Shown here: positions 1 through 64,000 of the stretch, piece by piece | Position numbering within the stretch: position 1 is the stretch's first letter | How the letters are laid out: the number at the start of each line of letters is the position of its first letter | DNA from: Pontixanthobacter aquaemixtae | GTDB taxonomy: Bacteria > Pseudomonadota > Alphaproteobacteria > Sphingomonadales > Sphingomonadaceae | Length of the DNA stretch: 64,000 nucleotides | Assembly (NCBI RefSeq): GCF_009827395.1 | Contig: NZ_WTYX01000002.1 | Span: 868,001 to 932,000, forward strand | Direction: 5' to 3' | Position numbers and translations under genes: made by a program | Notes under the pieces: generated by a model | The model's input: only the letters and a program-made list of their open reading frames with translations | Database searches by the model: none | What the model was told of the DNA's origin: nothing

Positions 1-2
1 AA

Positions 3-233
3 AGAAGCGATGGCTCTCAGGTTGAAATACGGCCGCAGCGGCTGCGAATTGCGGGGCAAAAACAAAGGCGGGTTCTGGTCATTCTCAATGACCTCGCGCC
101 GGGAGAGGCCAAAACGGTGCGCGTTTGCGCGTCGCTGGCCAAGCAACAGGGGATTATCAATGCGCGTGTCTGTTCAGATTTGTCTGCTCGCCGTGTCGAT
201 CGCCGGGCTGTCGAGCCCGGTGATGGCAACTGA
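3..233 (+). CDS. C-terminal fragment of an unrecognised protein (5' end outside window)
   Basis: From the first bases, frame 3 is open for 76 codons to a TGA at 231-233, with no start required because the window begins inside it. The peptide alternates hydrophobic and polar residues in a beta-sandwich style (VLVILNDLAPGEAKTVRV), which loosely recalls pilus-assembly chaperone or immunoglobulin-like domains. That is an impression, not an identification. It overlaps the next gene by 74 nt in another frame, so one of the two boundaries may be wrong. Codon use is plausible for a real gene here. Confidence 0.4.
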   Translation, partial: RSDGSQVEIRPQRLRIAGQKQRRVLVILNDLAPGEAKTVRVCASLAKQQGIINARVCSDLSARRVDRRAVEPGDGN

Positions 234-567
234 CGGAATATTCCTGCCAGCGGCCCCGCGCGGTGCCGGGGGCGAGGATTCGATTGAAACGGCTGAGGGG
301 ACGCGTTGCCGCCAGTCGATCAATAGCAATGGTTCCTATCTCGATCTGGGACTGACCGGGCGCGCTTCGAAGCCGCTTACGCAGCCGCAGGCGCTGAACT
401 TGCCGTTCCTGCTCTCGCAGGATCGGGACAGTGAAATGCTTGCCTATGCGCGGGTGACGATACCGCTGGGCAAGAAGCCCCAGCGGATCGATTGTTCACG
501 GCTCTACGAATTGGAGATAACCCGGTTAAAGCGCGAGCTGGAACTTTTGCGGCTTGCTGCGGAGTGA
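160..567 (+). CDS. Secreted small protein of unknown function, C-terminal helix
   Basis: 135 residues. I chose the ATG at 160 because it gives a clean signal peptide (residues 1-23, ending SSPVMA) and has an AGGGGA ribosome site before it; the frame is also open upstream to position 10. The mature part contains two cysteines (TRCRQS and RIDCSRL) that could form a disulfide, a stretch ending RVTIPLG, and a charged C-terminal helix (ELEITRLKRELELL) that could be a short coiled coil. I do not recognise the family. It probably follows the truncated gene at 3-233 in one operon. A later ATG at 223 would shorten the overlap but lose the signal peptide. Confidence 0.55.
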   Translation: MRVSVQICLLAVSIAGLSSPVMATDGIFLPAAPRGAGGEDSIETAEGTRCRQSINSNGSYLDLGLTGRASKPLTQPQALNLPFLLSQDRDSEMLAYARVTIPLGKKPQRIDCSRLYELEITRLKRELELLRLAAE

Positions 568-586
568 CCGCGTTCCAGCTTCGGTT

Positions 587-1555
587 CTAATAGGCGAATT
601 TCTGACCGACCATTTGCTCGGAAATCGCCCATAGCTCGTCGGCCTTGGCGGGATCGAGCGCGTAGGATCGGACACCCGATTTCTCGTTCTCGTCGTCAAC
701 TGCGGAGACGTTGCAGTCTTCCAGATAGACGCCGCCTTTGCCCGCAAGATCGCTTGCCGTCGCCGCGACGCATGTGGTTGCGGCACCTTGCGGGATGGTT
801 TTGAAACCCGAGGGTGTTTCTCCATCGCTTTCGCCAGCGCTTTTCTTGAACCGCGACATCATCCATTCGCGGTCCTCGTCGGTCATATGCCGGCCAAGAT
901 TGGTCAAAATCCCGCCGGGATGCACGGCATAAGAATGGATGCCCTGATCCGCAAGGCGGCTTTCAAGACCGACGGAGAACTGGATATTGGCGGTTTTGGA
1001 CTGCCCGTATGCAGCCCATTTTTCATATTCGCGGCTTTCGTAATTCGGGTCATCGTGGTGAACCTCGTCAAAGAAATGGCCGCGTGACGACAGGTTGACG
1101 ATGCGCTTGTCGGTTCCGGCCAGCACCAGCGGCATCAGCAGATTGGTCAGCAGGAAATGGCCGACATGATTGGTGCCGAACTGCATTTCGAAGCCGTCGG
1201 CGGTGCGCATCAAGGGGCAAGCCATGACCCCGGCATTGTTGATCAGCAGATCAATCTTGTCGAACCGCTCGCCCGCTTCCTTGGCACATGCACGCACGCT
1301 GTCGAGCGAGGCAAGATCGCACAGGATGGTCTCGACCTTTTCGTTGCCGCTACCCTCTTTGATCGCCGCGGATGCTTCATCCAGCTTGGCTTGGTCGCGC
1401 GCGGCGATAACCACATGCGCGCCTTTGGCTGCCATGGCCCGGGCGGTTTCCTGCCCGAGTCCTGACGCACCGCCGGTGATGAAAGCGAGTTTGCCCGATA
1501 GATCGTGTCCCTCAAGGGCCTCATCGGCAGTGGTGGTTGCTCCAAACGTGCTCAT
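587..1555 (-). CDS. Short-chain dehydrogenase/reductase (SDR family)
   Basis: 322 residues, a typical classical-to-extended SDR length. Seen in the sequence: the NAD(P)-binding TGGASGLG motif at about residues 27-34, the NNAG motif at 106-109, the catalytic serine region VNLSS near 156, and the YxxxK pair in YGQSK (Y183, K187). The start at 1555 is preceded by GAGGGAG at good spacing; a longer start at 1588 is possible but lacks this. Overall it resembles the retinol-dehydrogenase/protochlorophyllide-reductase-like group of SDRs, which reduce or oxidise hydrophobic alcohols and ketones. The substrate cannot be read from sequence. It is a single gene, with the mechanosensitive-channel-like gene upstream on the same strand 111 nt away. 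Confidence 0.85.
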   Translation of the reverse strand: MSTFGATTTADEALEGHDLSGKLAFITGGASGLGQETARAMAAKGAHVVIAARDQAKLDEASAAIKEGSGNEKVETILCDLASLDSVRACAKEAGERFDKIDLLINNAGVMACPLMRTADGFEMQFGTNHVGHFLLTNLLMPLVLAGTDKRIVNLSSRGHFFDEVHHDDPNYESREYEKWAAYGQSKTANIQFSVGLESRLADQGIHSYAVHPGGILTNLGRHMTDEDREWMMSRFKKSAGESDGETPSGFKTIPQGAATTCVAATASDLAGKGGVYLEDCNVSAVDDENEKSGVRSYALDPAKADELWAISEQMVGQKFAY

Positions 1556-1666
1556 CGTGCTCTCCCTCAACTGGATCCAATCGCCCAAAGAAGAGGGGCG
1601 CAGGATTTCACCCCTACGCCCCTAACTTCTTTCAGCCCTCGATTGAAGGGCCGAGATGAATGCCGG

Positions 1667-2830
1667 TTATTTCTTCTTGTCCGACTCTTCCAGTTTTTTG
1701 GCCGCCCAATCGCGTCCGCCCAAGCCGAAAGCCAGTGCGCCGGCAACTGCCGTGCCGATCACCAATGCGCCGAAGGCCATGGCGACGATTTCCTCGCCGA
1801 CACCCATGTAGCTCAGACCCATGAAAGTGAAGATCAGCATGGTCGCATAGCGTACCAATTTAGACGCTGTGCTGCCTTCGCTGGCGCCGGCAACGAAGCT
1901 GCTCACCAAATTGGCGATCAGGAAGCCAACGCCGATGATGACTGCGCCGAAAACCACACTTCCACCCAGTTCGAGGATCTTATTGATGATCTCCGTCAGT
2001 TCAGGGAAGCCAAGCAGTCTGGTTGCGGCGATGGCGAAGAACAGAATGATTGCAACCTGCGCAACGCGGGCGATCACTGTCGATGCGCTTGTCCCTGCCG
2101 GCAGCAAGCCGGTCGCTTCTACCGATCGGTCAATGCCAAGTCCGGACAGAAGATCGGTTAGAATACCGACAACGAAGCGGCTGATCAGGAAACCAATGCC
2201 CAGCAGCAGGCCAGCAGCGATGATGTTCGGAATAGCTGCCAAGATCATGCTCAGCATTTCCGTTGCTGGAACCGAAACGGCTTCGATTTCAAGAATGCCC
2301 AACGCGCCAATCGCAACCGGGATGGCGATAAACACGTAGATGATCACACCCAGTGTCTTGCTTATCGTATTGTTGCCGGTGACGTTCTCGACGCCGCCTT
2401 TGGATGCCCATTTGTCGAGATCGAGCGTTTGCATCGCGGTCACCGCGATATCGCGCACGATGCCTGCGATCATCAGGCCGATGAACAGCAGCAGGCCCGC
2501 ACCAATCAGATTGGGCACAAGCGCCATAACATTGTTCAGCAAACTGTTGATCGGGCCGGCCACGCCATCAAGTTCAAAGACCTGAAGGATGCCGAGCAGA
2601 CCGAACAGCCAGATAAACAGCGATACGATTTTTCCCAGTGACATGCCGACGGAGTCACCGCTCGAAGTATCGCGCTGCAGCAGCGTCACGTTGTCTACCA
2701 GTTTCGCAAATGCCCATTTTGCGGCTTTTGCAAGAGCCCAAGTTACAATCAGGATGGCGATTGCCATCAAGATATCCTGCGCAATATCCATCGCCAGGAC
2801 TTGGTCGAACCTGTAATTTCCTAGTTGCAT
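1667..2830 (-). CDS. Mechanosensitive-channel-like membrane protein with conserved TM-helix repeats
   Basis: 387 residues, strongly hydrophobic. It starts with an amphipathic segment and TM1 (DILMAIAILIVTWALAKAAK), followed by several repeats of a glycine-rich helix such as LIGAGLLLFIGLMIAG, NIIAAGLLLGIGFLISR and VIIGVGFLIANLVSS. These match the conserved TM-helix repeat found in small-conductance mechanosensitive-channel relatives. No classical MscS beta domain is evident, so a gated channel is inferred from family resemblance only. It ends in a charged cytoplasmic tail (LEESDKKK). The ATG at 2830 has a G-rich ribosome site upstream. It is probably monocistronic and diverges from the asparaginase gene at 2971. 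Confidence 0.75.
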   Translation of the reverse strand: MQLGNYRFDQVLAMDIAQDILMAIAILIVTWALAKAAKWAFAKLVDNVTLLQRDTSSGDSVGMSLGKIVSLFIWLFGLLGILQVFELDGVAGPINSLLNNVMALVPNLIGAGLLLFIGLMIAGIVRDIAVTAMQTLDLDKWASKGGVENVTGNNTISKTLGVIIYVFIAIPVAIGALGILEIEAVSVPATEMLSMILAAIPNIIAAGLLLGIGFLISRFVVGILTDLLSGLGIDRSVEATGLLPAGTSASTVIARVAQVAIILFFAIAATRLLGFPELTEIINKILELGGSVVFGAVIIGVGFLIANLVSSFVAGASEGSTASKLVRYATMLIFTFMGLSYMGVGEEIVAMAFGALVIGTAVAGALAFGLGGRDWAAKKLEESDKKK

Positions 2831-2970
2831 TGTTCATATCCCCCAAAGAGCTATGCCCCAGCAATAGCATGTTCGGCGCGCAAACCGAAATTGTAAATTT
2901 GTAAACACTTGAAAAGTGGCGCGCGCAGATTGGGTCTGGCGCGCGCCGGAGTGCCTGCTAATTTGGCAGC

Positions 2971-4056
2971 ATGCGCTATTTGACCACCCTGTTCGCCTTT
3001 GTCGCCGCCGCCATGGCGCTCCCCGCTTTTGCCCAGGATCAGGGCGAAAATCCGAAATGGTCGATCGCCATTCATGGTGGCGCGGGCACGATGGACAAGG
3101 ACACAATGACGCCAGAGCAGCAGGCCGAATATAGAGCGGCGCTGCAGAACGCGCTCGATGCGGGGGCAGAAGTGCTCAGGAACGGCGGCACAGCGATGGA
3201 TGCGGTGAAGGCCGCTATCATGCCCATGGAAGATGATCCCAAGTTCAATGCCGGGCGCGGATCGGTATTCACTTGGGAAGGCGCGAATGAAATGGACGCC
3301 TCGATAATGGATGGCGCGACGCGTGAGGCAGGCGCGGTCACAGGCGTTCGCACGATCCGCAATCCGATCCTGCTTGCTGACGCGGTGATGCAGGATGGCC
3401 GCCATGTGTTCCTGAGCGGACTGGGCGCGGAAGAATTTGCCGATGGTGTCGGGCTGGAGCGCGCGGGCCCCGAATGGTTTGCCACTGAACATCGCAAGGA
3501 AGCGCTGGAGCGGATGAAGGCGCGCCAGCTCAGCGCTGCGGATGTGGACGCGAAGTTCGGCACAGTCGGCGCGGTTGTGCTCGACACGCATGGCAATATG
3601 GCAGCGGGCACTTCGACCGGTGGAATGACCGGCAAACGCTGGGGCCGGATCGGCGATTCACCGATAATCGGCGCGGGCAATTATGCCGACAACCGCAGCT
3701 GCGCGGTCTCTGCGACAGGGTCGGGTGAGTATTTTATTCGCGTGGGAGTGGCGCAGGAAATTTGCACGCGGCTGCGGATGGTTCGCCGCCATGCGTTGTT
3801 TGAAAGCGGCGGCAATCCAGAGCACGTTAAATGGTTGCAAGGCGAGAATTACGAACAGGTCATCGCCGATGCGGTGATGGCAGAAGTCAAAGAGCTGGGC
3901 GGGAGCGGCGGGATCATTCTTGTCACCCCCGAAGGAAGAGCGATCTTCAGTTTCAACACGCAGGGGATGTATCGCGGGAGAGCGTCGAGCGAAGGCGTGA
4001 ATGAAGTCGCGATTTTTGGGGAAGCTGGGGCTACCGCCAGCCCTGAAGAGAAATAA
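2971..4056 (+). CDS. Secreted isoaspartyl peptidase / L-asparaginase (Ntn hydrolase)
   Basis: 361 residues. A signal peptide (about 1-21, ending LPAFA) sends it to the periplasm. The body matches the type 2 asparaginase/isoaspartyl peptidase family: IAIHGGAGT near residues 33-40, NAGRGSVF near 93-100, and the autocleavage site FGTVGAVVLD, where Thr198 becomes the N-terminal nucleophile of the beta subunit. GTSTGGMTGKRWGRIGDSPIIG follows in two blocks, as is usual for the substrate loop. The family hydrolyses beta-aspartyl dipeptides and asparagine, and autocleaves into alpha and beta chains. It converges on the GNAT gene with only a 3-nt gap. Confidence 0.9.
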   Translation: MRYLTTLFAFVAAAMALPAFAQDQGENPKWSIAIHGGAGTMDKDTMTPEQQAEYRAALQNALDAGAEVLRNGGTAMDAVKAAIMPMEDDPKFNAGRGSVFTWEGANEMDASIMDGATREAGAVTGVRTIRNPILLADAVMQDGRHVFLSGLGAEEFADGVGLERAGPEWFATEHRKEALERMKARQLSAADVDAKFGTVGAVVLDTHGNMAAGTSTGGMTGKRWGRIGDSPIIGAGNYADNRSCAVSATGSGEYFIRVGVAQEICTRLRMVRRHALFESGGNPEHVKWLQGENYEQVIADAVMAEVKELGGSGGIILVTPEGRAIFSFNTQGMYRGRASSEGVNEVAIFGEAGATASPEEK

Positions 4057-4059
4057 CCA

Positions 4060-4527
4060 TCAGAGTTCCCGGCTCATGCACAGGCTGAATTCATCCGAAA
4101 CATAGTTCCCGAATGCGGGGCATTTGGAAAAGCCGTGCTTTTCATAAAGGCGTTGCGCCGGGAGAAATTCCTTGGTCCCGCCGGTTTCCAGCCCCAGCCA
4201 GCAATAGCCGCGCCGCTTTGCTTCGCTGACAAGATACAACAAAATGGCTTCGCCCGCGCCTTTACCGCGAAAGTCAGGGGCGGCGCGCATTGATTTGAGC
4301 TCTCCGCGATTGTCGCCAAGCTGCTTGAGCGCCCCGCACGCAGCGAGCGTTCCATCGGACCACGCCGAATAGAATGTGACATCGGCCTCGCGCAATCGCT
4401 CCACCGGCATGGCGTGGACCTGGCAGGCGGGCGACCATTGATACATTTCTTCAAGATGCAATGTCAGCAATGCATTGACCGCTTCGCCGGTTAGATCATC
4501 CTCGATAATGGTATAATCGGTGGTCAC
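4060..4527 (-). CDS. GNAT family N-acetyltransferase
   Basis: 155 residues. The acetyl-CoA-binding motif A is visible as DFRGKGAGEAIL (about 85-95), followed by the usual ERGYCWLGLETG-like strand and the YEKHGF motif near the C-terminus. It starts with GTG at 4527, which overlaps the TGA of the upstream RDD gene (GTGA), so translation is coupled. It is the last gene of the MoxR/DUF58/SpoIIM/RDD operon. The acetylated substrate is unknown; small-molecule or antibiotic-like amines are common for this group. The link to the rest of the operon may be only positional. Confidence 0.8.
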   Translation of the reverse strand: MTTDYTIIEDDLTGEAVNALLTLHLEEMYQWSPACQVHAMPVERLREADVTFYSAWSDGTLAACGALKQLGDNRGELKSMRAAPDFRGKGAGEAILLYLVSEAKRRGYCWLGLETGGTKEFLPAQRLYEKHGFSKCPAFGNYVSDEFSLCMSREL

Positions 4528-5444
4528 GAGAATTTGTCCGCTTTGCGATTGCCAAACCGCATGCCGGTTTCCAGCCGGGCGCGCAGCTGTCCGTAAAACG
4601 CCTCTAGGAATGCGCGTTCATCACCAGCGCCGGCGTTCCAGCCGATCTTGTAGCAAATGGTTTCGGCCACCGCCTGCAGCGCTTCGGGCCGTCCGTCGCG
4701 CAAGACGCGTTCAAGCGTTTGCAGTTCGTATTCGCCATAGACCGAGAGTTCTTCGTCGCCAAAGCGGTATTCCGCACCGGTGATCGCGCTCGATCCATGT
4801 GCGACCGCGCCTTCGGTGGAAAGTGTCGCAGCCAGTTTCTGCTTTGGCGCATCGAGCACCCATGTGCCCGCGATCAAGTCTCCGGCGCGCATCGAATCCT
4901 TGTTGAAAAACGGGAACAGCATGAAGACGAGGGACCACAGCAGGCCCGCCCACCCGGCGGCCCCGCTTTCCCCGCTCGGCGCCAGCAGCAACAGCACCAG
5001 TGGCAGGAACAGCTCGATATCGCGTAGCAGGTTGCGCGCGACAATAGCCTCCGGCGTTAAACGCCCGCCATCGCGCGAGGCAACGCGGATGCCCGTGAGC
5101 CGTTTGCCCGGCGTTGCGCCGCGCGGCCCCATTTCAAACAGCATGAAATAGCCGTTCCACGCGAAGAACCACATCAGCGACCAGACGACGAACAGGAATT
5201 CTCCCGAACCTGGCAGCCCGTTCACTTCCTGCTCGACAAAAGTCCCTGCAGCGATCCAGATCAGGATCAATGTCAGCGTGATTGTCGTGACCGACAGAAT
5301 CGTAAAGTCTAGCATCAGCGCGCCCGCGCGCGACCCGCGCGAGGCAATCGTCAGCGGCAGAGACACTCCCTCCGGTGTCACCATCAAGCGCTGCTTGCGC
5401 GCCTTGCGTTCACGTATTTGCGAGGGGAGGTAGGCAGAGCTCAT
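4524..5444 (-). CDS. RDD domain membrane protein
   Basis: 306 residues. An N-terminal RDD domain (about 30-200) shows the arginine and aspartate of the first helix (SRAGALMLDFTIL), a GPRGATPGKRLTGIRV loop and several membrane segments. The C-terminal third (about 215-306) is soluble and rich in charged residues. The true start is the ATG at 5444, overlapping the TGA of the SpoIIM-like gene (ATGA); the open frame extends further upstream only as a shadow. RDD proteins are membrane proteins of unclear role, some proposed as ion transporters. In this operon type it accompanies MoxR and DUF58 genes. Confidence 0.8.
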   Translation of the reverse strand: MSSAYLPSQIRERKARKQRLMVTPEGVSLPLTIASRGSRAGALMLDFTILSVTTITLTLILIWIAAGTFVEQEVNGLPGSGEFLFVVWSLMWFFAWNGYFMLFEMGPRGATPGKRLTGIRVASRDGGRLTPEAIVARNLLRDIELFLPLVLLLLAPSGESGAAGWAGLLWSLVFMLFPFFNKDSMRAGDLIAGTWVLDAPKQKLAATLSTEGAVAHGSSAITGAEYRFGDEELSVYGEYELQTLERVLRDGRPEALQAVAETICYKIGWNAGAGDERAFLEAFYGQLRARLETGMRFGNRKADKFS

Positions 5445-6502
5445 ATTTCGGCCTCCTTCTTCTCGCGGCCGAATGCGAAGAAATAGGTGATCCAGAAAAT
5501 CAGCATGAACACGCCAATGATTGCGCGCGCTTCCGTTCCGGCCAGTTGACGGGGGAAGGCTTCGAGAAGCGCGGCAAAGACCAACATCAACACGACGCCG
5601 ATCATAACTTGCGCCGCGCGTTGCCCGCTCTCTGCCGCTGCTGCGACAATTGATTGATGGCCCGGGAAGGCCATTTTGCGCCCGATATGCATGCCCGCAG
5701 CCCCTGCAAGCAGGATGGCGAACAGCTCGGTCGTGCCGTGCACGCTGAGCCATGCGACGAATTCCCATGCCAGGTCCTGACTGGAAAACAGCCACAGCAT
5801 CGCGCCAAGCACCGCCATGTTGTGAACCAGCAGCATCAGCGATGGGATGCCAAAGGCAAAACCAAGCGCGAAGGCAAGGATCGAAACGCCCGCATTGTTG
5901 GTGAAAAGCTGCGCTGCGAAGGCGGACATGCCGCTGGCGCTGTCTTCTACCTTCAAGCTTTCGAGCAGCACTTCGCGGCTGGCCCCGGGAACGCGCGAGT
6001 CAGCAAATTGTGTGGGGACCAAGGAATAATACCATTCCTGGTCGCGCGACACCAAGAGCCAGCCGGTAATCGTGCCAGCCACCATCACAAATAGAGCGAT
6101 GCAGATATCCAGCCAGATTTCCTGAATCGCCCGGCTGAGATTGCCGCCAAGGAATTTGCGCAGCCATGCGATCAGGCCCTGGCGCGGGCCGTAAACTTGA
6201 AACCATGCCCGCTGGACCAGCGATTCAAGATAGCTGAGCGTGGCTGAATCGAGCGATGTCTCTCGCGCCACCGCAAGACTGGACGCGGCCATCCTGTATA
6301 GCGTGGGTAAGGCCAGCACATCTTCGTCCGACAATTTGCGCAATCGGCCCTTTTCCAGCCGGGTGAGAATATCTTCGAGCCGCTTCCATTCGCTTTCGCG
6401 CTGTAGCCGGAATTTGTCGGACCTAAGCGCAGCGGCTTCGATATCGGGCGCGGCGTCGATTTCCGGCTTGCGGCTGAACATGCTGAGCGTTGGCGCTTTC
6501 AT
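5441..6502 (-). CDS. SpoIIM-like (stage II sporulation protein M family) membrane protein
   Basis: 353 residues. A basic cytoplasmic N-terminus (about 1-120) is followed by TM segments near 130-150 (IALFVMVAGTITGWLLVS), 205-240 (NNAGVSILAFALGFAFGIP) and toward the C-terminus (AIIGVFMLIFWITYFFAFG). The central HGTTELFAILLAGAAG motif is characteristic of the SpoIIM/DUF95 family. In non-spore-formers the family sits in MoxR-DUF58 operons and is thought to be a membrane partner or transporter; the function is not established. The ATG at 6502 overlaps the DUF58 stop (ATGA), and its own stop overlaps the RDD start. Confidence 0.8.
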   Translation of the reverse strand: MKAPTLSMFSRKPEIDAAPDIEAAALRSDKFRLQRESEWKRLEDILTRLEKGRLRKLSDEDVLALPTLYRMAASSLAVARETSLDSATLSYLESLVQRAWFQVYGPRQGLIAWLRKFLGGNLSRAIQEIWLDICIALFVMVAGTITGWLLVSRDQEWYYSLVPTQFADSRVPGASREVLLESLKVEDSASGMSAFAAQLFTNNAGVSILAFALGFAFGIPSLMLLVHNMAVLGAMLWLFSSQDLAWEFVAWLSVHGTTELFAILLAGAAGMHIGRKMAFPGHQSIVAAAAESGQRAAQVMIGVVLMLVFAALLEAFPRQLAGTEARAIIGVFMLIFWITYFFAFGREKKEAEI

Positions 6503-7827
6503 CCGATTGCTCCCCGCCGTTTTATGTCGAGATAGGAATCGATCAGCCGGTACCCGATCTGGTCCCAAGGCGCTTCGATAATGTCGACTCCCATCTGGCG
6601 AAGCCGCTGCAAGACCAGCGCACGCTGCCGGTTTAGCGTATCGGCGGTTACCGCCACTGCCAGACTGTCGAGCGTGTTGGGTTCGGCCTGCGCCAGCTCG
6701 CTGAGCTCTGCGTCTTCGATTGTCACGAACAGAACCAGATGTTTCTCGACCAGACGGCCCACGCTTTCGATCATCATTTCCGCACCGGTCGGGTCGGTGA
6801 AATCCGTGAACAGGATGATCAGCGAGCGGCGCTGAAGCCGCGCGGTGAGCGATGCGAGAGCCAGCGTGAAATTGGGCTCTTCAGAGTGGTAGTCCAAACC
6901 CGCTGCGGCCGATTGCAATTGGTAAAATGCGCGCGTGTCGCCCACAAAGGGGGTCATCACTTCGGGGCGCTGGGCAAATCCGAACAGCGATACCCGGTCG
7001 CCGCCTTTGAGCGCGACATAGGATGCGGTGAGAGCTGCTGTGACCGCACGATCAATGCGCGGCAGGCCTTCCACCGGTTCGCACATCGACAGGCCGCAAT
7101 CGAAAGCGAATACGATCTGGTTGTTGCGCTCGCTTTCATTTTCGCGGGCGTAAAGATTGGTATGGCGCGCGCTGGCTTTCCAGTCGATCCGGCGGCGATC
7201 CATGCCCGATTCATACTCGCTCAAGGCTTCGAATTGGGTGCCTTCCCCGCGAATACGCCGCGCGATCAGGCCGAATTGCGCATCGCGCAGATAGTTTTGC
7301 AATTCGGGTGACCGGATCGGTGAAAGATCGGGCCAGATGCGCACTTCCTGATCCACATCATGCGTGATTTGCCGTGCGCCCAGCCCAAGCGGACCTGTCC
7401 AGCGGAGCCACATCTGGCTGATTTGCGCGGTTCCGCGCCGTGTCGGAACGGGTTCGGCGACGCCGTGCCAGCTATCGGTTGCACGATCAAATTGTAGCGC
7501 GGTTTCAATCCGCCCGTCTTCTTCCAGCCGGGTGTCGACTTGCACCGCGGCTTCAGGAGCGGAATTGCTTGCGCGTCCGGCAAATTCTGCGGCCACCACC
7601 AGCTTTGTCGGTTCGCCGATCTCGCAATCGGATTCGGCCAAAACGCTCCAGTCCTTGAGCCTTCCTGCGAGCGCGCCATCGAGCACCACCAGCACCAGCA
7701 AAGCGACTGCCGCTGCGGGTACAAACAGCCATGCATCGGGCGCGGTTGCGGCGATGACAATCGCGACCGGCGCGGCCAGAGCCGTCAACCATGCCGCGCG
7801 GGCTGTGGGGAGGATGGGGAAGGTCAA
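6499..7827 (-). CDS. DUF58 domain protein (vWA-like, MoxR operon)
   Basis: 442 residues with two N-terminal membrane segments (about 8-50) and a DUF58 domain marked by RRIDWKASARHTNLY near 215-230. A von Willebrand factor A-like fold follows, with FAFDCGLSM carrying a DxxxS-type metal site and ILFTDFTDP. The family typically partners with a MoxR AAA+ ATPase, whose gene is just upstream, in maturation or assembly of other proteins, often at the envelope. It begins with TTG at 7827 preceded by AGGA; 35 nt separate it from moxR. Downstream it overlaps the SpoIIM gene. Target proteins in this organism are unknown. Confidence 0.85.
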   Translation of the reverse strand: MTFPILPTARAAWLTALAAPVAIVIAATAPDAWLFVPAAAVALLVLVVLDGALAGRLKDWSVLAESDCEIGEPTKLVVAAEFAGRASNSAPEAAVQVDTRLEEDGRIETALQFDRATDSWHGVAEPVPTRRGTAQISQMWLRWTGPLGLGARQITHDVDQEVRIWPDLSPIRSPELQNYLRDAQFGLIARRIRGEGTQFEALSEYESGMDRRRIDWKASARHTNLYARENESERNNQIVFAFDCGLSMCEPVEGLPRIDRAVTAALTASYVALKGGDRVSLFGFAQRPEVMTPFVGDTRAFYQLQSAAAGLDYHSEEPNFTLALASLTARLQRRSLIILFTDFTDPTGAEMMIESVGRLVEKHLVLFVTIEDAELSELAQAEPNTLDSLAVAVTADTLNRQRALVLQRLRQMGVDIIEAPWDQIGYRLIDSYLDIKRRGAIG

Positions 7828-7862
7828 ATTGCTATCCTGGTTCGCCTATTCTCGGTGTGTGC

Positions 7863-8840
7863 TCAGCGCGGCGCTTCGGTGTTTTCGACCAGCTCGCCGA
7901 CCAGTGCTTCCATCTCGCGGCCCTCGATTTCGGCAGCGGGGCTGAGCGCGAGGCGGTGGCGCAGCACCGCAACTGCCAGCGCTTTCACATCATCCGGGAT
8001 GACATAGTCGCGCCCGGCCAATGCGGCGCGCGCGCGCGATGCACCGGCCAGCAGCACCGCCGCACGCGGGCTTGCCCCGCTCGACAGATCGGCGTTTTCG
8101 CGGGTGGCGCGGATCAACCGCACGATATAATTGGTGATTTCATCGGACACGGTGATCGCATTCAATGCTTCGCCAGCCGCAGCGATTTTTGCCGCATCGA
8201 CCACTGGCTTGATCCCGAAATCGCTGGCGCTTTGCGGGCCGCGCTTGTCGCCAAAGCGGGCAATGATCGCTGTTTCCTCTTCCTCGCTCGGGTAATCGAC
8301 CAGCAGCTTGAACAGGAAACGGTCGAGCTGCGCTTCGGGCAACGGATAGACCCCTTGGTTCTCGATCGGATTTTGCGTTGCAACCACCATGAAGCGATCC
8401 GGCAGCGCGTGCGTTTCACCATCCAGCGTGACGCGGCGTTCCTGCATCGCTTCCAGCAAGGCAGCCTGCGTTTTGGGCGGTGTCCGGTTGATCTCGTCAG
8501 CCAGCAGCAATTCGCAAAAGATCGGCCCGCGCGTCAGCGTGAATGTGCTGGTCTGGAAGTTGAACAGGTTGGAGCCGAGAATATCGCCGGGCAGAAGGTC
8601 GGGCGTGAACTGGATGCGCCCAAAATCAAGGCCGAGTGCGTGGCTGAAACACTGCGCGAGGAAAGTCTTCGCCGTTCCCGGCGGGCCTTCGAGCAGAACG
8701 TGCCCCTGGCTGAGCAAGGCGATCAGCAAGTGATCGACGGTTTCGGTCTGTCCGACCACCGCCTTTGCAACCTCGCCGCGAATGGCATCGGCCAGATTGC
8801 GGACATCGTCGAGCGCCATGGCGCCTGTTGTCTCGGTCAT
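7863..8840 (-). CDS. MoxR-family AAA+ ATPase
   Basis: 325 residues. Walker A is [10 protein letters not shown] (about 51-60), Walker [13 protein letters not shown] (about 112-123), and sensor region [20 protein letters not shown] is present in two adjoining pieces, all diagnostic of the MoxR subfamily. A C-terminal lid domain carries [16 protein letters not shown]. MoxR ATPases act as chaperone-like remodelers together with vWA or DUF58 proteins. The ATG at 8840 overlaps the stop of the DUF4350 gene by 4 nt, so it is translated as the third gene of the minus-strand operon that starts near 10782. Confidence 0.9.
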
Positions 8841-10120
8841 TTGTTCAGCATCCTTTCAATGGATTTCAGCGCGGCTGCTGCGCGCAATATCTCGTTCGGG
8901 TGTCGGGCAGCGCGCAATTGCCGGGCGCTGGCGGAAAACAGGGGCGCACCGGGTACACGCTTGTGCAACGCGGCATCGATGGCATCATCATCGGGCTTGC
9001 GCAGCGCGAGCGCGTGGACGATCCTTTCGCGCATCATGTCGGCATAGGGCTGCGACAATAGATGGAGCCGCTTGCTGCGCTGGATGAAGCCCGCGCTATT
9101 CTTGACGAGCCGTGCTTTGCCAAAGGCGATGGCGCGGCCTTCGCTCACCGGCGGGCCGAACCGGCGGAAGGCACGCCATGCAATCACGATCATCGCCAGC
9201 ATCAAACAGAGCGTCGCGGCCAGAAATGGCGGCGTAAAAGCCAGCGTCAGCAGGTTTTGCGAAGCGCCGAGGCCGTTCAATGTCAGATCGAAAACAATCG
9301 GCAGATCCTCTCCCTCCATCGCCGTTTCGATCAACGCGGAAGCCAGTTGCGCGCGGGCGCTGTCGGCAAGGCCGTAATTGTTGAGCAGGTCGGGTTCGAC
9401 GACAAAGGTCACTCCCCATTTGTCTGAATCGAGATAGTCCCCATCGCCAGAGGGAACACCGGCGGCTTGCGCGAGCACCGGATAATAACCATCATCGTCG
9501 GCATATCCGGCCAGTATCGCGCCGCCCTGTCCGCGAACCAACGGGACCAACATGCCCGATTGCGAGCCCATTGCCACTTTGGGGTCAGGCAATCCGCCTG
9601 AAAGTCCCAATCCCGACCAGCCAGTCGAACTGTCGCTGATCGACGGATCAAGTTCGAAATCGAGTTCGCTCGACCAAGCGGGCACCGAACTGCCCGACAG
9701 GATAACCCAACCCTCTTTTGCGTCGCTGCCAAATCTCACAGGGGCTTGGAATGCATTCCATTTGGGCAGGATGACCAAAGTTGGCCCTGACCAGCGCCGG
9801 TCATTGATGATCTGGGACAATTCTTCCGGGTCGGCAAAAGTGGGCGGGGTCAGGATCAGCAGGCTGTCGGTTGAAAGCGTGCTTTGGGTGCGGGACCGGC
9901 TGACTGCGTACCCCTGTTCTTCGAGCATACCGGCCAATGCGGCATAACCGTTGAGCCCTTTGCCGCCGGCATGCCCGCCACCATCATTGGTGTTTCCACC
10001 CGTTTGGCCCGACCCGATGAGGTAAAGCATCGCGACAAACGCAAGCGCGCCAAACAGAAGCATGGCCAAAACAACTTTGGGATTAAACGCGTTTCCCGAA
10101 CCTGAGCCGGTGCGGGCCAT
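8837..10120 (-). CDS. DUF4350 domain membrane protein
   Basis: 427 residues. TM1 is near residues 14-35 ([20 protein letters not shown]). An extracytoplasmic domain with a Rossmann-like DUF4350 fold runs about 45-270 ([34 protein letters not shown]). A second TM lies near 285-310 ([17 protein letters not shown]), followed by a cytoplasmic tail with many arginines. The family occurs with MoxR, DUF58 and DUF4129 genes. Its ATG at 10120 shares one base with the upstream stop (TGATG), and its stop overlaps the moxR start. The biochemical role is not known. Confidence 0.75.
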
Positions 10121-10782
10121 CAGATTTCCTCCACCAGACGCTGCAGCGCAAAATCGGCATAGGCGCTTCGCGCTGCCTTCCAGTCATCCGCGCCCAATTT
10201 CTTGAGAGCAAACAGGCTGCGCTCGACCCGATCTGCAATTGTAGAAAAGGCTGCGCGGGCGGGGGCCGGTAGCGCGGGTAGCGATGCCAGTTCGCGCGCG
10301 GTGCTCGATGGCTCGACCCAGCCCGGGCGCACAGAGGAAATCTGGCTGACGCTGCGCTTTAACAGCAGATGGGTGGCCTCGTCATAGCGACCTTCAGCGG
10401 CCAGCCGGTCGGCATCTTCGAGCAGCGCGAGAGCTTCCTCTTCGGGCGGAACCCAATCATCTTCTTCTTGCGAGCCGTCCTTGGCCGCCAGGTCGAGCAC
10501 CGGAGCGAGCAATTTCCACAGCAGATACAAAACCATCAATACCGCTAACGCGATCAGGACCCATTTCACAACCGGCCAAGACGCACCGAACATTCCCCCA
10601 ACCGGTTCAAAAATTTCACCCAGCCAGCGAAAAACATCGTCGAGCCAGTTCGGGCTGGGCGGGTCGCGTTCAGGTATCTCGATCGGAGCATATTGTATTG
10701 AATCGTCGGCGCGGACGCTTTCCCAGCCATTTGCCGGTGCACCCCCTGCATCCGTTTCAATCTGAACTGGCGCCGTAGTCAC
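10120..10782 (-). CDS. DUF4129 domain membrane protein
   Basis: 220 residues with a single strong TM segment (about 73-95, VKWVLIALAVLMVLYLLWKLL). A C-terminal cytoplasmic DUF4129-like region contains YDEATHLLLKRSVSQ and ends in FALQRLVEEI. It begins with GTG at 10782; the ribosome site is poor, so the start is uncertain. It is the first gene of the seven-gene operon DUF4129, DUF4350, moxR, DUF58, spoIIM-like, RDD, GNAT. In related clusters DUF4129 sometimes occurs fused to transglutaminase domains; there is no such fusion here. Confidence 0.7.
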   Translation of the reverse strand: MTTAPVQIETDAGGAPANGWESVRADDSIQYAPIEIPERDPPSPNWLDDVFRWLGEIFEPVGGMFGASWPVVKWVLIALAVLMVLYLLWKLLAPVLDLAAKDGSQEEDDWVPPEEEALALLEDADRLAAEGRYDEATHLLLKRSVSQISSVRPGWVEPSSTARELASLPALPAPARAAFSTIADRVERSLFALKKLGADDWKAARSAYADFALQRLVEEI

Positions 10783-10864
10783 TTCTACGTCGTGGCAGAG
10801 CGCGCCGCACGGCGCAAGCGTCTGTCGGCGCTAACTATCTGAAACACGCAGAAAGTGCGCGATT

Positions 10865-11779
10865 TCACGCGGTTCCGCGCGCGCGTGCCTGTCGGTAGCT
10901 GCCAAGAATGCGCAATTCCTTGCAATGAAATGCCAGCTCTTCGAGCGCGCGATCAACCGCAGGATCGCCCGGGGTGCCGACAATATCCGCATAAAACATC
11001 GTCGCCGCAAAACTCGCGCCTTTCTGATAGCTTTCCAGTTTGGTCATATTGACGCCATTGGTCGCAAATCCGCCCATCGCTTTATACAGCGCGGCAGGGA
11101 TGTTCTTCACTTCAAACACGAAAGTTGTCATCGCGGTTTCATCGCCCAGACTCTTCGGGTCGAGCGCCTCTTTCGCGAGGATGACAAAGCGCGTCATGTT
11201 GTCATGCGCGTCTTCGACTTTGTCTTCAGCAATTTGTAGGCCGTAAAGATCAGCGGCCAGCTTGGGGGCGATGGCGGCGATCGTGGGATCGCCGCGTTCG
11301 GCAACATGCGCTGCCGCGCCTGCGGTGTCTGCATAACTCAGCGGGACAATACCCCGTTCGCGCAAGAAATGCCGCGACTGACCCAGCGCTTGTGGATGGC
11401 TATAGGCTGCGTCGAACGGGCCCAGTGTTCCGTCCTCATGCGGGATCGCCATCAGCGCGTGGGTGATCGGCATGAAATATTCGCCGACAATCGCCAAGCC
11501 GCTTTCGGGCAGCAGAAAATGGATATCAGCCACACGGCCATTCTGGCTGTTTTCAATCGGGATGATCGCGCAGCCCGCAAGATCCTGTTTCACCGCATCC
11601 AGCGCGTCTTCAAAGCTGAAGCAGGGCAGCGGAAGAAAATCGGCGGTGGCCTGAGTCGCGGCATAATGCGAATTGGCACCGGGCGATCCTTGCAGCGCAA
11701 CCGCGCGTGCAGGGTCGGCAGCAGCGGCTTTGCGCATTTTTTCGACGATATCGTGGGCGGGTTTAGGAAAGCTATGCAT
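10865..11779 (-). CDS. pheA: Prephenate dehydratase
   Basis: 304 residues. The catalytic PDT domain (about 25-205) shows VALQGSPGANSHYAA, IPIENSQNGRV and the DNMTRFVIL motif containing the conserved TRF triad. An ACT regulatory domain follows, with GVNMTKLESYQ, the ESRP-type site that binds phenylalanine for feedback inhibition. The enzyme converts prephenate to phenylpyruvate in phenylalanine synthesis. There is no chorismate mutase domain, so this is the monofunctional form usual in alphaproteobacteria. It is transcribed alone; 82 nt separate it from the next gene upstream of the stress operon. Confidence 0.93.
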   Translation of the reverse strand: MHSFPKPAHDIVEKMRKAAAADPARAVALQGSPGANSHYAATQATADFLPLPCFSFEDALDAVKQDLAGCAIIPIENSQNGRVADIHFLLPESGLAIVGEYFMPITHALMAIPHEDGTLGPFDAAYSHPQALGQSRHFLRERGIVPLSYADTAGAAAHVAERGDPTIAAIAPKLAADLYGLQIAEDKVEDAHDNMTRFVILAKEALDPKSLGDETAMTTFVFEVKNIPAALYKAMGGFATNGVNMTKLESYQKGASFAATMFYADIVGTPGDPAVDRALEELAFHCKELRILGSYRQARARGTA

Positions 11780-11928
11780 TGCCTGTTGCGCCTAACCGCG
11801 TGGTGAGCGCTGTTCAATGGTGTAAATCAGGCAACAATTGATGCAATCGCGGCTATTGCAGTCTGCCGGAGCAATCACTAAGGCGACGCGCATACACGCT
11901 AATCTTAAATTTCGCGGATAGTTTACGC

Positions 11929-12606
11929 ATGGACGATCGTTTTAACACAGCAGCCGGTTGGGTACTTTTTTCCGGAATCATTGCATTGGGCCTGTCGATC
12001 ATTAGCGGCATGTTCTTCGATACGCATCGGCCAGAGGCGATGGGCTATCCGATCGAGGTTGCAGATGCCGAAGGCGGCGCGGACGCTGGACCCGATTTGG
12101 GAACACTGCTCGCCAGCGCAGATGTTGCAGCAGGCGAATCCGAAGCAGCGGGCCGGTGCGGAACCTGCCACACTTTCAATCAGGGCGGCGCTGCGGGCAC
12201 AGGCCCCAATCTTTACGGCGTTCTGGGCAAAGGCTTTGCATCTAACCCCGGCTTTGCGAATTACAGCGGTGACCTGAAGGGCGCAGGCGGAACCTGGGAT
12301 TGGGAAACGATGAATCGCTGGATTCTAAACCCCAAAGGCTTGGTACCCGGAACTACCATGGGCTTCGCCGGACTGAAAAATGACCAGGCCCGCGCCAATA
12401 TTCTGGCTTACCTTAACAGCCTTGGTTCGAATCTGCCGCTCCCCGAGCCGGTGGTTGCCGAAGAAGCTGATGAAGGCGACGCTGCAGAGGGTGAAGAAGC
12501 AACCGAAGGCGAAGCGGAAGCAACCGAAGGCGAAGCGGAAGCCGCGGATGGCGAAGCTGATGCCAGCGAAGAGACTGCAGAAGCAGAAGAAGCAGCAGCA
12601 GAGTAA
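11929..12606 (+). CDS. Membrane-anchored class I cytochrome c with long acidic tail
   Basis: 225 residues. An uncleaved N-terminal anchor (about 8-30, WVLFSGIIALGLSIISGMFF) holds a periplasmic cytochrome c domain. The heme site is RCGTCH (C77, C80, H81) and the distal ligand is probably M144 in GTTMGFAG. The architecture is that of CycM/cytochrome c552-type carriers, which move electrons from the bc1 complex to terminal oxidases in alphaproteobacteria. Beyond residue 172 there is a 54-residue tail of Glu, Ala and Gly with imperfect EATEGEAE repeats, which is unusual in length. It diverges from pheA across a 149-nt gap. Confidence 0.85.
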   Translation: MDDRFNTAAGWVLFSGIIALGLSIISGMFFDTHRPEAMGYPIEVADAEGGADAGPDLGTLLASADVAAGESEAAGRCGTCHTFNQGGAAGTGPNLYGVLGKGFASNPGFANYSGDLKGAGGTWDWETMNRWILNPKGLVPGTTMGFAGLKNDQARANILAYLNSLGSNLPLPEPVVAEEADEGDAAEGEEATEGEAEATEGEAEAADGEADASEETAEAEEAAAE

Positions 12607-12629
12607 GTTTCGCTTTTTTCGCTGGGGCG

Positions 12630-13295
12630 TTAGTCGCGCCCTTTGAATCCCTGCGCCACCACATACCATTCGGATGAGCCCTTGCGGCTGGCCGGCGGCT
12701 TGGCGTGCTTGACTGTTTTGAAATGCTTTTTCAGCAGGTCGAGCAATTCCCTGTCTGTGCCGCCCGCCAGAACCTTTGCGATATAGGTTCCGCCTTCGGA
12801 TAGTGTCTCTACCGCGAACCACGCACCGGCTTCGACCAGCCCCATTGTGCGCAAATGGTCGGTTTGCTTATGGCCCACGGTGTTTGCGGCCATATCGGAC
12901 ATCACCAGATCGGGCGGCCCGTCGAGCGCATTTTCCAGCGCGGCGGGCGCATCATCATCAATGAAATCCATCTGGAAGATCGTTACCCCGTCAATCGGTT
13001 CGACTTCGAGCAGGTCAATTCCCACAATCGCCGCCTTGGGCGCCACTTTGCGGACGACCTGGCTCCAACCGCCTGGTGCAATGCCCAGATCGACCACGCG
13101 CTGAATCCCTTTCAGCACTTTGAATTTTTCGTCGAGTTCGATCAGTTTGTAGGCCGCGCGGCTTCGATAGCCGTCAGCCTTGGCCTGCTTGACGTAGGGG
13201 TCGTTCAACTGGCGCTGCAACCACAGGGTCGATGATTGTGTGCGCTTCTTGGCTGAACGGACGCGTTTATCCGGATTCTTTCCTGACCGGCTCAT
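12630..13295 (-). CDS. rlmE: 23S rRNA (uridine-2552-2'-O)-methyltransferase
   Basis: 221 residues. The SAM-binding motif VVDLGIAPGGWSQ and SDMAANTVGHKQTDHLRTMG (in two pieces) match RlmE/RrmJ/FtsJ. The N-terminal SRAAYKLIELDEKF carries the first catalytic lysine of the K-D-K-E set, and a basic N-terminal extension (1-30) is likely to bind rRNA. The enzyme methylates U2552 in the A loop of 23S rRNA and helps late 50S assembly. The ATG at 13295 overlaps the TGA of the ppx gene (ATGA), giving a ppx-rlmE operon. Confidence 0.93.
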   Translation of the reverse strand: MSRSGKNPDKRVRSAKKRTQSSTLWLQRQLNDPYVKQAKADGYRSRAAYKLIELDEKFKVLKGIQRVVDLGIAPGGWSQVVRKVAPKAAIVGIDLLEVEPIDGVTIFQMDFIDDDAPAALENALDGPPDLVMSDMAANTVGHKQTDHLRTMGLVEAGAWFAVETLSEGGTYIAKVLAGGTDRELLDLLKKHFKTVKHAKPPASRKGSSEWYVVAQGFKGRD

Positions 13296-14521
13296 TTGGC
13301 ATTCCGGATTTCTAGGCCGCGCATTTCCATCCGGTGCCGCTCACCTTCTGCATCGGCCGCCATCAGGCTGCGCAAGATACCCTCGCGAATTCCGCGATCC
13401 GCCACGCCCAGACGTTCGGCCGGCCAGATGTCCAGAATCGAATCGAGGATCGCGCATCCGGCCACCACCAGATCGGCCCGGTCAGGCCCGATACAGGGCA
13501 GCTCCCCGCGTTCCTCCAGCGACATGCCCGAAAGGCGCGTGCTGATATCGCGCATGGCCTGCGATGGTACGATCAAGCCATCAACTTCGCGCCGGTCGTA
13601 ATGGGGCAGCTCAAGATGCAGACTGGCGAGCGTGGTCACCGTGCCGCTGGTCCCCAACAGCCGGATTTCCTCGCCCTGATTGGCATGTTTGGCGATACGT
13701 TTGGCAAAGGGGGCAAAGCTGCCTGCAACGACGCGCCGCATTTCGGCATAACGCTCCAGACGTTCTTCGCGCGTGCCGGTGCACCGGCCAACCGTATCGG
13801 TTAGCGAGACGACACCCCACGGCACGCTCTGCCAGTCAATGATACGCGGAATTTTGCCGCCCGGTTCGATCAGGATCAATTCCGTGGAACCGCCGCCAAT
13901 ATCGAAGATAACCGCTTGGCCTTCGCCGCCTTCCAGCAGGATGTGGCAGCCAAGGACTGCGAGGCGCGCCTCTTCCTCCGCCGTGATAATATCCAGAACT
14001 ATGCCTGTTTCTTTGCGGACCTGTTCGATAAAGGCGGGGCCGTTTGAGGCGCGGCGGCAGGCTTCGGTGGCAACCGACCGGGCCAAATGGACATTGCGGC
14101 GGCGCAGCTTTTCGGCGCAGACCTTGAGCGCGCCCAGCGTTCGTTCCATCGCCTCGTCGCTCAGCCTGCCCGACATGGCGAGCCCTTCGCCAAGCCGGAC
14201 CACGCGGCTGAAGGCATCGATCACGGTGAAATTTTCGCCCGATGGCCGGGCAATCAGCAGGCGGCAATTGTTGGTGCCCAGATCAAGCGCGGCATAGGCT
14301 TGCCTGCGGTGCGCGGGTTTTCCGCGGGCCGCCTGAAAGGATGGCTTCGTGCTGGTGCTGTTCGGTTTTTGCCCGTTACGCGCGTCGCCAAGCGAGCGTT
14401 TTGCAGACGGCGTTTTGGACTGTGAGGGGGGACGATAGCGAAAATCTGCTACCTTGCCGGACTTCTCGACCCCTCTTTGGTCAGCCCTGTTATTGTTGTC
14501 CGGCGGAGAAAAGTCCGCCAT
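13292..14521 (-). CDS. Ppx/GppA family exopolyphosphatase or pppGpp phosphatase
   Basis: 409 residues. The sugar-kinase/actin-like fold is shown by YAALDLGTNNCRLLIARP near 75-92 and VIFDIGGGSTELILI near 200-215, the two phosphate-binding loops of Ppx/GppA. The first 70 residues are basic and low in complexity and probably disordered. The short length (no C-terminal HD domain) fits the alphaproteobacterial form seen next to rlmE. It hydrolyses terminal phosphates of polyphosphate or pppGpp; which one cannot be told from sequence. A small hairpin (CTCACGA stem, 14542-14560) lies in the leader 21 nt before the ATG. Confidence 0.88.
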   Translation of the reverse strand: MADFSPPDNNNRADQRGVEKSGKVADFRYRPPSQSKTPSAKRSLGDARNGQKPNSTSTKPSFQAARGKPAHRRQAYAALDLGTNNCRLLIARPSGENFTVIDAFSRVVRLGEGLAMSGRLSDEAMERTLGALKVCAEKLRRRNVHLARSVATEACRRASNGPAFIEQVRKETGIVLDIITAEEEARLAVLGCHILLEGGEGQAVIFDIGGGSTELILIEPGGKIPRIIDWQSVPWGVVSLTDTVGRCTGTREERLERYAEMRRVVAGSFAPFAKRIAKHANQGEEIRLLGTSGTVTTLASLHLELPHYDRREVDGLIVPSQAMRDISTRLSGMSLEERGELPCIGPDRADLVVAGCAILDSILDIWPAERLGVADRGIREGILRSLMAADAEGERHRMEMRGLEIRNAK

Positions 14522-14696
14522 TTCAGTACTTTCTATTTCCTCTCACGATTTATTCGTGAGGACCTGACGCCAATGCTAACGGTGAAGCGGTGTTTGGGCA
14601 AGCATCGCATGCAGATTGCGGCCTTGACCTTGGATGCGCGCGAACCTACTTGCGCCACCGCGCGGCGAGCCTCCACCGATTCCCGCGCTGGCTTGG

Positions 14697-14770
14697 TGCC
14701 CCGTCGTCTAATGGTAAGACTGCGGACTCTGACTCCGTCAATTGAGGTTCGAATCCTCACGGGGCATCCA
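14697..14770 (+). tRNA. tRNA-Gln (anticodon CTG)
   Basis: 74-nt cloverleaf. The acceptor stem is TGCCCCG (14697-14703) paired with CGGGGCA (14760-14766), followed by discriminator T and an encoded CCA. The D arm contains TCTAATGGTAAGA. The anticodon stem encloses the 7-nt loop CTCTGAC, giving CTG. The T arm has GGTTCGAATCC. The 3' end lies 58 nt before the LOG-family gene. Confidence 0.95.
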
Positions 14771-14828
14771 TACTGCGCTCAGCAATCACCGGCTTGTGCC
14801 GTGCTCTTTCAAGCCGTATCGCTTGCGT

Positions 14829-15704
14829 ATGACAGATAAAAAAGACGACCACGATCTGGGTGATCGTAAATTCTATCCCGCTGAACAGGAACAGAAGTTC
14901 TACGAAGCCGGACCCAGAAGCACTCCGCAAACAGAGCATCCCGCATACAAGCTGGCGTTTCAGGATCACGACTTCCTGCTGCGCGACGAACTGCGCCCGG
15001 TGCGCTTCCAACTGGAGCTGCTTAAGCCCGAGATGCTGCTTGACGAGGCGGGCGTTGGATCGACGCTGGTCATGTATGGTTCGGCGCGTATTCCATCACC
15101 CGATGCGGCAGAGGACCTTGTCGCAAATGCCCCGGAAGAGGGGAAACAAGTCGCCAAGAATCTCGCGGCCAAAGCAAAATATTACCAAGAGGCTTTCAAT
15201 CTGGCGAAAATGGTCAGCGAGAAAGCGATTGTCGAAAACGGCAAACGCCAATTCGTTGTTACATCGGGCGGCGGCCCGTCGATCATGGAAGCGGCCAATC
15301 GCGGTGCTTCTGAAGCAGGTGCGGAATCGATCGGCCTCAATATCATCTTGCCGCATGAGCAAGCGCCCAACGCCTATGTGACACCTTATCTCTCGCTCAA
15401 TTTCCACTATTTCGCATTGCGCAAGATGCACTTCCTGTTGCGCGCGCGTGCGGTGGCGGTTTTCCCTGGCGGATTCGGCACATTTGACGAATTTTTCGAA
15501 CTCCTGACACTGATCCAGACGGGCAAGATGAAGCGCATTCCCATTGTGTTGTTCGGCAAGGATTTCTGGACGCGGGTGGTCGATTTTGAAGCTATCGCGG
15601 ATGAAGGGACGATCAGCCATAAGGATCTTGACCTGATCCATTGGGCCGAAACCGCCGAGGATGCATGGGCGCATATCGCCGAATTTTACGAGCTTAATCG
15701 CTAG
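14829..15704 (+). CDS. LOG-family Rossmann-fold protein (cytokinin riboside phosphoribohydrolase-like)
   Basis: 291 residues from the ATG at 14829; the open frame continues upstream into the tRNA and is not coding there. The LOG signature is clear: SGGGPSIMEAANRGA (a GGGxxGxM-type loop) and FPGGFGTFDEFFE, the PGGxGTxxE motif that holds the catalytic glutamate. An N-terminal extension of about 75 residues precedes the core, as in the longer TIGR00730-like members. Many such enzymes cleave nucleoside monophosphates to base and ribose phosphate. It ends directly against the convergent thiD gene with no spacer. Confidence 0.85.
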   Translation: MTDKKDDHDLGDRKFYPAEQEQKFYEAGPRSTPQTEHPAYKLAFQDHDFLLRDELRPVRFQLELLKPEMLLDEAGVGSTLVMYGSARIPSPDAAEDLVANAPEEGKQVAKNLAAKAKYYQEAFNLAKMVSEKAIVENGKRQFVVTSGGGPSIMEAANRGASEAGAESIGLNIILPHEQAPNAYVTPYLSLNFHYFALRKMHFLLRARAVAVFPGGFGTFDEFFELLTLIQTGKMKRIPIVLFGKDFWTRVVDFEAIADEGTISHKDLDLIHWAETAEDAWAHIAEFYELNR

Positions 15705-16838
15705 CTAAATCCGCCACGGCGGATAGCGGCGATCTTCTCCGGCTTGATAAAAGCAAATGCGATTGCCGCTTGGGTCGCTGATCCAGCATTCGCGCCAATT
15801 CCAGCCTTGATCAACCGGCTGCGGGCAGGCGATCCCTTGATCGCGCAGCTGGCCGGTGATGGCATCGACGTCGAGACATTCGAAATAGACGGACGCCCCG
15901 CCGATTTCGCCATGTCCGGTGGAAACTGACAGCGTCGCGCCGCCGGGGCTTTCAAAGCGCGCATAGCCATTGGAAGGGCTGTCGACGATCTGGACCAGGC
16001 CGATGGCGCGATAGAACAGCACGGCTTCTTCATAATTGCCGACCGGTAGAGTTATCTGGTTGAGCCGCGGCTCGCCCGTGAGATCCATCCGCACCGCCTG
16101 ATGGCCAAGCGGACCGGCCATCGCACCATAACCGGGCGCATCGTGCAGCGCCAAACGAACGAACTCGCGTGCTCTACCGACGGCATCTTTCAAGGACAGA
16201 CCAAAACCAAGAAACGTCGCGATCGCGCTAGAAAGCGAACATCCGGTGCCATGTGTATGGCGCGTGGCAATCTTTGGCGCGGTCCAGATGCAATCATCGA
16301 CCCCCGGGCGGACAAGCCTGTCGGTGACCATTTTGGCGTCAACGTCTCCGCCTTTTGCCAGATGGGCGATGTCGCGCGCCGCCAGAGCGCCGCTTCCCCC
16401 CAAAATTTCGAGCTCTGCCACATTCGGGGTGGTCAGCGTGGCCATTGCCATCAATCGCTCGAACGCTGCGATGGTTTGTTCGTCCGCCAGCGCCGATCCG
16501 CTGGTCGCGACCATTACCGGATCGAACACTATCGGGACGTCCAGCTGTTCCAGCCGGCCTGCGACCACATCGGCAATCTCTGGCGATCCCAACATGCCGA
16601 TCTTTACCGCATCGACGCCGATATCGGTCAGGCAGCTATCGATCTGTTGGCCGACAAATTCGGCCGAATGCGTTTCTTCCGCCTGTACGCCCAATGTGTT
16701 TTGCGCGGTGACCGATGTAATGGCGGTCATCGCATAGCCGCCAAGCATGGTAGTGGTTTTGATGTCGGCCTGAATGCCAGCGCCGCCCGAACTGTCCGAT
16801 CCGGCGATAGAGAGAATCCTTGGTGGTTTTTTCGCCAC
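15705..16838 (-). CDS. thiD: Hydroxymethylpyrimidine (phosphate) kinase fused to a VOC/glyoxalase-like domain
   Basis: About 377 residues, versus about 265 for ordinary ThiD. The first about 250 residues are the ribokinase-fold kinase: ILSIAGSDSSGGAGIQAD for substrate binding, VFDPVMVATSG, and THGTGCSLSSAIA, the anion-hole GTGC with the catalytic cysteine region. From about 260 a second domain begins (LNQITLPVGNYEEAVLFY) and ends in WISDPSGNRICFYQ, typical of a vicinal-oxygen-chelate fold of the glyoxalase/bleomycin-resistance type. The kinase phosphorylates HMP and HMP-P in thiamine synthesis; the role of the VOC part is unknown. The start at GTG 16838 has AGGA upstream; TTG at 16844 is an alternative. 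Confidence 0.85.
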   Translation of the reverse strand: MAKKPPRILSIAGSDSSGGAGIQADIKTTTMLGGYAMTAITSVTAQNTLGVQAEETHSAEFVGQQIDSCLTDIGVDAVKIGMLGSPEIADVVAGRLEQLDVPIVFDPVMVATSGSALADEQTIAAFERLMAMATLTTPNVAELEILGGSGALAARDIAHLAKGGDVDAKMVTDRLVRPGVDDCIWTAPKIATRHTHGTGCSLSSAIATFLGFGLSLKDAVGRAREFVRLALHDAPGYGAMAGPLGHQAVRMDLTGEPRLNQITLPVGNYEEAVLFYRAIGLVQIVDSPSNGYARFESPGGATLSVSTGHGEIGGASVYFECLDVDAITGQLRDQGIACPQPVDQGWNWRECWISDPSGNRICFYQAGEDRRYPPWRI

Positions 16839-16854
16839 GGCCAATCCTATCGGT

Positions 16855-17079
16855 TCATGCCTTGAATTTCCGTTCGGTGCTCGCCGGATATTTCTGTTGC
16901 AAGGCCTTTGAGCGCGTAGGCCGGTCCATCAGCTCGCCGCCGCAATTGGAGCAGATATCGTCAAGATCATCGGCGCATTCCGCACAGAATGTGCATTCGA
17001 AGCTGCAGATAAACGCACCGGGCGCATGGGCGGGCGTATCGGCGCCGCACCGTTCGCAATCGGGGCGCATTTCCAGCAT
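16855..17079 (-). CDS. DUF1272 zinc-ribbon-like small protein
   Basis: 74 residues with eight cysteines in pairs (CERC, CSFECTFCAEC, CSNC), consistent with two zinc sites. The opening [16 protein letters not shown] is the recognisable start of the DUF1272 family. Its ATG shares one base with the glmM stop (TAATG), so it is co-translated after glmM. The function of the family is unknown. Confidence 0.85.
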   Translation of the reverse strand: MLEMRPDCERCGADTPAHAPGAFICSFECTFCAECADDLDDICSNCGGELMDRPTRSKALQQKYPASTERKFKA

Positions 17080-18416
17080 TATGCCGCCTCTTTTACAGCG
17101 TCGCAGATCCGGTCGACGATGTTTTCGACCTGCGCTTCGTCATCGCCTTCGGCCATCACGCGGATCACCGGCTCGGTTCCCGAAGCGCGGATCACCAACC
17201 GGCCGTTCCCGGCGAGCTCTCGCTCCGCTTCCGCAATAACCGCTTTGACTGTTTCATTCTCCAGCGGCGCGCCGCCTTGATAGCGAACATTTTTCAGCAA
17301 TTGCGGCACCGGGTCGAACAGATGCATCAACTCGCTGGCTTTCTTGCCCGATCGGACCAGACCCGCAAGAACGCGCAAAGCGGCGGTCGTGCCATCGCCT
17401 GTCGTTGCATAATCGAGCAGAATAATATGGCCCGACTGTTCGCCGCCGACATTGAATCCGCCCTCGCGCATTTTCTCCAGCACATGCCGGTCACCCACTT
17501 TCGCGCGTTCCAGCGTCAGGCCGATCGATTCCAGATAACGTTCAAGCCCGAGATTTGACATCACCGTTGCGACCAGACCGCCACCGGTTAGCTCCCCCTT
17601 TTCCGCCATGCGGGTGGCGATCAGCGCCATGATCTGGTCGCCATCGACCGTCTGGCCTTTCTCGTCGATCACGATCAACCGGTCCGCGTCGCCATCCAGC
17701 GCGATCCCGATATCAGCCTTCTCCTCGACGACTTTGGCTTTGAGCGCATCAAGCGATGTGGATCCGACGCCGTCATTGATGTTGGTACCATTGGGGGACA
17801 CGCCCAATGCAATCACTTCTGCGCCCAGTTCCCAGATAGCGGAGGGCGCAACCTGATAGGCCGCGCCATTGGCGCAATCGACCACCACTTTCAGATCGTC
17901 AAACCGCGTTTCGTCGGAAACCGACTGTTTGACCGCGTGGATATAGCGGCCCTGCGCATCGTCGATCCGGCGGGCGCGACCGATCCCGGGGGCAGGGGCC
18001 AATTCCTGCTTGCCCTCGATGGCGGCTTCAATTGCAAGCTCGTCCTCGTCGGACAATTTGAACCCGTCGGGGCCGAACAGCTTGATCCCGTTATCTTCAT
18101 AACGGTTGTGGCTTGCTGAAATCATCACGCCCATGTCAGCGCGCATCTCTTTGGTCAGCAGTGCAATTGCGGGTGTTGGCAACGGTCCGGTCATGATCAC
18201 ATCCATGCCGACACTGGTAAAGCCAGCCACCAATGCGCTTTCCATCATATAGCCTGACAGCCGCGTATCCTTGCCAATCACCACGCGGTGCCGGTGGTCG
18301 CCGCGCATGAAATGCCGCCCGGCTGCCTGGCCAACGCGCATTGCGATATCCGCCGTCATCACGCCCTGATTGGTGCGTCCCCTGATGCCATCAGTACCGA
18401 AAAACTTGCGTGCCAT
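17079..18416 (-). CDS. glmM: Phosphoglucosamine mutase
   Basis: 445 residues from the ATG at 18416 ([13 protein letters not shown]), the conserved start of GlmM; the frame extends further but only as a shadow. The active-site phosphoserine is Ser102 in MISASHN. Metal binding is by DGDADRL, and the C-terminal phosphate loop is [12 protein letters not shown]. It converts glucosamine-6-phosphate to glucosamine-1-phosphate for UDP-GlcNAc, hence for peptidoglycan and lipid A. It is followed by the overlapping DUF1272 gene and diverges from the symporter gene over 112 nt. Confidence 0.95.
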
Positions 18417-18528
18417 AATTGAGATTCTTGCCCCTGAGATTTGCCACAGGCTTCTGGCGCGATTACGCGGGCTTGTGAAGGGCCGCGACGCTAATTCGCA
18501 GTCAAATCTGGTAAACAGGGGCAATCAG

Positions 18529-19782
18529 TTGAATGACACTGCGCATGAGCCGCTAGAGCTGGTCACTATCAAGCTGCCCGTCTGGTGGACATTTGGTGGG
18601 TTGATCGCGGGCCTCACCACCGGCCTTTTGCTGGCTGACACAGCATTTCTGGAATCGGTTGCCAAACCGGTCAATCTGGTCGGCACATTGTGGCTGCGCG
18701 GTTTGCAGATGACGATCATACCGCTTGTCGCGGCGCTGCTGCTTCTGGGCATTTCGCAAATGGCGCAAGCCGCCAGGGCGGGCGCAACCGCACGGCGCAT
18801 GCTGCTGCTGGTTTTTGCTGTTCTGGTGTTGAGCGGTGTGGTTACGGCGATCTTCATGCCCATGTTGCTGGCCGCGTTTCCGATCCCCGACGCTGCCTCT
18901 GCAATGCTTGTCGCCGATGAAGTTGAAAAACAGCAGGTCCCCGAGATCTGGCAATTCCTTGAATCGCTGATCGCGCCGAACCTGATCGCCGCTGCGGCAG
19001 AAACGGCGATGTTGCCGTTGACCATTTTCTTCGCCTTGCTTGCAGTCGCCATAGCCCGTTTGCCCGAAGTGCAGAAAAGGACGCTCATCAGTTTCTTCCA
19101 CGCGCTTGCCAATGCAATGCTCACCATTATCGGCTGGGTCTTGTGGCTTGCCCCGGTCGGGGTGTTTGCGCTGGCTGTCGGCGTGGCGGCGCGTAGCGGC
19201 GGCGGGGCCTTTGCAACCTTGGCGCATTACATTTTTGCGGTATCGGCAATGGGCGCATTGGTGCTGATGGGGGCCTATTTTCTGGCGGTAATCGGCGGAC
19301 GAAAATCGCCGCTGCAATTTGCGCGTGAAATGGTCCCTTCGCAGGCTGTGGCAATTTCGACGCAAAGTTCGCTCGCCAGTCTGCCGGCAATGCTGGCCAG
19401 TGCGAAGAGATTGGGAATTCGTGACGCTACCGCCGATTTCGTTCTGCCGCTTGCGGTGGCTATCTTCCGCGCCACCAGCCCGGCCATGAATATAGCGGTG
19501 GTGATCTATGTCGCGACTTTGGCCGGCGTGTCGCTGACCCCAGCGTTGCTGATCGCAGGGATCGCTGTTGCTTTCATCATCAGCGTAGGCTCGGTCAGTT
19601 TGCCTGGATCGATCAGCTTTGTGGTTTCCATCGGCCCGATTGCTTATGCAATGGGAGTTCCGGTGGAGCCGCTGGCCTTGTTGGTCGCGGTGGAAATGCT
19701 TCCTGATATCATGCGCACGCTGGCCAATGTGACGATGAATGTGGCGGTCACCGCGACGGTAGATCGCGGCGAAACACAGTGA
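18529..19782 (+). CDS. Dicarboxylate/amino acid:cation symporter (DAACS family)
   Basis: 417 residues with about eight hydrophobic segments. The family hallmarks are the serine-rich hairpin AISTQSSLASLPAML and the substrate-binding segment SVSLPGSISFV. These transporters import C4-dicarboxylates, glutamate or aspartate with Na+ or H+. The start is best placed at TTG 18529, which has AGGGG eight bases upstream; no ATG or GTG fits in this frame near the alignable start, and the frame further upstream overlaps the divergent glmM gene. The substrate is not determinable from sequence. Confidence 0.85.
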   Translation: MNDTAHEPLELVTIKLPVWWTFGGLIAGLTTGLLLADTAFLESVAKPVNLVGTLWLRGLQMTIIPLVAALLLLGISQMAQAARAGATARRMLLLVFAVLVLSGVVTAIFMPMLLAAFPIPDAASAMLVADEVEKQQVPEIWQFLESLIAPNLIAAAAETAMLPLTIFFALLAVAIARLPEVQKRTLISFFHALANAMLTIIGWVLWLAPVGVFALAVGVAARSGGGAFATLAHYIFAVSAMGALVLMGAYFLAVIGGRKSPLQFAREMVPSQAVAISTQSSLASLPAMLASAKRLGIRDATADFVLPLAVAIFRATSPAMNIAVVIYVATLAGVSLTPALLIAGIAVAFIISVGSVSLPGSISFVVSIGPIAYAMGVPVEPLALLVAVEMLPDIMRTLANVTMNVAVTATVDRGETQ

Positions 19783-19865
19783 TTGGGAAAATTATGCAAC
19801 GCTTTCGGCTGCTATGCGTTAAAGAAGCAACCAACCGATTCTAACCCACAACAGAGGGAAAAATT

Positions 19866-20480
19866 ATGGCTTTCACACTACCCGCTCTGCCCTATGCAGA
19901 TACTGCGCTTGATCCGGCTGTTTCGGCCGAAACATTGTCGTTTCACCACGGCAAGCATCACCAGGCCTATATCGACAAGATGAATGGCGCGATCGAAGGC
20001 ACTGATCACGCAGATGCTTCACTGGAAGACATCATCGCGGCGTCGCGCGGTACCGACCAAGGGCTGTTCAACAACGCTGCGCAAAGCTGGAACCACGCGT
20101 TCTATTGGCATTCGATGGCGGCGGAAAGCACCAGCGCGTCTGATGAGCTGACATCGATGATCAACGATGCATTCGGTTCGCTCGATGGCTTGAAAGAACA
20201 ACTTGCAGCGCGCGGTCTGGGCCATTTCGCCAGCGGCTGGGTGTGGCTCGCAGAGAAAGACGGCAAGCTTTCCATCGAGGAAACGCATGATGGCGACACT
20301 CTGGCGGACAGCGATTTCAATCCGCTGCTGACCATCGATGTGTGGGAGCACGCTTATTATCTAGATCACCAGAACAAGCGTCCGGCTTATCTTGAAGCAG
20401 TGCTGAGTTCCAAACTGAACCTGGCTTTCGCTTCGGAAAATCTGGCGCGCGGCACCACGTGGAAGTTTGCTGACGCGTAA
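19866..20480 (+). CDS. sodB: Iron superoxide dismutase
   Basis: 204 residues. The Fe/Mn ligands are H27 (FHHGKHH), H77 (QSWNHAFYW), D158 and H162 (DVWEHAYYLDHQNKRP). The YIDKMN and FNNAAQSWNH contexts favour the iron or cambialistic type. It lacks a signal peptide, so it is cytoplasmic, dismutating superoxide to peroxide. The ATG follows AGAGGGA at good spacing. It is monocistronic, with a clear intrinsic terminator at 20506-20540. Confidence 0.95.
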   Translation: MAFTLPALPYADTALDPAVSAETLSFHHGKHHQAYIDKMNGAIEGTDHADASLEDIIAASRGTDQGLFNNAAQSWNHAFYWHSMAAESTSASDELTSMINDAFGSLDGLKEQLAARGLGHFASGWVWLAEKDGKLSIEETHDGDTLADSDFNPLLTIDVWEHAYYLDHQNKRPAYLEAVLSSKLNLAFASENLARGTTWKFADA

Positions 20481-20505
20481 GGCTGCCCGTCATTTACGGG
20501 AATTG

Positions 20506-20540
20506 AAGCCCGCCCTGCATCGAGTGGGGTGGGCTTTTTC
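20506..20540 (+). terminator. Intrinsic terminator after sodB
   Basis: AAGCCC (20506-20511) pairs with GGGCTT (20531-20536), extended by CCC/GGG pairs, and is followed by a run of five T. It sits 26 nt after the sodB stop on the plus strand. Confidence 0.8.
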
Positions 20541-20549
20541 CTTTGCGCC

Positions 20550-21728
20550 TCAGGCGGAGTGATCCGCTGCGCTGTCTTCGGAACCAAGCCCCATCAGATT
20601 TGTCGCGAAAAGCGGTTCGCCAAATATGAATCCGACCAGATTGGGTTTGCCGACATGGTCGAAAAATGCGGTCAGCATCAGCAAGATCGGGATAGACAAT
20701 AGCGCGCCGAACACGCCCCAGATCCAAGAGAAATAACTCAGCGCAATCAGTATCATGACCGGGTTCATGGTGAACCGCGCGCCGAGAATTGATGGTGTGA
20801 TCACGTTGGATTCGACCGTGTGCAGCGCAAGATAGGCCGCTGCCGGGATAAGTCCCAACAGCAATGTCTCTGCCGTTCCGATCCCGAAAAGTGCCAGTAC
20901 GGCTGTCATGATCAACGGGCCGATATAGGGCAGGAAATTGAGCAGTGCGGCGAGGCCGCCCCACATGACCGGCGCTTCCACACCCAGCATCCACGCACCC
21001 AGCGCAACCACGATTCCGACGCAGCCATTTATCCAGGCAACGGTCAGAATATAGGCGGCAACGCGGTCTTGCACTTCGCGAAGCACGCGCGCCGCCTTGA
21101 TGCTGGTGCCATAGGATGAAGCACGGTCGAACAGCAGATGCCGCCGCAGCCGGACGCGCGCCTCGATCATGAAGAATGCCATCAGCAGCGTGAGAAGTGT
21201 TTCCAGCAGCAAGCTGGGAGTGGCGAGGGCAAGCTGCTCGATAACCGAGGGGCCAGCCAAGACCACTTCGCTAGCGCCCGATTGCCCCATCAAGTCCGAA
21301 ATCCGTTCATTGGCCATCGCGATCCATGCGAATTCTGCCTGCAGTTCAGAAAAGCGTTCGCCCGCCGTTTCAAACATCTGGGGAAGGCTGTCGAACAAAG
21401 CGGTGGCGGGCTGCAGGATCAGCGCCAGCGCCAGAATCAGAATTGCGAAGAAGGCGAGCAAGGCAATGAACGATGCAAGGATGTTGGGTACACCCCAGCC
21501 GGCAAGCTTGTCAGCCAATGGCGAGAGAATAATTGTAAGTATGATCGCCGTGGTAACCGGAAGAAACACCACGGACCCGATAGATAGAACAAAAGGCAAG
21601 GCGAGAAACAGGCCAAGGCCGATGAGCAATACAAGTGCAGAGATCAGCCGCAATTCCTGCTGGGCAAAGGCCATTCTCCGGCTGGGCTGGGTGGATTCTT
21701 GCCCTGACTCTGGTGGTTCCGCGATCAT
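20550..21728 (-). CDS. AI-2E family transporter (PerM/TqsA-like)
   Basis: 392 residues from the ATG at 21728, which has AAGAGA upstream; the frame also permits TTG at 21764. About seven membrane segments are present, with the family pattern of two N-terminal helices, a soluble loop (about 120-180) and the conserved WINGCVGIVVALGAW and LLNFLPYIGPLIM stretches. Members export autoinducer-2 or act as Na+/H+-type antiporters; which applies here is unknown. It is transcribed toward the sodB terminator and lies upstream of no other gene. Confidence 0.85.
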   Translation of the reverse strand: MIAEPPESGQESTQPSRRMAFAQQELRLISALVLLIGLGLFLALPFVLSIGSVVFLPVTTAIILTIILSPLADKLAGWGVPNILASFIALLAFFAILILALALILQPATALFDSLPQMFETAGERFSELQAEFAWIAMANERISDLMGQSGASEVVLAGPSVIEQLALATPSLLLETLLTLLMAFFMIEARVRLRRHLLFDRASSYGTSIKAARVLREVQDRVAAYILTVAWINGCVGIVVALGAWMLGVEAPVMWGGLAALLNFLPYIGPLIMTAVLALFGIGTAETLLLGLIPAAAYLALHTVESNVITPSILGARFTMNPVMILIALSYFSWIWGVFGALLSIPILLMLTAFFDHVGKPNLVGFIFGEPLFATNLMGLGSEDSAADHSA

Positions 21729-21800
21729 TGATCTCTTTGTGGTGCCATTCGGCTGATTGGGCAAGCTAAGTGCGCAAAATCACTGAAAAGAGCTGTAACT

Positions 21801-22409
21801 CTATGCTTTTGCGGTAACTCCTTTGCCTGCGGCAACATCGTCGAGCTCTTCCAAGATTGCGCGATGGGCCCGCTCATCGTCGGTTGAACGCTGGGGGATG
21901 TCGCCATCTTCGAGCATCGAGGTGAGCGCCGCGCGCGCGCGGCCAACGCGGCTTTTGATCGTGCCCACCGCGCAGCCGCAAATGTTGGCTGCTTCCTCGT
22001 AGGAAAATCCGCCCGCACCAACCAACAGCAACGCTTCGCGCCGCTCGGGCGGAAGTGTCAGAAGCGCACGGTGCATATCGGATAGGTGGATCGGTTCTTC
22101 TTGGCCGGCAGGGGCAGTCAGAACACGCTCTGCGACACCTTCATCATACTCGCCGCGAAACCGGTTGCGGCGCATATCGGTAAGGTATGCGTTCCGCAGG
22201 ATCACAAATGTCCATGCCCGCATCGATGTTCCAAGCTCGAAACGATCCTGCGCGGCCCAGGCTTTGAGCATGGTCTCCTGCACAAGATCATCGGCAACAT
22301 CGGGTCTGCCACACAAACCGCGCGCAAACGCACGCAGATGCGGTACCACCTCGGTCAGCTGGCGCTTGAAATCGGCCTTTTCGGCGGCCGTCCGCTCTTG
22401 CTTGGCCAT
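21801..22409 (-). CDS. ecfG: EcfG general stress sigma factor
   Basis: 202 residues with sigma region 2 (about 20-85, DDLVQETMLKAWAAQDRF) and region 4 (about 120-170, LPPERREALLLVGAGGFSYEEAA, shown here in parts by PPERREAL and SYEEAANICG). The sequence GTIKSRVGRARAAL is typical of ECF15/EcfG sigma factors. EcfG directs transcription of the alphaproteobacterial general stress regulon and is held inactive by NepR until PhyR~P removes NepR. Its ATG shares a base with the nepR stop (TGATG), so the two are co-translated from the promoter at 22674-22700. Confidence 0.93.
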   Translation of the reverse strand: MAKQERTAAEKADFKRQLTEVVPHLRAFARGLCGRPDVADDLVQETMLKAWAAQDRFELGTSMRAWTFVILRNAYLTDMRRNRFRGEYDEGVAERVLTAPAGQEEPIHLSDMHRALLTLPPERREALLLVGAGGFSYEEAANICGCAVGTIKSRVGRARAALTSMLEDGDIPQRSTDDERAHRAILEELDDVAAGKGVTAKA

Positions 22410-22588
22410 CAGGAAGGATCGTCTAGCTTGGCCAGCAAATCTGCAAAGCTGTCGGGCAGCGGTTCGTCGACTACAGAATCATAAATCTCGCGCAATCCGT
22501 TGGCCCATGCCGGTTCGGATTTCGCGTTTTTGGTTCCAGCCTTGGCGGCCGTATCCTTGTCATTTGCCGGAGCTTTGTCAGCCGTCAT
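22409..22588 (-). CDS. nepR: NepR anti-sigma factor
   Basis: 59 residues from the ATG at 22588. The core WANGLREIYDSVVDEPLP followed by DSFADLLAKLD is the NepR helix pair that clamps EcfG region 2-4 and is transferred to the sigma-like domain of PhyR. The N-terminus is charged and probably disordered. It sits directly before ecfG with a 1-base overlap, the canonical nepR-ecfG arrangement. The size is normal for the family. Confidence 0.93.
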   Translation of the reverse strand: MTADKAPANDKDTAAKAGTKNAKSEPAWANGLREIYDSVVDEPLPDSFADLLAKLDDPS

Positions 22589-22673
22589 CGATCGGTATGG
22601 CCTTTCTGCCAAAAATCTTCGCACTACTTTGCGCCGGAACGGCGTATAGCGTTAGCGTGCGTTGTTAAAAAGG

Positions 22674-22700
22674 GGAACGAAGCGTGCGCTTCTTTGTTCC
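22674..22700. promoter_or_regulatory. Palindromic bidirectional EcfG-type promoter
   Basis: GGAAC (22674-22678) and GTTCC (22696-22700) are separated by 17 nt. On the minus strand this reads GGAAC-N16-CGTT, an exact match to the EcfG/SigT consensus, facing nepR-ecfG (88 nt to its start). On the plus strand it reads GGAAC-N16-TGTT, one mismatch, facing the kinase gene at 22744. So one 27-bp palindrome can serve both directions. Confidence 0.75.
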
Positions 22701-22743
22701 CATTTTTAGGGCGTGGATGAGCGGTGGCAACAGGCTACGATGA

Positions 22744-24453
22744 ATGAATGCAGGAATGTTCCTGCACCTTTTTAATGGCGAGGTGGACAGATTGGCACAA
22801 CAAGCGCCCAGCGAACGCCGCGCCCGCCTGCTGCTGGTTGACCACCCGCGCGCAGTCCCGGTGGCGATTTTCCTGCTCATTGCAGCGATTACCGGACTGG
22901 GTGTTTTTGCGATCGAGAATGGCGAGCACCAGCGGGAGAACGCCGAACTGCGCGAACGCGCGCAGGCGGTTGCCTCAGCATTGGAACGGCGCGGCGGAAC
23001 CACCGCATCCTATTTGCGCGCAGGAGCCGCTTTTTTCAGTTCGGTGGCGGAAGTGTCGCGGCCGCAATTCAACCGTTTCGTCAGCAATCTGCGGGTCGAT
23101 TCCGACTATCGCGGGGCGGAGGGTATCGGTTGGGCCGCGCGCGTCAGGCCAGATGATCTGGGCGCTTTTGAAGAGGCCTATGGTTTGGCCGAAGGGCAGT
23201 CGATATCGGTGTTTCCGGTGCCAAGCAGTGACCAGTCCCAGATCGTCCCTGTCACTTATCTGCGACCAGACACTGAACGAAACCGCCGCGCTATCGGCTA
23301 TGACATGTATTCCGAGCCTGTCCGTAGGGAAGCGATGGATGCGTCTGTACGGATATCGGGGCCGATAGCATCCGGGCGGTTGGTCTTGCGGCAAGAGGGT
23401 GTCGGATCCGATCCCGGCTTTATCATGTACATGCCGGTCTTCCAGGACGGCCGCTCACCGCGCCGGCTCAAGGGGTTTATCTATAGCCCGTTCAATGCGG
23501 CCGAATTCCTTTCCTCTGCCCTCGAGCTGGAAACCCGCGGTGAGAAGGGGCTGCGACTCTATGATCAAGATGTCACGCCCGAACGCCTGCTGGCTGAGCT
23601 TCCGCCAGCGCAAAAGACTGGTCTGACGGTGACTGAGCCGGTGACCGTAGCCGGGCATGACTTTGTTCTGGAAGTGGAGTCAGCGCGCGGGAACACTCTT
23701 TCCAAACTGTCGCTGCTGACCCTGCTGTTTGGCGCCTTGGTTGCCGTATTGCTGATTGTGGTCGCGCGCCTGCTTACGCGTCAGGTGATTGAAGATCGCG
23801 CATCGCTAAACTGGTTAGAAGAACAGAACTCGATCCGCAATGTTTTGACGCGGGAGCTCAACCACCGCGTCAAGAATACGCTGGCCAATGTGCTTTCGAT
23901 CATCGCTCTAACCCGGCGCAGGACGGATTCGCTTGAAGGTTTCGCCGATGCTCTCGACGGGCGCATCCGGGCTCTGTCGGCAACGCATGACTTGTTGACG
24001 CAATCGGAATGGGGAACCACGCCGATCCGATCGCTGGTGGAAGCAGAAATGGCGCCTTACGCCAAGCATTCCGACCGTTTGCTGGAAATGAGCGGACCGG
24101 ATGTTGAATTGGCACCCAACGATGCACTCTCGTTGGGATTGGCTATCCATGAACTGGCCACAAATGCCGCGAAATATGGTGCGCTGAGCCAACCAGGCGG
24201 AAATGTCAGTGTCAAATGGGAGCTGCTCAGCGACGAGCTTGCCAAGATCACTTGGCTAGAATCCGGTGGTCCTCCGGTTCCGCAACAGCGATCGGCAGGG
24301 TTTGGCACAAATTTGATCGAAAAGATTGTCGCGCATGAGCTGAGCAATCCGGTCGACCTTCGTTTCGATCCATCGGGTGTCCAATGCACTGTGATCGTGC
24401 CACTGAGAAAGCCCAGCGAGTTCGCGATCCGCGCAGCACAGAATAGAAAATAA
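22744..24453 (+). CDS. CHASE-domain sensor histidine kinase, HWE family (general stress)
   Basis: 569 residues. TM1 is near 36-57; a periplasmic CHASE domain (about 75-300) contains GWAARVRP and GYDMYSEP; TM2 is near 322-343. The kinase core has the phosphoacceptor H374 in RELNHRVKN, the N box IHELATNAAKYGAL, and WELLSDEL with the WxE of HWE kinases. Its position between nepR-ecfG and phyR, as in other sphingomonads, indicates it controls PhyR, as kinase or phosphatase. The start is uncertain: the ATG at 22744 lacks a strong ribosome site, and TTG at 22792 after GAGGTGG is an alternative. The EcfG-type promoter lies 46 nt upstream. Confidence 0.9.
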   Translation: MNAGMFLHLFNGEVDRLAQQAPSERRARLLLVDHPRAVPVAIFLLIAAITGLGVFAIENGEHQRENAELRERAQAVASALERRGGTTASYLRAGAAFFSSVAEVSRPQFNRFVSNLRVDSDYRGAEGIGWAARVRPDDLGAFEEAYGLAEGQSISVFPVPSSDQSQIVPVTYLRPDTERNRRAIGYDMYSEPVRREAMDASVRISGPIASGRLVLRQEGVGSDPGFIMYMPVFQDGRSPRRLKGFIYSPFNAAEFLSSALELETRGEKGLRLYDQDVTPERLLAELPPAQKTGLTVTEPVTVAGHDFVLEVESARGNTLSKLSLLTLLFGALVAVLLIVVARLLTRQVIEDRASLNWLEEQNSIRNVLTRELNHRVKNTLANVLSIIALTRRRTDSLEGFADALDGRIRALSATHDLLTQSEWGTTPIRSLVEAEMAPYAKHSDRLLEMSGPDVELAPNDALSLGLAIHELATNAAKYGALSQPGGNVSVKWELLSDELAKITWLESGGPPVPQQRSAGFGTNLIEKIVAHELSNPVDLRFDPSGVQCTVIVPLRKPSEFAIRAAQNRK

Positions 24454-24476
24454 CCGGGCCGTGCGGTCAAATCCTA

Positions 24477-25271
24477 TCAGGCTTTGATCGCGCCCTCGTT
24501 CATGAACAAAGCTTGGCTGATCACGGTACGGACCGTCGATTCCTGAAACGGCTTGGTTACCAGATATGTCGGTTCCAGCCGGTCGCCGGTCAGCAGTCTT
24601 TCAGGGTAGGCGGTGATGAAGATGACGGGGACGTCGCCCATGGCAAGAATGTCATCCGCCGCATCCAGACCCGAAGACCCGTCTGCCAGCTGGATGTCGG
24701 CAAGAACAAGGCCGGGCCGGGTTTCGCTGGCCAGCTCCTTTGCTTGCGTCCGCGTGGCTGCGGTGCCGCAAACCTCGTGACCCAGCGAAGTCACAAGATC
24801 TTCCAGCTGCATTGAAATAAGTGGTTCGTCTTCGATAATCAGAACAGTGGTGGACGCTTCGGCTTCGATTTTCGCAATTGCCTCTCCTATCAGGCTTTCT
24901 ACATCCGCAGCCGGAATATCCATGATTGTGGCAGCTTCCGAAACGCTAAAATTCTCGAGCGAGGTCAGCAGCAAGGCCTGCCGGTTGAGCGGTGTGACTT
25001 TGCTTAGCTTGCTATGCGCGACAGTTTCCTGGCGAGTGGAGCCCGCCTGGCGATTATCAGCTTCAGTATAGGCACTTGCCCATAGCTTGTTGAATGCGCG
25101 GTAGAGCGGCACGCGGCCTTCCTCGAGGCTGTTCTTCAAGTCCTGATCGGCGATGGCCGCTTCCAATGTCGCGCGAACATATGCGTCGCCCGAGGCCTGC
25201 GAACCGGTCAATGCGCGCGCATATCGGCGAAGAAAAGGCAGGTTTGCAGCAATTTTTTGTCCCAGCGACAT
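24477..25271 (-). CDS. phyR: PhyR response regulator of the general stress response
   Basis: 264 residues. The N-terminal half (about 1-135) is an EcfG-like sigma domain lacking DNA-binding function (NLPFLRRYARALTGSQASGD at the start). The C-terminal receiver (about 142-260) has VLIIEDEPLIS, phosphoacceptor D192 in LADIQLADGSSG and K in VTKPF. On phosphorylation the sigma-like domain captures NepR and frees EcfG. It converges with the kinase gene, 23 nt apart, and has a sigma70-like promoter at 25349-25377. Confidence 0.95.
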   Translation of the reverse strand: MSLGQKIAANLPFLRRYARALTGSQASGDAYVRATLEAAIADQDLKNSLEEGRVPLYRAFNKLWASAYTEADNRQAGSTRQETVAHSKLSKVTPLNRQALLLTSLENFSVSEAATIMDIPAADVESLIGEAIAKIEAEASTTVLIIEDEPLISMQLEDLVTSLGHEVCGTAATRTQAKELASETRPGLVLADIQLADGSSGLDAADDILAMGDVPVIFITAYPERLLTGDRLEPTYLVTKPFQESTVRTVISQALFMNEGAIKA

Positions 25272-25348
25272 GTGTAAGCATCCTAGAAAATTTCAATTAG
25301 GCGGCGGTACTCGGCATGGCGGTGGTTCCGCCATGTATTCTTTCACAG

Positions 25349-25377
25349 GGTATATGTCGGGTGCGGGCACTCGTCAA
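25349..25377 (-). promoter_or_regulatory. Predicted sigma70 promoter of phyR
   Basis: On the minus strand TTGACG (25377-25372) is followed after 17 nt by TATACC (25354-25349), about 80 nt upstream of the phyR ATG. I found no EcfG consensus in the right place: the GGAAC at 25329-25325 has no CGTT partner. Confidence 0.5.
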
Positions 25378-25463
25378 AGCAAAGAACGGTATAATGGGAA
25401 AAAGAAAAAACGTCTATAAATCAAAAATATATGTCAAAAATGGCGTTTTTCTCGATTATGTTG

Positions 25464-25488
25464 GGAACCGCATCACATGCCGGGCATT
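25464..25488 (+). promoter_or_regulatory. Near-consensus EcfG promoter for the small RNA
   Basis: GGAAC (25464-25468), 16 nt, then CATT (25485-25488), one base from the EcfG -10 element CGTT. A start about 7 nt downstream would fall at 25495, exactly at the first base-paired position of the predicted small RNA. Confidence 0.45.
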
Positions 25489-25494
25489 TTCTCT

Positions 25495-25588
25495 ATATCA
25501 CCGGCCAAGACCCCCCCTCCGTCCTATCGGCTGGTGATACGATCCCGAGAGGCTCCTGACCCCGAATAGGGGCAGGAGCCTTTCAAAT
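25495..25588 (+). ncRNA. Candidate GsrN-like stress small RNA with C-rich loop
   Basis: The 395-nt gap 25272-25666 contains no convincing protein gene. It does contain two strong consecutive hairpins. Hairpin 1 pairs TATCACCGGCC (25496-25506) with GGCTGGTGATA (25529-25539), one G-U, around a 22-nt loop holding ACCCCCCCTCC. Hairpin 2 pairs AGGCTCCTG (25550-25558) with CAGGAGCCT (25573-25581), plus CCCC/GGGG, then TTTCAAATT, like an intrinsic terminator. A C-rich loop able to pair with ribosome-binding sites followed by a terminator is the layout of GsrN, the EcfG/SigT-dependent small RNA of Caulobacter. Length would be about 95 nt. Identity as a GsrN homolog is inference. Confidence 0.55.
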
Positions 25589-25666
25589 TGTAGCGAGGAC
25601 GGTTTGCAAATTTTCACAAGACTTCAGCTTGAATTGGGCCGGTGATCCGATCAGGCTTAGAGCCGT

Positions 25667-26860
25667 TCAATCCAGCAATGGCTTTTCATAGATTAGATAT
25701 TCGCGGTTGATGGTGCTTTCGATAGCTTCGGCGATCGCGACCATCCCCTGATTGTCGTCCAGGATCCAGCCGACTTCTGCTCGCTGGGTATTGAATTTTG
25801 CATGCGCATCGCGGCGGATACCGTCGATCATCATGAAAGCCAGCTGACTTGCCAACCGTGAATTGTGATGTTTTTTCAGCACTCCCATCAGCGGGACGCG
25901 CATGTCGCTATCCACCGGGTTTTTGGACCATCTGAGCAGTTTGAACCAACCGAAGGGGAGCAATTTGCCGTCTATCTCTTTCAGCACTTTGTTCACATCG
26001 GGCAGCGTGATCATGAAGGCGGATGGAACGCCTTCGAGTTCGACAATGCGGACAATTTCCGAATGGACAAGCGGTTTGAGCTTCTTCGCGGCATAGGCGA
26101 TTTCGCGGTCTGTGAAGGGCACGAAACCCCAATTGTCCGACCACGCATCGTTGAGAATATCCAGAATGATGCGGACTTCGCTGGCGAAATTATTCTTGTC
26201 AGCGCCGCGCATCACGATTTTCGGATTGCGTTCCCCCGATTTGACGATGCGCTGGATTAGCGGGGAAAATTCCTTCGACGTGTCGAGGTGATAAGTCAGC
26301 AGGCGTTTGGCCGCCGAGTAGCCGTAATTTTCGATCCAGCCCTGATAATGCGCAGGATGGTGACCCATCATAATTGTCGGCGAATGGTCATGCCCGAAAG
26401 TGAGCAGGCCGGGCTCTTCCCAGATCGACATCGATATCGGGCCGAGGACACGCGTCATTCCTTCGCTGCGGAGCCAATCTTCGGCCTTGTCCAGCAGCGC
26501 GCGGCCCACAGTTTCGTCCTCGGCATCGAAATAGCCGAACATGCCGGTTCCGGGACCCATGCCTTGCTTGGCTGGAAGTTTGAGAGCCAATTCATCGATC
26601 TGTGCGGAGATACGGCCAACGGGCCGTCCCGTACGGTGCGCGATGAACAGCGCGACGCGGGCATGTTCGAAGAACGGGTTTTTGGCCGGATCGATAAGCT
26701 CCAGCATCTCGCCGCGTAATTGCGGGACGCTGTGAGGTGTGCTGGCGGCGAAACGCATCCCCAGATCGACAAAGGCTTTGCGGTCAGCCTTGCTGACGAC
26801 AGGGGTAATCACTATCTGGTCATCAGGCACAATCACACCTCTTTGCATCAATTCCGGCAT
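25667..26860 (-). CDS. GNAT-like N-acetyltransferase domain protein (conserved hypothetical)
   Basis: 397 residues, soluble, about twice the usual GNAT length. It contains IAHRTGRPVGRISAQ, FGYFDAEDETVGRALLDKAEDWL and VLGPISMSIWEEPGLL, blocks typical of a conserved proteobacterial family annotated as N-acetyltransferase or acyltransferase-like. The repeated helix-strand pattern suggests two GNAT-fold halves. No substrate is known. The ATG at 26860 has no strong ribosome site and a GTG a few codons on (after AGAGG) is an alternative. It is transcribed alone, away from the desaturase gene. Confidence 0.6.
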   Translation of the reverse strand: MPELMQRGVIVPDDQIVITPVVSKADRKAFVDLGMRFAASTPHSVPQLRGEMLELIDPAKNPFFEHARVALFIAHRTGRPVGRISAQIDELALKLPAKQGMGPGTGMFGYFDAEDETVGRALLDKAEDWLRSEGMTRVLGPISMSIWEEPGLLTFGHDHSPTIMMGHHPAHYQGWIENYGYSAAKRLLTYHLDTSKEFSPLIQRIVKSGERNPKIVMRGADKNNFASEVRIILDILNDAWSDNWGFVPFTDREIAYAAKKLKPLVHSEIVRIVELEGVPSAFMITLPDVNKVLKEIDGKLLPFGWFKLLRWSKNPVDSDMRVPLMGVLKKHHNSRLASQLAFMMIDGIRRDAHAKFNTQRAEVGWILDDNQGMVAIAEAIESTINREYLIYEKPLLD

Positions 26861-27003
26861 TGCTGTTCAGCTTGGGTAAGCCCTTTCTGTGCAGTAACGC
26901 CTTTGTCAAGCGAGCGCCCACTGGCCTGCCCCTGGCAGGAGCAAACGGGTTGGGGCTGTCGCTGGCGCCATTTCTGCGGTAAAGCCCGCACCGGAACACG
27001 ATT

Positions 27004-28074
27004 ATGAACGTCGAGAACACGATAGAAGCGGTCGCAGCCGCCGCGAAGCCAGCCAAGATCGCGGATGACAAGGACATGCTGCGCGCGGCGCGCGATCTGA
27101 CCAAGGATATTTCGGAGGCCAAGCCTTCGGTTTATTGGACCGATCTGTTGCTGTCGGCCGGGGTCGGCTATGCCGCGCTCGCCGGTGCCATTCTGGCTCC
27201 TGGCGTTCCCTTGGCGATAGCGTTGGGGTTGGTCGCGGTTTTGACGCTTTACCGCGCGCTTTTGTTCAACCACGAGCTGGCCCATATTCATCGCAATGCC
27301 TTGCCCGGGTTTCGCCTGGCGTGGAACGCGTTGGTGGGTATCCCGATGCTGACACCATCCTTTATGTATGAAGGGGTGCACACGCTGCACCACAAGCGCA
27401 CCCAATATGGCACCATCGAAGACCCCGAATATCTGCCGCTTGCGCTGATGAAGCCGTGGTCGCTTCCGGTATTCGTATTGATTGCGTTGTTGGCACCTCC
27501 GGCTTTGGTGCTCCGCTTTGGCGTGCTGGTCCCGCTTGGTGCGATCATCCCGCCGGTCCGCAATCTACTATGGCAGCGGGCCTCTTCGCTCTCGATCAAT
27601 CCCGATTTTCGCCGCCGGCCGCCGGAAGGCGACATGAAACCGCGCGTTTTTTGGCAAGAGCTGTTCGGTATGCTGTGGGCATGGGTGCTGATCGCCAGCG
27701 TGTTTGTGCTCGGGTGGAAACCCATTTTGGTTGCTCTGGCTGTGTTCTCTCTCGTTGCGGTGCTCAATCAGCTGCGCACTTTGGTCGCACATCTATGGGA
27801 AAATGATGGCGAACCGATGAGTGTTACTGCGCAATATCTTGACTCGGTCAATGTACCGCCGCCGGGCCTGATGGCAGAGGTTTGGGCGCCTGTCGGCCTG
27901 CGTTATCATGCGCTGCACCATCTGATGCCAAGCATCCCTTATCATTCATTGCCAGAGGCGCATCGGCGGCTGACCAGACATCTTGGTTCGGGTTCGACCA
28001 TCGATGGCGCGAACCATCCGGGCATGTGGCATCTGGTCGGCCGGATCGCGCGAAGCACGATGATCATGCGCTGA
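27004..28074 (+). CDS. Membrane fatty acid desaturase
   Basis: 356 residues with four to five membrane segments and three histidine boxes that bind the di-iron centre: FNHELAHIH (about 93-101), HTLHHKR (about 123-129) and YHALHHLMP near residue 300. This is the acyl-lipid/acyl-CoA desaturase superfamily; the shorter first box and the C-terminal HxxHH fit the alphaproteobacterial fatty-acid desaturase group. It would introduce a double bond, or hydroxylate, in membrane lipids or carotenoid-like substrates; the substrate is uncertain. It overlaps the convergent GNAT gene by 11 nt at the 3' ends. Confidence 0.85.
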   Translation: MNVENTIEAVAAAAKPAKIADDKDMLRAARDLTKDISEAKPSVYWTDLLLSAGVGYAALAGAILAPGVPLAIALGLVAVLTLYRALLFNHELAHIHRNALPGFRLAWNALVGIPMLTPSFMYEGVHTLHHKRTQYGTIEDPEYLPLALMKPWSLPVFVLIALLAPPALVLRFGVLVPLGAIIPPVRNLLWQRASSLSINPDFRRRPPEGDMKPRVFWQELFGMLWAWVLIASVFVLGWKPILVALAVFSLVAVLNQLRTLVAHLWENDGEPMSVTAQYLDSVNVPPPGLMAEVWAPVGLRYHALHHLMPSIPYHSLPEAHRRLTRHLGSGSTIDGANHPGMWHLVGRIARSTMIMR

Positions 28075-28594
28075 GCTGATCCAGAAACCGTATCATCGCG
28101 CACCGGCGTTCGCGCGGCATACCCAGCGCAACTGCAGCTTCCAGCGATTCCGCCAGATGCGTGCGACCTTCGAAATTCTCAACTTCGACAAAGCCATGCC
28201 GGGCATAAAATGGCGCATTCCAAGGAATGTCCCGGTACGTGTTGAGCGTGATCGCGTGAAAGCCGTTATTTCTTGCGTCGACCGCCAACGCTTCCAATAA
28301 GCCCGCGCCGATCCCTTTGCCCTGCTGGCTCCGCGCGACGCTGATCTCGTTTAGATGAAGTTCCCGGCCCACCGGACCGCAGGCGGCGAAGCCGACAACT
28401 TCTGAGTCCGCTGTGGCGGTCAAACAATAACCCTTGGCGATCATTGCTCGATATTCGGCTGCGCTGGTCGAAGGCGGTACCGGTATGCCCGTAAGCGAGG
28501 GTTCCTCGCGCAGAAGGCTTGCCGCGTCATCCTCCACCGCGTGGAAGCTCTCCGCGTCTTCGCGCCGGGCAAGACGCAGCGACCAATCGCTCAT
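28064..28594 (-). CDS. GNAT family N-acetyltransferase
   Basis: 176 residues. The acetyl-CoA motif is RSQQGKGIGAGLLEAL (about 109-124), preceded by HLNEISVA and followed by ITLNTYRDIPWNAPFYARHGF, a common pattern in small-molecule acetyltransferases. The ATG overlaps the lptG TGA (ATGA), so it is the third gene of the lptF-lptG operon; a role in envelope biology is not implied by sequence. Substrate unknown. Confidence 0.8.
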   Translation of the reverse strand: MSDWSLRLARREDAESFHAVEDDAASLLREEPSLTGIPVPPSTSAAEYRAMIAKGYCLTATADSEVVGFAACGPVGRELHLNEISVARSQQGKGIGAGLLEALAVDARNNGFHAITLNTYRDIPWNAPFYARHGFVEVENFEGRTHLAESLEAAVALGMPRERRCAMIRFLDQLSA

Positions 28595-29688
28595 TCCTCT
28601 GTCCGGATCAGGACCGTCTCACCGATAAGCAGGAACAGGAAGAACGGGGCCCATGCGGCAAGCAGCGGGGGATATCCGCCAAAGCTGCCCATCGCCAGCG
28701 CGGCATTATCGACCACGAAATAGGCAAAGCCCAGCGCCATGCCGATGATCGCGCGGACGAACAACTGGCCTGACCGTGCGAGACCGAATGCGGCAACTGC
28801 GCCCAGCAAGGGCATAAGAAAGGCGGATAGCGGGCCGGAAATTTTGTGCCACCACTTGGCGCGAAGCTCGGTTGTGCGCCGTCCGATCGCTTCATAAGCA
28901 TCGATCGATCGCGACAATTCGAAAAAGTCCTGCGTTTCGGGATCCACGCTTTCCATCTCGATCTGCGCGATAGTCAAACCTTTGCCGACCACGAGGCTTT
29001 CAACCGTTCGTGTATCGGCGGCTGACACATCGAATTGTTCGACATTGGAGAGCTTCCATCCCGGATTGGCAAAGCTTGCGCTTTCCGCACGCAATTGTTC
29101 GGAAATCATTCCGTTCGGATCGCGGCTGTACCAGGTAACACCCTCCATACGGGTGTTGCTGCCTTTGCCGGTGAGCGTGGTCGCGGTCAGGATATTGGCG
29201 CCGTCGGTCAAGTAGACATTGCTGCGCACCCCCGGGTCGGCCGGGATTGGCCCATAGTCGTTGGCTTGCCATGCTTTGAGTGTAGCGGTGGCGCGTGTTA
29301 CCACCCGCTCGTTGAATGCAAAATTTGCCACCGAGACGAGGGCTGCTGTCAGCAGCAATGGCGCCAGCACCTGATGCGCGGAAAGCCCCGCTGCCTTCAT
29401 CGCCACGACTTCGCTGTTCTGGTTGAGAGTGACCAAAGTGATCAGCGTAGCCAGCAACACCGAATAGGGAAGGAAGCGTGCAATCAGCTGCGGCACTCTT
29501 AAGCCGATATAAGTCAGCAATTCACCCTGACCGTTTCCGGGAACCGCCAGAATTTCACCGGTCCGGCTCAGCAGGTCGAGCGCCATCAGGACGATAACCA
29601 GCATCACCAACATCGCGAGAATGCGCGTGATAAACAGCTTCGCGAGATAAAGGGTCAGCGAGCGCGACGGGAAGAAGTCGAATTGCAT
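28591..29688 (-). CDS. lptG: LPS export ABC transporter permease LptG
   Basis: 365 residues from the ATG at 29688, which has GGGAGAGAG upstream. Membrane helices lie near 13-38, 62-80, 100-120 and three near the C-terminus (LSAFLMPLLGAVAAFGLA, IIGMALGFAYFVVDNAALAM), around a periplasmic beta-jellyroll (about 135-260), the standard YjgP/YjgQ layout. With LptF and LptB it extracts lipopolysaccharide from the inner membrane and passes it to LptC/LptA. It lies 14 nt after lptF in the same operon. Confidence 0.92.
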   Translation of the reverse strand: MQFDFFPSRSLTLYLAKLFITRILAMLVMLVIVLMALDLLSRTGEILAVPGNGQGELLTYIGLRVPQLIARFLPYSVLLATLITLVTLNQNSEVVAMKAAGLSAHQVLAPLLLTAALVSVANFAFNERVVTRATATLKAWQANDYGPIPADPGVRSNVYLTDGANILTATTLTGKGSNTRMEGVTWYSRDPNGMISEQLRAESASFANPGWKLSNVEQFDVSAADTRTVESLVVGKGLTIAQIEMESVDPETQDFFELSRSIDAYEAIGRRTTELRAKWWHKISGPLSAFLMPLLGAVAAFGLARSGQLFVRAIIGMALGFAYFVVDNAALAMGSFGGYPPLLAAWAPFFLFLLIGETVLIRTEE

Positions 29689-29702
29689 CAATTGCTCTCT
29701 CC

Positions 29703-30929
29703 CTATTCCGCCGGCGCTGTTTCAAGGCCGCGTTTCTTGCGGCCGAAAATCTTCGACACGCGCTTGCCAATTTTGGAAGCGGCGGTTTCGAGAGCGCCGA
29801 TCGCCTGTCCGCCGGGAACAAAGGCCACGCGGTAATACATCCACAGGATGATCGCTGCGAACACCACAAACGGTCCCCACAAGGCGATTATCGGGTCGAT
29901 CCTGCCGAGAGCGGCAACATCCTCCCCATATTGGTTTACCTTGTGATAGGAGACGACCATCACGATCGCGACAAACACCCCGAGCGCGGATGTCGATCTC
30001 TTGGGCGGGATCGCCAGAGCCACAGCGAGCAGCGGCATCATGATCATCATGACCACTTCGACCAAGCGGTAGTTGAAACTGGCCTGGCTGGCATCGCGCT
30101 TGGTTTCGGTGGTTTCTGCAGACCATCCGATCCGCAGCAATTCAGGAAGAATATATTCGCGTTCCGCGTCACCGCGCCCGCGAAATTCCTCGATCTTGGG
30201 TAGGTCGATCGGCAGATCGTGCCGGGTAAAGCTGAGCACGCGCGGGGTTTGCGTGTCCCCGCCGGTATCCTGAACAATCGTCCCATCGGTCAAACGCAGA
30301 ATGATTGTGTCTGGACTGTCTTTGGTGGCGAGGAAATTGCCTTCGCGCGCAGAGATCGAGAGGACCTCTCCCTTGGTATTGGCGACCCTTGCGAAAATGC
30401 CTTTGAGCTGGCGGCCCTGATCCGCGCTTTCTTCGATCCGGAGCGCCATCCGGTCCTTCAGCGTGGTGAATTCGCCAACTTTGATCGATGCGCCAAGTGC
30501 ACCCGAGCGCAGCTGATATTCAAGCTGGGCGTAAGTGTAACGCGCAACCGGCTGGACATAGAATACCAGCGCCACATTCGCGGCCATCAAAACACCGGTC
30601 AAAATGAAGGGAATGCGCAGCAACCGGGTGTAGCTCAGCCCGACCGCACGGAAAATGTCGAGCTCGCTCGACGTTGCAAGTTTGCGGAACGCCAACAGCA
30701 CACCCAGCAATAGGCCCAGCGGGATCGCCAGACTTGCATATTCGGGAAACAGGCTGGCCAGCATTTTGAAAACGATGCCGACCGGTCCGCCTTCGGTCGC
30801 GACGAAATCGAACAAGCGCAGCATTTTCTCGAGCAACAACAGCGACGCGGCAAGCGCGAACACGCCCAGCATCGGGACGATGACCAATTTAAAAATATAA
30901 CGGTCGATTGCTGGAATGAATTTGAACAC
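29703..30929 (-). CDS. lptF: LPS export ABC transporter permease LptF
   Basis: 408 residues, GTG start at 30929. Six membrane helices flank a periplasmic jellyroll, with DRYIFKLVIVPMLGVFALA at the N-terminus and LVEVVMMIMMPLLAVALAIPPKRS near 285, matching YjgP/YjgQ permeases. A basic C-terminal tail (KIGKRVSKIFGRKKRG) is cytoplasmic. It heads the lptF-lptG-GNAT operon. Its partner ATPase lptB is not in the window. Confidence 0.92.
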   Translation of the reverse strand: MFKFIPAIDRYIFKLVIVPMLGVFALAASLLLLEKMLRLFDFVATEGGPVGIVFKMLASLFPEYASLAIPLGLLLGVLLAFRKLATSSELDIFRAVGLSYTRLLRIPFILTGVLMAANVALVFYVQPVARYTYAQLEYQLRSGALGASIKVGEFTTLKDRMALRIEESADQGRQLKGIFARVANTKGEVLSISAREGNFLATKDSPDTIILRLTDGTIVQDTGGDTQTPRVLSFTRHDLPIDLPKIEEFRGRGDAEREYILPELLRIGWSAETTETKRDASQASFNYRLVEVVMMIMMPLLAVALAIPPKRSTSALGVFVAIVMVVSYHKVNQYGEDVAALGRIDPIIALWGPFVVFAAIILWMYYRVAFVPGGQAIGALETAASKIGKRVSKIFGRKKRGLETAPAE

Positions 30930-31038
30930 GCTTACGCGATTTCGCTCGATCTAGTGGACGTTCTGACCGCCCTAGCGCGAAAAACCGTGCGGGTCATGTA
31001 TTGTTGTGTGTCACCGAAACAGCTTGCCCCGGGGCGCC

Positions 31039-31428
31039 TTAAGCTTTTTCAAGCGTGCATTGCAGCGGGTGCTGGTTTTCCTTGGCGAAATCCATCACCT
31101 GATTGACCTTTGTTTCGGCCACTTCGTAGGAAAAAATGCCGCAAACGCCGACGCCTTTCTGGTGAACATGCAGCATGACCCGCGTGGCCTGTTCCATATC
31201 CATGCGGAAGAAACGCTTCAGGATCACCACCACAAATTCCATCGGTGTGTAATCATCGTTCAGCAGCAGCACTTTGTACTGGCTCGGCTTCTTCGTTTTC
31301 GCCTTGGTCTTGGTCGCGACGCCGGTTTCGCTATCGCTGCCCGATTCATCGCCATCGTCGGAAGATGATCCGGCTGCGGCGAGGAGAGGATCCGTCGGCA
31401 GGGTTGCGGGGATGCGGTAAGGTGTCAT
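31039..31428 (-). CDS. clpS: ATP-dependent Clp protease adaptor ClpS
   Basis: 129 residues. The ClpS fold shows [36 protein letters not shown] and [14 protein letters not shown], the N-end-rule recognition pocket and ClpA-binding surface. The first about 45 residues are acidic and serine-rich, then lysine-rich, a disordered extension longer than in E. coli. I placed the start at the ATG at 31428; the frame runs upstream without homology. It delivers N-degron substrates to ClpAP. No clpA is adjacent within the window. Confidence 0.92.
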
Positions 31429-31525
31429 TGAGGCCTTAATATCGGAAGCATTGCGCCCTTCGCAAGAGGGATTAGCGACTGATTGCAGCATAAGTCTTAA
31501 CGCTGTTGAAACGGGCGGTGCCCCG

Positions 31526-31567
31526 CAAAGAAAAACGGGCCAGACGGCATTGCCGCCCGGCCCGTTT
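31526..31567 (-). terminator. Intrinsic terminator after the phasin gene
   Basis: On the minus strand AAACGGGCC (31567-31559) pairs with GGCCCGTTT (31541-31533) around an inner GGCGGCAATGCCGTC hairpin, followed by TTTTTCTTTG. It lies about 65 nt past the phasin stop, before clpS. Confidence 0.8.
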
Positions 31568-31631
31568 CTTAGTCTCGCCGGAAAAGGAGGGAGAGAAACC
31601 GGCAGAGAACGAAAGGTTTTAAGCGCTAGGC

Positions 31632-32441
31632 TCAAGCAGCCTTGCGGATCTTGTCCATTGCAACGCTGGCGCGGCTCGAAAGCGGTGCGAAAGCGTCGTT
31701 AGCGAGCTTGACCCATGCTTCGGTGTTCTTCGAAACAGCGGCAACAGTCGCGTCGACGTTACGACGGGCAATCTTGCCTTGCAGTTCAACGAATTCCGAA
31801 GGTGATTTCACAGCAGCAACCTCTTTGACGTCGGCAGTTGCGACTTCGACAGCTTCCTTCACGTCAGCAACATAGGCTTTGCCCATGTCCTGCACGCCGG
31901 CGGCGAGGATCTTGCCAGCTTCGACAACAGCTTCGGCATTGGCTTTGTTGAATTCGCCCATTTCGGAAGCAAACTCGGTGCCTTTGTCATAAGCAGTCTT
32001 GGCGCGCTCTTGCAGATCGGCGAAGCCTTCTTTGACTTGAGCTGCGTAGTCGGTGGTTTTTGCTTTTGCTTTGGTCATGATAGTGTCCTTTGCAGTAGAT
32101 TTCGTGGTTGGTTTGGAGACGGCGGTTTTGCGTTTCGCGGGGCGCTTCGCAGGGGCCTTCTTCGTGGCAGTTTTCTTGGCAGTCACTTTCTTCGGCGCTG
32201 CTTTCTTTGGCGCGGCCTTCTTTTTGGCCGGGGCTTTCTTCGCGACAGCTTTCTTGGCCGCAGGCTTTTTCTTCGCCGGGGCTTTGACAGCTTTCTTTGC
32301 TACGGCTTCTTTTGCCGGAGCTTCTTTGGTCAGCGAAGCTTTGTCCGCTTCAGCCGCCTTGTCTGTTGCAGCTTTCTTGGCAGCCGCTTCGGCATATGCC
32401 TTCTCAGCAGCAGCATCGATTTTGCTAGCATTGGTAGCCAT
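31632..32441 (-). CDS. phaP: Phasin with histone-H1-like lysine/alanine/proline-rich N-terminus
   Basis: 269 residues from the ATG at 32441. Residues about 30-125 are a low-complexity run of [13 protein letters not shown]-type repeats, strongly basic. The C-terminal half (about 135-265) is a helical phasin domain ([17 protein letters not shown] and [20 protein letters not shown]), which coats polyhydroxyalkanoate granules. Phasins limit granule coalescence. The basic part resembles histone H1-like tails and the PAKKA motif of PhaM, which links granules to the nucleoid; that role is inferred. It lies immediately downstream of phaC, with its own operator-like region at 32480-32540 and a terminator. 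Confidence 0.85.
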
Positions 32442-32479
32442 GATCAAACCTCTTAACTTCGCGGGTGCAGCACCCTTTT

Positions 32480-32540
32480 GTTGCAGTGCACAAAATAGGC
32501 ATTGCAACTTCGAAGTCAAGTGTTTTTTGTGCAGTGCAAC
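32480..32540. promoter_or_regulatory. Inverted pair of TGCA-rich sites upstream of the phasin gene (PhaR-like operator)
   Basis: GTTGCAGTGCACAAAA (32480-32495) and its inverted near-copy TTTTGTGCAGTGCAAC (32525-32540) differ at one base and face each other 29 nt apart. A third TTGCAA half-site follows near 32547. PhaR repressors of alphaproteobacteria bind TGC/GCA-rich sites upstream of phasin genes, so control by PhaR is likely but inferred. Confidence 0.6.
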
Positions 32541-32561
32541 ATAACGTTGCAAGTATCTGTT

Positions 32562-34502
32562 TTATCTGGTTTTAACGTAGCTTCCTGGCGCGTCTTCGAG
32601 CACTTTGTCTCCGCGCCCGCCCGGCTTTCTTTTGCCTTTCGCGGGTACTTTCGCACTATCCAGGCTCTCCAGCCACTCGATCCAATCGGGCCACCAGCTT
32701 CCCGGTGTTTCGGTTGCGCCCTGCTTGAATTCCTCGAGCGAGGAAACGGCTTTGTCATTGGTCCAATATTGGTATTTGCCTGAACTGGGTGGATTCACCA
32801 CGCCGGCAATATGGCCCGATCCGGCAAGCACAAAGCGCAGCGGGCCATTGAAGTGCTTGGTAACTTCCCACACGCTTTCGGCAGGCGCGATATGATCTTC
32901 CTTGCCGGCTTGAACATAGGTGGGCGTTTTAACTTTGGTGAGATCGATCGGAGTATTGTCTGCAGCCAGATTATCGGGCTGGACCAGCTTGTTGTCCCGG
33001 TAAAGGTCTCTCAGATAGTCTTGATGCCATTGCGCGGGCAAATTGGTCACATCGCCGTTCCAGTGGAGCAGGTCGAATGCGGGATAGTCTTCGCCCAGCA
33101 GATAGTGATTGACCCAATAGTTCCAGATGAGCCCATTGCCGCGCAACAGATTGAAAGCAGCGGCCATATACCGGCCGTCCAGATAGCCCTTGGGTGTGAG
33201 CGTTTTCATTCCATCCAGCTGTTGGTCATCGATGAAGTGCAGCAGCTCGCCCGCTTTGCCGAAATCGACCTGAGCGGTGAACAAAGTCGCGCTTTTGACC
33301 ATATCTTCCTGACCGCGGCGGTGCAGGATCGCCAGCGTCGCGGCCAGCGTGGTTCCAGCAACGCAATATCCGATCGTATGGACTGACGGGACTTTAAGCC
33401 GGGTGCGGATATGCTCGATCGCGTCTATTTGCGCGAGGATGTAGTCATCCCACACCACATCTTTCATGCTTTCGTCAGCCGATTTCCAGCTAACCACAAA
33501 AGTTGTCACGCCCTGTTCCACCGCCCAGCGGATGAAGCTGTTCTTGGGATTCAGATCGAGAATGTAGAAGCGATTGATCCATGGCGGGAAAATCACCAGC
33601 GGTGTTTCCAGTACCTTATCCGTGGTCGGGGTGTACTGGATCAGCTGATAGAGCGGGGTTTCGTGCACCACTTTGCCGGGCGTGGCGGCAATGTTCTCTC
33701 CCAATGTGAAAGCATCGGGATCGGTATGGGTCAGCTGTCCCTTTTTCAGGTCGGTGATCAGGTGCTCCATACCTTTGACCAGATTTTCGCCTTTGGCTTC
33801 CATCGTCCGTTCCAGAACGATCGGATTGGTCATGGCGAAATTGGCCGGGCTGCTGGCGTCGATCATCGCTTGCGTTGCGAAGCGCAGCTGCTCGCGCTTG
33901 GCGTTGTCAAGTCCGGGCACCTCGTCCACCATTGCATTGAGGTGCTCGGCAACCAGCAGATATGTCTGGTGGATCAGCGCAAAGGCGGGCTGATCGCTCC
34001 AGCGGCGATCAGCGAAACGGCGATCCTGCCGCGGCAGATCCTTGTCTTCCTCGCTCATAGCATCGGGCCCGATGCCATATCTGCCGAGCACCGTTTGCCA
34101 TAATTGCAAGCTGTCTTCCCACAGCGCCTTTTGCTTGGCGGGCTCTGTCAGCGGCATTTGTTGGGACCAATCATGCATCACGCTGATCCACTGCATTGGA
34201 TCAACGACCGCAATGGGCGCTTCGCCGGAGAGTTTTTGTTCGTTCTGAAAATCGAGCCACATCTTTTGCAGCTTGCCGCTGATTTCGGCCCATTCCTGAA
34301 AGTCTTGCGGCTGTGTTATTGCGCCAAGCGTTGACGGGTTGAACATGCCGGCCATTGCTGTGCCCAGCATGGGCGACCCCATCATCGGCGATGCCATGCC
34401 TTGTCCGCCAGGCATAAACTGACCGAACAATTGCTGCATCATCTCGGTTTGCTTTTGGACGGCATCACCAAACAGGTCGGTCGGATCGCTCTTGTCACTC
34501 AT
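32562..34502 (-). CDS. phaC: Class I poly(3-hydroxyalkanoate) polymerase
   Basis: 646 residues. The N-terminal domain (about 70-270) is of class I type. The alpha/beta-hydrolase core has the lipase-like box GYCVAG with catalytic Cys380, an aspartate in AGKEDHIAP and histidine in GSGHIAGVVNPP near the C-terminus. It polymerises 3-hydroxyacyl-CoA into PHA storage granules. A methionine/glycine-rich stretch (about 30-55) precedes the conserved part. The phasin gene lies 120 nt downstream on the same strand. No phaA/phaB is in the window. It diverges from the aminotransferase gene. Confidence 0.95.
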   Translation of the reverse strand: MSDKSDPTDLFGDAVQKQTEMMQQLFGQFMPGGQGMASPMMGSPMLGTAMAGMFNPSTLGAITQPQDFQEWAEISGKLQKMWLDFQNEQKLSGEAPIAVVDPMQWISVMHDWSQQMPLTEPAKQKALWEDSLQLWQTVLGRYGIGPDAMSEEDKDLPRQDRRFADRRWSDQPAFALIHQTYLLVAEHLNAMVDEVPGLDNAKREQLRFATQAMIDASSPANFAMTNPIVLERTMEAKGENLVKGMEHLITDLKKGQLTHTDPDAFTLGENIAATPGKVVHETPLYQLIQYTPTTDKVLETPLVIFPPWINRFYILDLNPKNSFIRWAVEQGVTTFVVSWKSADESMKDVVWDDYILAQIDAIEHIRTRLKVPSVHTIGYCVAGTTLAATLAILHRRGQEDMVKSATLFTAQVDFGKAGELLHFIDDQQLDGMKTLTPKGYLDGRYMAAAFNLLRGNGLIWNYWVNHYLLGEDYPAFDLLHWNGDVTNLPAQWHQDYLRDLYRDNKLVQPDNLAADNTPIDLTKVKTPTYVQAGKEDHIAPAESVWEVTKHFNGPLRFVLAGSGHIAGVVNPPSSGKYQYWTNDKAVSSLEEFKQGATETPGSWWPDWIEWLESLDSAKVPAKGKRKPGGRGDKVLEDAPGSYVKTR

Positions 34503-34635
34503 CTGGCTTTGGTCCCGGCTTGGGGTTTAAAATTACATCTTCACAATAGCGAAGATGATCGGCAATTGCACCTGAGACGTGATTAGGTCACAACCGTTAC
34601 AATCTCCCGTTGAATACGAATTTTCAGGATCGAAA

Positions 34636-35829
34636 ATGAACACCGACTTCTACCGCATGAAACGACTGCCGCCTTACGTGATTGCAGAAGTGAATGCGAT
34701 GCGCGCGGCGGCGCGGAAGGAAGGGCGCGACATTATCGATCTGGGGATGGGTAACCCCGACCAACCGCCACCGCAGCATGTCATCGATAAATTGTGCGAA
34801 GTGGCGCAGAAATCCGACGCGCACGGCTATTCGCAGTCCAAGGGTATTCCCGGCCTGCGGAAAGCCAAGGCGAATTATTACGGGCGCCGTTTTGGTGTCG
34901 ATCTCGATCCTGAAACCGAAATCGTCGTGACGATGGGATCCAAGGAAGGGCTGGCCAGCCTTGCCAATGCGATCACCGCGCCCGGCGATGTCATATTGGC
35001 ACCGAATCCGTCCTATCCGATCCACACATTCGGATTCATTATCGCGGGGGCGACGATTCGCGCGGTTCCGACAACGCCGGATGAGGAATATTGGCGGGCG
35101 CTGGAGAATGCGATGGCATTCACCGTCCCTCGTCCCAGCGTGCTGGTGGTCAATTTCCCTTCCAACCCGACCGCAGAAGTGGTTGATCTGGCGTTTTACG
35201 AACGGCTGGTGGCATGGGCCAAAGAGAACGAGGTCTGGATCCTTTCCGATCTCGCCTATTCGGAACTCTATTATGACGGCAATCCGACGCCTTCGATTAT
35301 GCAAGTGCCGGGGGCCAAGGACGTGGCGGTTGAATTCACCTCTATGTCGAAAACCTACTCGATGGCCGGATGGCGGATGGGTTTTGCAGTCGGCAATAAG
35401 GAACTGATCGCCGCGATGACGCGGGTGAAATCCTATCTCGACTATGGGGCATTCACACCGATACAGGCAGCCGCCTGCGCGGCGCTCAATGGTCCGCAAG
35501 ATATCGTCGAAACCAATCGCGCTCTCTACCAGAAGCGCCGCGATGTCATGGTCGAATCATTTGCGCGCGCCGGTTGGGATATTCCGCCACCGCCTGCATC
35601 GATGTTCGCCTGGGCCCCTTTGCCGCCTGCTTTGAAAGACATGGGCAGCCTCGAATTTTCCAAACAACTGTTAACCCACGCAGAAGTCGCGGTCGCGCCG
35701 GGCGTTGGCTATGGTGAAATGGGCGAAGGATTTGTCCGGATCGCAATGGTGGAAAATGAACAACGGCTTCGCCAGGCGGCTCGCAATGTAAAGCGCTACC
35801 TTTCGTCTCTGGGCGCCTCGGGCGAATAG
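34636..35829 (+). CDS. PLP-dependent aminotransferase, alanine transaminase (AlaC/AlaA) type
   Basis: 397 residues from the ATG at 34636, shortly after AGGATCG. Fold-type I class I/II aminotransferase: IDLGMGNPD near 34-42, NPSYPIH near 124-130, NFPSNPTA near 173-180, PLP Lys239 in SMSKTYSMAGWRMGF, and a C-terminal arginine region FVRIAMVENEQRL. It is closest in motif style to bacterial AlaC and LL-diaminopimelate aminotransferase-like enzymes that interconvert alanine and pyruvate. A monocistronic unit; 96 nt separate it from the next gene. Confidence 0.85.
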   Translation: MNTDFYRMKRLPPYVIAEVNAMRAAARKEGRDIIDLGMGNPDQPPPQHVIDKLCEVAQKSDAHGYSQSKGIPGLRKAKANYYGRRFGVDLDPETEIVVTMGSKEGLASLANAITAPGDVILAPNPSYPIHTFGFIIAGATIRAVPTTPDEEYWRALENAMAFTVPRPSVLVVNFPSNPTAEVVDLAFYERLVAWAKENEVWILSDLAYSELYYDGNPTPSIMQVPGAKDVAVEFTSMSKTYSMAGWRMGFAVGNKELIAAMTRVKSYLDYGAFTPIQAAACAALNGPQDIVETNRALYQKRRDVMVESFARAGWDIPPPPASMFAWAPLPPALKDMGSLEFSKQLLTHAEVAVAPGVGYGEMGEGFVRIAMVENEQRLRQAARNVKRYLSSLGASGE

Positions 35830-35925
35830 GTAAAAGCAGCCAGTCTGGACCTAACTATGCTTCGATTCGTTGCGTCTCGCCAAACAATGATTTATTAAGG
35901 CCTCGATGAGGGACATGATCCACCC

Positions 35926-36495
35926 ATGACTGTTGCGACCGCGCCTTCGATAACTGACCGCCAGCGAGACGTGCTGGAGCGGATCGATCGGCGCGTTCCG
36001 ATCAAAGTTATCGCTGCCGAAATGGGGGTATCCGATGCGCGGATCAATCAACATATCCGCGCGCTGAAGGACAAGTTCGAAGTCGAAAGCATGGGGGAAC
36101 TGGTCGAGCTTTATCGCGCGACCCCGGACTATGAGAACACCCGGAGTTCATCGACTGAAGAGCCCTATAGAAATTCTCTATACAGAAATTCTCAGCTGCC
36201 CGATCAGCCGGATTTCCCCGATCAACGGGATCGGGTCGACCCTGGTGAGATCATTCTTTCCGATTCGCATCACGTCCTCATCGATGCGCCTTGGCGAGAA
36301 CCCCGGGAACCAGTGGTCGTCCCATCCAAACTCGATGGCGACAATGCTGTCTTGTACAGGCTTGCCGCAATGGTCGGAATAGCTTTCGGCGTGATCGCTA
36401 TGGTTGTTCTGGTTGTTACGGCCTCTTTGAGTTTGAGTGCGGCCATCGAAGGCAAAGCCGAGGTCCGCGTAGACGAAACCGGACGGTCCTATTGA
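35926..36495 (+). CDS. LuxR-type HTH regulator with C-terminal membrane anchor
   Basis: 189 residues. The N-terminal helix-turn-helix (about 8-66: TDRQRDVLERIDRRVPIKVI then AAEMGVSDARINQHIRALK) resembles the LuxR/NarL DNA-binding domain. A proline/aspartate-rich linker follows (about 70-140), then one membrane helix (about 145-172: VGIAFGVIAMVVLVVTASLS). There is no receiver or ligand domain. The design implies a DNA-binding protein tethered to the inner membrane. It starts a tight operon with the small protein at 36527, a membrane protein and a RadC-like protein. Confidence 0.7.
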   Translation: MTVATAPSITDRQRDVLERIDRRVPIKVIAAEMGVSDARINQHIRALKDKFEVESMGELVELYRATPDYENTRSSSTEEPYRNSLYRNSQLPDQPDFPDQRDRVDPGEIILSDSHHVLIDAPWREPREPVVVPSKLDGDNAVLYRLAAMVGIAFGVIAMVVLVVTASLSLSAAIEGKAEVRVDETGRSY

Positions 36496-36526
36496 TTTGA
36501 GGCCCGTCAAAGCAAGGGCACAAATT

Positions 36527-36862
36527 ATGACCAACACAATCCAGAGCGATGCTCAAAATATCCGCAAACTGATCCGCGAGGCCGAAGGCCTGTCAGATGA
36601 ATTGCTTGTCGCTTGTGCAAAGCTGAAACAGGCAATGCTTGTTGCGCGTCAAAACCCTTCGGTCCAGTTGTCGACCGGGCAGAAGGCCCTGATGCGGCTT
36701 GTCGAAGCCGAAAGCCAGGCTATTGGTGTTTCCAGCAATCTGTTCCGTGTCCATGGCGAACTCAATCGCGTTGGACGTGAAACAGCCGGCTTCGAAGATG
36801 GTCACGTGACGCCGCTCGAAGGGCATCTTGTCGCTGATCCGGCGGAGTCTGTCGCCGCCTAG
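36527..36862 (+). CDS. Small conserved-looking protein of unknown function
   Basis: 111 residues, soluble, mostly helical (ARLKQAMLVARQN-like helices; QKALMRLVEAESQAIGVSS). It has no signal peptide or known motif that I recognise. It follows the HTH regulator by 31 nt and its TAG stop immediately precedes the AGGAGG ribosome site of the next gene, which lies in the same reading frame. I cannot assign a function. Confidence 0.6.
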   Translation: MTNTIQSDAQNIRKLIREAEGLSDELLVACAKLKQAMLVARQNPSVQLSTGQKALMRLVEAESQAIGVSSNLFRVHGELNRVGRETAGFEDGHVTPLEGHLVADPAESVAA

Positions 36863-36871
36863 GAGGAACCT

Positions 36872-37378
36872 CTGCAGATATTCGAGCTTTTCTGGACGAA
36901 CAGGCTTGAAGTCCAATACGCCCTCGTAGCACTTCTCTTTCTCGCGGCCCTTGCCAAAGGTGCGGGGCCCGAGAAAGCCTGTGCCACGACATTCGTGATG
37001 ATGATCGTCGTTGATCGGGCGTATCACTGGATCATCGATGCAGGCGGATTGATAGACCAAACAGATCCCGTCCATTTTGCGATCGACATATTTGCACTGT
37101 TTTCACTGGGAATCATCGCACTGCGAGCCAATCGGAACTACCCCTTATGGCTAACCGGATTTCAGATTGTTGCGACCGTTGCGCATCTGGCGAAGGCATT
37201 GATGCAGCAGATTTCGCCGACTGCCTATGCGGTCATGTACATTGCTCCGTCCTATTTTCTGATCATCATTCTGGGGTTGGGGATCTGGTTCCATCACAGG
37301 CGAGTGAAACGCTTCGGCATGTACAGGTCCTGGAGGGACAGGCCCCTGACAGCGGCGCAGCGCAGGTCGCCCAGCTAG
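36872..37378 (+). CDS. Membrane protein of unknown function, apparent CTG start
   Basis: About 168 residues with four to five hydrophobic segments (VQYALVALLFLAALAKG, TTFVMMMIVVDRAYHWII, FAIDIFALFSLGIIALRA, WLTGFQIVATVAHLAKAL, PSYFLIIILGLGIWFHH). The frame opens after the TAG at 36860 and no ATG, GTG or TTG occurs before the GTG at 36992, which would delete the first helix. A perfect AGGAGG (36861-36866) sits five bases before CTG at 36872, so initiation at CTG is the best reading. The role is unknown. It ends 77 nt before the RadC-like ATG. Confidence 0.6.
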   Translation: MQIFELFWTNRLEVQYALVALLFLAALAKGAGPEKACATTFVMMIVVDRAYHWIIDAGGLIDQTDPVHFAIDIFALFSLGIIALRANRNYPLWLTGFQIVATVAHLAKALMQQISPTAYAVMYIAPSYFLIIILGLGIWFHHRRVKRFGMYRSWRDRPLTAAQRRSPS

Positions 37379-37455
37379 CGGGGCAGCTATGCGCGCGATT
37401 CTTCGCGGGACGGGCTTTCCCGGCAAACGCCAAACGTCTTGGCCGCCGAAGGTCG

Positions 37456-37830
37456 ATGGTTGATCCGCGCGACATGACATTCTTGACCTATCTGCGCGAG
37501 CGGCTGTGCCGCGGTGCGAAAGAACATCTGCTGGTAATTTTCTGCGACCGGCAAGGCCGCTATCTCGAAGATGCGGAAATGGGTTGGGGAACTTCGCACT
37601 CGATCCATCTGAACATAGCGCAATTGTTTCGCAGGGCGCTGTCAATCGATGCCGCTTCGATGGTTTTGGCGCATAATCACCCCTCGGGCAGCTGCCATCC
37701 CAGTGAGGACGACATAGAGGCCACACGCAAGCTGGTGAGCGCCGGAAGCTTGCTGGGGTTCGAGATCAAAGATCATATTATTGTCACGCAGAAAATGGCG
37801 TACAGCATGCGCGCCGGCGGGCAGTTGTAA
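37456..37830 (+). CDS. RadC-like JAB/MPN domain protein
   Basis: 124 residues from the ATG at 37456 (GAAGG upstream). The JAMM metal motif is complete: MVLAHNHPSGSCHPSEDD supplies HxH, S and D, with an upstream glutamate in DAEMGWG. This is the C-terminal catalytic-like domain of the RadC/YeeS family, once thought to act in DNA repair but of uncertain function. Open frame continues upstream to 37147, and the residues before the ATG look partly RadC-like, so the true start may lie further 5' at a non-standard codon. No helix-hairpin-helix part is seen. It is the last gene of the operon from 35926. Confidence 0.75.
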   Translation: MVDPRDMTFLTYLRERLCRGAKEHLLVIFCDRQGRYLEDAEMGWGTSHSIHLNIAQLFRRALSIDAASMVLAHNHPSGSCHPSEDDIEATRKLVSAGSLLGFEIKDHIIVTQKMAYSMRAGGQL

Positions 37831-38040
37831 CCGCATTGAGACACATGTGGCACAGCAACCTGTTTGCTGGCCCATAAATGCCAAGAAGAGCCTCGCGCAT
37901 TTTACCCCAAGCAGGCATCCTCATCGTCAAAACAGGCCAAGCACGCAGCCACGAAAACATCCTCGCTCTGGACAGATTTCCGCGCATCGGTAACGAAGGC
38001 AGCGAACTAGCCATGTTTGTGGCGATTTTGGGTGAGGAAT

Positions 38041-38847
38041 ATGCAACTTCAGGAAAACGACCGCATCTCGATCGAATTGGGAGATGATGGTGTTGCGCAG
38101 GTCAGGCTCACGCGGCCTGACAAAATGAATGCGCTTGACCCGCAGATGTTCGAACGGATCATCGAAGCCGGGCACGCCTTGCACGAAATGAAAGGTCTGC
38201 GCGCGGTTGTCCTGTCGGGTGAAGGCAAGAGCTTCTGCGCGGGATTGGATACGTCTTCGTTTGGCGCGGAACCTTCGCCTGATGCCCCGCCCCTGACCGA
38301 GCGTACTTACGGGAATTCCAACAAGTTCCAGCAAGTCGCGATGCAGTGGCGCAAATTGCAAGTTCCGGTAATCGCGGCGGTGCATGGTGTATGTTTTGGC
38401 GGCGGGCTACAGATCGCGAGCGGCGCGGACATTCGCGTCGTCACGCCCGATGCGCGGTTGGCGATCATGGAAATGAAATGGGGGCTGGTCCCGGATATGG
38501 CAGGCTTCTTCCTGTGGCGCGGGCTGGTGCGCGACGACGTCTTGCGCGAACTCACCTATACCAACCGGCAATTTACCGGCGAAGAAGCCAGGGAATACGG
38601 ATTGGCGACCTTTGTCGATACAGACCCTGTTGCCCGGGCCACCGCAATCGCCAGCGAAATTGCCAATCGCAATCCGCACGCGATCCAGGGCGCAAAGCGT
38701 CTTGCGAATGCCATGGTGGAACTGGAAGGTGATGCGATTTTGATGGAAGAAAGCATCGAGCAAGCCGCGGTTATGCGGACAAAGAACCAGATCGAAGCGG
38801 TTATGGCCGGAATGGCCAAACGCGCGCCGGCATTTGACGATGTCTAG
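38041..38847 (+). CDS. Enoyl-CoA hydratase/isomerase (crotonase) family protein
   Basis: 268 residues from the ATG at 38041 (GGTGAGGAAT before it). Crotonase-fold hallmarks: VRLTRPDKMNALD, LSGEGKSFCAGLD near 57-69 forming the first oxyanion loop, and HGVCFGGGLQIASGADIRV near 108-126 for the second. E in MEMKWGLVPDM aligns with the catalytic region. The HCFGGG-type loop is typical of enoyl-CoA hydratases used in fatty-acid or aromatic-acid degradation; the exact substrate is unknown. It converges with the thioesterase gene with a 3-nt gap. Confidence 0.85.
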   Translation: MQLQENDRISIELGDDGVAQVRLTRPDKMNALDPQMFERIIEAGHALHEMKGLRAVVLSGEGKSFCAGLDTSSFGAEPSPDAPPLTERTYGNSNKFQQVAMQWRKLQVPVIAAVHGVCFGGGLQIASGADIRVVTPDARLAIMEMKWGLVPDMAGFFLWRGLVRDDVLRELTYTNRQFTGEEAREYGLATFVDTDPVARATAIASEIANRNPHAIQGAKRLANAMVELEGDAILMEESIEQAAVMRTKNQIEAVMAGMAKRAPAFDDV

Positions 38848-38850
38848 GCG

Positions 38851-39630
38851 CTAACCGAAGATCGCAACCGCCTGAATGCCCGATAGCATCTGTTTGCCGT
38901 CGGCATTCCAGAGCCTGAGCCGCTCGCTCGAATATCCCTGATCAGCATGATCGCTGGCGGTTTCCACGAGCCACCAGCCATCGCGTGTGACCGGCTCCGT
39001 ATCGAGCACGTTGAATGACCAATTGATCGAACTGAGTGGCCCGCGGCGTTGCATGACCCGCATTGCCGACGGGGGAAGCGTGTCGCCCATCAGAACCAGT
39101 TCGGAGATCGGATCCGTATTTGAGGGTTCTTTCAGGCGTACCCACCTGCGAATGACAGGCTTTCCCGCATCCTGTCGGTCTGCGGTGTAGTGAACGTCGA
39201 AATTGTTGCTGACGAATGAAGGCGGGTGGCGCGAATCTACCGCGGGGGACGCGCCGGGCAGGCCTGGGCCCTCTCCGATTGGGGCTGAGGGATAGACCGC
39301 ATTGGGGTCACGGCTCGTGCCGAACACCCAGACCGCGGTGAGCGCAATTTTGCCATCCGAAATGACTTCGCTCCGCAATTGCGTGACATTGCGCCCCTGG
39401 CGAACAATTTCGCTTCGCAGCTCAAAATCGGCACCAACAGGGGCTACAAACCCGATTTGGGCCGCACGCAATGGCGGAAGATCGGTAAATTTGCGGATCG
39501 CATGGGTGTAAGCCAACAGCGCCGACGCGCCGCCGTATAGGGTACGCCCCTGCATCCAGTTTTCCGCATTGAGCAGGGTCACTGCACCATCGCTGTTACC
39601 AATCGGGTCAATCAAATCTGCTACGCTCAT
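38851..39630 (-). CDS. Acyl-CoA thioesterase-like protein (double hotdog)
   Basis: 259 residues with two hotdog-like halves: an N-terminal WMQGRTLYGGASALLAYTHA helix and a C-terminal half with INWSFNVLDTEPVTRDGWWL, as in TesB-like thioesterase superfamily members. Such proteins cleave acyl-CoA to fatty acid and CoA. No strict catalytic triad can be assigned by eye. The neighbouring convergent crotonase supports a role in acyl-CoA turnover. Confidence 0.7.
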   Translation of the reverse strand: MSVADLIDPIGNSDGAVTLLNAENWMQGRTLYGGASALLAYTHAIRKFTDLPPLRAAQIGFVAPVGADFELRSEIVRQGRNVTQLRSEVISDGKIALTAVWVFGTSRDPNAVYPSAPIGEGPGLPGASPAVDSRHPPSFVSNNFDVHYTADRQDAGKPVIRRWVRLKEPSNTDPISELVLMGDTLPPSAMRVMQRRGPLSSINWSFNVLDTEPVTRDGWWLVETASDHADQGYSSERLRLWNADGKQMLSGIQAVAIFG

Positions 39631-39743
39631 GGTTCGGTTTCATAGCGAAACTATTGGCCGTGGCCAGCCCAAAGCGCGCAAAGGCGAAAGCAGGATTGCG
39701 TTGGCGAATTTTTGCCGCTAGTTGCGCGTCTCCGCATGGATGA

Positions 39744-39817
39744 GGCCCGATGGCGGAGTGGTGACGCAGCGGTTTGCAAAACCGTGCACGCCGGTTCGAT
39801 TCCGGCTCGGGCCTCCA
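39744..39817 (+). tRNA. tRNA-Cys (anticodon GCA)
   Basis: 74-nt cloverleaf. The acceptor GGCCCGA (39744-39750) pairs with TCGGGCC, with discriminator T (typical of Cys) and encoded CCA. The anticodon loop TTGCAAA gives GCA. The T loop is GGTTCGATTCC. Confidence 0.95.
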
Positions 39818-39868
39818 ACTTTTCGCGGGTCAGGTTTGTCAGGAAAATCGCCTGCACCTGCCCGCAAC

Positions 39869-39944
39869 GCCGCTTTAGCTCAGGTGGTAGAGCACATCAT
39901 TCGTAATGATGGGGTCACTGGTTCGAGTCCAGTAAGCGGCACCA
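39869..39944 (+). tRNA. tRNA-Thr (anticodon CGT)
   Basis: 76-nt cloverleaf. The acceptor GCCGCTT (39869-39875) pairs with AAGCGGC, with discriminator A and encoded CCA. The anticodon loop TTCGTAA gives CGT. The D arm contains AGCTCAGGTGGTAGAGC and the T arm GGTTCGAGTCC. It lies 51 nt after tRNA-Cys. Confidence 0.95.
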
Positions 39945-39961
39945 TTAGCCCTCAACTCGGT

Positions 39962-40843
39962 TCACACCTTTGGTGGGCGTAAGATCAAAACTGGCGTGTT
40001 GCGGCGGTATTGCTGATAGGCGGGATCATCGCCCCATTTCTTGTCAGCCGCCTTGTCGAGCATCGCGATACCGCTGACTTTGGTTAGCAGAAATGTCACG
40101 AAAACCGGTGAAATCACCACCAGCCATCCTGCGCCGGATAGCAGGGGGACGGCGATTATCAGGATGCCGGTCCACAGCATGATCTCCCCAAAGTAGTTCG
40201 GGTGCTGCGACCATGCCCAAAGCCCTGACTGAATGAACTTGCCCTTGTTCGCATCATCCTTCTTGAAGGCGCGTTTCTGGCGGTCGGCAACCACTTCGAT
40301 GGCAAAGCCGGCCACCCAGACAATTGCGCCGAGCCAGAAGAACACGCCGAGTGGGGCAGGGGAATCGGCGGCAATAATTGCAATCGCAGCGGCTGCGGTG
40401 AAGAGCCCCCAGCAGGCCTGCAGCGTCCACGCCACCAGGAATCGCGCGGGATTGATTTTGATTTTGTCGAAACGGCCATCATGCCCGTCTTCGCTGATCC
40501 GCTTGAACAGGAAACTGCCCAGCCGGATGCTCCAGACCGCGACCATTGCGGCGACCACAATTGCCCGCATATCGAGCGGCGCGGCAAGGACGCAGGCAAC
40601 GGTAATGATCGTAAGATAGGTGATCGAGCCGACGAGGTCATAATATTTCTCGGTCTGCGCGATCGCGGCCGGAATAAAGGCAATCCAGTTCACTCCGAAG
40701 GACACAAGTGCGCAAACAAAAAACACCGAATAGCCGTTCCATTGCTGCGTATTTGCACCGGCAAACCATGCGAAGGCCAAGGCGGCAATTGTGGCGATTG
40801 CAACAACCATCAGGCTGCGCGCTGAATGTTTCGTTTCGGCCAT
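39962..40843 (-). CDS. DUF1295 / steroid 5-alpha-reductase-like membrane protein
   Basis: 293 residues, six to eight membrane helices. The C-terminal signature is SGLWAWSQHPNYFGEIMLW, a loop with HPNY that binds NADPH in the steroid 5-alpha-reductase/DUF1295 and isoprenylcysteine methyltransferase-like superfamily. VLILRPPKV ends the protein. The bacterial members have no settled substrate. It is transcribed on its own toward the tRNA genes. Confidence 0.85.
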   Translation of the reverse strand: MAETKHSARSLMVVAIATIAALAFAWFAGANTQQWNGYSVFFVCALVSFGVNWIAFIPAAIAQTEKYYDLVGSITYLTIITVACVLAAPLDMRAIVVAAMVAVWSIRLGSFLFKRISEDGHDGRFDKIKINPARFLVAWTLQACWGLFTAAAAIAIIAADSPAPLGVFFWLGAIVWVAGFAIEVVADRQKRAFKKDDANKGKFIQSGLWAWSQHPNYFGEIMLWTGILIIAVPLLSGAGWLVVISPVFVTFLLTKVSGIAMLDKAADKKWGDDPAYQQYRRNTPVLILRPPKV

Positions 40844-41081
40844 GCTCAGTTCCCTGTATCAAAGCTGCAATTGGTCGTGCCCCGGCCAATTGTGTTCCAG
40901 TCAAACACTGCTCTGTCAAATGTAAGCCGATCAATCGAGGAATGGTTCCCGCGCGGGTGAATGGCCTGCAATTCCCGATTTGACGGTTCTTGACGTTCTT
41001 GGCTGTGGCCAAGGAATTCTCGGCGCGTCACAAGGCTTTCCTGCTATCCGCCGCGCCGATCAATATGGTAGCGACGCCCAC

Positions 41082-42332
41082 ATGAATGCTGCCATCGCCA
41101 CGATTTCTGAACTGGGAAAGCGCGCCAAAGTTGCTTCGCGGCATATGGCTTGCGCAACGACGGAGGCCAAGAACGCTGCCTTGACCGGAGCGGCAAATGC
41201 GCTTCGCCAAGCTACGCCGCGTCTGATCGAAGCCAATCGTGCTGATGTTGCAACCGTTGCAGACACCCGCCCCGCATCTTTCATCGACAGGCTGATGTTG
41301 GATGAGCAGCGGATCGAAGCGATGGCTGCGGCGCTTGAGGATATTGCCGGTCTGGCCGATCCGGTCGGGCGTAAACTTGCCGAAGTCGACCGGCCAAACG
41401 GGCTCAGGATCGAGCGTGTTGCAGTGCCAATCGGTGTGATCGGAATGATCTATGAATCACGCCCGAATGTCGGTGCAGATGCGAGCGCGCTTTGTCTAAA
41501 ATCGGGCAATGCGATTATATTGCGTGGCGGATCGGAAAGCCGAAATTCCACACGCGAAATAGTTGCCTGCATGCGGGAAGGGCTGCGCAGCGCCGCATTG
41601 CCCGAGGATGCCGTGCAGGCGGTGGAAACCACCGATCGAGCTGCGGTGACAGAGTTGCTTCATGCGGTGGACTATATCGATCTGGTCATCCCCCGCGGCG
41701 GGCGCGGACTGGTGGAATTGGTGCGCGATCAGGCGAAAGTGCCGACTTTGCTCCATCTCGACGGGAACTGTCACAGCTATGTTCATGGCGATGCAGATTT
41801 GGACAAAGCCGCCTCGATCATTCGCAACGCGAAAATGCGCCGCACGGGTATTTGTGGCGCGACCGAAAGCATCGTGATTGATCGCGGCGTGGCCGGCCGG
41901 CTGGTGCCCATGTTGGCGGACGCGATGCCCGATTGCGAATTGCGCGGCGATGCCGAGGTGGTAGCGATCGACAAGCGGATCGCCCCTGCCACTGCGGATG
42001 ATTTTGGCACCGAATATCTGGAAGCGATTGCTTCGATCAAAATCGTTGATGGCTTGGAAGAGGCGATCTCTTTCATCGGCACACATTCGTCCAACCATAC
42101 CGACGCGATTATCACCGAGAACCAAGACGCCGCGAACCGCTTTATGGCCGCGGTTGATAGCGCGATTGTGATGCACAATGCTTCCACCCAATTTGCCGAT
42201 GGCGGCGAGTTCGGGATGGGGGCAGAAATCGGTATTGCTACGGGCAAAATGCATGCGCGCGGCCCGGTTGGTTTGGAACAACTCACCAGCTTCAAATATC
42301 TGGTTCATGGGACCGGGCAAACGCGCCCATAA
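41082..42332 (+). CDS. proA: Glutamate-5-semialdehyde dehydrogenase (gamma-glutamyl phosphate reductase)
   Basis: 416 residues from the ATG at 41082. Aldehyde dehydrogenase-like fold: [18 protein letters not shown] (about 113-130), [11 protein letters not shown] (about 146-156), catalytic Cys258 in [13 protein letters not shown], and [20 protein letters not shown] (in two parts) near the end. It reduces glutamyl-5-phosphate to the semialdehyde in proline synthesis. proB is not adjacent. The 238-nt gap upstream (40844-41081) shows no gene I can support. Confidence 0.95.
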
Positions 42333-42364
42333 AGCGGCCGGACCCAAAAAAAGGCACTCATCCT

Positions 42365-43390
42365 TTAGTCGGTGTCGAGTACGCTCACTTTGGGATCGGT
42401 TTTGGGCATCGAGAACATGCCGGTTACCGGATGCGGGACATAAGGTGCCTCGAGCGACTTGATCTCTTCTTTTGACAGCTCGACATCGAGCGCCGCGACC
42501 GCATCTTCGATATGTTTTGGTTTGGTCGCGCCGATGATCGGCGAGGTCACTTCGCGCTTGTGCAGCACCCATGCCAGCGCGATTTGCGCCATTGGCAAGC
42601 CGCGTTTTTCGGCCAGAGCCGCGACCGCATCGACCACCGCATGATCGCTTGCATCCGCATTGCCATAAAGCGCTTTGCCGACCAGATCGGTTTCGGACCG
42701 GTTGGTTTCGATATCCCACGGCCGGGTCAATTTGCCGCGCGCCATCGGGCTCCAAGGCATCACCGCCACGCCCTGATCGGCGCATAGTGGCAACATCTCG
42801 CGCTCTTCTTCACGGTAGAGAAGATTGAGGTAATTCTGCATCGAGATGAAACGTTTGAGCCCCTTCGTCTCGCTGATATGCAGCATTTTCATAAATTGCC
42901 ACGCATACATCGATGAGGCGCCAATATAGCGGACTTTGCCCGACCGGACGATGCCATCGAGCGCTTCGAGAATTTCCTCCATCGGCGTTTCCAGATCGAG
43001 GCGGTGGATCTGGTAGAGATCGATGTAATCTGTCCCGAGCCTGCGCAGGCTGTCATCCACGGCATGCATCAGCGCTTTGGCGGAGAGACCGCCTGTGTTG
43101 GGTGCGCGCCGCCACGGGAAGAACGCTTTGGTCGCGATTACTATTTCGTCGCGCCGCGCCATTTGCTTGAGCAGCCGGCCGGTGATTTCTTCCGACGTTC
43201 CGCCCGAATAGGAATTGGCGATGTCAAAAAAGTTGATCCCCGCTTCCAATGCCTCGCGGATCAGCGGGCGCGAGGCGTCTTCATCCAGCGTCCAGTCATG
43301 GCCTTCGGCGGCGGCATCGCCGAAGCTCATGCAGCCCAGGCATAGGCGCGAGACGGTGAGGCCGGTATTGCCGAATTTGGTGTATTTCAT
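42365..43390 (-). CDS. Aldo/keto reductase
   Basis: 341 residues from the ATG at 43390 (MKYTKFGNTGLTVSRLCLG); the longer open frame upstream is a shadow of the ArsR gene. The catalytic tetrad is visible in FFDIANSYSGG (D, Y), IVIATKAFF (K) and YQIHRLD (H). The C-terminal SPIIGATKPKHIEDAV is the NADPH-binding region. It is of the AKR11/YajO-like group that reduces aldehydes and ketones with NADPH. It diverges from the ArsR-type regulator across 99 nt. Confidence 0.88.
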   Translation of the reverse strand: MKYTKFGNTGLTVSRLCLGCMSFGDAAAEGHDWTLDEDASRPLIREALEAGINFFDIANSYSGGTSEEITGRLLKQMARRDEIVIATKAFFPWRRAPNTGGLSAKALMHAVDDSLRRLGTDYIDLYQIHRLDLETPMEEILEALDGIVRSGKVRYIGASSMYAWQFMKMLHISETKGLKRFISMQNYLNLLYREEEREMLPLCADQGVAVMPWSPMARGKLTRPWDIETNRSETDLVGKALYGNADASDHAVVDAVAALAEKRGLPMAQIALAWVLHKREVTSPIIGATKPKHIEDAVAALDVELSKEEIKSLEAPYVPHPVTGMFSMPKTDPKVSVLDTD

Positions 43391-43469
43391 GAGAGACTTT
43401 CGCGGGAGTAAGTTGATCAAACACATCTTATGGGGCGCGCGCAATGTAGGAAAGTTTTTCTGCGCTTGC

Positions 43470-43485
43470 AGATATAACAATATCT
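43470..43485. promoter_or_regulatory. Palindromic operator-like site before the ArsR/methyltransferase gene
   Basis: AGATAT-AACA-ATATCT is a perfect 6+6 inverted repeat ending 4 nt before the first ATG of the regulator. AT-rich palindromes of this kind are typical ArsR-family operators, so autoregulation, possibly extending to metF-metH, is inferred. Confidence 0.55.
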
Positions 43486-43489
43486 TTAT

Positions 43490-44500
43490 ATGCCCTCGGG
43501 AATGAAGATCGAAACCACCATGCGCGCGCTGACAGACCCGACGCGGCTGCGGATCATGCGGCTGCTTTCGGCGATGGAGCTCGCGGTGGGCGAGCTCGCG
43601 CAAGTGCTCGGCCAGAGCCAGCCGCGCGTTTCGCGCCATGTGGCGATCCTGTGCGATGCGGGCCTGGCAGAGCGGCACCGCGAAGGCAGCTGGGTGTTCC
43701 TGCGCGCCGCGATCGGCAATGAACGCGGCGATCCGGTGGGCGAGGCGGTTGCGCGCCTGCTCGCCACTGCAGAGCGCGAGGACACGGCATTTGCCGCGAT
43801 GTGCGCCGATGACCGGCGGCAGCTCAACAATATCCGCTCCGCGCGCGAGGAAAATGCAGCGTCCTATTTCGCGCAGCATGCAGACGAATGGGACGAGCTG
43901 CGCCAGCTCCACAGCCCCGATCAACTGGTCGAAGAGCGGCTGCTGACGGCGTTGGGCGGCGAACCCTTGGGCCAATTGCTCGATATCGGCACCGGCAGCG
44001 GGCGGATGGCGGAACTTTTTGCGCCGGGCACCGCAAACGGGGCCGACCATGTGATCGCGCTCGACAAGAGTCTCGATATGCTGCGCGTTGCGCGGGCAAA
44101 ATTGCAAAACCTGCCATCCGGCGGGATCGAACTGGTGCAAGGCGACTTTCTGGCGCTGCCGTTCAAAGCGCATCGGTTTGACACGGTGCTGCTCCATCAG
44201 GTGCTCCATTTCGCGCAGGATCCGGCCGCGGCCTTGGCAGAGGCGGCGCGCGTGACCCGCCCTGCCGGGCGCATCGCGATTGTCGATTTCGCCGCGCATA
44301 ACCGCGAGGAATTGCGCGACCGCCACGCGCATGCGCGGCTCGGCTTTACCGACAAGGCGATCCGCGATCTGCTGCACGAAGCTGGCTACGAACCGGCCAG
44401 GCCGATCGCGATGGATGAAGGCGAACTCACTGTAAAAATCTGGCTCGGTACCCGCTTGGGAACCCCGGCCTCCACCGATGCACGAAAGGCGGCCCGATGA
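43490..44500 (+). CDS. ArsR-family regulator fused to a SAM-dependent methyltransferase
   Basis: 336 residues. A winged HTH (about 10-85: DPTRLRIMRLLSAMELAVGE, SQPRVSRHVAILCDAGLAERH) is followed by a class I methyltransferase (about 150-300: LLDIGTGSGRMAELFAPG, VIALDKSLDMLRVA, VLHQVLHFAQDPAAALAEA in part). No metal-binding CxC is present. This two-domain family is common upstream of metF in alphaproteobacteria and probably senses SAM or SAH; that is inferred. The start could be ATG 43490 or 43502; neither has a clear ribosome site, and the first would be close to leaderless given the palindrome just upstream. Its stop overlaps the metF start (ATGA). Confidence 0.8.
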   Translation: MPSGMKIETTMRALTDPTRLRIMRLLSAMELAVGELAQVLGQSQPRVSRHVAILCDAGLAERHREGSWVFLRAAIGNERGDPVGEAVARLLATAEREDTAFAAMCADDRRQLNNIRSAREENAASYFAQHADEWDELRQLHSPDQLVEERLLTALGGEPLGQLLDIGTGSGRMAELFAPGTANGADHVIALDKSLDMLRVARAKLQNLPSGGIELVQGDFLALPFKAHRFDTVLLHQVLHFAQDPAAALAEAARVTRPAGRIAIVDFAAHNREELRDRHAHARLGFTDKAIRDLLHEAGYEPARPIAMDEGELTVKIWLGTRLGTPASTDARKAAR

Positions 44501-45426
44501 GCCCCACTCTCAACCAGATGCACGAAGCGCGCACCGCGCTCGACAGCCCGCTCTTTGAAGGTCTGCCGGGCGATATCGACGTGTCATTCGAATTCTTCCC
44601 GCCCAAGACGGACAAGATGGGCGAGACTTTGTGGCAAAGCGTGGAAACGCTCAAACCGCTTGGCCCGCGTTTTGCTTCGGTCACCTATGGCGCTGGCGGT
44701 TCAACCCGCACCCGCACGCATGAACAAGTCGTGCGGATCCAGAACGAAGCGGGCATCCCCGCCGCCGCGCATCTGACCTGCGTTGCGGCAACGCGCGAAG
44801 AAGTGAACGAAGTTGCGCGGCATTACTGGGAAGAGGGCATCCGCCATATCGTCGCGCTGCGCGGCGACGCCCCCGATGGCGGCGGCGCCTATTCGCCTCA
44901 TCCGGGCGGCTATGCCAATGCGGTGGAACTGATCGCGGGGCTCAAGGACATTGCCGATTTCGAAATATCGGTCGCGGCCTATCCCGAAGTCCATCCCGAC
45001 AGCCCCGATGCGCAAGCCGATATCGAAAACCTCAAGGCCAAATTCGATGCAGGGGCGACGCGCGCGATCACCCAGTTCTTCTTCGATCCGCAATGTTTCT
45101 TTGAATTTCGTGACAAGGCTGCGGCTGCCGGTATCAAGGGCGAGATCGTGCCCGGCATCATGCCGGTAATGAGCTTCGCCGCGGTCCAGCGCATGTCCGG
45201 CCTGTGCGGCACCGCGATCCCGAACTGGATGGAAGGGCTGTTTGACGGCCTCGACGAACGCCCCGCCGCGCGGCAGCTGGTCAGCGCCACGATCACCGCC
45301 GAACTGTGCCGCCGTCTTTACGCGGGCGGTGTGCGCCAGTTCCACTTCTATACGCTCAACCGTGCAGAACTGAGCTATGCAATTTGCCATATGCTGGGCA
45401 TGCGCCCCACAGGAGGCGTCAAATGA
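44497..45426 (+). CDS. metF: 5,10-methylenetetrahydrofolate reductase
   Basis: 309 residues. The MetF TIM barrel shows VSFEFFPPKTDKMGETLW, VTYGAGGSTR, HLTCVAATREEV, IVALRGDAPDG and TRAITQFFFDP for FAD and folate binding. GIMPVMSF completes the set. It reduces methylene-THF to methyl-THF, the methyl donor for the MetH genes immediately downstream. It overlaps the gene before (ATGA) and metH part 1 after (ATGA at 45423), so the whole set is co-translated. Confidence 0.95.
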   Translation: MSPTLNQMHEARTALDSPLFEGLPGDIDVSFEFFPPKTDKMGETLWQSVETLKPLGPRFASVTYGAGGSTRTRTHEQVVRIQNEAGIPAAAHLTCVAATREEVNEVARHYWEEGIRHIVALRGDAPDGGGAYSPHPGGYANAVELIAGLKDIADFEISVAAYPEVHPDSPDAQADIENLKAKFDAGATRAITQFFFDPQCFFEFRDKAAAAGIKGEIVPGIMPVMSFAAVQRMSGLCGTAIPNWMEGLFDGLDERPAARQLVSATITAELCRRLYAGGVRQFHFYTLNRAELSYAICHMLGMRPTGGVK

Positions 45427-46481
45427 TCTCCCCTTCAACCGCACGTGAAAGGCTCTATGCCGAAGCGGCGAAGCGCGTCCTTGTTTCGGACGGTGCGTTC
45501 GGTACGCAAATCCAGAACCGCAAGCTGTCTGAAGAGGATTACGCGGGGGATTTGGGCCTGAAAGCGGATCAGAAGGGCAATAATGATATTCTCGCTCTGA
45601 CCCGTCCCGATGTGATCGAAGACATCACTCGCGCCTATCTGGACGCCGGGTCTGATGTCATCGCGACCAACACATTCTCTGCCAATGTCATCAGCCAGGC
45701 GGATTATGCGGCAGAAGCTTTGGTCCGCGAAATCAATGTCGAAAGCGGCAAGATCGCGCGCAAGCTGGCCGATGAATTTGAAGAAATGGATGGCCGCCCG
45801 CGCTTTGTTGCGGGCGCGATCGGCCCGACCAACAAGACGCTGTCGCTTAGCCCCGATGTCGAAGACCCGGGCTTTCGCGAGATTGATTTTGATTATCTGA
45901 CGCAGGTCTATCACGAACAGGCCGCCGCGCTGGTCGAAGGCGGCTGCGATTTCATCCTGATTGAAACGATTTTCGATACGCTCAACGCCAAGGCAGGCGT
46001 GATGGCGGTCAAACAGCTGGAGCGTGAGCTGGGCCGCGATGTGCCGATCATGCTGTCGATGACGCTGACCGATCTTTCGGGCCGCAACCTGTCGGGCCAT
46101 ACGGTGGAAGCGTTCTGGTATGCGGTGCGCCACGCCAATCCGGTGACCGTAGGCCTCAATTGCAGCTTCGGCGCTGAACAATTGCGCCCGCATGTGCAGA
46201 TGCTGGGCAAAATCGCCGATTGTCTATTGATGGCCTATCCCAATGCGGGCCTGCCCAACGAATTGGGCGAATATGACGAATTGCCCGCGACCACCGCATC
46301 GCTGGTCGGCGAGTGGGCGGATAATGGCCATGTGAATATTCTGGGCGGATGCTGCGGCTCCAGCCCCGATCATATTGCTGCGATTGCCAAAGCCGTTTCT
46401 GGCGCATCCCCGCGCCGCGTGCCTGCGCGTGATGTGCAGATGCGGCTTGCCGGACTTGAACCCTTTACGGTGGCGGCGTGA
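45423..46481 (+). CDS. Methionine synthase, homocysteine-binding part (MetH N-terminal domain)
   Basis: 352 residues from the ATG at 45423. This is the homocysteine S-methyltransferase barrel: VSDGAFGTQIQ at the start, and the zinc cysteines in VGLNCSFG and LGGCCGSSPDHI. It corresponds to the first module of full-length MetH (about 350 of about 1200 residues). The other modules are encoded by the separate gene at 46578, so the enzyme is split, an arrangement seen in sphingomonads and some other alphaproteobacteria. A palindromic repeat lies between the two. Confidence 0.92.
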   Translation: MISPSTARERLYAEAAKRVLVSDGAFGTQIQNRKLSEEDYAGDLGLKADQKGNNDILALTRPDVIEDITRAYLDAGSDVIATNTFSANVISQADYAAEALVREINVESGKIARKLADEFEEMDGRPRFVAGAIGPTNKTLSLSPDVEDPGFREIDFDYLTQVYHEQAAALVEGGCDFILIETIFDTLNAKAGVMAVKQLERELGRDVPIMLSMTLTDLSGRNLSGHTVEAFWYAVRHANPVTVGLNCSFGAEQLRPHVQMLGKIADCLLMAYPNAGLPNELGEYDELPATTASLVGEWADNGHVNILGGCCGSSPDHIAAIAKAVSGASPRRVPARDVQMRLAGLEPFTVAA

Positions 46482-46488
46482 GTTGTGC

Positions 46489-46568
46489 CGTCATCCCAGC
46501 GAAAGCTGGTATCGCTCTTCGCCGCCGCGACCTGACTGATAACGATCCCAGCCTGCGCTGGGATGACG
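46489..46568. repeat. Palindromic repeat element between the two metH genes
   Basis: Outer arms CGTCATCCCAGC (46489-46500) and GCTGGGATGACG (46557-46568) are exact inverted copies. Inner hairpins CCAGC-GAA-AGCTGG and CCCAGC-CTGC-GCTGGG nest within. The sequence matches the style of short repeats scattered through many alphaproteobacterial genomes. It fills the space between the stop of metH part 1 and nine bases before the start of part 2. Confidence 0.75.
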
Positions 46569-46577
46569 AGTAGACAA

Positions 46578-49244
<2,667 letters not shown>

Positions 49245-49302
49245 CCGCCCGCGCGGAATCGCGCAGGAAATATCCGTCGCCAAGGAAGTGATTCTTTGGC
49301 CG

Positions 49303-49497
49303 ATACGCGGGAGAGACCGTTGGTAACAGCCAGCGGCACCGAAGGAGCAACCGCCCCGGAAACTCTCAGGTACACGGGACCGCGTATTGGCAGACACTCT
49401 GGAAAGCGTCGCATCAATTCGCGGCCACCGAAGGGGTAAGCGCGCGGTACCTGTCAGTAGGGGGCGCGTTAAAACTCTCAGGTATTCCCGACAGAGG
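49303..49497 (+). promoter_or_regulatory. Tandem glycine riboswitch
   Basis: The 306-nt gap 49245-49550 holds two consecutive glycine aptamers. Aptamer 1 is closed by ATACGCGG/CCGCGTAT (about 49304-49387) and contains GGGAGAGACC, CACCGAAGGAGCAA and AACTCTCAGGTACACGGGAC. Aptamer 2 (about 49390-49497) contains ACTCTGGAAAGC, CACCGAAGGGGTAA and AACTCTCAGGTATTCCCGACAG. These are the conserved aptamer cores. Glycine binding would switch on gcvT-gcvH-gcvPA-gcvPB expression; the expression platform before 49551 was not resolved by eye. Confidence 0.93.
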
Positions 49498-49550
49498 GGG
49501 TGCAGAAACGGCGGGCCGCATGGCGTGCCTGCACTCTAGCGGGAATTACT

Positions 49551-50723
49551 ATGAGCGAAGACATTTCTGATACCCATCCTGACGATATGCCGGAAAAGCC
49601 GGTGCTGCCGCTGGACGCCTGGCACCGCAAAATGGGCGCGCGGATGGTCGAATTTGCCGGCTATCAAATGCCGATCCAATATGCGGGCGAGCATCTCTTG
49701 CATGGGGGCGGAATCGTGGCCGAACACAATTGGACGCGCGAACATGCGGGTCTGTTCGATGTCAGCCATATGGGGCAGCTCGGCGTCGAAGGGCCGGACG
49801 GCGATATGCAAGCGGCGGCCGATGCTCTCGAAGCGCTGCTTCCCGGCGACATTTCCAGCCTGTCCGAAGGCAAAATGCGCTATTCGCTGTTGATCGACGA
49901 GGACGGCGGGATTCTCGACGATCTGATCGTAACCAATGCCGGGCCGCGCTATACTATGGTCGTCAATGGCGCGTGCAAATGGGACGATATCGCCCATATT
50001 CGCGAGCATCTGCCCGACGATATCACGCTGACCCATTACGACGATTACGCTCTGCTCGCGCTGCAAGGGCCCAAAGCAGGCGCGGTCTTGGAAGAGCTTG
50101 TTCCCGGCACGGGCAAGCTGGTTTTCATGACCGCGGGCCTGTTCGAATGGAACGGCGCTCATATCTGGGTAAGCCGCTCGGGCTATACCGGCGAAGACGG
50201 CTTCGAGATTTCGGTTCCCGCCGACAAGGTTGAAGAATTTGCCGATGCGCTGGTTGCCAATGAGCATGTCCAGCCGGTTGGTCTGGGTGCGCGCGACAGC
50301 CTGCGCCTCGAAGCTGGTCTTCCGCTCTATGGCCATGATCTCACCACCGAAACCGACCCGGTTTCCGCGCGGCTGCTGTTCGCGCTCACCAAATCGCGCC
50401 GCGAAAGTGGCGGCTGGATGGGCCATGCGCCGGTTGCGGAAAAACTGGCAAACGGCACCCAGACCAAGCGCGTTGGGCTGAAAGTCGAAGGCCGGATGCC
50501 GGCGCGCGAAGGTGCGCTTGTTTTTGACGGAGATAAAGAAATCGGCCGCGTCACCAGCGGCGGTTTCTCGCCCACGCTGGGTCATCCGATTGCGATGGCC
50601 TACGTCGCGTCGGACTATGCCAAGACGGACACCGCATTGCAGATCGAAGTGCGCGGCAAACGCCTCGATGCGGTCGTGACCCCGATGCCTTTCGTGCCCC
50701 AGAATTATTACCGAGGAGAATGA
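49551..50723 (+). CDS. gcvT: Aminomethyltransferase (glycine cleavage T protein)
   Basis: 390 residues from the ATG at 49551. GcvT signatures: [40 protein letters not shown] and [20 protein letters not shown]. It takes the aminomethyl group from lipoyl-GcvH and makes methylene-THF and ammonia. It is the first gene behind the glycine riboswitch, with gcvH 4 nt downstream. The methylene-THF it makes feeds MetF and MetH next door. Confidence 0.95.
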
Positions 50724-50727
50724 ACCG

Positions 50728-51099
50728 ATGGCCCGCTATTACACCGATGAACACGAATGGATCGACGTGGAGGGCGATACCGCCACCGTCGGCATCACCG
50801 ATTACGCGCAGGAACAATTGGGCGATATCGTGTTTGTCGAAACCCCCGAAGTGGGCACGATGGTCGACAAAGGCGGCGACGCGGCAGTGGTCGAAAGCGT
50901 GAAAGCGGCGAGCGACGTCTACGCCCCGATCAGCGGCGAAGTGGTCGAAGGCAATGCGGCGCTGGAAGAGGATCCGGCGCTGGTCAACACCTCGCCCGAA
51001 GAGAATGGCTGGTTCTTCAAAATGACCATTGGCGACAAGGACGAGCTTGATGGCCTGATGGATGCGAAAGCGTACGAGGCGTTTGTCGCGGGGCTTTGA
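50728..51099 (+). CDS. gcvH: Glycine cleavage H protein
   Basis: 123 residues. The lipoyl-lysine is Lys59 in [34 protein letters not shown] is the standard opening. It shuttles the aminomethyl group between GcvP and GcvT. It begins 4 nt after gcvT with a GAGGAG-type ribosome site, and a long palindromic repeat separates it from gcvPA. Confidence 0.96.
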
Positions 51100-51108
51100 T
51101 TTCACTTG

Positions 51109-51242
51109 CCCCCTCTTCTTTAGAGGAGGGGGTTGGGGGTGGTGGCGACCGACAGGTCGCGCCCGCCGCGGCACCACCCCGCTGCGACTAGGCATTGCTG
51201 CGCAACGCCAAGTCTCACTGCCCCTCCTCTAAAGAAGAGGGG
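51109..51242. repeat. Long inverted-repeat element between gcvH and gcvPA
   Basis: A 22-bp arm (51110-51131, starting CCCCTCTTCTTTAGAGG) has an exact inverted copy at 51221-51242, 89 nt apart. GGGGTGGTG and CACCACCCC inside extend the possible stem. It fills almost the whole gap and leaves AAGGAGATATA as the gcvPA ribosome site. It looks like a dispersed non-coding repeat of sphingomonads. Confidence 0.75.
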
Positions 51243-51256
51243 CGCAAGGAGATATA

Positions 51257-52624
51257 ATGCGTTACCTACCTCTAACCGATACTGACCGTTCGGCGATGCT
51301 CGATACTATCGGGGCTTCCTCGGTCGATGATCTGTTCGTCGATGTGCCCGAAGTCGCGCGGCTGGACGGGCCGATCCGCGATTTGCCGATGCATGCCAGC
51401 GAGATGGCGGTTGAGAAGCATATGCGCAGCCTGTCGAAGCAGAATTTGGCGGCGGCCGATGCGGCGTTTTTCCTCGGCGCCGGGGCCTATCGCCATCATG
51501 TTCCTGCTTCGGTCGATCATATCATACAGCGCGGGGAATTCCTGACGGCTTACACCCCGTACCAGCCCGAAATCGCACAGGGCACGCTGCAAATGTTGTT
51601 CGAATTCCAGAGCCAGGTGGCGCGGCTTTATGGCTGCGCGGTGGCCAATGCGAGCATGTATGATGGCTCGACCGCGTGCTGGGAAGCGGTGGCAATGGCG
51701 AGCCGTGTCGCGCGCGGCAAACGGCGCAAAGTTGTGCTGTCGGGCGCGCTGCATCCGCATTATGCCGAAGTCATCAAAACGATGGCGAAATTCACCAAAG
51801 ACGAGATTGCCGGTAGCGAACCCTCGATCCAGGCGCAGCCCGACAATGAAGGCCTGATCGCGCGGATTGACGAGGATACCTCCTGCGTCGTGGTGCAATA
51901 TCCCGATATTCTGGGCCGCCTGCCCGATCTGGAACAAATTGCCGAGGCTGCGCATGCCAAAGGCGCGCTGCTGATCGCGGTGAATACAGAGCCGGTGGCG
52001 CTGGGCGCGATCAAATCGCCGGGTGAACTGGGCGCCGATATCGTTGTTGGCGAGGGCCAGTCGATTGGCGTCGGGCTGCAATTTGGCGGGCCTTACCTTG
52101 GCCTGTTTGCGGTGCGCGATCCGAAACATGTGCGCCAGATGCCGGGCCGGCTTTGTGGTGAAACCGTCGATGCCGATGGCAAGCGCGGCTTCGTGCTGAC
52201 CCTCTCAACGCGCGAGCAGCATATTCGGCGCGAAAAAGCGACATCGAATATCTGTACCAATAGCGGGCTGTGCGCGCTGGCATTCAGCGTGCATATGACG
52301 CTGCTGGGCGAGAAAGGCCTGCGGCAATTGGCGGCGGAGAACCACCGGCTAGCCTGCATCGCAGCGGACAAGCTGGCGGCGGTCCCCGGTGTCACCGTTC
52401 TCAACGACAGCTTCTTCAACGAGTTCACGATTTTGCTCGATGGCGACGCGCGGCAGATCGTGCGCGATCTGGCCGATGACAAGATCCTCGCAGGTGTCTC
52501 GCTTGCGCGGCTCTATCCGCATGTCGATGGCTTTACTGGCGGCCTGCTGGTCGCGGTGACCGAAACGACCACAGAGGAGGATATCGAAACCCTCTGCTCC
52601 GCGCTTAAGGAGAAATTGTCATGA
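51257..52624 (+). CDS. gcvPA: Glycine dehydrogenase (decarboxylating) subunit 1
   Basis: 455 residues. Fold-type I PLP subunit without the PLP lysine: [39 protein letters not shown], and [13 protein letters not shown]. With GcvPB it forms the split P protein that decarboxylates glycine. The ATG follows AAGGAGATATA. Its stop overlaps the gcvPB start (ATGA). Confidence 0.95.
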
Positions 52625-54207
52625 ACGCGCCAAACCAGAGCGGATGGAAGCCGACCACCCCTGAAGCCGGCGACGGGGCGCAGGGCGGCCTCGCAACCAC
52701 CACCGGCAACAAGGCGTTGATGCTGGAAGAGCCGCTGATCTTCGAGATTGCGGACAACCAAACCACCGGCGTTGATCTGCCCGAAGTGGATGCTGGCGCA
52801 GCAGACCGTCTTGGCGGGATGGCACGCGATGCCGATATCGGCCTGCCGGGCCTGGCAGAGCCTGAAGCGGTGCGGCACTACACCCGCCTCAGCCGCCAGA
52901 ATTACGGTATCGATCTGGGCTTCTTCCCGCTCGGTTCGTGCACCATGAAACACAATCCGCGGCTCAATGAAAAAGTCGCGCGGATGCCCGGCTTTGCCGA
53001 TGTCCATCCGCTGCAACCGGTCGATACGGTGCGCGGTGCGCTGGGCGTGATTAACGAGCTGGCGCATTGGCTGATCGAGCTGACCGGCATGCATGGCGTG
53101 GCGATGAGCCCCAAGGCGGGCGCGCATGGCGAGCTATGCGGGATTCTGTGCATTCGTGCTGCTTTGGAAGCGCGCGGCGATGCGCGCGAGGTAATCCTCG
53201 TGCCCGAAAGCGCGCATGGCACCAATCCGGCCACGGCGGCCTTTGCCGGTTACCGGGTGGAGGATATTCCCGCGACGCCCGAAGGCCGCGTTGATCTGGA
53301 GGCGCTTAAGGCTCGCCTCGGTCCTGACGTAGCGGGCGTGATGATCACCAATCCCAACACCTGCGGATTGTTCGAACCCGATATGCGCGCGATTTCGGAT
53401 GCGGTGCATGAGGCGGGCGGCTTCGTCTATTGCGATGGCGCCAATTTCAACGCCATCGTCGGCCGCGTGCGTCCGGGCGATCTGGGCGTCGATGCGATGC
53501 ATATCAATCTGCACAAGACATTCTCCACACCGCATGGCGGCGGCGGACCGGGATCGGGCCCAGTGGTGCTGTCCAAAGCGCTCAGCCCTTATGGCCCGCT
53601 ACCATACACCGCGCGGACCAAGGACGGCGTGGTCCATCTGGTCGAAGAAGAAAGTGCCGATGAATTTGCGCGCGAACATTTCGGCGGGCCGCTCAGCCAT
53701 TTCGGGCGGATGACCGCGTTTCACGGGCAAATGGGCATGTTCACCCGCGCGCTGACCTATATGCTCAGCCACGGCGCGGACGGGCTTAAGCAAGTGGCCG
53801 AGGATGCGGTGCTCAACGCCAATTACATCCTGCGCTCGATGGAAGATGTGCTGCACGCGCCCTATGCGCATAGCGGCCCGTGCATGCACGAGGCATTGTT
53901 CGGTGATAAAGGCTTTGCCGAGGGTCTTTCGACGCTCGATCTGGCCAAAGGCATGATCGACGAGGGGTATCATCCGATGACGATGTATTTCCCGCTGGTG
54001 GTGCATGGCGCAATGCTGGTCGAACCGACAGAGACCGAGAGTAAAGCGACGATCGACCAGTTCATCACCGCTTTCCGCAGCGTGGCAGAGCGGGCCAAAG
54101 CGGGCGATGAAAGCCTGAAAACCGCACCGCATTATGCGCCGCGCAGCAGGCTCGATGAAACCGCGGCCGCGCGCAAGCCTGTGCTCGCTTACACAGATCC
54201 GCAATAG
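52621..54207 (+). CDS. gcvPB: Glycine dehydrogenase (decarboxylating) subunit 2
   Basis: 528 residues. PLP Lys299 in [33 protein letters not shown] near 101-112; [10 protein letters not shown] near 197-206. This is the catalytic half of the split P protein. It overlaps gcvPA by 4 nt. The 117 nt after it lead into the multiheme cytochrome locus, with only a weak terminator-like structure between them. Confidence 0.95.
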
Positions 54208-54255
54208 CCGCGCGTCGCGCAGCCGCGCGGCCGGTTACCGGCAAGGGCAGTTTTT
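54208..54255 (+). terminator. Possible weak terminator after gcvPB
   Basis: CCGCGCG/CGCGCGG (54208-54214 with 54224-54230) and GCCGG-TTA-CCGGC (54230-54242) are adjacent hairpins followed, after 8 nt, by five T. The distance to the T run makes efficient termination doubtful. Confidence 0.35.
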
Positions 54256-54324
54256 CACAGGGGGCCAATTCCGGCTTGCAGCGGCGGGCCAAAATCGTAC
54301 TGTGCCACCTTGGGGAGGTGGTTC

Positions 54325-55701
54325 GTGAAGCGAATCCGGAAACAGGCTTTGGCGCTGATCGCGGTGCCCATCGCGGCCGCCGCGGCGTTCTTCGCCGGCG
54401 GGGTGTCCCCTAGTGACGCGCAAACATCTGGTAATGGCCGTTATGAAGGCGTTGCCACCTGCGCCGGTTCGACATGCCATGGCCGCGCAGAGGGCAATGG
54501 CGAAGTTGTCCGGCAAGATGAAATCGCCACTTGGCAGGAACCGTCATCCTCGACCGGGGCGCATAGCCGCGCCTATGCTGCATTGGCTTCGCCGCGCGGG
54601 CGGCAGATTGCGGCATCGCTGGGCCTTGGGGCGGCGACCTCTGCGCCCGCCTGCCTCGGCTGTCATGCGACTTATGTCCCGCAATCGCGCCAGGGCGCGC
54701 GGTTTCAGGTTTCGGACGGTGTCGGCTGCGAGACATGCCACGGGCCGTCATCGGGCTGGCTGGCGGTGCATTATGCCGCGCCCGCAACGCATGCTTCCAA
54801 TGTCGCAGCCGGGCTGAATCCGCTGGAGCGCCCGCAAACGCGCGCGCGGATTTGCCTCGATTGCCATTTCGGCAGCGCGGACGGGAACCAGTTTGTCACC
54901 CATTCGATGATGGCGGCGGGCCATCCGCGCGTTGCTTTCGAACTCGATCTGTTTTCCGCGCTGCAGCAGCATCATGACGAAGACGATGACTACGCCGCGC
55001 GCAAAGGCGGGACTGACAGCGTGGCGCTGTGGGCGGTCGGTCAGGCAGAGGCGGTGCGCCGCTCCACCGATCTGTTCGCGCGCGATGGCATCGGAACGCA
55101 GGGCGTGTTCCCCGAATATTATTTCTACGATTGCCACAGCTGCCACCGCTCGATCAGCGACGGGCCGCAGCGCAAGCTGACATTCGAAACCAATCCGGGG
55201 CGGCCGATCCCGTTCGGCATGGCGCCCTATAATGACGAAAACATCATCATGCTGTCCGCGGTGTCGCGGGCCTTGGCGCCGGGCCGCGCATCGGCGTTTG
55301 ATGCGGCGAGCAAGAATTTCCACCGGGCAATGGGGCAGGGGCGCGGGCAAGCCGTTGCCGCAGCGCAAAAGCTGAGCGGGGAAGCGGCGGCATTGTCCAC
55401 CGCGCTGGCGCAGCGCAGCTATTCGGGCAATGACGCTTTCACAGTGGTCCAGATGATTTCCGACCGCGCAACCAATCCGCGCTTCACCGATTATGCGGGA
55501 TCGGCGCAAGCGGTGATGGCGGTCGATACGCTGCTCAATGCGATGGTTCGCGATGGGCGCATTACGGTGGGCGCGGCTGCCGGTATCCGCGCCAATATCA
55601 ACCGCGCCTATGCCGCGGTGCGCAGCCCCAACAGCTATCAACCGGCGCAGTTCCGCGCGGCTCTGGGACAGGCGACCCGCGCCATCGGGGCGCTGCGATG
55701 A
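54325..55701 (+). CDS. Secreted pentaheme c-type cytochrome (cytochrome c554-like)
   Basis: 458 residues from GTG at 54325, chosen because GGGGAGG lies six bases upstream. A signal peptide ends near residue 32 (SPSDA). Heme motifs: CAGSTCH (46-52, the rarer CX4CH), CLGCH (110-114), CETCH (135-139), CLDCH (177-181) and CHSCH (270-274). The spacing and GVGCETCHGPSSGW context resemble the cytochrome c554/multiheme family of periplasmic electron carriers. The C-terminal 170 residues have no heme site and are helical. It is the first of four overlapping genes; its TGA overlaps the next start (ATGA). Confidence 0.85.
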   Translation: MKRIRKQALALIAVPIAAAAAFFAGGVSPSDAQTSGNGRYEGVATCAGSTCHGRAEGNGEVVRQDEIATWQEPSSSTGAHSRAYAALASPRGRQIAASLGLGAATSAPACLGCHATYVPQSRQGARFQVSDGVGCETCHGPSSGWLAVHYAAPATHASNVAAGLNPLERPQTRARICLDCHFGSADGNQFVTHSMMAAGHPRVAFELDLFSALQQHHDEDDDYAARKGGTDSVALWAVGQAEAVRRSTDLFARDGIGTQGVFPEYYFYDCHSCHRSISDGPQRKLTFETNPGRPIPFGMAPYNDENIIMLSAVSRALAPGRASAFDAASKNFHRAMGQGRGQAVAAAQKLSGEAAALSTALAQRSYSGNDAFTVVQMISDRATNPRFTDYAGSAQAVMAVDTLLNAMVRDGRITVGAAAGIRANINRAYAAVRSPNSYQPAQFRAALGQATRAIGALR

Positions 55702-57701
55702 GAGCGGCCAGAGCGGGTAGAGCGGGCAGGCTGTGGTGCGCAGCGGCGACGCTGGCTCTGGCCCTGTCCGGTTGCGGCGGCGGGGATAGCGGTTCTGCCC
55801 CGACCGGCGGTATTGGCGGCACACCGCTACCCAGCCCGACACCTCCGCCCGCCGGACGATTATTCGCCGATCCCGCGATGGAATCGCTGTCGGTCGGTGA
55901 AGTCCAGCAGATCATGGCGCAAGCCATCGGGGAGGCGCAGGCGCGCGGGCTCCCCTCGACCATTGCTGTGACCGACCGGGTCGGCAATGTGCTGGGCGTG
56001 TTCGCGATGACCGGCGCTCCGGCGAGCACGACCGTAAGCCGCACCACGATTGGCGGCACCGCGGCTGCGGGCAGCGAAGTCGGCCTGCAAGGCGCGGCGG
56101 TTCCATCCACCACCACCGCCATCGCCAAGGCGGTGACGGGGGCCTATCTGTCGAGCAGCGGCAACGCCTTTTCCACGCGCACCGCAAGCCAGATCGTGCA
56201 GCAACATTTCCCGCCCGCGCCCAACACCGCTGGGCTGGAAAGCGGCCCCTTGTTCGGGGTGCAGTTCAGCCAGCTTCCCTGTTCGGATTTGAACACGCGT
56301 TTCACCGGCGGCGCCGGGGCGAGCGCCTTTATCGGGCCCAAGCGATCACCGCTCGGCCTCGCCGCCGATCCGGGCGGTTTCCCCATTTACAAGAACGGCG
56401 TTGTCGTGGGCGGGATCGGCGTTTCGGGCGATGGCGATTACGGCTTCGATACCAACACGATCGATGTCGATGCCGATGATGAGGAAGCGATTGCGCTGGC
56501 GGGAATCCAAGGTTTTGCCCCGCCGGTTGATATCACCGCAGACCGGATCCCCGTCGATGGAACCTCGCTGCGCTTCAGCGATATGGGGGTGGGCGATCTC
56601 GGCCCGCTGCAAACCAGCTTCGGCGCGGTCAACGGCCCGGCAGGCAGCCTGGTCGCGGTTGGCGGCTATACCAGCGGTGCGATCATCGCGGGCACGGCCT
56701 ATGGCAGCGAGGCATCGGGCATCCGCCAAAGCACCGCGGCAGAATTTGTCAGCCGCGACGCTTATGTGCTGACCAATGGTGCGGGCGCTGGGCGCTTCCC
56801 GATCCGCGCCGGGACTGACGGTGCAAGCGTTTCCACCCCGCTGACCGCAGCGGAATCGCGCGCAATTCTGGAAGATGCCTTCACCATCCTGTCGCGTTCG
56901 CGCGCGCAAATCCGCCGCCCGCTCGACAGCCGGATGCAGGCGACGATCAGCCTGGTCGACACGCACGGGCAAGTGCTGGGCATTGTCCGTTCGCCCGACG
57001 GGCCGATATTCGGCACCGATGTTTCGCTGCAAAAAGCGCGCACCGCCGCGTTCTTTTCCAACGCCGCCGCTGCATCGCAATTGCTGGGATCGGCAGCGGG
57101 CGCGCCCTATGTCCAGCGGGTGCGCAATTTCCTTGGCGATCCGAATGCCTTGACCGGCACTGTGGCCTTTGCCGACCGGTCGGGCGGAAACCTGTCGCGC
57201 CCCTATTTCCCCGATGGCCAGGTGGGCACAGCGCCCGGCCCGCTATCGGTGATGCAAACATCGACATTCAGCCCTTTCGCGGTTGGCCTGCAAACCGATC
57301 TGGTTGCGGGCAATATCGTGACGCATCTCGGCTTTGTGCAGAGCCTCAACGCCGATACCCCGCAACAATGCAGCGATGTGCCCGATGTGGTGGCGGGCCA
57401 GAAACGGATCGCCAACGGTATCCAGATTTTCCCCGGATCGGTCCCCGTCTATCGCGGCAGCGAGCTGGTTGGCGGGATTGGCGTTTCGGGGGACGGGATC
57501 GATCAGGATGACATGGTCAGCTTCCTTGGCCTGCACAATGCAGGTGCGCGATTGGGCGGGATCGGCAATGCGCCCGCTGCCATTCGCGCCGACCGGATTG
57601 TTATCAATGTGGGCGGGCAGGGCGTGCGGCTGCGCTACGTCAATTGCCCCTTCGCACCCTTCCTCGACGATCCGGCACAGAATGTTTGCGAGGGGCTGTA
57701 A
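55698..57701 (+). CDS. Lipoprotein with two HbpS/GlcG-like (heme-binding) domains
   Basis: 667 residues. The lipobox ALALSGC places the modified cysteine at residue 26, followed by a Gly/Pro linker. Two related halves carry the same sequence features: GVVVGGIGVSGDGDYG near 235-250 and ELVGGIGVSGDGIDQDD near 590-606, each preceded by a FPIYKNG or PVYRGS strand, as in the GlcG/HbpS family of extracellular heme-binding proteins. Each half also has an AxSLVDxxG-like N-terminal strand. It has no CxxCH. Location on a membrane surface is expected; heme or electron transfer is inferred from context. It ends TAATG into the next gene. Confidence 0.75.
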   Translation: MRAARAGRAGRLWCAAATLALALSGCGGGDSGSAPTGGIGGTPLPSPTPPPAGRLFADPAMESLSVGEVQQIMAQAIGEAQARGLPSTIAVTDRVGNVLGVFAMTGAPASTTVSRTTIGGTAAAGSEVGLQGAAVPSTTTAIAKAVTGAYLSSSGNAFSTRTASQIVQQHFPPAPNTAGLESGPLFGVQFSQLPCSDLNTRFTGGAGASAFIGPKRSPLGLAADPGGFPIYKNGVVVGGIGVSGDGDYGFDTNTIDVDADDEEAIALAGIQGFAPPVDITADRIPVDGTSLRFSDMGVGDLGPLQTSFGAVNGPAGSLVAVGGYTSGAIIAGTAYGSEASGIRQSTAAEFVSRDAYVLTNGAGAGRFPIRAGTDGASVSTPLTAAESRAILEDAFTILSRSRAQIRRPLDSRMQATISLVDTHGQVLGIVRSPDGPIFGTDVSLQKARTAAFFSNAAAASQLLGSAAGAPYVQRVRNFLGDPNALTGTVAFADRSGGNLSRPYFPDGQVGTAPGPLSVMQTSTFSPFAVGLQTDLVAGNIVTHLGFVQSLNADTPQQCSDVPDVVAGQKRIANGIQIFPGSVPVYRGSELVGGIGVSGDGIDQDDMVSFLGLHNAGARLGGIGNAPAAIRADRIVINVGGQGVRLRYVNCPFAPFLDDPAQNVCEGL

Positions 57702-59593
57702 TGAGCGCCCTTTTCGCTCTCCCGCTTATCGTTCAGGCCGCGCAGCCGGAAGAAGCGCGGCAGGTTCCGCATAAGGTTGAAGAGCAAGCGGTTGAAGCGG
57801 AAGAGGAAATTTCCGCTCCATCCGAAGATCCGCCGATCGAAGTCGAGCCGCCCGCGCCCCCGCCGGTGGACAATGAATCGATCGAAGGCCGCCGCCGTCC
57901 GGGCTATGTCGGCGCGCTGCCGGACCGGATCGACCAAACCAATGAAGGCGCATTCCGCGCGCCCCCGCCCGAAGCCTTTCCGACCGACCAAATCCCGATT
58001 CCCGACCGTTGGCGGCTGATTGAATCGCTGGGCATCGTGAAGGAAAACTGGTGGGACCCCTATGGCCAGAACACCTATAAGGGTGACCGGCCGATCAATC
58101 GCGAGAAAGTGCCGTGGCTGCCGATCAAGGGCGATGACTGGTTCTTTGTCGCCAATGTGATCAGCGATACGGTGATCGAACCGCGCAGCTTCCCGATCCC
58201 TGTCGGGGTGCAGACCACCGAAGATCCCGACCGGCTCGATGTGTTTGGCAGTTCCAACAGCCTTGTTTTGTCGCAGACATTCCTGACCGGCTTCGCGCTG
58301 CTCAAAGGCAATACTGCCTATAAGCCGCCCGATGTCGAATATCGCGCCACGCTGGCCTTCAATGTCAATTATGTCGATGTGCCCGAACGGCGGGTCTTGC
58401 TGGTCGAGCCGACCGAGCCTTCGCACCGGCTCGATCATTTTGTCGGGGTGCAGGAACTGTTTTTCGATTATCACATCCGCAACACTTCGGACCGGTATGA
58501 TTTCGACAGTTTCCGCATCGGGATCCAGTCGTTCCAGGCCGATTTTCGTGGCTTTCTGTTCCAGGACCAGCAGCTTGGCCTGCGTTTCTTCGGGACGCGC
58601 GACAACAACCGTTTCCAGTATAATCTCGCGGCATTCTGGCGGCTGGAAAAAGACACCAATAGCGGGCTGAACGCGGTGCTGCAGAAACCGCGCGATGATT
58701 TCCTGTTTATCGCCAATGCCTATCGGCAAGATTTCCTGATCCCCGCGCTGACCAGCCAGCTGACCATCGCCTATAACCGCAATCGCGAAGGCGACGATAT
58801 CGAGATTGACGATAATGGTTTCCCCGTGCGCCCCGCTTTGCTGGGCGGTTTGCGCGGGCGCGATTATGATGCGTTCTATCTTGGCTATAATGCCGATGGG
58901 CGGATTGGCCGGATCAATATCAGCGCGAGTGCTTACGGTGTGTTTGGCGAAGACCGGAACAGCTTCTTCACCGACCGGCCAGCAGATATTCGCGCCTTCT
59001 TTGCCGCGGCAGAGCTGAGCTATGATCGCGACTGGGCGCGCTTCCGCCTGTCGGGGGCCTATGCCAGCGGAGACAGCGATCCCTATGACGATGTCGAAGG
59101 CGGCTATGATGCGGTGTTTGAAAACCCGATTTTTGCCGGCGCCGATACCTCATACTGGATCCGCCAGACGATCCCCTTTGCCGGTGGGGGCCGCAATATC
59201 GCGGTCAACAATCGCAACGGCTTGCTCAACACGTTGCGCCCTTCGAAAGAACAGGGGCAAAGCAATTTCAACAATCCGGGCCTGATGCTGGTTGGCGCAG
59301 GCGCGGATTTTGACCTGACGCCCGAATTTCGCCTGTCGGCCAATGCCAATCATCTGTGGTTCGAAGACACCGCAACGCTGCAGGCGCTGCGCAACGAAGG
59401 CAGCATTCCCAAGGAAATTGGCTGGGACCTGTCGGCGGCGGCGATCTGGCGGCCCAAGGCCACGCAAAATATCGTATTCCGCCTTTCGGGCGCGGCGCTT
59501 TTATCGGGTGCGGCATTCGATGATCTGTTCGACCAACGCGGCAATGGCGGTACATATTACTCCGTGCTCGCCAATGTGATCCTGACCTATTGA
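57701..59593 (+). CDS. Predicted outer-membrane beta-barrel protein
   Basis: 630 residues from ATG at 57701 (TAATG overlap). A short signal-like N-terminus (MSALFALPLIVQAA) is followed by a Glu/Pro-rich segment (about 25-60). The rest is a series of alternating strands with aromatic girdles (FLFIANAYRQDFLIPAL, FYLGYNADGRIGRINIS, RDWARFRLSGAYASGDSDPY), ending in VLANVILTY with a terminal tyrosine, the standard outer-membrane insertion signal. I do not recognise a named family. Between two cytochrome genes, it may be the porin sheath of an electron conduit. It overlaps the next gene by one base (TGATG). Confidence 0.7.
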   Translation: MSALFALPLIVQAAQPEEARQVPHKVEEQAVEAEEEISAPSEDPPIEVEPPAPPPVDNESIEGRRRPGYVGALPDRIDQTNEGAFRAPPPEAFPTDQIPIPDRWRLIESLGIVKENWWDPYGQNTYKGDRPINREKVPWLPIKGDDWFFVANVISDTVIEPRSFPIPVGVQTTEDPDRLDVFGSSNSLVLSQTFLTGFALLKGNTAYKPPDVEYRATLAFNVNYVDVPERRVLLVEPTEPSHRLDHFVGVQELFFDYHIRNTSDRYDFDSFRIGIQSFQADFRGFLFQDQQLGLRFFGTRDNNRFQYNLAAFWRLEKDTNSGLNAVLQKPRDDFLFIANAYRQDFLIPALTSQLTIAYNRNREGDDIEIDDNGFPVRPALLGGLRGRDYDAFYLGYNADGRIGRINISASAYGVFGEDRNSFFTDRPADIRAFFAAAELSYDRDWARFRLSGAYASGDSDPYDDVEGGYDAVFENPIFAGADTSYWIRQTIPFAGGGRNIAVNNRNGLLNTLRPSKEQGQSNFNNPGLMLVGAGADFDLTPEFRLSANANHLWFEDTATLQALRNEGSIPKEIGWDLSAAAIWRPKATQNIVFRLSGAALLSGAAFDDLFDQRGNGGTYYSVLANVILTY

Positions 59594-62500
59594 TGTTTGA
59601 CCGGCGCTTCTTGATCTTTGCCCTTGCGGTCATCTCCGCAGCGGCGGCCATGCTGTTCGGCGGGGGGCAGACACAGGCGGCATCGGGTGAGAAACCGGTC
59701 GAACGCGATTACTCGCTGGTCACCGCTGCGCCCGCTCCGGCGCAGCAGACGCTCGAACAGATGATGGCCAAATCCGAAGGCTGCTATTCGTGCCATGTCA
59801 AAACCGATGCGCCGACGATGCATGAAACCCCCGCGGTGCGGCTGGGCTGCGTCGATTGCCATGGCGGGAATGCGTCGGTGACCGGCAACAGCCAGCTGCC
59901 GCATGATGATCCGGCCTATGTCGCCGCGCGCGACAAAGCGCATGTGTTGCCCAAATATCCCAATAGCTGGCACTATCCGTCATCGGCCAATCCCAAGCGG
60001 ACCTACACTCTGCTCAATCGTGAAGCGCCCGAATTCGTCCGCTTTGTGAACCCCAGCGATTACCGCGTGGCGCGCGAAAGCTGCGGCGCTTGCCATATCG
60101 AAGTGATCGAAGCGGGAGAGCGTTCGCTGATGGCAACCGGAGCCATGCTGTGGGGCGGGGCGTCCTATAATAACGGGATTGCGCCGTACAAGAATTACAT
60201 TTTCGGGCAGGCCTTTACGCGCGATGGCAAGCCGGCACGGCTGCTTTCACCCGGCGCACCTCCGGGTACATTGACAGAGAACCAGCGCAATCGCGGGGCG
60301 CTGTCGGAAATGTACCCGCTGCCGACATGGCAGGTTATCCCGCCGGGCGATGTGTTCCGCGTGTTCGAGCGCGGCGGGCGCACGATCAATTCGCAATTTC
60401 CCGAAATCGGCCTGCCCAGCCCGACCGGCAGCATCCAGCGGCTGGAGGAACCGGGGCGGCCCGATCTCAAACAAAGCAATCGCGGGCCGGGCACGGGCCT
60501 GCGCGTCGCGATCCCCGTTCTCAATATCCACAAAACGCGGCTCAACGATCCGTTTATGTGGTTCATGGGGACCAACGATCAGCCGGGCGATTACCGCCAT
60601 TCGGGCTGCGCATCGTGCCATGTTGTCTATGCCAATGACCGCGAGCCGCGGCACAGCCTGATTTACGCGAAATATGGCCGCGACGGGCAGACGCAGACGG
60701 TCGATCCGACAATCTCGGGCAAGCTAGAGAAGGATCATGGTGATGACTATGGAAGCGGCCATGGCGGGTTGAAGCAGCCCGGCGAAGGTCATTCGGAAGA
60801 CGGGCATTCGGATGATGCACCGGTGAAAGAGAAGGGCCACCCGCTCAAACACGTGTTCACGCGATCGATCCCGACCGCGCAATGCATGAATTGCCACATG
60901 CACCAGCCCAACGTGTTCCTGAATTCCTATCTCGGTTACACGATGTGGGATTACGAAGCCGATGCGCCCGCAATGTGGCCGGAAAAGCAAAAATATCCGA
61001 CTGCGGAGGAAGTGCGCAAAGTGCTCGACCGCAACCCCGAAGGCGCTGCGCCCAAGGGCAAATGGGCCGATCTCGATTTCCTGCGCAATGTCTATGATCT
61101 CAACCCGACGCTGAACGATACGCAGTTTGCCGATTATCACGGGCACGGGTGGAATTTCCGCGGGGTGTTCAAGCGCGACCGCGAGGGCAATCTGCTCGAC
61201 AAGGATGGCAATATCGTTGCCAATGACGATCCCGAAAAATGGCGCCGCGAAGGCGAGGGCAAATGGGTCGAGCCCGGAACCAATCCGGGCAAAGCGGTGC
61301 ATTTGATGAGCATCCATGCGGAAAAGGGCATGCAATGCGCCGATTGCCATTTCGCGCAGGACAGCCACGGCAACGGGATGATCTATGGCGAAGTGGCCAA
61401 TGCGATCGAGATCGGGTGCAAGGATTGCCACGGCACCGCCGATGCCTATCCCACTTTGCGCACCAGCGGGCCCGCCGCGCCGCCCAAGGGCAACGATCTG
61501 GCGCTGCTGCGCAATCCCGATGGCAAGCGCCGCTTCGAATGGAGCTACGACAATCTCGGCCGCCGCTCGCTGACGCAGCGTTCGGTGGTCGATCCCGATC
61601 TCGAATGGACGGTCAGCCTGACCAAAGACAGCGTTGACGGAACGTCCCCCCATTTCAACGCCAAATCGGCGCGGGCCAAGCTGATGGCGCGTAGCGGCGC
61701 GGAAAGCGGACGGTTCGAATTCGGCACGGGGATTCCGGAAAGCGAACGCGCGCATGAGGAAGGCGAGATGGCCTGCTTCACCTGCCACCTTAGCTGGACG
61801 ACAAGCTGTGGCGGGTGCCATTTGCCGATTGAAGCCAACTGGAAAAGCGAAGACCATCACTACGACAATGGCGAAACGCGCAATTTCGCGACCTATAATC
61901 CGCAAGTCGCGCGCGACCAGATGTTCCAGCTGGGCAAGCACCAGACGACCAAGGGCAATCAGGTCGCGCCGGTGCGCTCTACCTCTGCGCTGGTGCTCAG
62001 CTCGACCAATATCAACCGCGAACGTATCTATGTGCAGCAGCCGCCGATTTCCGCCATCGGCTTTTCATCGCAGGCCTTCGCCCCGCATTTCCCGCATACG
62101 GTGCGCCTGACCGAAACCAAGCAATGCTCCGATTGTCACTTGTCAGAGGCCGACGACAACAATGCGATCATGTCGCAGCTGCTGCTGCTCGGCACCAATT
62201 ATGTGAACTTTGTCGGGATGAATGCGTGGACCGGGCTGGAAGGCGGGTTCGAGGCGGTGCGCGTGACCGAATGGGACGAACCGCAGGCGGTGCTCGGCTC
62301 GTACCTGCACAAATATGCCTATCCCGATTATTACCGGCAATTTGTCGAGGAAAATAATCGCGAGCTGAAAGACTGGGTACGCGGGAAAGCTTTCGATGAG
62401 GACCTTTCCGGCGAAACCAAAGCGTACGAGGAATTCGCCAATGTCCATGAAGGCACGGCGGACCGCGTCGGCTGCCTGCAAATGCGCGGCGAATATATGT

Positions 62501-63654
62501 TCGTGGCAGAGGGCAAGGGCGGCTTCCGCGTCTATGACATCGCCTCGATCGGCAACAAGGGCGTGTCCGAACGGATCATCACCGCGCCTTTCAGCAGCTT
62601 TGGCCACGATACGCATGTCGGCAGCAAGAACGCGACCTGCGTTGCCCTGCCCACCAACCAGCCGATCAACCCGCTGCGCAACACCCCGCAAATGCGCGAA
62701 ATGAACGAGGAACAACCCTTCCTGCCGATCTACCAATATGCGGTGGTGACCGACGCGGTGGAGGGGCTGATCCTCGTCAATGTCAACACGATGGCCGATG
62801 GCGAGCTGCGCAATAACAAGCTCAGCCGCGCGCTGACATGGAACGAGGGCGGAGTGCTGAATGGCGCGCGGCACGTGCACCTGGCGGGAGAGATTGCCTA
62901 TATCACCGCGGATCGCGGGCTGGTGGTGGTCGATCTGGCTGATCCGATGAACCCGCAGATCGCCGCGGTGCGCGAGATGAAGGATGCGCGCGCCTCTGCA
63001 ATCCAGTTCCGCTATCTGTGGGTCACCGATGCCGAAGGCGTGAAGCTGTTCGATGTCACCAGCCTGCGCAATCCGGTGCTCCGGCCGGAGGGGACGGTGC
63101 GGCTTGCCAATGCGCAGCGGCTCTATCTCGCGCGGACCTATGCCTATGTCGCGGCGAAGCAGGAAGGGCTGGTGATCATCGGCATCACGCGTCCGCTCGC
63201 GCCGCAGATTTACCGCAAGGAAACGCTCGGCGGGACGATGAACGATGTCGAGGATGTGATCATCGGATCGACCAACGCCTCGCTCTTCGCCTATGTCGCG
63301 GACGGGGTGAACGGGATGAAAGTGCTGCAACTGACTTCGCCCGACAGCCAGCCCAATTTCTACGGCTTCAGCCCCGCACCGAAGCCCGAACTGGTCGCCT
63401 GGGCAAAAACCAAATCCGCGGCGATCTCGCTCAGCAAAGGCCTCGACCGCGACCGTGCAGTGGATGAAACCGGCGGACAAATGGCGGTGTTCGGGCGTTT
63501 AGGATCACGCCCCTTCAACCGCGAGGAAATGGAGCGCATGTTCCTGACCGGCGGCGGAGTGCCGTGGAAGGTTTCGGATGAGCCCGATATGTCGGCGTGG
63601 GTTGGTGGTGTCGGGCCGAGGATGCTGCGTAGCGAGCCGGCGATGGGTGAGTAG
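59593..63654 (+). CDS. Giant secreted decaheme cytochrome with C-terminal LVIVD-type beta-propeller
   Basis: 1353 residues. A signal peptide ends near residue 30 (GQTQA). Ten CxxCH sites: about 64, 86, 164, 339, 431, 582, 609, 728, 739 and 845 (CYSCH, CVDCH, CGACH, CASCH, CMNCH, CADCH, CKDCH, CFTCH, CGGCH, CSDCH). After about 950, five or six repeats such as YMFVAEGKGGFRVYDIAS, IAYITADRGLVVVDLADP, YLWVTDAEGVKLFDVTS and YAYVAAKQEGLVIIG form an LVIVD-type beta-propeller, a fold of cell-surface proteins. Hemes are spread over about 790 residues, unlike the compact 35-kDa MtrA type. A histidine-rich stretch near 380-420 is present. Role inferred: electron transfer at or beyond the outer membrane. 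Confidence 0.85.
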   Translation: MFDRRFLIFALAVISAAAAMLFGGGQTQAASGEKPVERDYSLVTAAPAPAQQTLEQMMAKSEGCYSCHVKTDAPTMHETPAVRLGCVDCHGGNASVTGNSQLPHDDPAYVAARDKAHVLPKYPNSWHYPSSANPKRTYTLLNREAPEFVRFVNPSDYRVARESCGACHIEVIEAGERSLMATGAMLWGGASYNNGIAPYKNYIFGQAFTRDGKPARLLSPGAPPGTLTENQRNRGALSEMYPLPTWQVIPPGDVFRVFERGGRTINSQFPEIGLPSPTGSIQRLEEPGRPDLKQSNRGPGTGLRVAIPVLNIHKTRLNDPFMWFMGTNDQPGDYRHSGCASCHVVYANDREPRHSLIYAKYGRDGQTQTVDPTISGKLEKDHGDDYGSGHGGLKQPGEGHSEDGHSDDAPVKEKGHPLKHVFTRSIPTAQCMNCHMHQPNVFLNSYLGYTMWDYEADAPAMWPEKQKYPTAEEVRKVLDRNPEGAAPKGKWADLDFLRNVYDLNPTLNDTQFADYHGHGWNFRGVFKRDREGNLLDKDGNIVANDDPEKWRREGEGKWVEPGTNPGKAVHLMSIHAEKGMQCADCHFAQDSHGNGMIYGEVANAIEIGCKDCHGTADAYPTLRTSGPAAPPKGNDLALLRNPDGKRRFEWSYDNLGRRSLTQRSVVDPDLEWTVSLTKDSVDGTSPHFNAKSARAKLMARSGAESGRFEFGTGIPESERAHEEGEMACFTCHLSWTTSCGGCHLPIEANWKSEDHHYDNGETRNFATYNPQVARDQMFQLGKHQTTKGNQVAPVRSTSALVLSSTNINRERIYVQQPPISAIGFSSQAFAPHFPHTVRLTETKQCSDCHLSEADDNNAIMSQLLLLGTNYVNFVGMNAWTGLEGGFEAVRVTEWDEPQAVLGSYLHKYAYPDYYRQFVEENNRELKDWVRGKAFDEDLSGETKAYEEFANVHEGTADRVGCLQMRGEYMFVAEGKGGFRVYDIASIGNKGVSERIITAPFSSFGHDTHVGSKNATCVALPTNQPINPLRNTPQMREMNEEQPFLPIYQYAVVTDAVEGLILVNVNTMADGELRNNKLSRALTWNEGGVLNGARHVHLAGEIAYITADRGLVVVDLADPMNPQIAAVREMKDARASAIQFRYLWVTDAEGVKLFDVTSLRNPVLRPEGTVRLANAQRLYLARTYAYVAAKQEGLVIIGITRPLAPQIYRKETLGGTMNDVEDVIIGSTNASLFAYVADGVNGMKVLQLTSPDSQPNFYGFSPAPKPELVAWAKTKSAAISLSKGLDRDRAVDETGGQMAVFGRLGSRPFNREEMERMFLTGGGVPWKVSDEPDMSAWVGGVGPRMLRSEPAMGE

Positions 63655-63658
63655 AAAG

Positions 63659-64000
63659 TTAGAAAGCTAGTCCTAGATTATCGGGAACAGAATCCTTCAC
63701 AGCCTCAAAGAATACATCGATGTGCGCATCGGTTAGTTTGAGGCTGTCATATCCCGGATCAAAGCCCATACCAATTTTGTCGGTATCGAACATATCAGGG
63801 CGAAGATCGAATAGCTCTCTTGCCGATTTGCCTTCGCTGTGTTTTGCACAGTTGGCAGCAAGGCGCAGTTCTTCGAGTTGTTTGTCTTTTACCTCCCATC
63901 CGAAATCCTTAAGCCAAGCGTAAGCAGCTTGTGGGTCATAACGCGTTTCCCCGTTTGGTTTTCGGGGCAATCTAGGTGCTAACCGCTGCTCGACATAATG
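63659..64000 (-). CDS. Unrecognised protein, 5' end beyond the window
   Basis: 113 codons remain open from the window edge to the stop at 63659, so the true start lies outside; TTG at 63970 is only the first in-frame candidate. The C-terminal part is soluble and helical (ELRLAANCAKHSEGKSAREL, DAHIDVFFEAVKDSV). The NCAKHSEGKSA element recalls helices of HEPN-like proteins, but I cannot confirm a family. It converges with the cytochrome operon with a 4-nt gap. Confidence 0.5.
   Translation of the reverse strand, partial: HYVEQRLAPRLPRKPNGETRYDPQAAYAWLKDFGWEVKDKQLEELRLAANCAKHSEGKSARELFDLRPDMFDTDKIGMGFDPGYDSLKLTDAHIDVFFEAVKDSVPDNLGLAF

Follow-up and report, generated by a model that had tools for sequence, protein, structure and literature searches.

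Do the four overlapping genes near the end of a 64,000-nucleotide stretch of Pontixanthobacter aquaemixtae DNA (the window) encode a complete conduit for electrons across the outer membrane, as a sequence-only reading of that stretch proposed? We find that the proposed parts are present and occur together in other genomes, but that the four genes are not the whole system, and a decaheme wire threaded through a porin is not supported. With a probability of roughly 0.55, the four proteins, here called A–D, would form the outer half of a seven-gene electron-export chain that is driven by NAD(P)H and controlled by cyclic nucleotides. The sections below show by computation which parts make up this cluster and how far they are conserved, linked and found together.

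The A-B-C-D gene unit

The features of the unit are collected in Table 1. The open reading frames overlap by 4 bases (A/B), 1 base (B/C) and 1 base (C/D), bearing out the end-to-start arrangement described earlier. The start codon of A is GTG 54325, preceded by GGGGAGG; the TAA stop of B overlaps ATG 57701 of C, and the TGA stop of C overlaps ATG 59593 of D. Because D starts at that ATG it is 1353 residues long, and the ten CXXCH motifs counted in it (∼135 residues per heme) agree with its description as a 1353-residue decaheme protein. The codon pattern TGYN6TGYCAY is found 19 times in the window, where 4.53 matches would be expected, with 19 or more in 0 of 100 shuffles, and 14 of the 19 are heme motifs of A (four) and D (ten).

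Table 1. Features of the four-gene unit (window coordinates)
Feature	Position	Strand	Basis
A, secreted 5-heme cytochrome, cytochrome c554-like	54325..55701	+	ORF, heme motifs, Pfam
B, lipoprotein with tandem HbpS/GlcG-like domains	55698..57701	+	PF03928, lipobox
C, predicted outer-membrane beta-barrel	57701..59593	+	AlphaFold2 model, Foldseek
D, secreted decaheme cytochrome with C-terminal LVIVD repeat region	59593..63654	+	CXXCH motifs, Pfam
GGGGAGG, likely ribosome-binding site of A	54312..54318	+	Read from sequence
Ten CXXCH codon motifs of D, span	59782..62139	+	Codon-motif scan

Protein A carries four CXXCH motifs and one CX4CH motif (CAGSTCH), as expected of the pentaheme secreted cytochrome that had been proposed, and matches the Pfam family Cytochrome_C554 (E = 1e-10). 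Its 97 ortholog frames come from overlapping loci, so that 93 are distinct; here and below, a frame means a stretch of six-frame translation and not an annotated gene. Four CXXCH motifs are found in 96 of the 97 frames and a CAxSxCH motif in 81. We presume that A is a periplasmic electron shuttle. Protein B matches the HbpS-like family PF03928 in four stretches (E = 7.3e-22, 78.2 bits, above the gathering cut-off of 25) and has the lipobox LALSGC, consistent with the tandem HbpS-like lipoprotein of the sequence-only reading. A lipobox following a hydrophobic stretch is present in 79 of 104 B ortholog frames, and the location of B is presumed to be the outer membrane.

Decaheme protein D and barrel protein C

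The ten CXXCH motifs of D are retained in 155 of 157 ortholog frames, or in 108 of the 110 distinct ones. Pfam searches matched D to LVIVD (E = 5.2e-11, 42.2 bits, cut-off 20.2) and also to Cytochrome_C554 (E = 7.6e-7); from the LVIVD match only, the C-terminal part is predicted to be of the beta-propeller type. The N-terminus has a Sec-type signal without a lipobox. Thirteen histidines of the heme region that lie outside the motifs are invariant in 21 sequences, and a second ligand is therefore possible at all ten D hemes. The structural model of the heme region is unusable (pLDDT 38.4, pTM 0.29). The best NCBIfam match of D is ExtM, a protein of a selenite/tellurite operon (E = 2.7e-18), but the score of 65.6 bits lies far below the equivalog cut-off of 800 and D was not assigned to that family. 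Three more distant D-like proteins give ExtM-like scores (1.3e-49 to 1e-68). Nor is D of the MtrA/DmsE type (TIGR03508, 17.3 bits against a cut-off of 192.2), in keeping with the earlier remark that none of the proteins resembles the known examples in size or heme layout. Searched against solved homologs, the D sequence alone gave four matches at E = 0.76–0.84; the sole profile match, SbnI (E = 0.06), was taken as chance.

The structure prediction for C (AlphaFold2) is a barrel of 18 strands with a mean pLDDT of 63.8 and a pTM of 0.60, with low confidence for an N-terminal region of ∼130 residues. A Foldseek search with this model ranks AlgE best (E = 3.5e-13, probability 1.00, 12–15% identity), so the prediction of C as a beta-barrel stands. 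The best 50 of 145 Foldseek matches (E up to 0.001) contain no MtrB-type barrel. A search of the model against a viral fold library gave six matches at E up to 0.001, either porin-like or TonB-receptor-like or unnamed. At E up to 1, C matches no Pfam family, and its profile finds no solved homolog. The C alignment holds 24 sequences (L015, L020, L023, L024 and L137 were left out; L020 lacks C and L137 has a partial C).

These results bear on the MtrAB-type wire inside a porin that the parts list had implied. MtrB-type barrels are large. The C model, of moderate confidence, has 18 strands and resembles AlgE, and thus gives no support to a wire threaded as in MtrAB; judged from the model, such a barrel is probably too narrow for a decaheme wire, and there is thus no visible mechanism for electron passage across the outer membrane.

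Conservation, linkage and an inner-membrane module

In the 12 loci L013–L024, our own included, A-B-C-D is contiguous in 11, and the twelfth runs into the end of its contig. Of 80 fetched loci, 54 have flanks of more than 9 kb to either side of D; A, C and D are present in all 54 of these and B in 53. Barrel and cytochromes thus do co-occur elsewhere, as the sequence-only reading requires, and on a wider scale a survey of 289 alphaproteobacterial genomes finds C and D in the same 20. The claim that four genes make up the whole conduit does not hold, since conserved electron-transfer genes lie beyond the window end: a convergent operon belonging with A-B-C-D begins ∼370 bases past it and comprises G, F, E and H. 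All four of these genes are present in 45 of the 54 loci and all four are missing from the stretch in the other 9.

The association extends to other alphaproteobacterial families. Among 16 such distant loci, E-B-C-D lie on one strand in 15, F is beside E in 14 and G precedes F in 13, and in 13 of the 16 G-F-E-B-C-D form one collinear cluster. All 20 genomes with C and D also carry F, and in a set of 40 genomes (our own counted) the 13 that carry F are exactly those that carry D. Linkage is looser in two genomes: F and D are separated by ∼620 kb in G008, with H-E-F-G still together (L200), and by ∼670 kb in G519. Weak matches were not counted as D (G175, 39.7 bits over 133 positions; G510, G549 and G414, 42–49 bits), and G002, with D on a short contig, was left out of the fetched loci. 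At least 594 matching stretches were confirmed in species genomes, not necessarily from 594 genomes. Spearman correlations of 0.65–0.91 were obtained between the pairwise distances of the seven proteins; this is weak support because plain vertical descent gives correlation too.

Of the 27 genomes of the class that have F, 7 lack C and D. Three of the seven loci are PCC4-like (L194–L196, discussed below), in one B lies at the end of the contig (L192) and one is a short contig (L197). The remaining two, L193 and L198, carry G, F, E and A but no outer module of either kind within 20 kb of sequence, which indicates that the inner module is independent of B-C-D.

By domain content, G is a flavin, cyclic-nucleotide and iron–sulfur oxidoreductase. 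The alignments of G and F cover 13 and 11 of the loci. Glycine motifs for FAD and NAD(P), two GE...R cassettes in cyclic-nucleotide domains and 16 invariant cysteines in four sets are conserved in G, and the ortholog in L017 matches PF13247 (E = 2.1e-10, 41.1 bits, cut-off 26.2). G precedes F in L013–L018. F has two WX3HX13H motifs and an SGXXG motif; W100, H104, H118, G142, G145, W266, H270 and H284 are invariant and S141 is conserved in at least 90%. A simple hydropathy scan of two F orthologs gave four membrane segments above threshold, against five in the description by He et al. (PMC5566968) of a protein with these motifs, and the match of F to Pfam cytochrome b561 has E = 0.022. E is a decaheme protein anchored by one helix; we call its N-terminal domain FHA-like because its PF00498 score (20.3 bits) falls just below the Pfam cut-off of 20.7. 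Ten heme motifs are found in 93 of 110 distinct E frames and fewer in 17, some frames being cut by locus ends.

Adjoining G-F-E is H, an SpdA-like phosphodiesterase. Two further neighbors, the CHASE2 cyclase I and the protein J, were considered as core members and rejected, being present in only 25 and 18 of the 54 loci, respectively; J matched no Pfam or NCBIfam family. The cyclase does not adjoin the cluster in our own genome, where the top match at another site shares 32% identity with part of the query. A FecR match was observed at ORF L021:513-1499.

Proposed electron-export chain

We infer the order of electron flow, its outward direction and its control from the domain content and gene context described above. 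Cytoplasmic NAD(P)H would reduce the FAD of G, and the iron–sulfur clusters of G would pass electrons to F, an inner-membrane protein with putative ligands for two b-type hemes. From F they could move to the anchored decaheme protein E, from there to the 5-heme shuttle A, which would carry them across the periplasm, and then to barrel C, decaheme D and lipoprotein B, which together would make up an outer-membrane module and deliver them to an acceptor outside the cytoplasm. Electrons may cross the outer membrane at this point or may meet the acceptor on its inner face. The two cyclic-nucleotide domains of G, the adjoining H and the presence of I in many relatives point to cAMP or a similar nucleotide as a possible switch for electron input to the chain. 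We consider doubtful the more far-reaching idea of a cyclic-nucleotide-switched export of NAD(P)H electrons all the way to the cell surface, widespread among sphingomonads and other Alphaproteobacteria, by way of a newly designed outer-membrane module made up of an 18-strand AlgE-like barrel, a decaheme propeller protein and an HbpS-like lipoprotein.

Several of the same observations could be accommodated by oxyanion reduction of the Ext kind, in which C would admit a small soluble oxidant such as tellurite or selenite and D and A would reduce it in the periplasm with electrons supplied by the inner module, none of them crossing the outer membrane. The ExtM similarity of D and of its three more distant relatives would fit, the 18-strand AlgE-like barrel predicted for C could serve as a solute channel, and loss of the porin-like ExtI lowers selenite and tellurite reduction (PMC5877670, in the sections cited here). 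A constitutive membrane-associated tellurite reductase was reported in 5 of 6 aerobic phototrophic strains, among them Erythromicrobium strains E1 and E5, but the relevant part of that 2015 study also gives the periplasmic fraction as without activity in any strain (PMC5023272). Together with the ExtM score so far under its cut-off, and with invariant D histidines that suffice for six-coordinate hemes, which are less typical of a catalytic heme, this makes periplasmic oxyanion reduction rather unlikely in our estimate.

The chain might instead run inward, taking electrons from an external donor such as Fe(II) or Mn(II) and feeding quinone or NAD(P)+. He et al. proposed this direction for PCC3 and PCC4 and listed a Mn(II)-oxidizing Erythrobacter sp. 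(PMC5566968); the inner module is common to PCC4-like loci, and F has motifs as in both types. The domain content of G, however, in which what looks like a flavoenzyme of the NAD(P)H type is combined with cyclic-nucleotide and ferredoxin domains, would suit output better, and we regard uptake as distinctly unlikely. That there is no conduit, the barrel moving a polymer, heme or a metal complex and the cytochromes acting in sensing or protection, could be argued from AlgE, an alginate exporter, as the nearest fold of C and from the place of B in the HbpS/GlcG heme-binding family. This would leave unexplained 15 heme sites beside a barrel, ten more in E and the close linkage to a redox inner-membrane module, and is very improbable. 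We retain NAD(P)H-driven export as the working model. If it is correct, a very common bacterial group possesses a route for outer-membrane or extracellular electron transfer, a single conserved inner-membrane module can be combined with interchangeable outer-membrane modules, the unassigned membrane tellurite reductases of aerobic phototrophs gain a candidate gene set, and the cluster is an example of nucleotide-controlled electron export.

Comparison with known systems

In the literature searched, we found no description of an outer-membrane or extracellular electron-transfer route like this cluster for sphingomonads. The cluster shares with MtrCAB and PioAB a parts list of barrel and decaheme cytochrome, but D is not of the MtrA type and C resembles AlgE. 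AlgE-type 18-strand barrels have the same predicted fold as C, whereas identity is low, C lacks a Pfam match, and the context is alginate for AlgE and cytochromes for C. Like the Ext cluster of Geobacter (extHIJKLMNOPQS), as presented in the sections cited here, our cluster combines a b-type cytochrome and a number of multiheme cytochromes with a protein that is porin-like. The relation of D to ExtM is distant, its score falling well short of the equivalog cut-off, and the HbpS-like lipoprotein and LVIVD region present here are not mentioned in those sections.

Our cluster also resembles the putative PCC3 and PCC4 clusters of He et al. 2017 (PMC5566968), whose membrane protein has five transmembrane helices with WX3HX13H and SGXXG motifs; in their model, an external donor supplies electrons that end up in the quinone pool. 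PCC3 has these motifs, a porin and multiheme cytochromes in common with our cluster. However, its cytochromes have 22–39 residues per heme and its porins up to 42 transmembrane regions (the Mn(II)-oxidizing Erythrobacter sp. is on the PCC3 list), compared with ∼135 residues per heme in D, which is outside the PCC3 range, and 18 strands in the C model. A PCC3-like locus with proteins of 24 and 27 CXXCH motifs (L190) matches F at only 23 bits.

PCC4 has three multiheme cytochromes with 4, 5 and 10 sites, and its subgroup II has a PF13247 iron–sulfur gene upstream of the membrane protein gene, as G precedes F here. F has the same SGXXG and two WX3HX13H motifs, and a decaheme protein (E), a 4-CXXCH cytochrome (A) and a barrel are found here too. 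Our own locus departs from the 4/5/10 set with CXXCH counts of 4 (A), 10 (E) and 10 (D), and no frame with five CXXCH occurs in the 19 kb of this locus (L013). L194–L196 were treated as PCC4 on the strength of their 4/5/10 heme set and porin-like frame. Homologs of F and E occur in all three, and those of G and A in L194 and L195, the profile of A matching a protein of L194 at 272 bits; L196 has no G match and a 4-CXXCH protein without an A match. These loci have a 5-heme protein and a porin where our cluster has B, C and D. The profile of C scores E = 0.26–0.53 against the three porins, which does not indicate homology, and the best match of the D profile to two of the 5-heme proteins has E = 8e-4 at 5 bits. 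Judged from sequence, A and the inner module are common to the putative PCC4 clusters published in 2017, and, set against L194–L196, the present cluster is a new variant in which a PCC4-type inner module is joined to a different outer module, B-C-D.

The four-gene cluster and its probable inner module

The four genes of the sequence-only reading, and the end-to-start overlaps it described, are borne out by the open reading frames and their junctions (table). The heme codon pattern has 19 matches in the whole window against 4.53 expected, and 14 of the 19 lie inside A (the 5-heme cytochrome) and D (the decaheme protein). Every one of the ten CXXCH motifs of D is invariant across 12 aligned D sequences. 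Elsewhere in the window, a 225-residue frame with a single in-frame CXXCH codon motif at 12157 is, from its sequence, possibly a small cytochrome c.

Coordinates of features in the window and in the loci (L) compared
Feature	Position	Strand	Description
ORF	11929-12606	+	225 residues
gcvPB-A gap	54208-54324		
A	54325-55701	+	secreted cytochrome; four CXXCH and one CX4CH
B	55698-57701	+	HbpS-like domains; lipobox
C	57701-59593	+	no Pfam match
D	59593-63654	+	ten CXXCH; LVIVD repeats
ORF	63659-64000, on to L013:13297	-	212 residues, between D and H
L184	3046-6420		G/F-like frame
L185	7343-10702		G/F-like frame
L190	10384-14838		PCC3-like frame pair
L193	7451-14997		inner-module genes and A
L194	7361-18518		PCC4-like heme set; two 4-CXXCH cytochromes; alphaproteobacterial
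L195	2816-12974		PCC4-like heme set; alphaproteobacterial
L196	5345-12731		PCC4-like heme set; alphaproteobacterial
L198	6658-13087		inner-module genes and A

Beyond the window end, the same genome (L013) carries a convergent set of genes H, E, F and G, with approximate starts, in window-equivalent numbering, at 64369 (H), 65254 (E) and 67055 (F); G is incomplete, being cut at the end of the stretch. H is an SpdA-like phosphodiesterase, E combines an FHA-like domain with a single membrane helix and ten CXXCH motifs, and F is a membrane protein of ~290 residues. Family tests, made on the orthologs in L017 and L018, assigned to G a pyridine-nucleotide-disulphide oxidoreductase domain, two domains that bind cyclic nucleotides, and 4Fe-4S domains; E reached 20.3 bits against the FHA family, slightly below the cut-off of 20.7, and F matched none of the families tested. 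Conserved in G are the FAD and NAD(P) motifs, both cyclic-nucleotide cassettes and four sets of cysteines, 16 invariant residues in all, which would suffice for four [4Fe-4S] clusters.

Among 12 loci compared, the 212-residue frame between D and H is found in this genome only. Here the gcvPB-A gap is only ~117 bases; in five congeners it holds a CHASE2 cyclase and J, a secreted protein without known family.

Conservation and co-occurrence

A-B-C-D are contiguous in 11 of the 12 loci read with flanks, this one included; the twelfth (L020) meets its contig edge after D. Across ten other alphaproteobacterial families (L126-L141), E-B-C-D lie on the same strand in 15 of 16 loci, F adjoins E in 14 and G precedes F in 13. 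Two of these loci, L133 and L137, are cut, and G lies after D in L137 and L139. Where more than 9 kb flanked D on each side (54 species loci), A, C and D were always present (54/54) and B nearly so (53/54), while E, F, G and H occurred as a full set in 45 and were entirely absent in 9. Outside the Alphaproteobacteria, L156 (A, D, C, B, E) and L182 (G, F, E, B, C, then the contig end) keep the gene order of the class loci.

D is present in 13 of 40 genomes (own counted). F occurs genome-wide in exactly these 13, even though in G008 it lies ~620 kb from D, with H-E-F-G still together (L200). Linkage and co-occurrence of this kind are the reason for placing H, E, F and G with A-B-C-D as two halves of one system. 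Of 289 class genomes, 20 have C. These 20 also have D, of which G175 shows a further 40-bit fragment, and F is present in 27 genomes, all 20 among them; homologs of barrel and cytochromes do co-occur, as would be expected of one conduit. Fisher p values are very small, though the statistic ignores shared ancestry. At least 594 confirmed stretches match among 84,980 species genomes, the best 80 of them labelled as sphingomonads or as unspecific metagenomes.

The predicted barrel and the proposed electron path

The AlphaFold2 model of C has 18 strands (mean pLDDT 63.8, pTM 0.60), a confidence at which the exact strand number is uncertain. Foldseek places AlgE structures on top (best E 3.5e-13; TM 0.37-0.43 by query and 0.53-0.59 by target; rmsd 7.6-10.3); OprD-type and other porins rank below them. 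The two predictions together support the barrel that had been proposed for C. The further idea of a trans-outer-membrane conduit, as known from MtrCAB or PioAB, is supported only in part: a barrel is predicted, but the AlgE-like 18-strand model speaks against an enclosed, MtrAB-like wire within it.

Electrons probably pass from NAD(P)H through G, F, E and A to the outer module (B-C-D), with a cyclic nucleotide as the proposed switch. The strongest rival is an oxyanion reduction like that of the Geobacter Ext cluster, in which C would serve as a channel for solutes. In its favour, D is distantly related to ExtM, and aerobic phototrophs are reported to reduce tellurite through an unassigned membrane activity (PMC5023272).

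Relation to PCC3 and PCC4

He et al. 2017 describe putative conduits PCC3 and PCC4, whose membrane protein carries WX3HX13H twice and SGXXG once (PMC5566968); F has this signature too. They mention an Erythrobacter sp. with PCC3 (PMC5566968), which may or may not be the present cluster; in the open-licence literature searched we recognised no description of the cluster in sphingomonads. Near a weak F match, L190 holds a PCC3-like pair with 24 and 27 CXXCH. In two genomes of another class (L184, L185), one frame of ~1,120 residues joins G- and F-like parts, and the frame after it is E-like and has 9 CXXCH; these stretches gave no B, C or D matches.

Seven class genomes have F without C and D. 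In L193 and L198, G, F, E and A are present, but the 20 kb read holds no B-C-D and no 5-heme protein; L192 has B at a contig end, and L197 is a short contig. L194, L195 and L196 encode 4-, 5- and 10-heme proteins with a porin-like frame, like the published PCC4. L186 and L187 are related, more distant clusters. The L194 5-heme protein matches ExtKL weakly (26.8 bits against 250).

For PCC4, He et al. proposed an electron flow opposite to the path suggested here (PMC5566968). Profiles of A, E, F and G built from loci of the present cluster match the PCC4-like L194 strongly, whereas C and D find no convincing match among PCC4-like porins and 5-heme proteins. On these sequence comparisons, the best description of the system is thus an inner module shared with PCC4-like clusters, combined with a different outer module.
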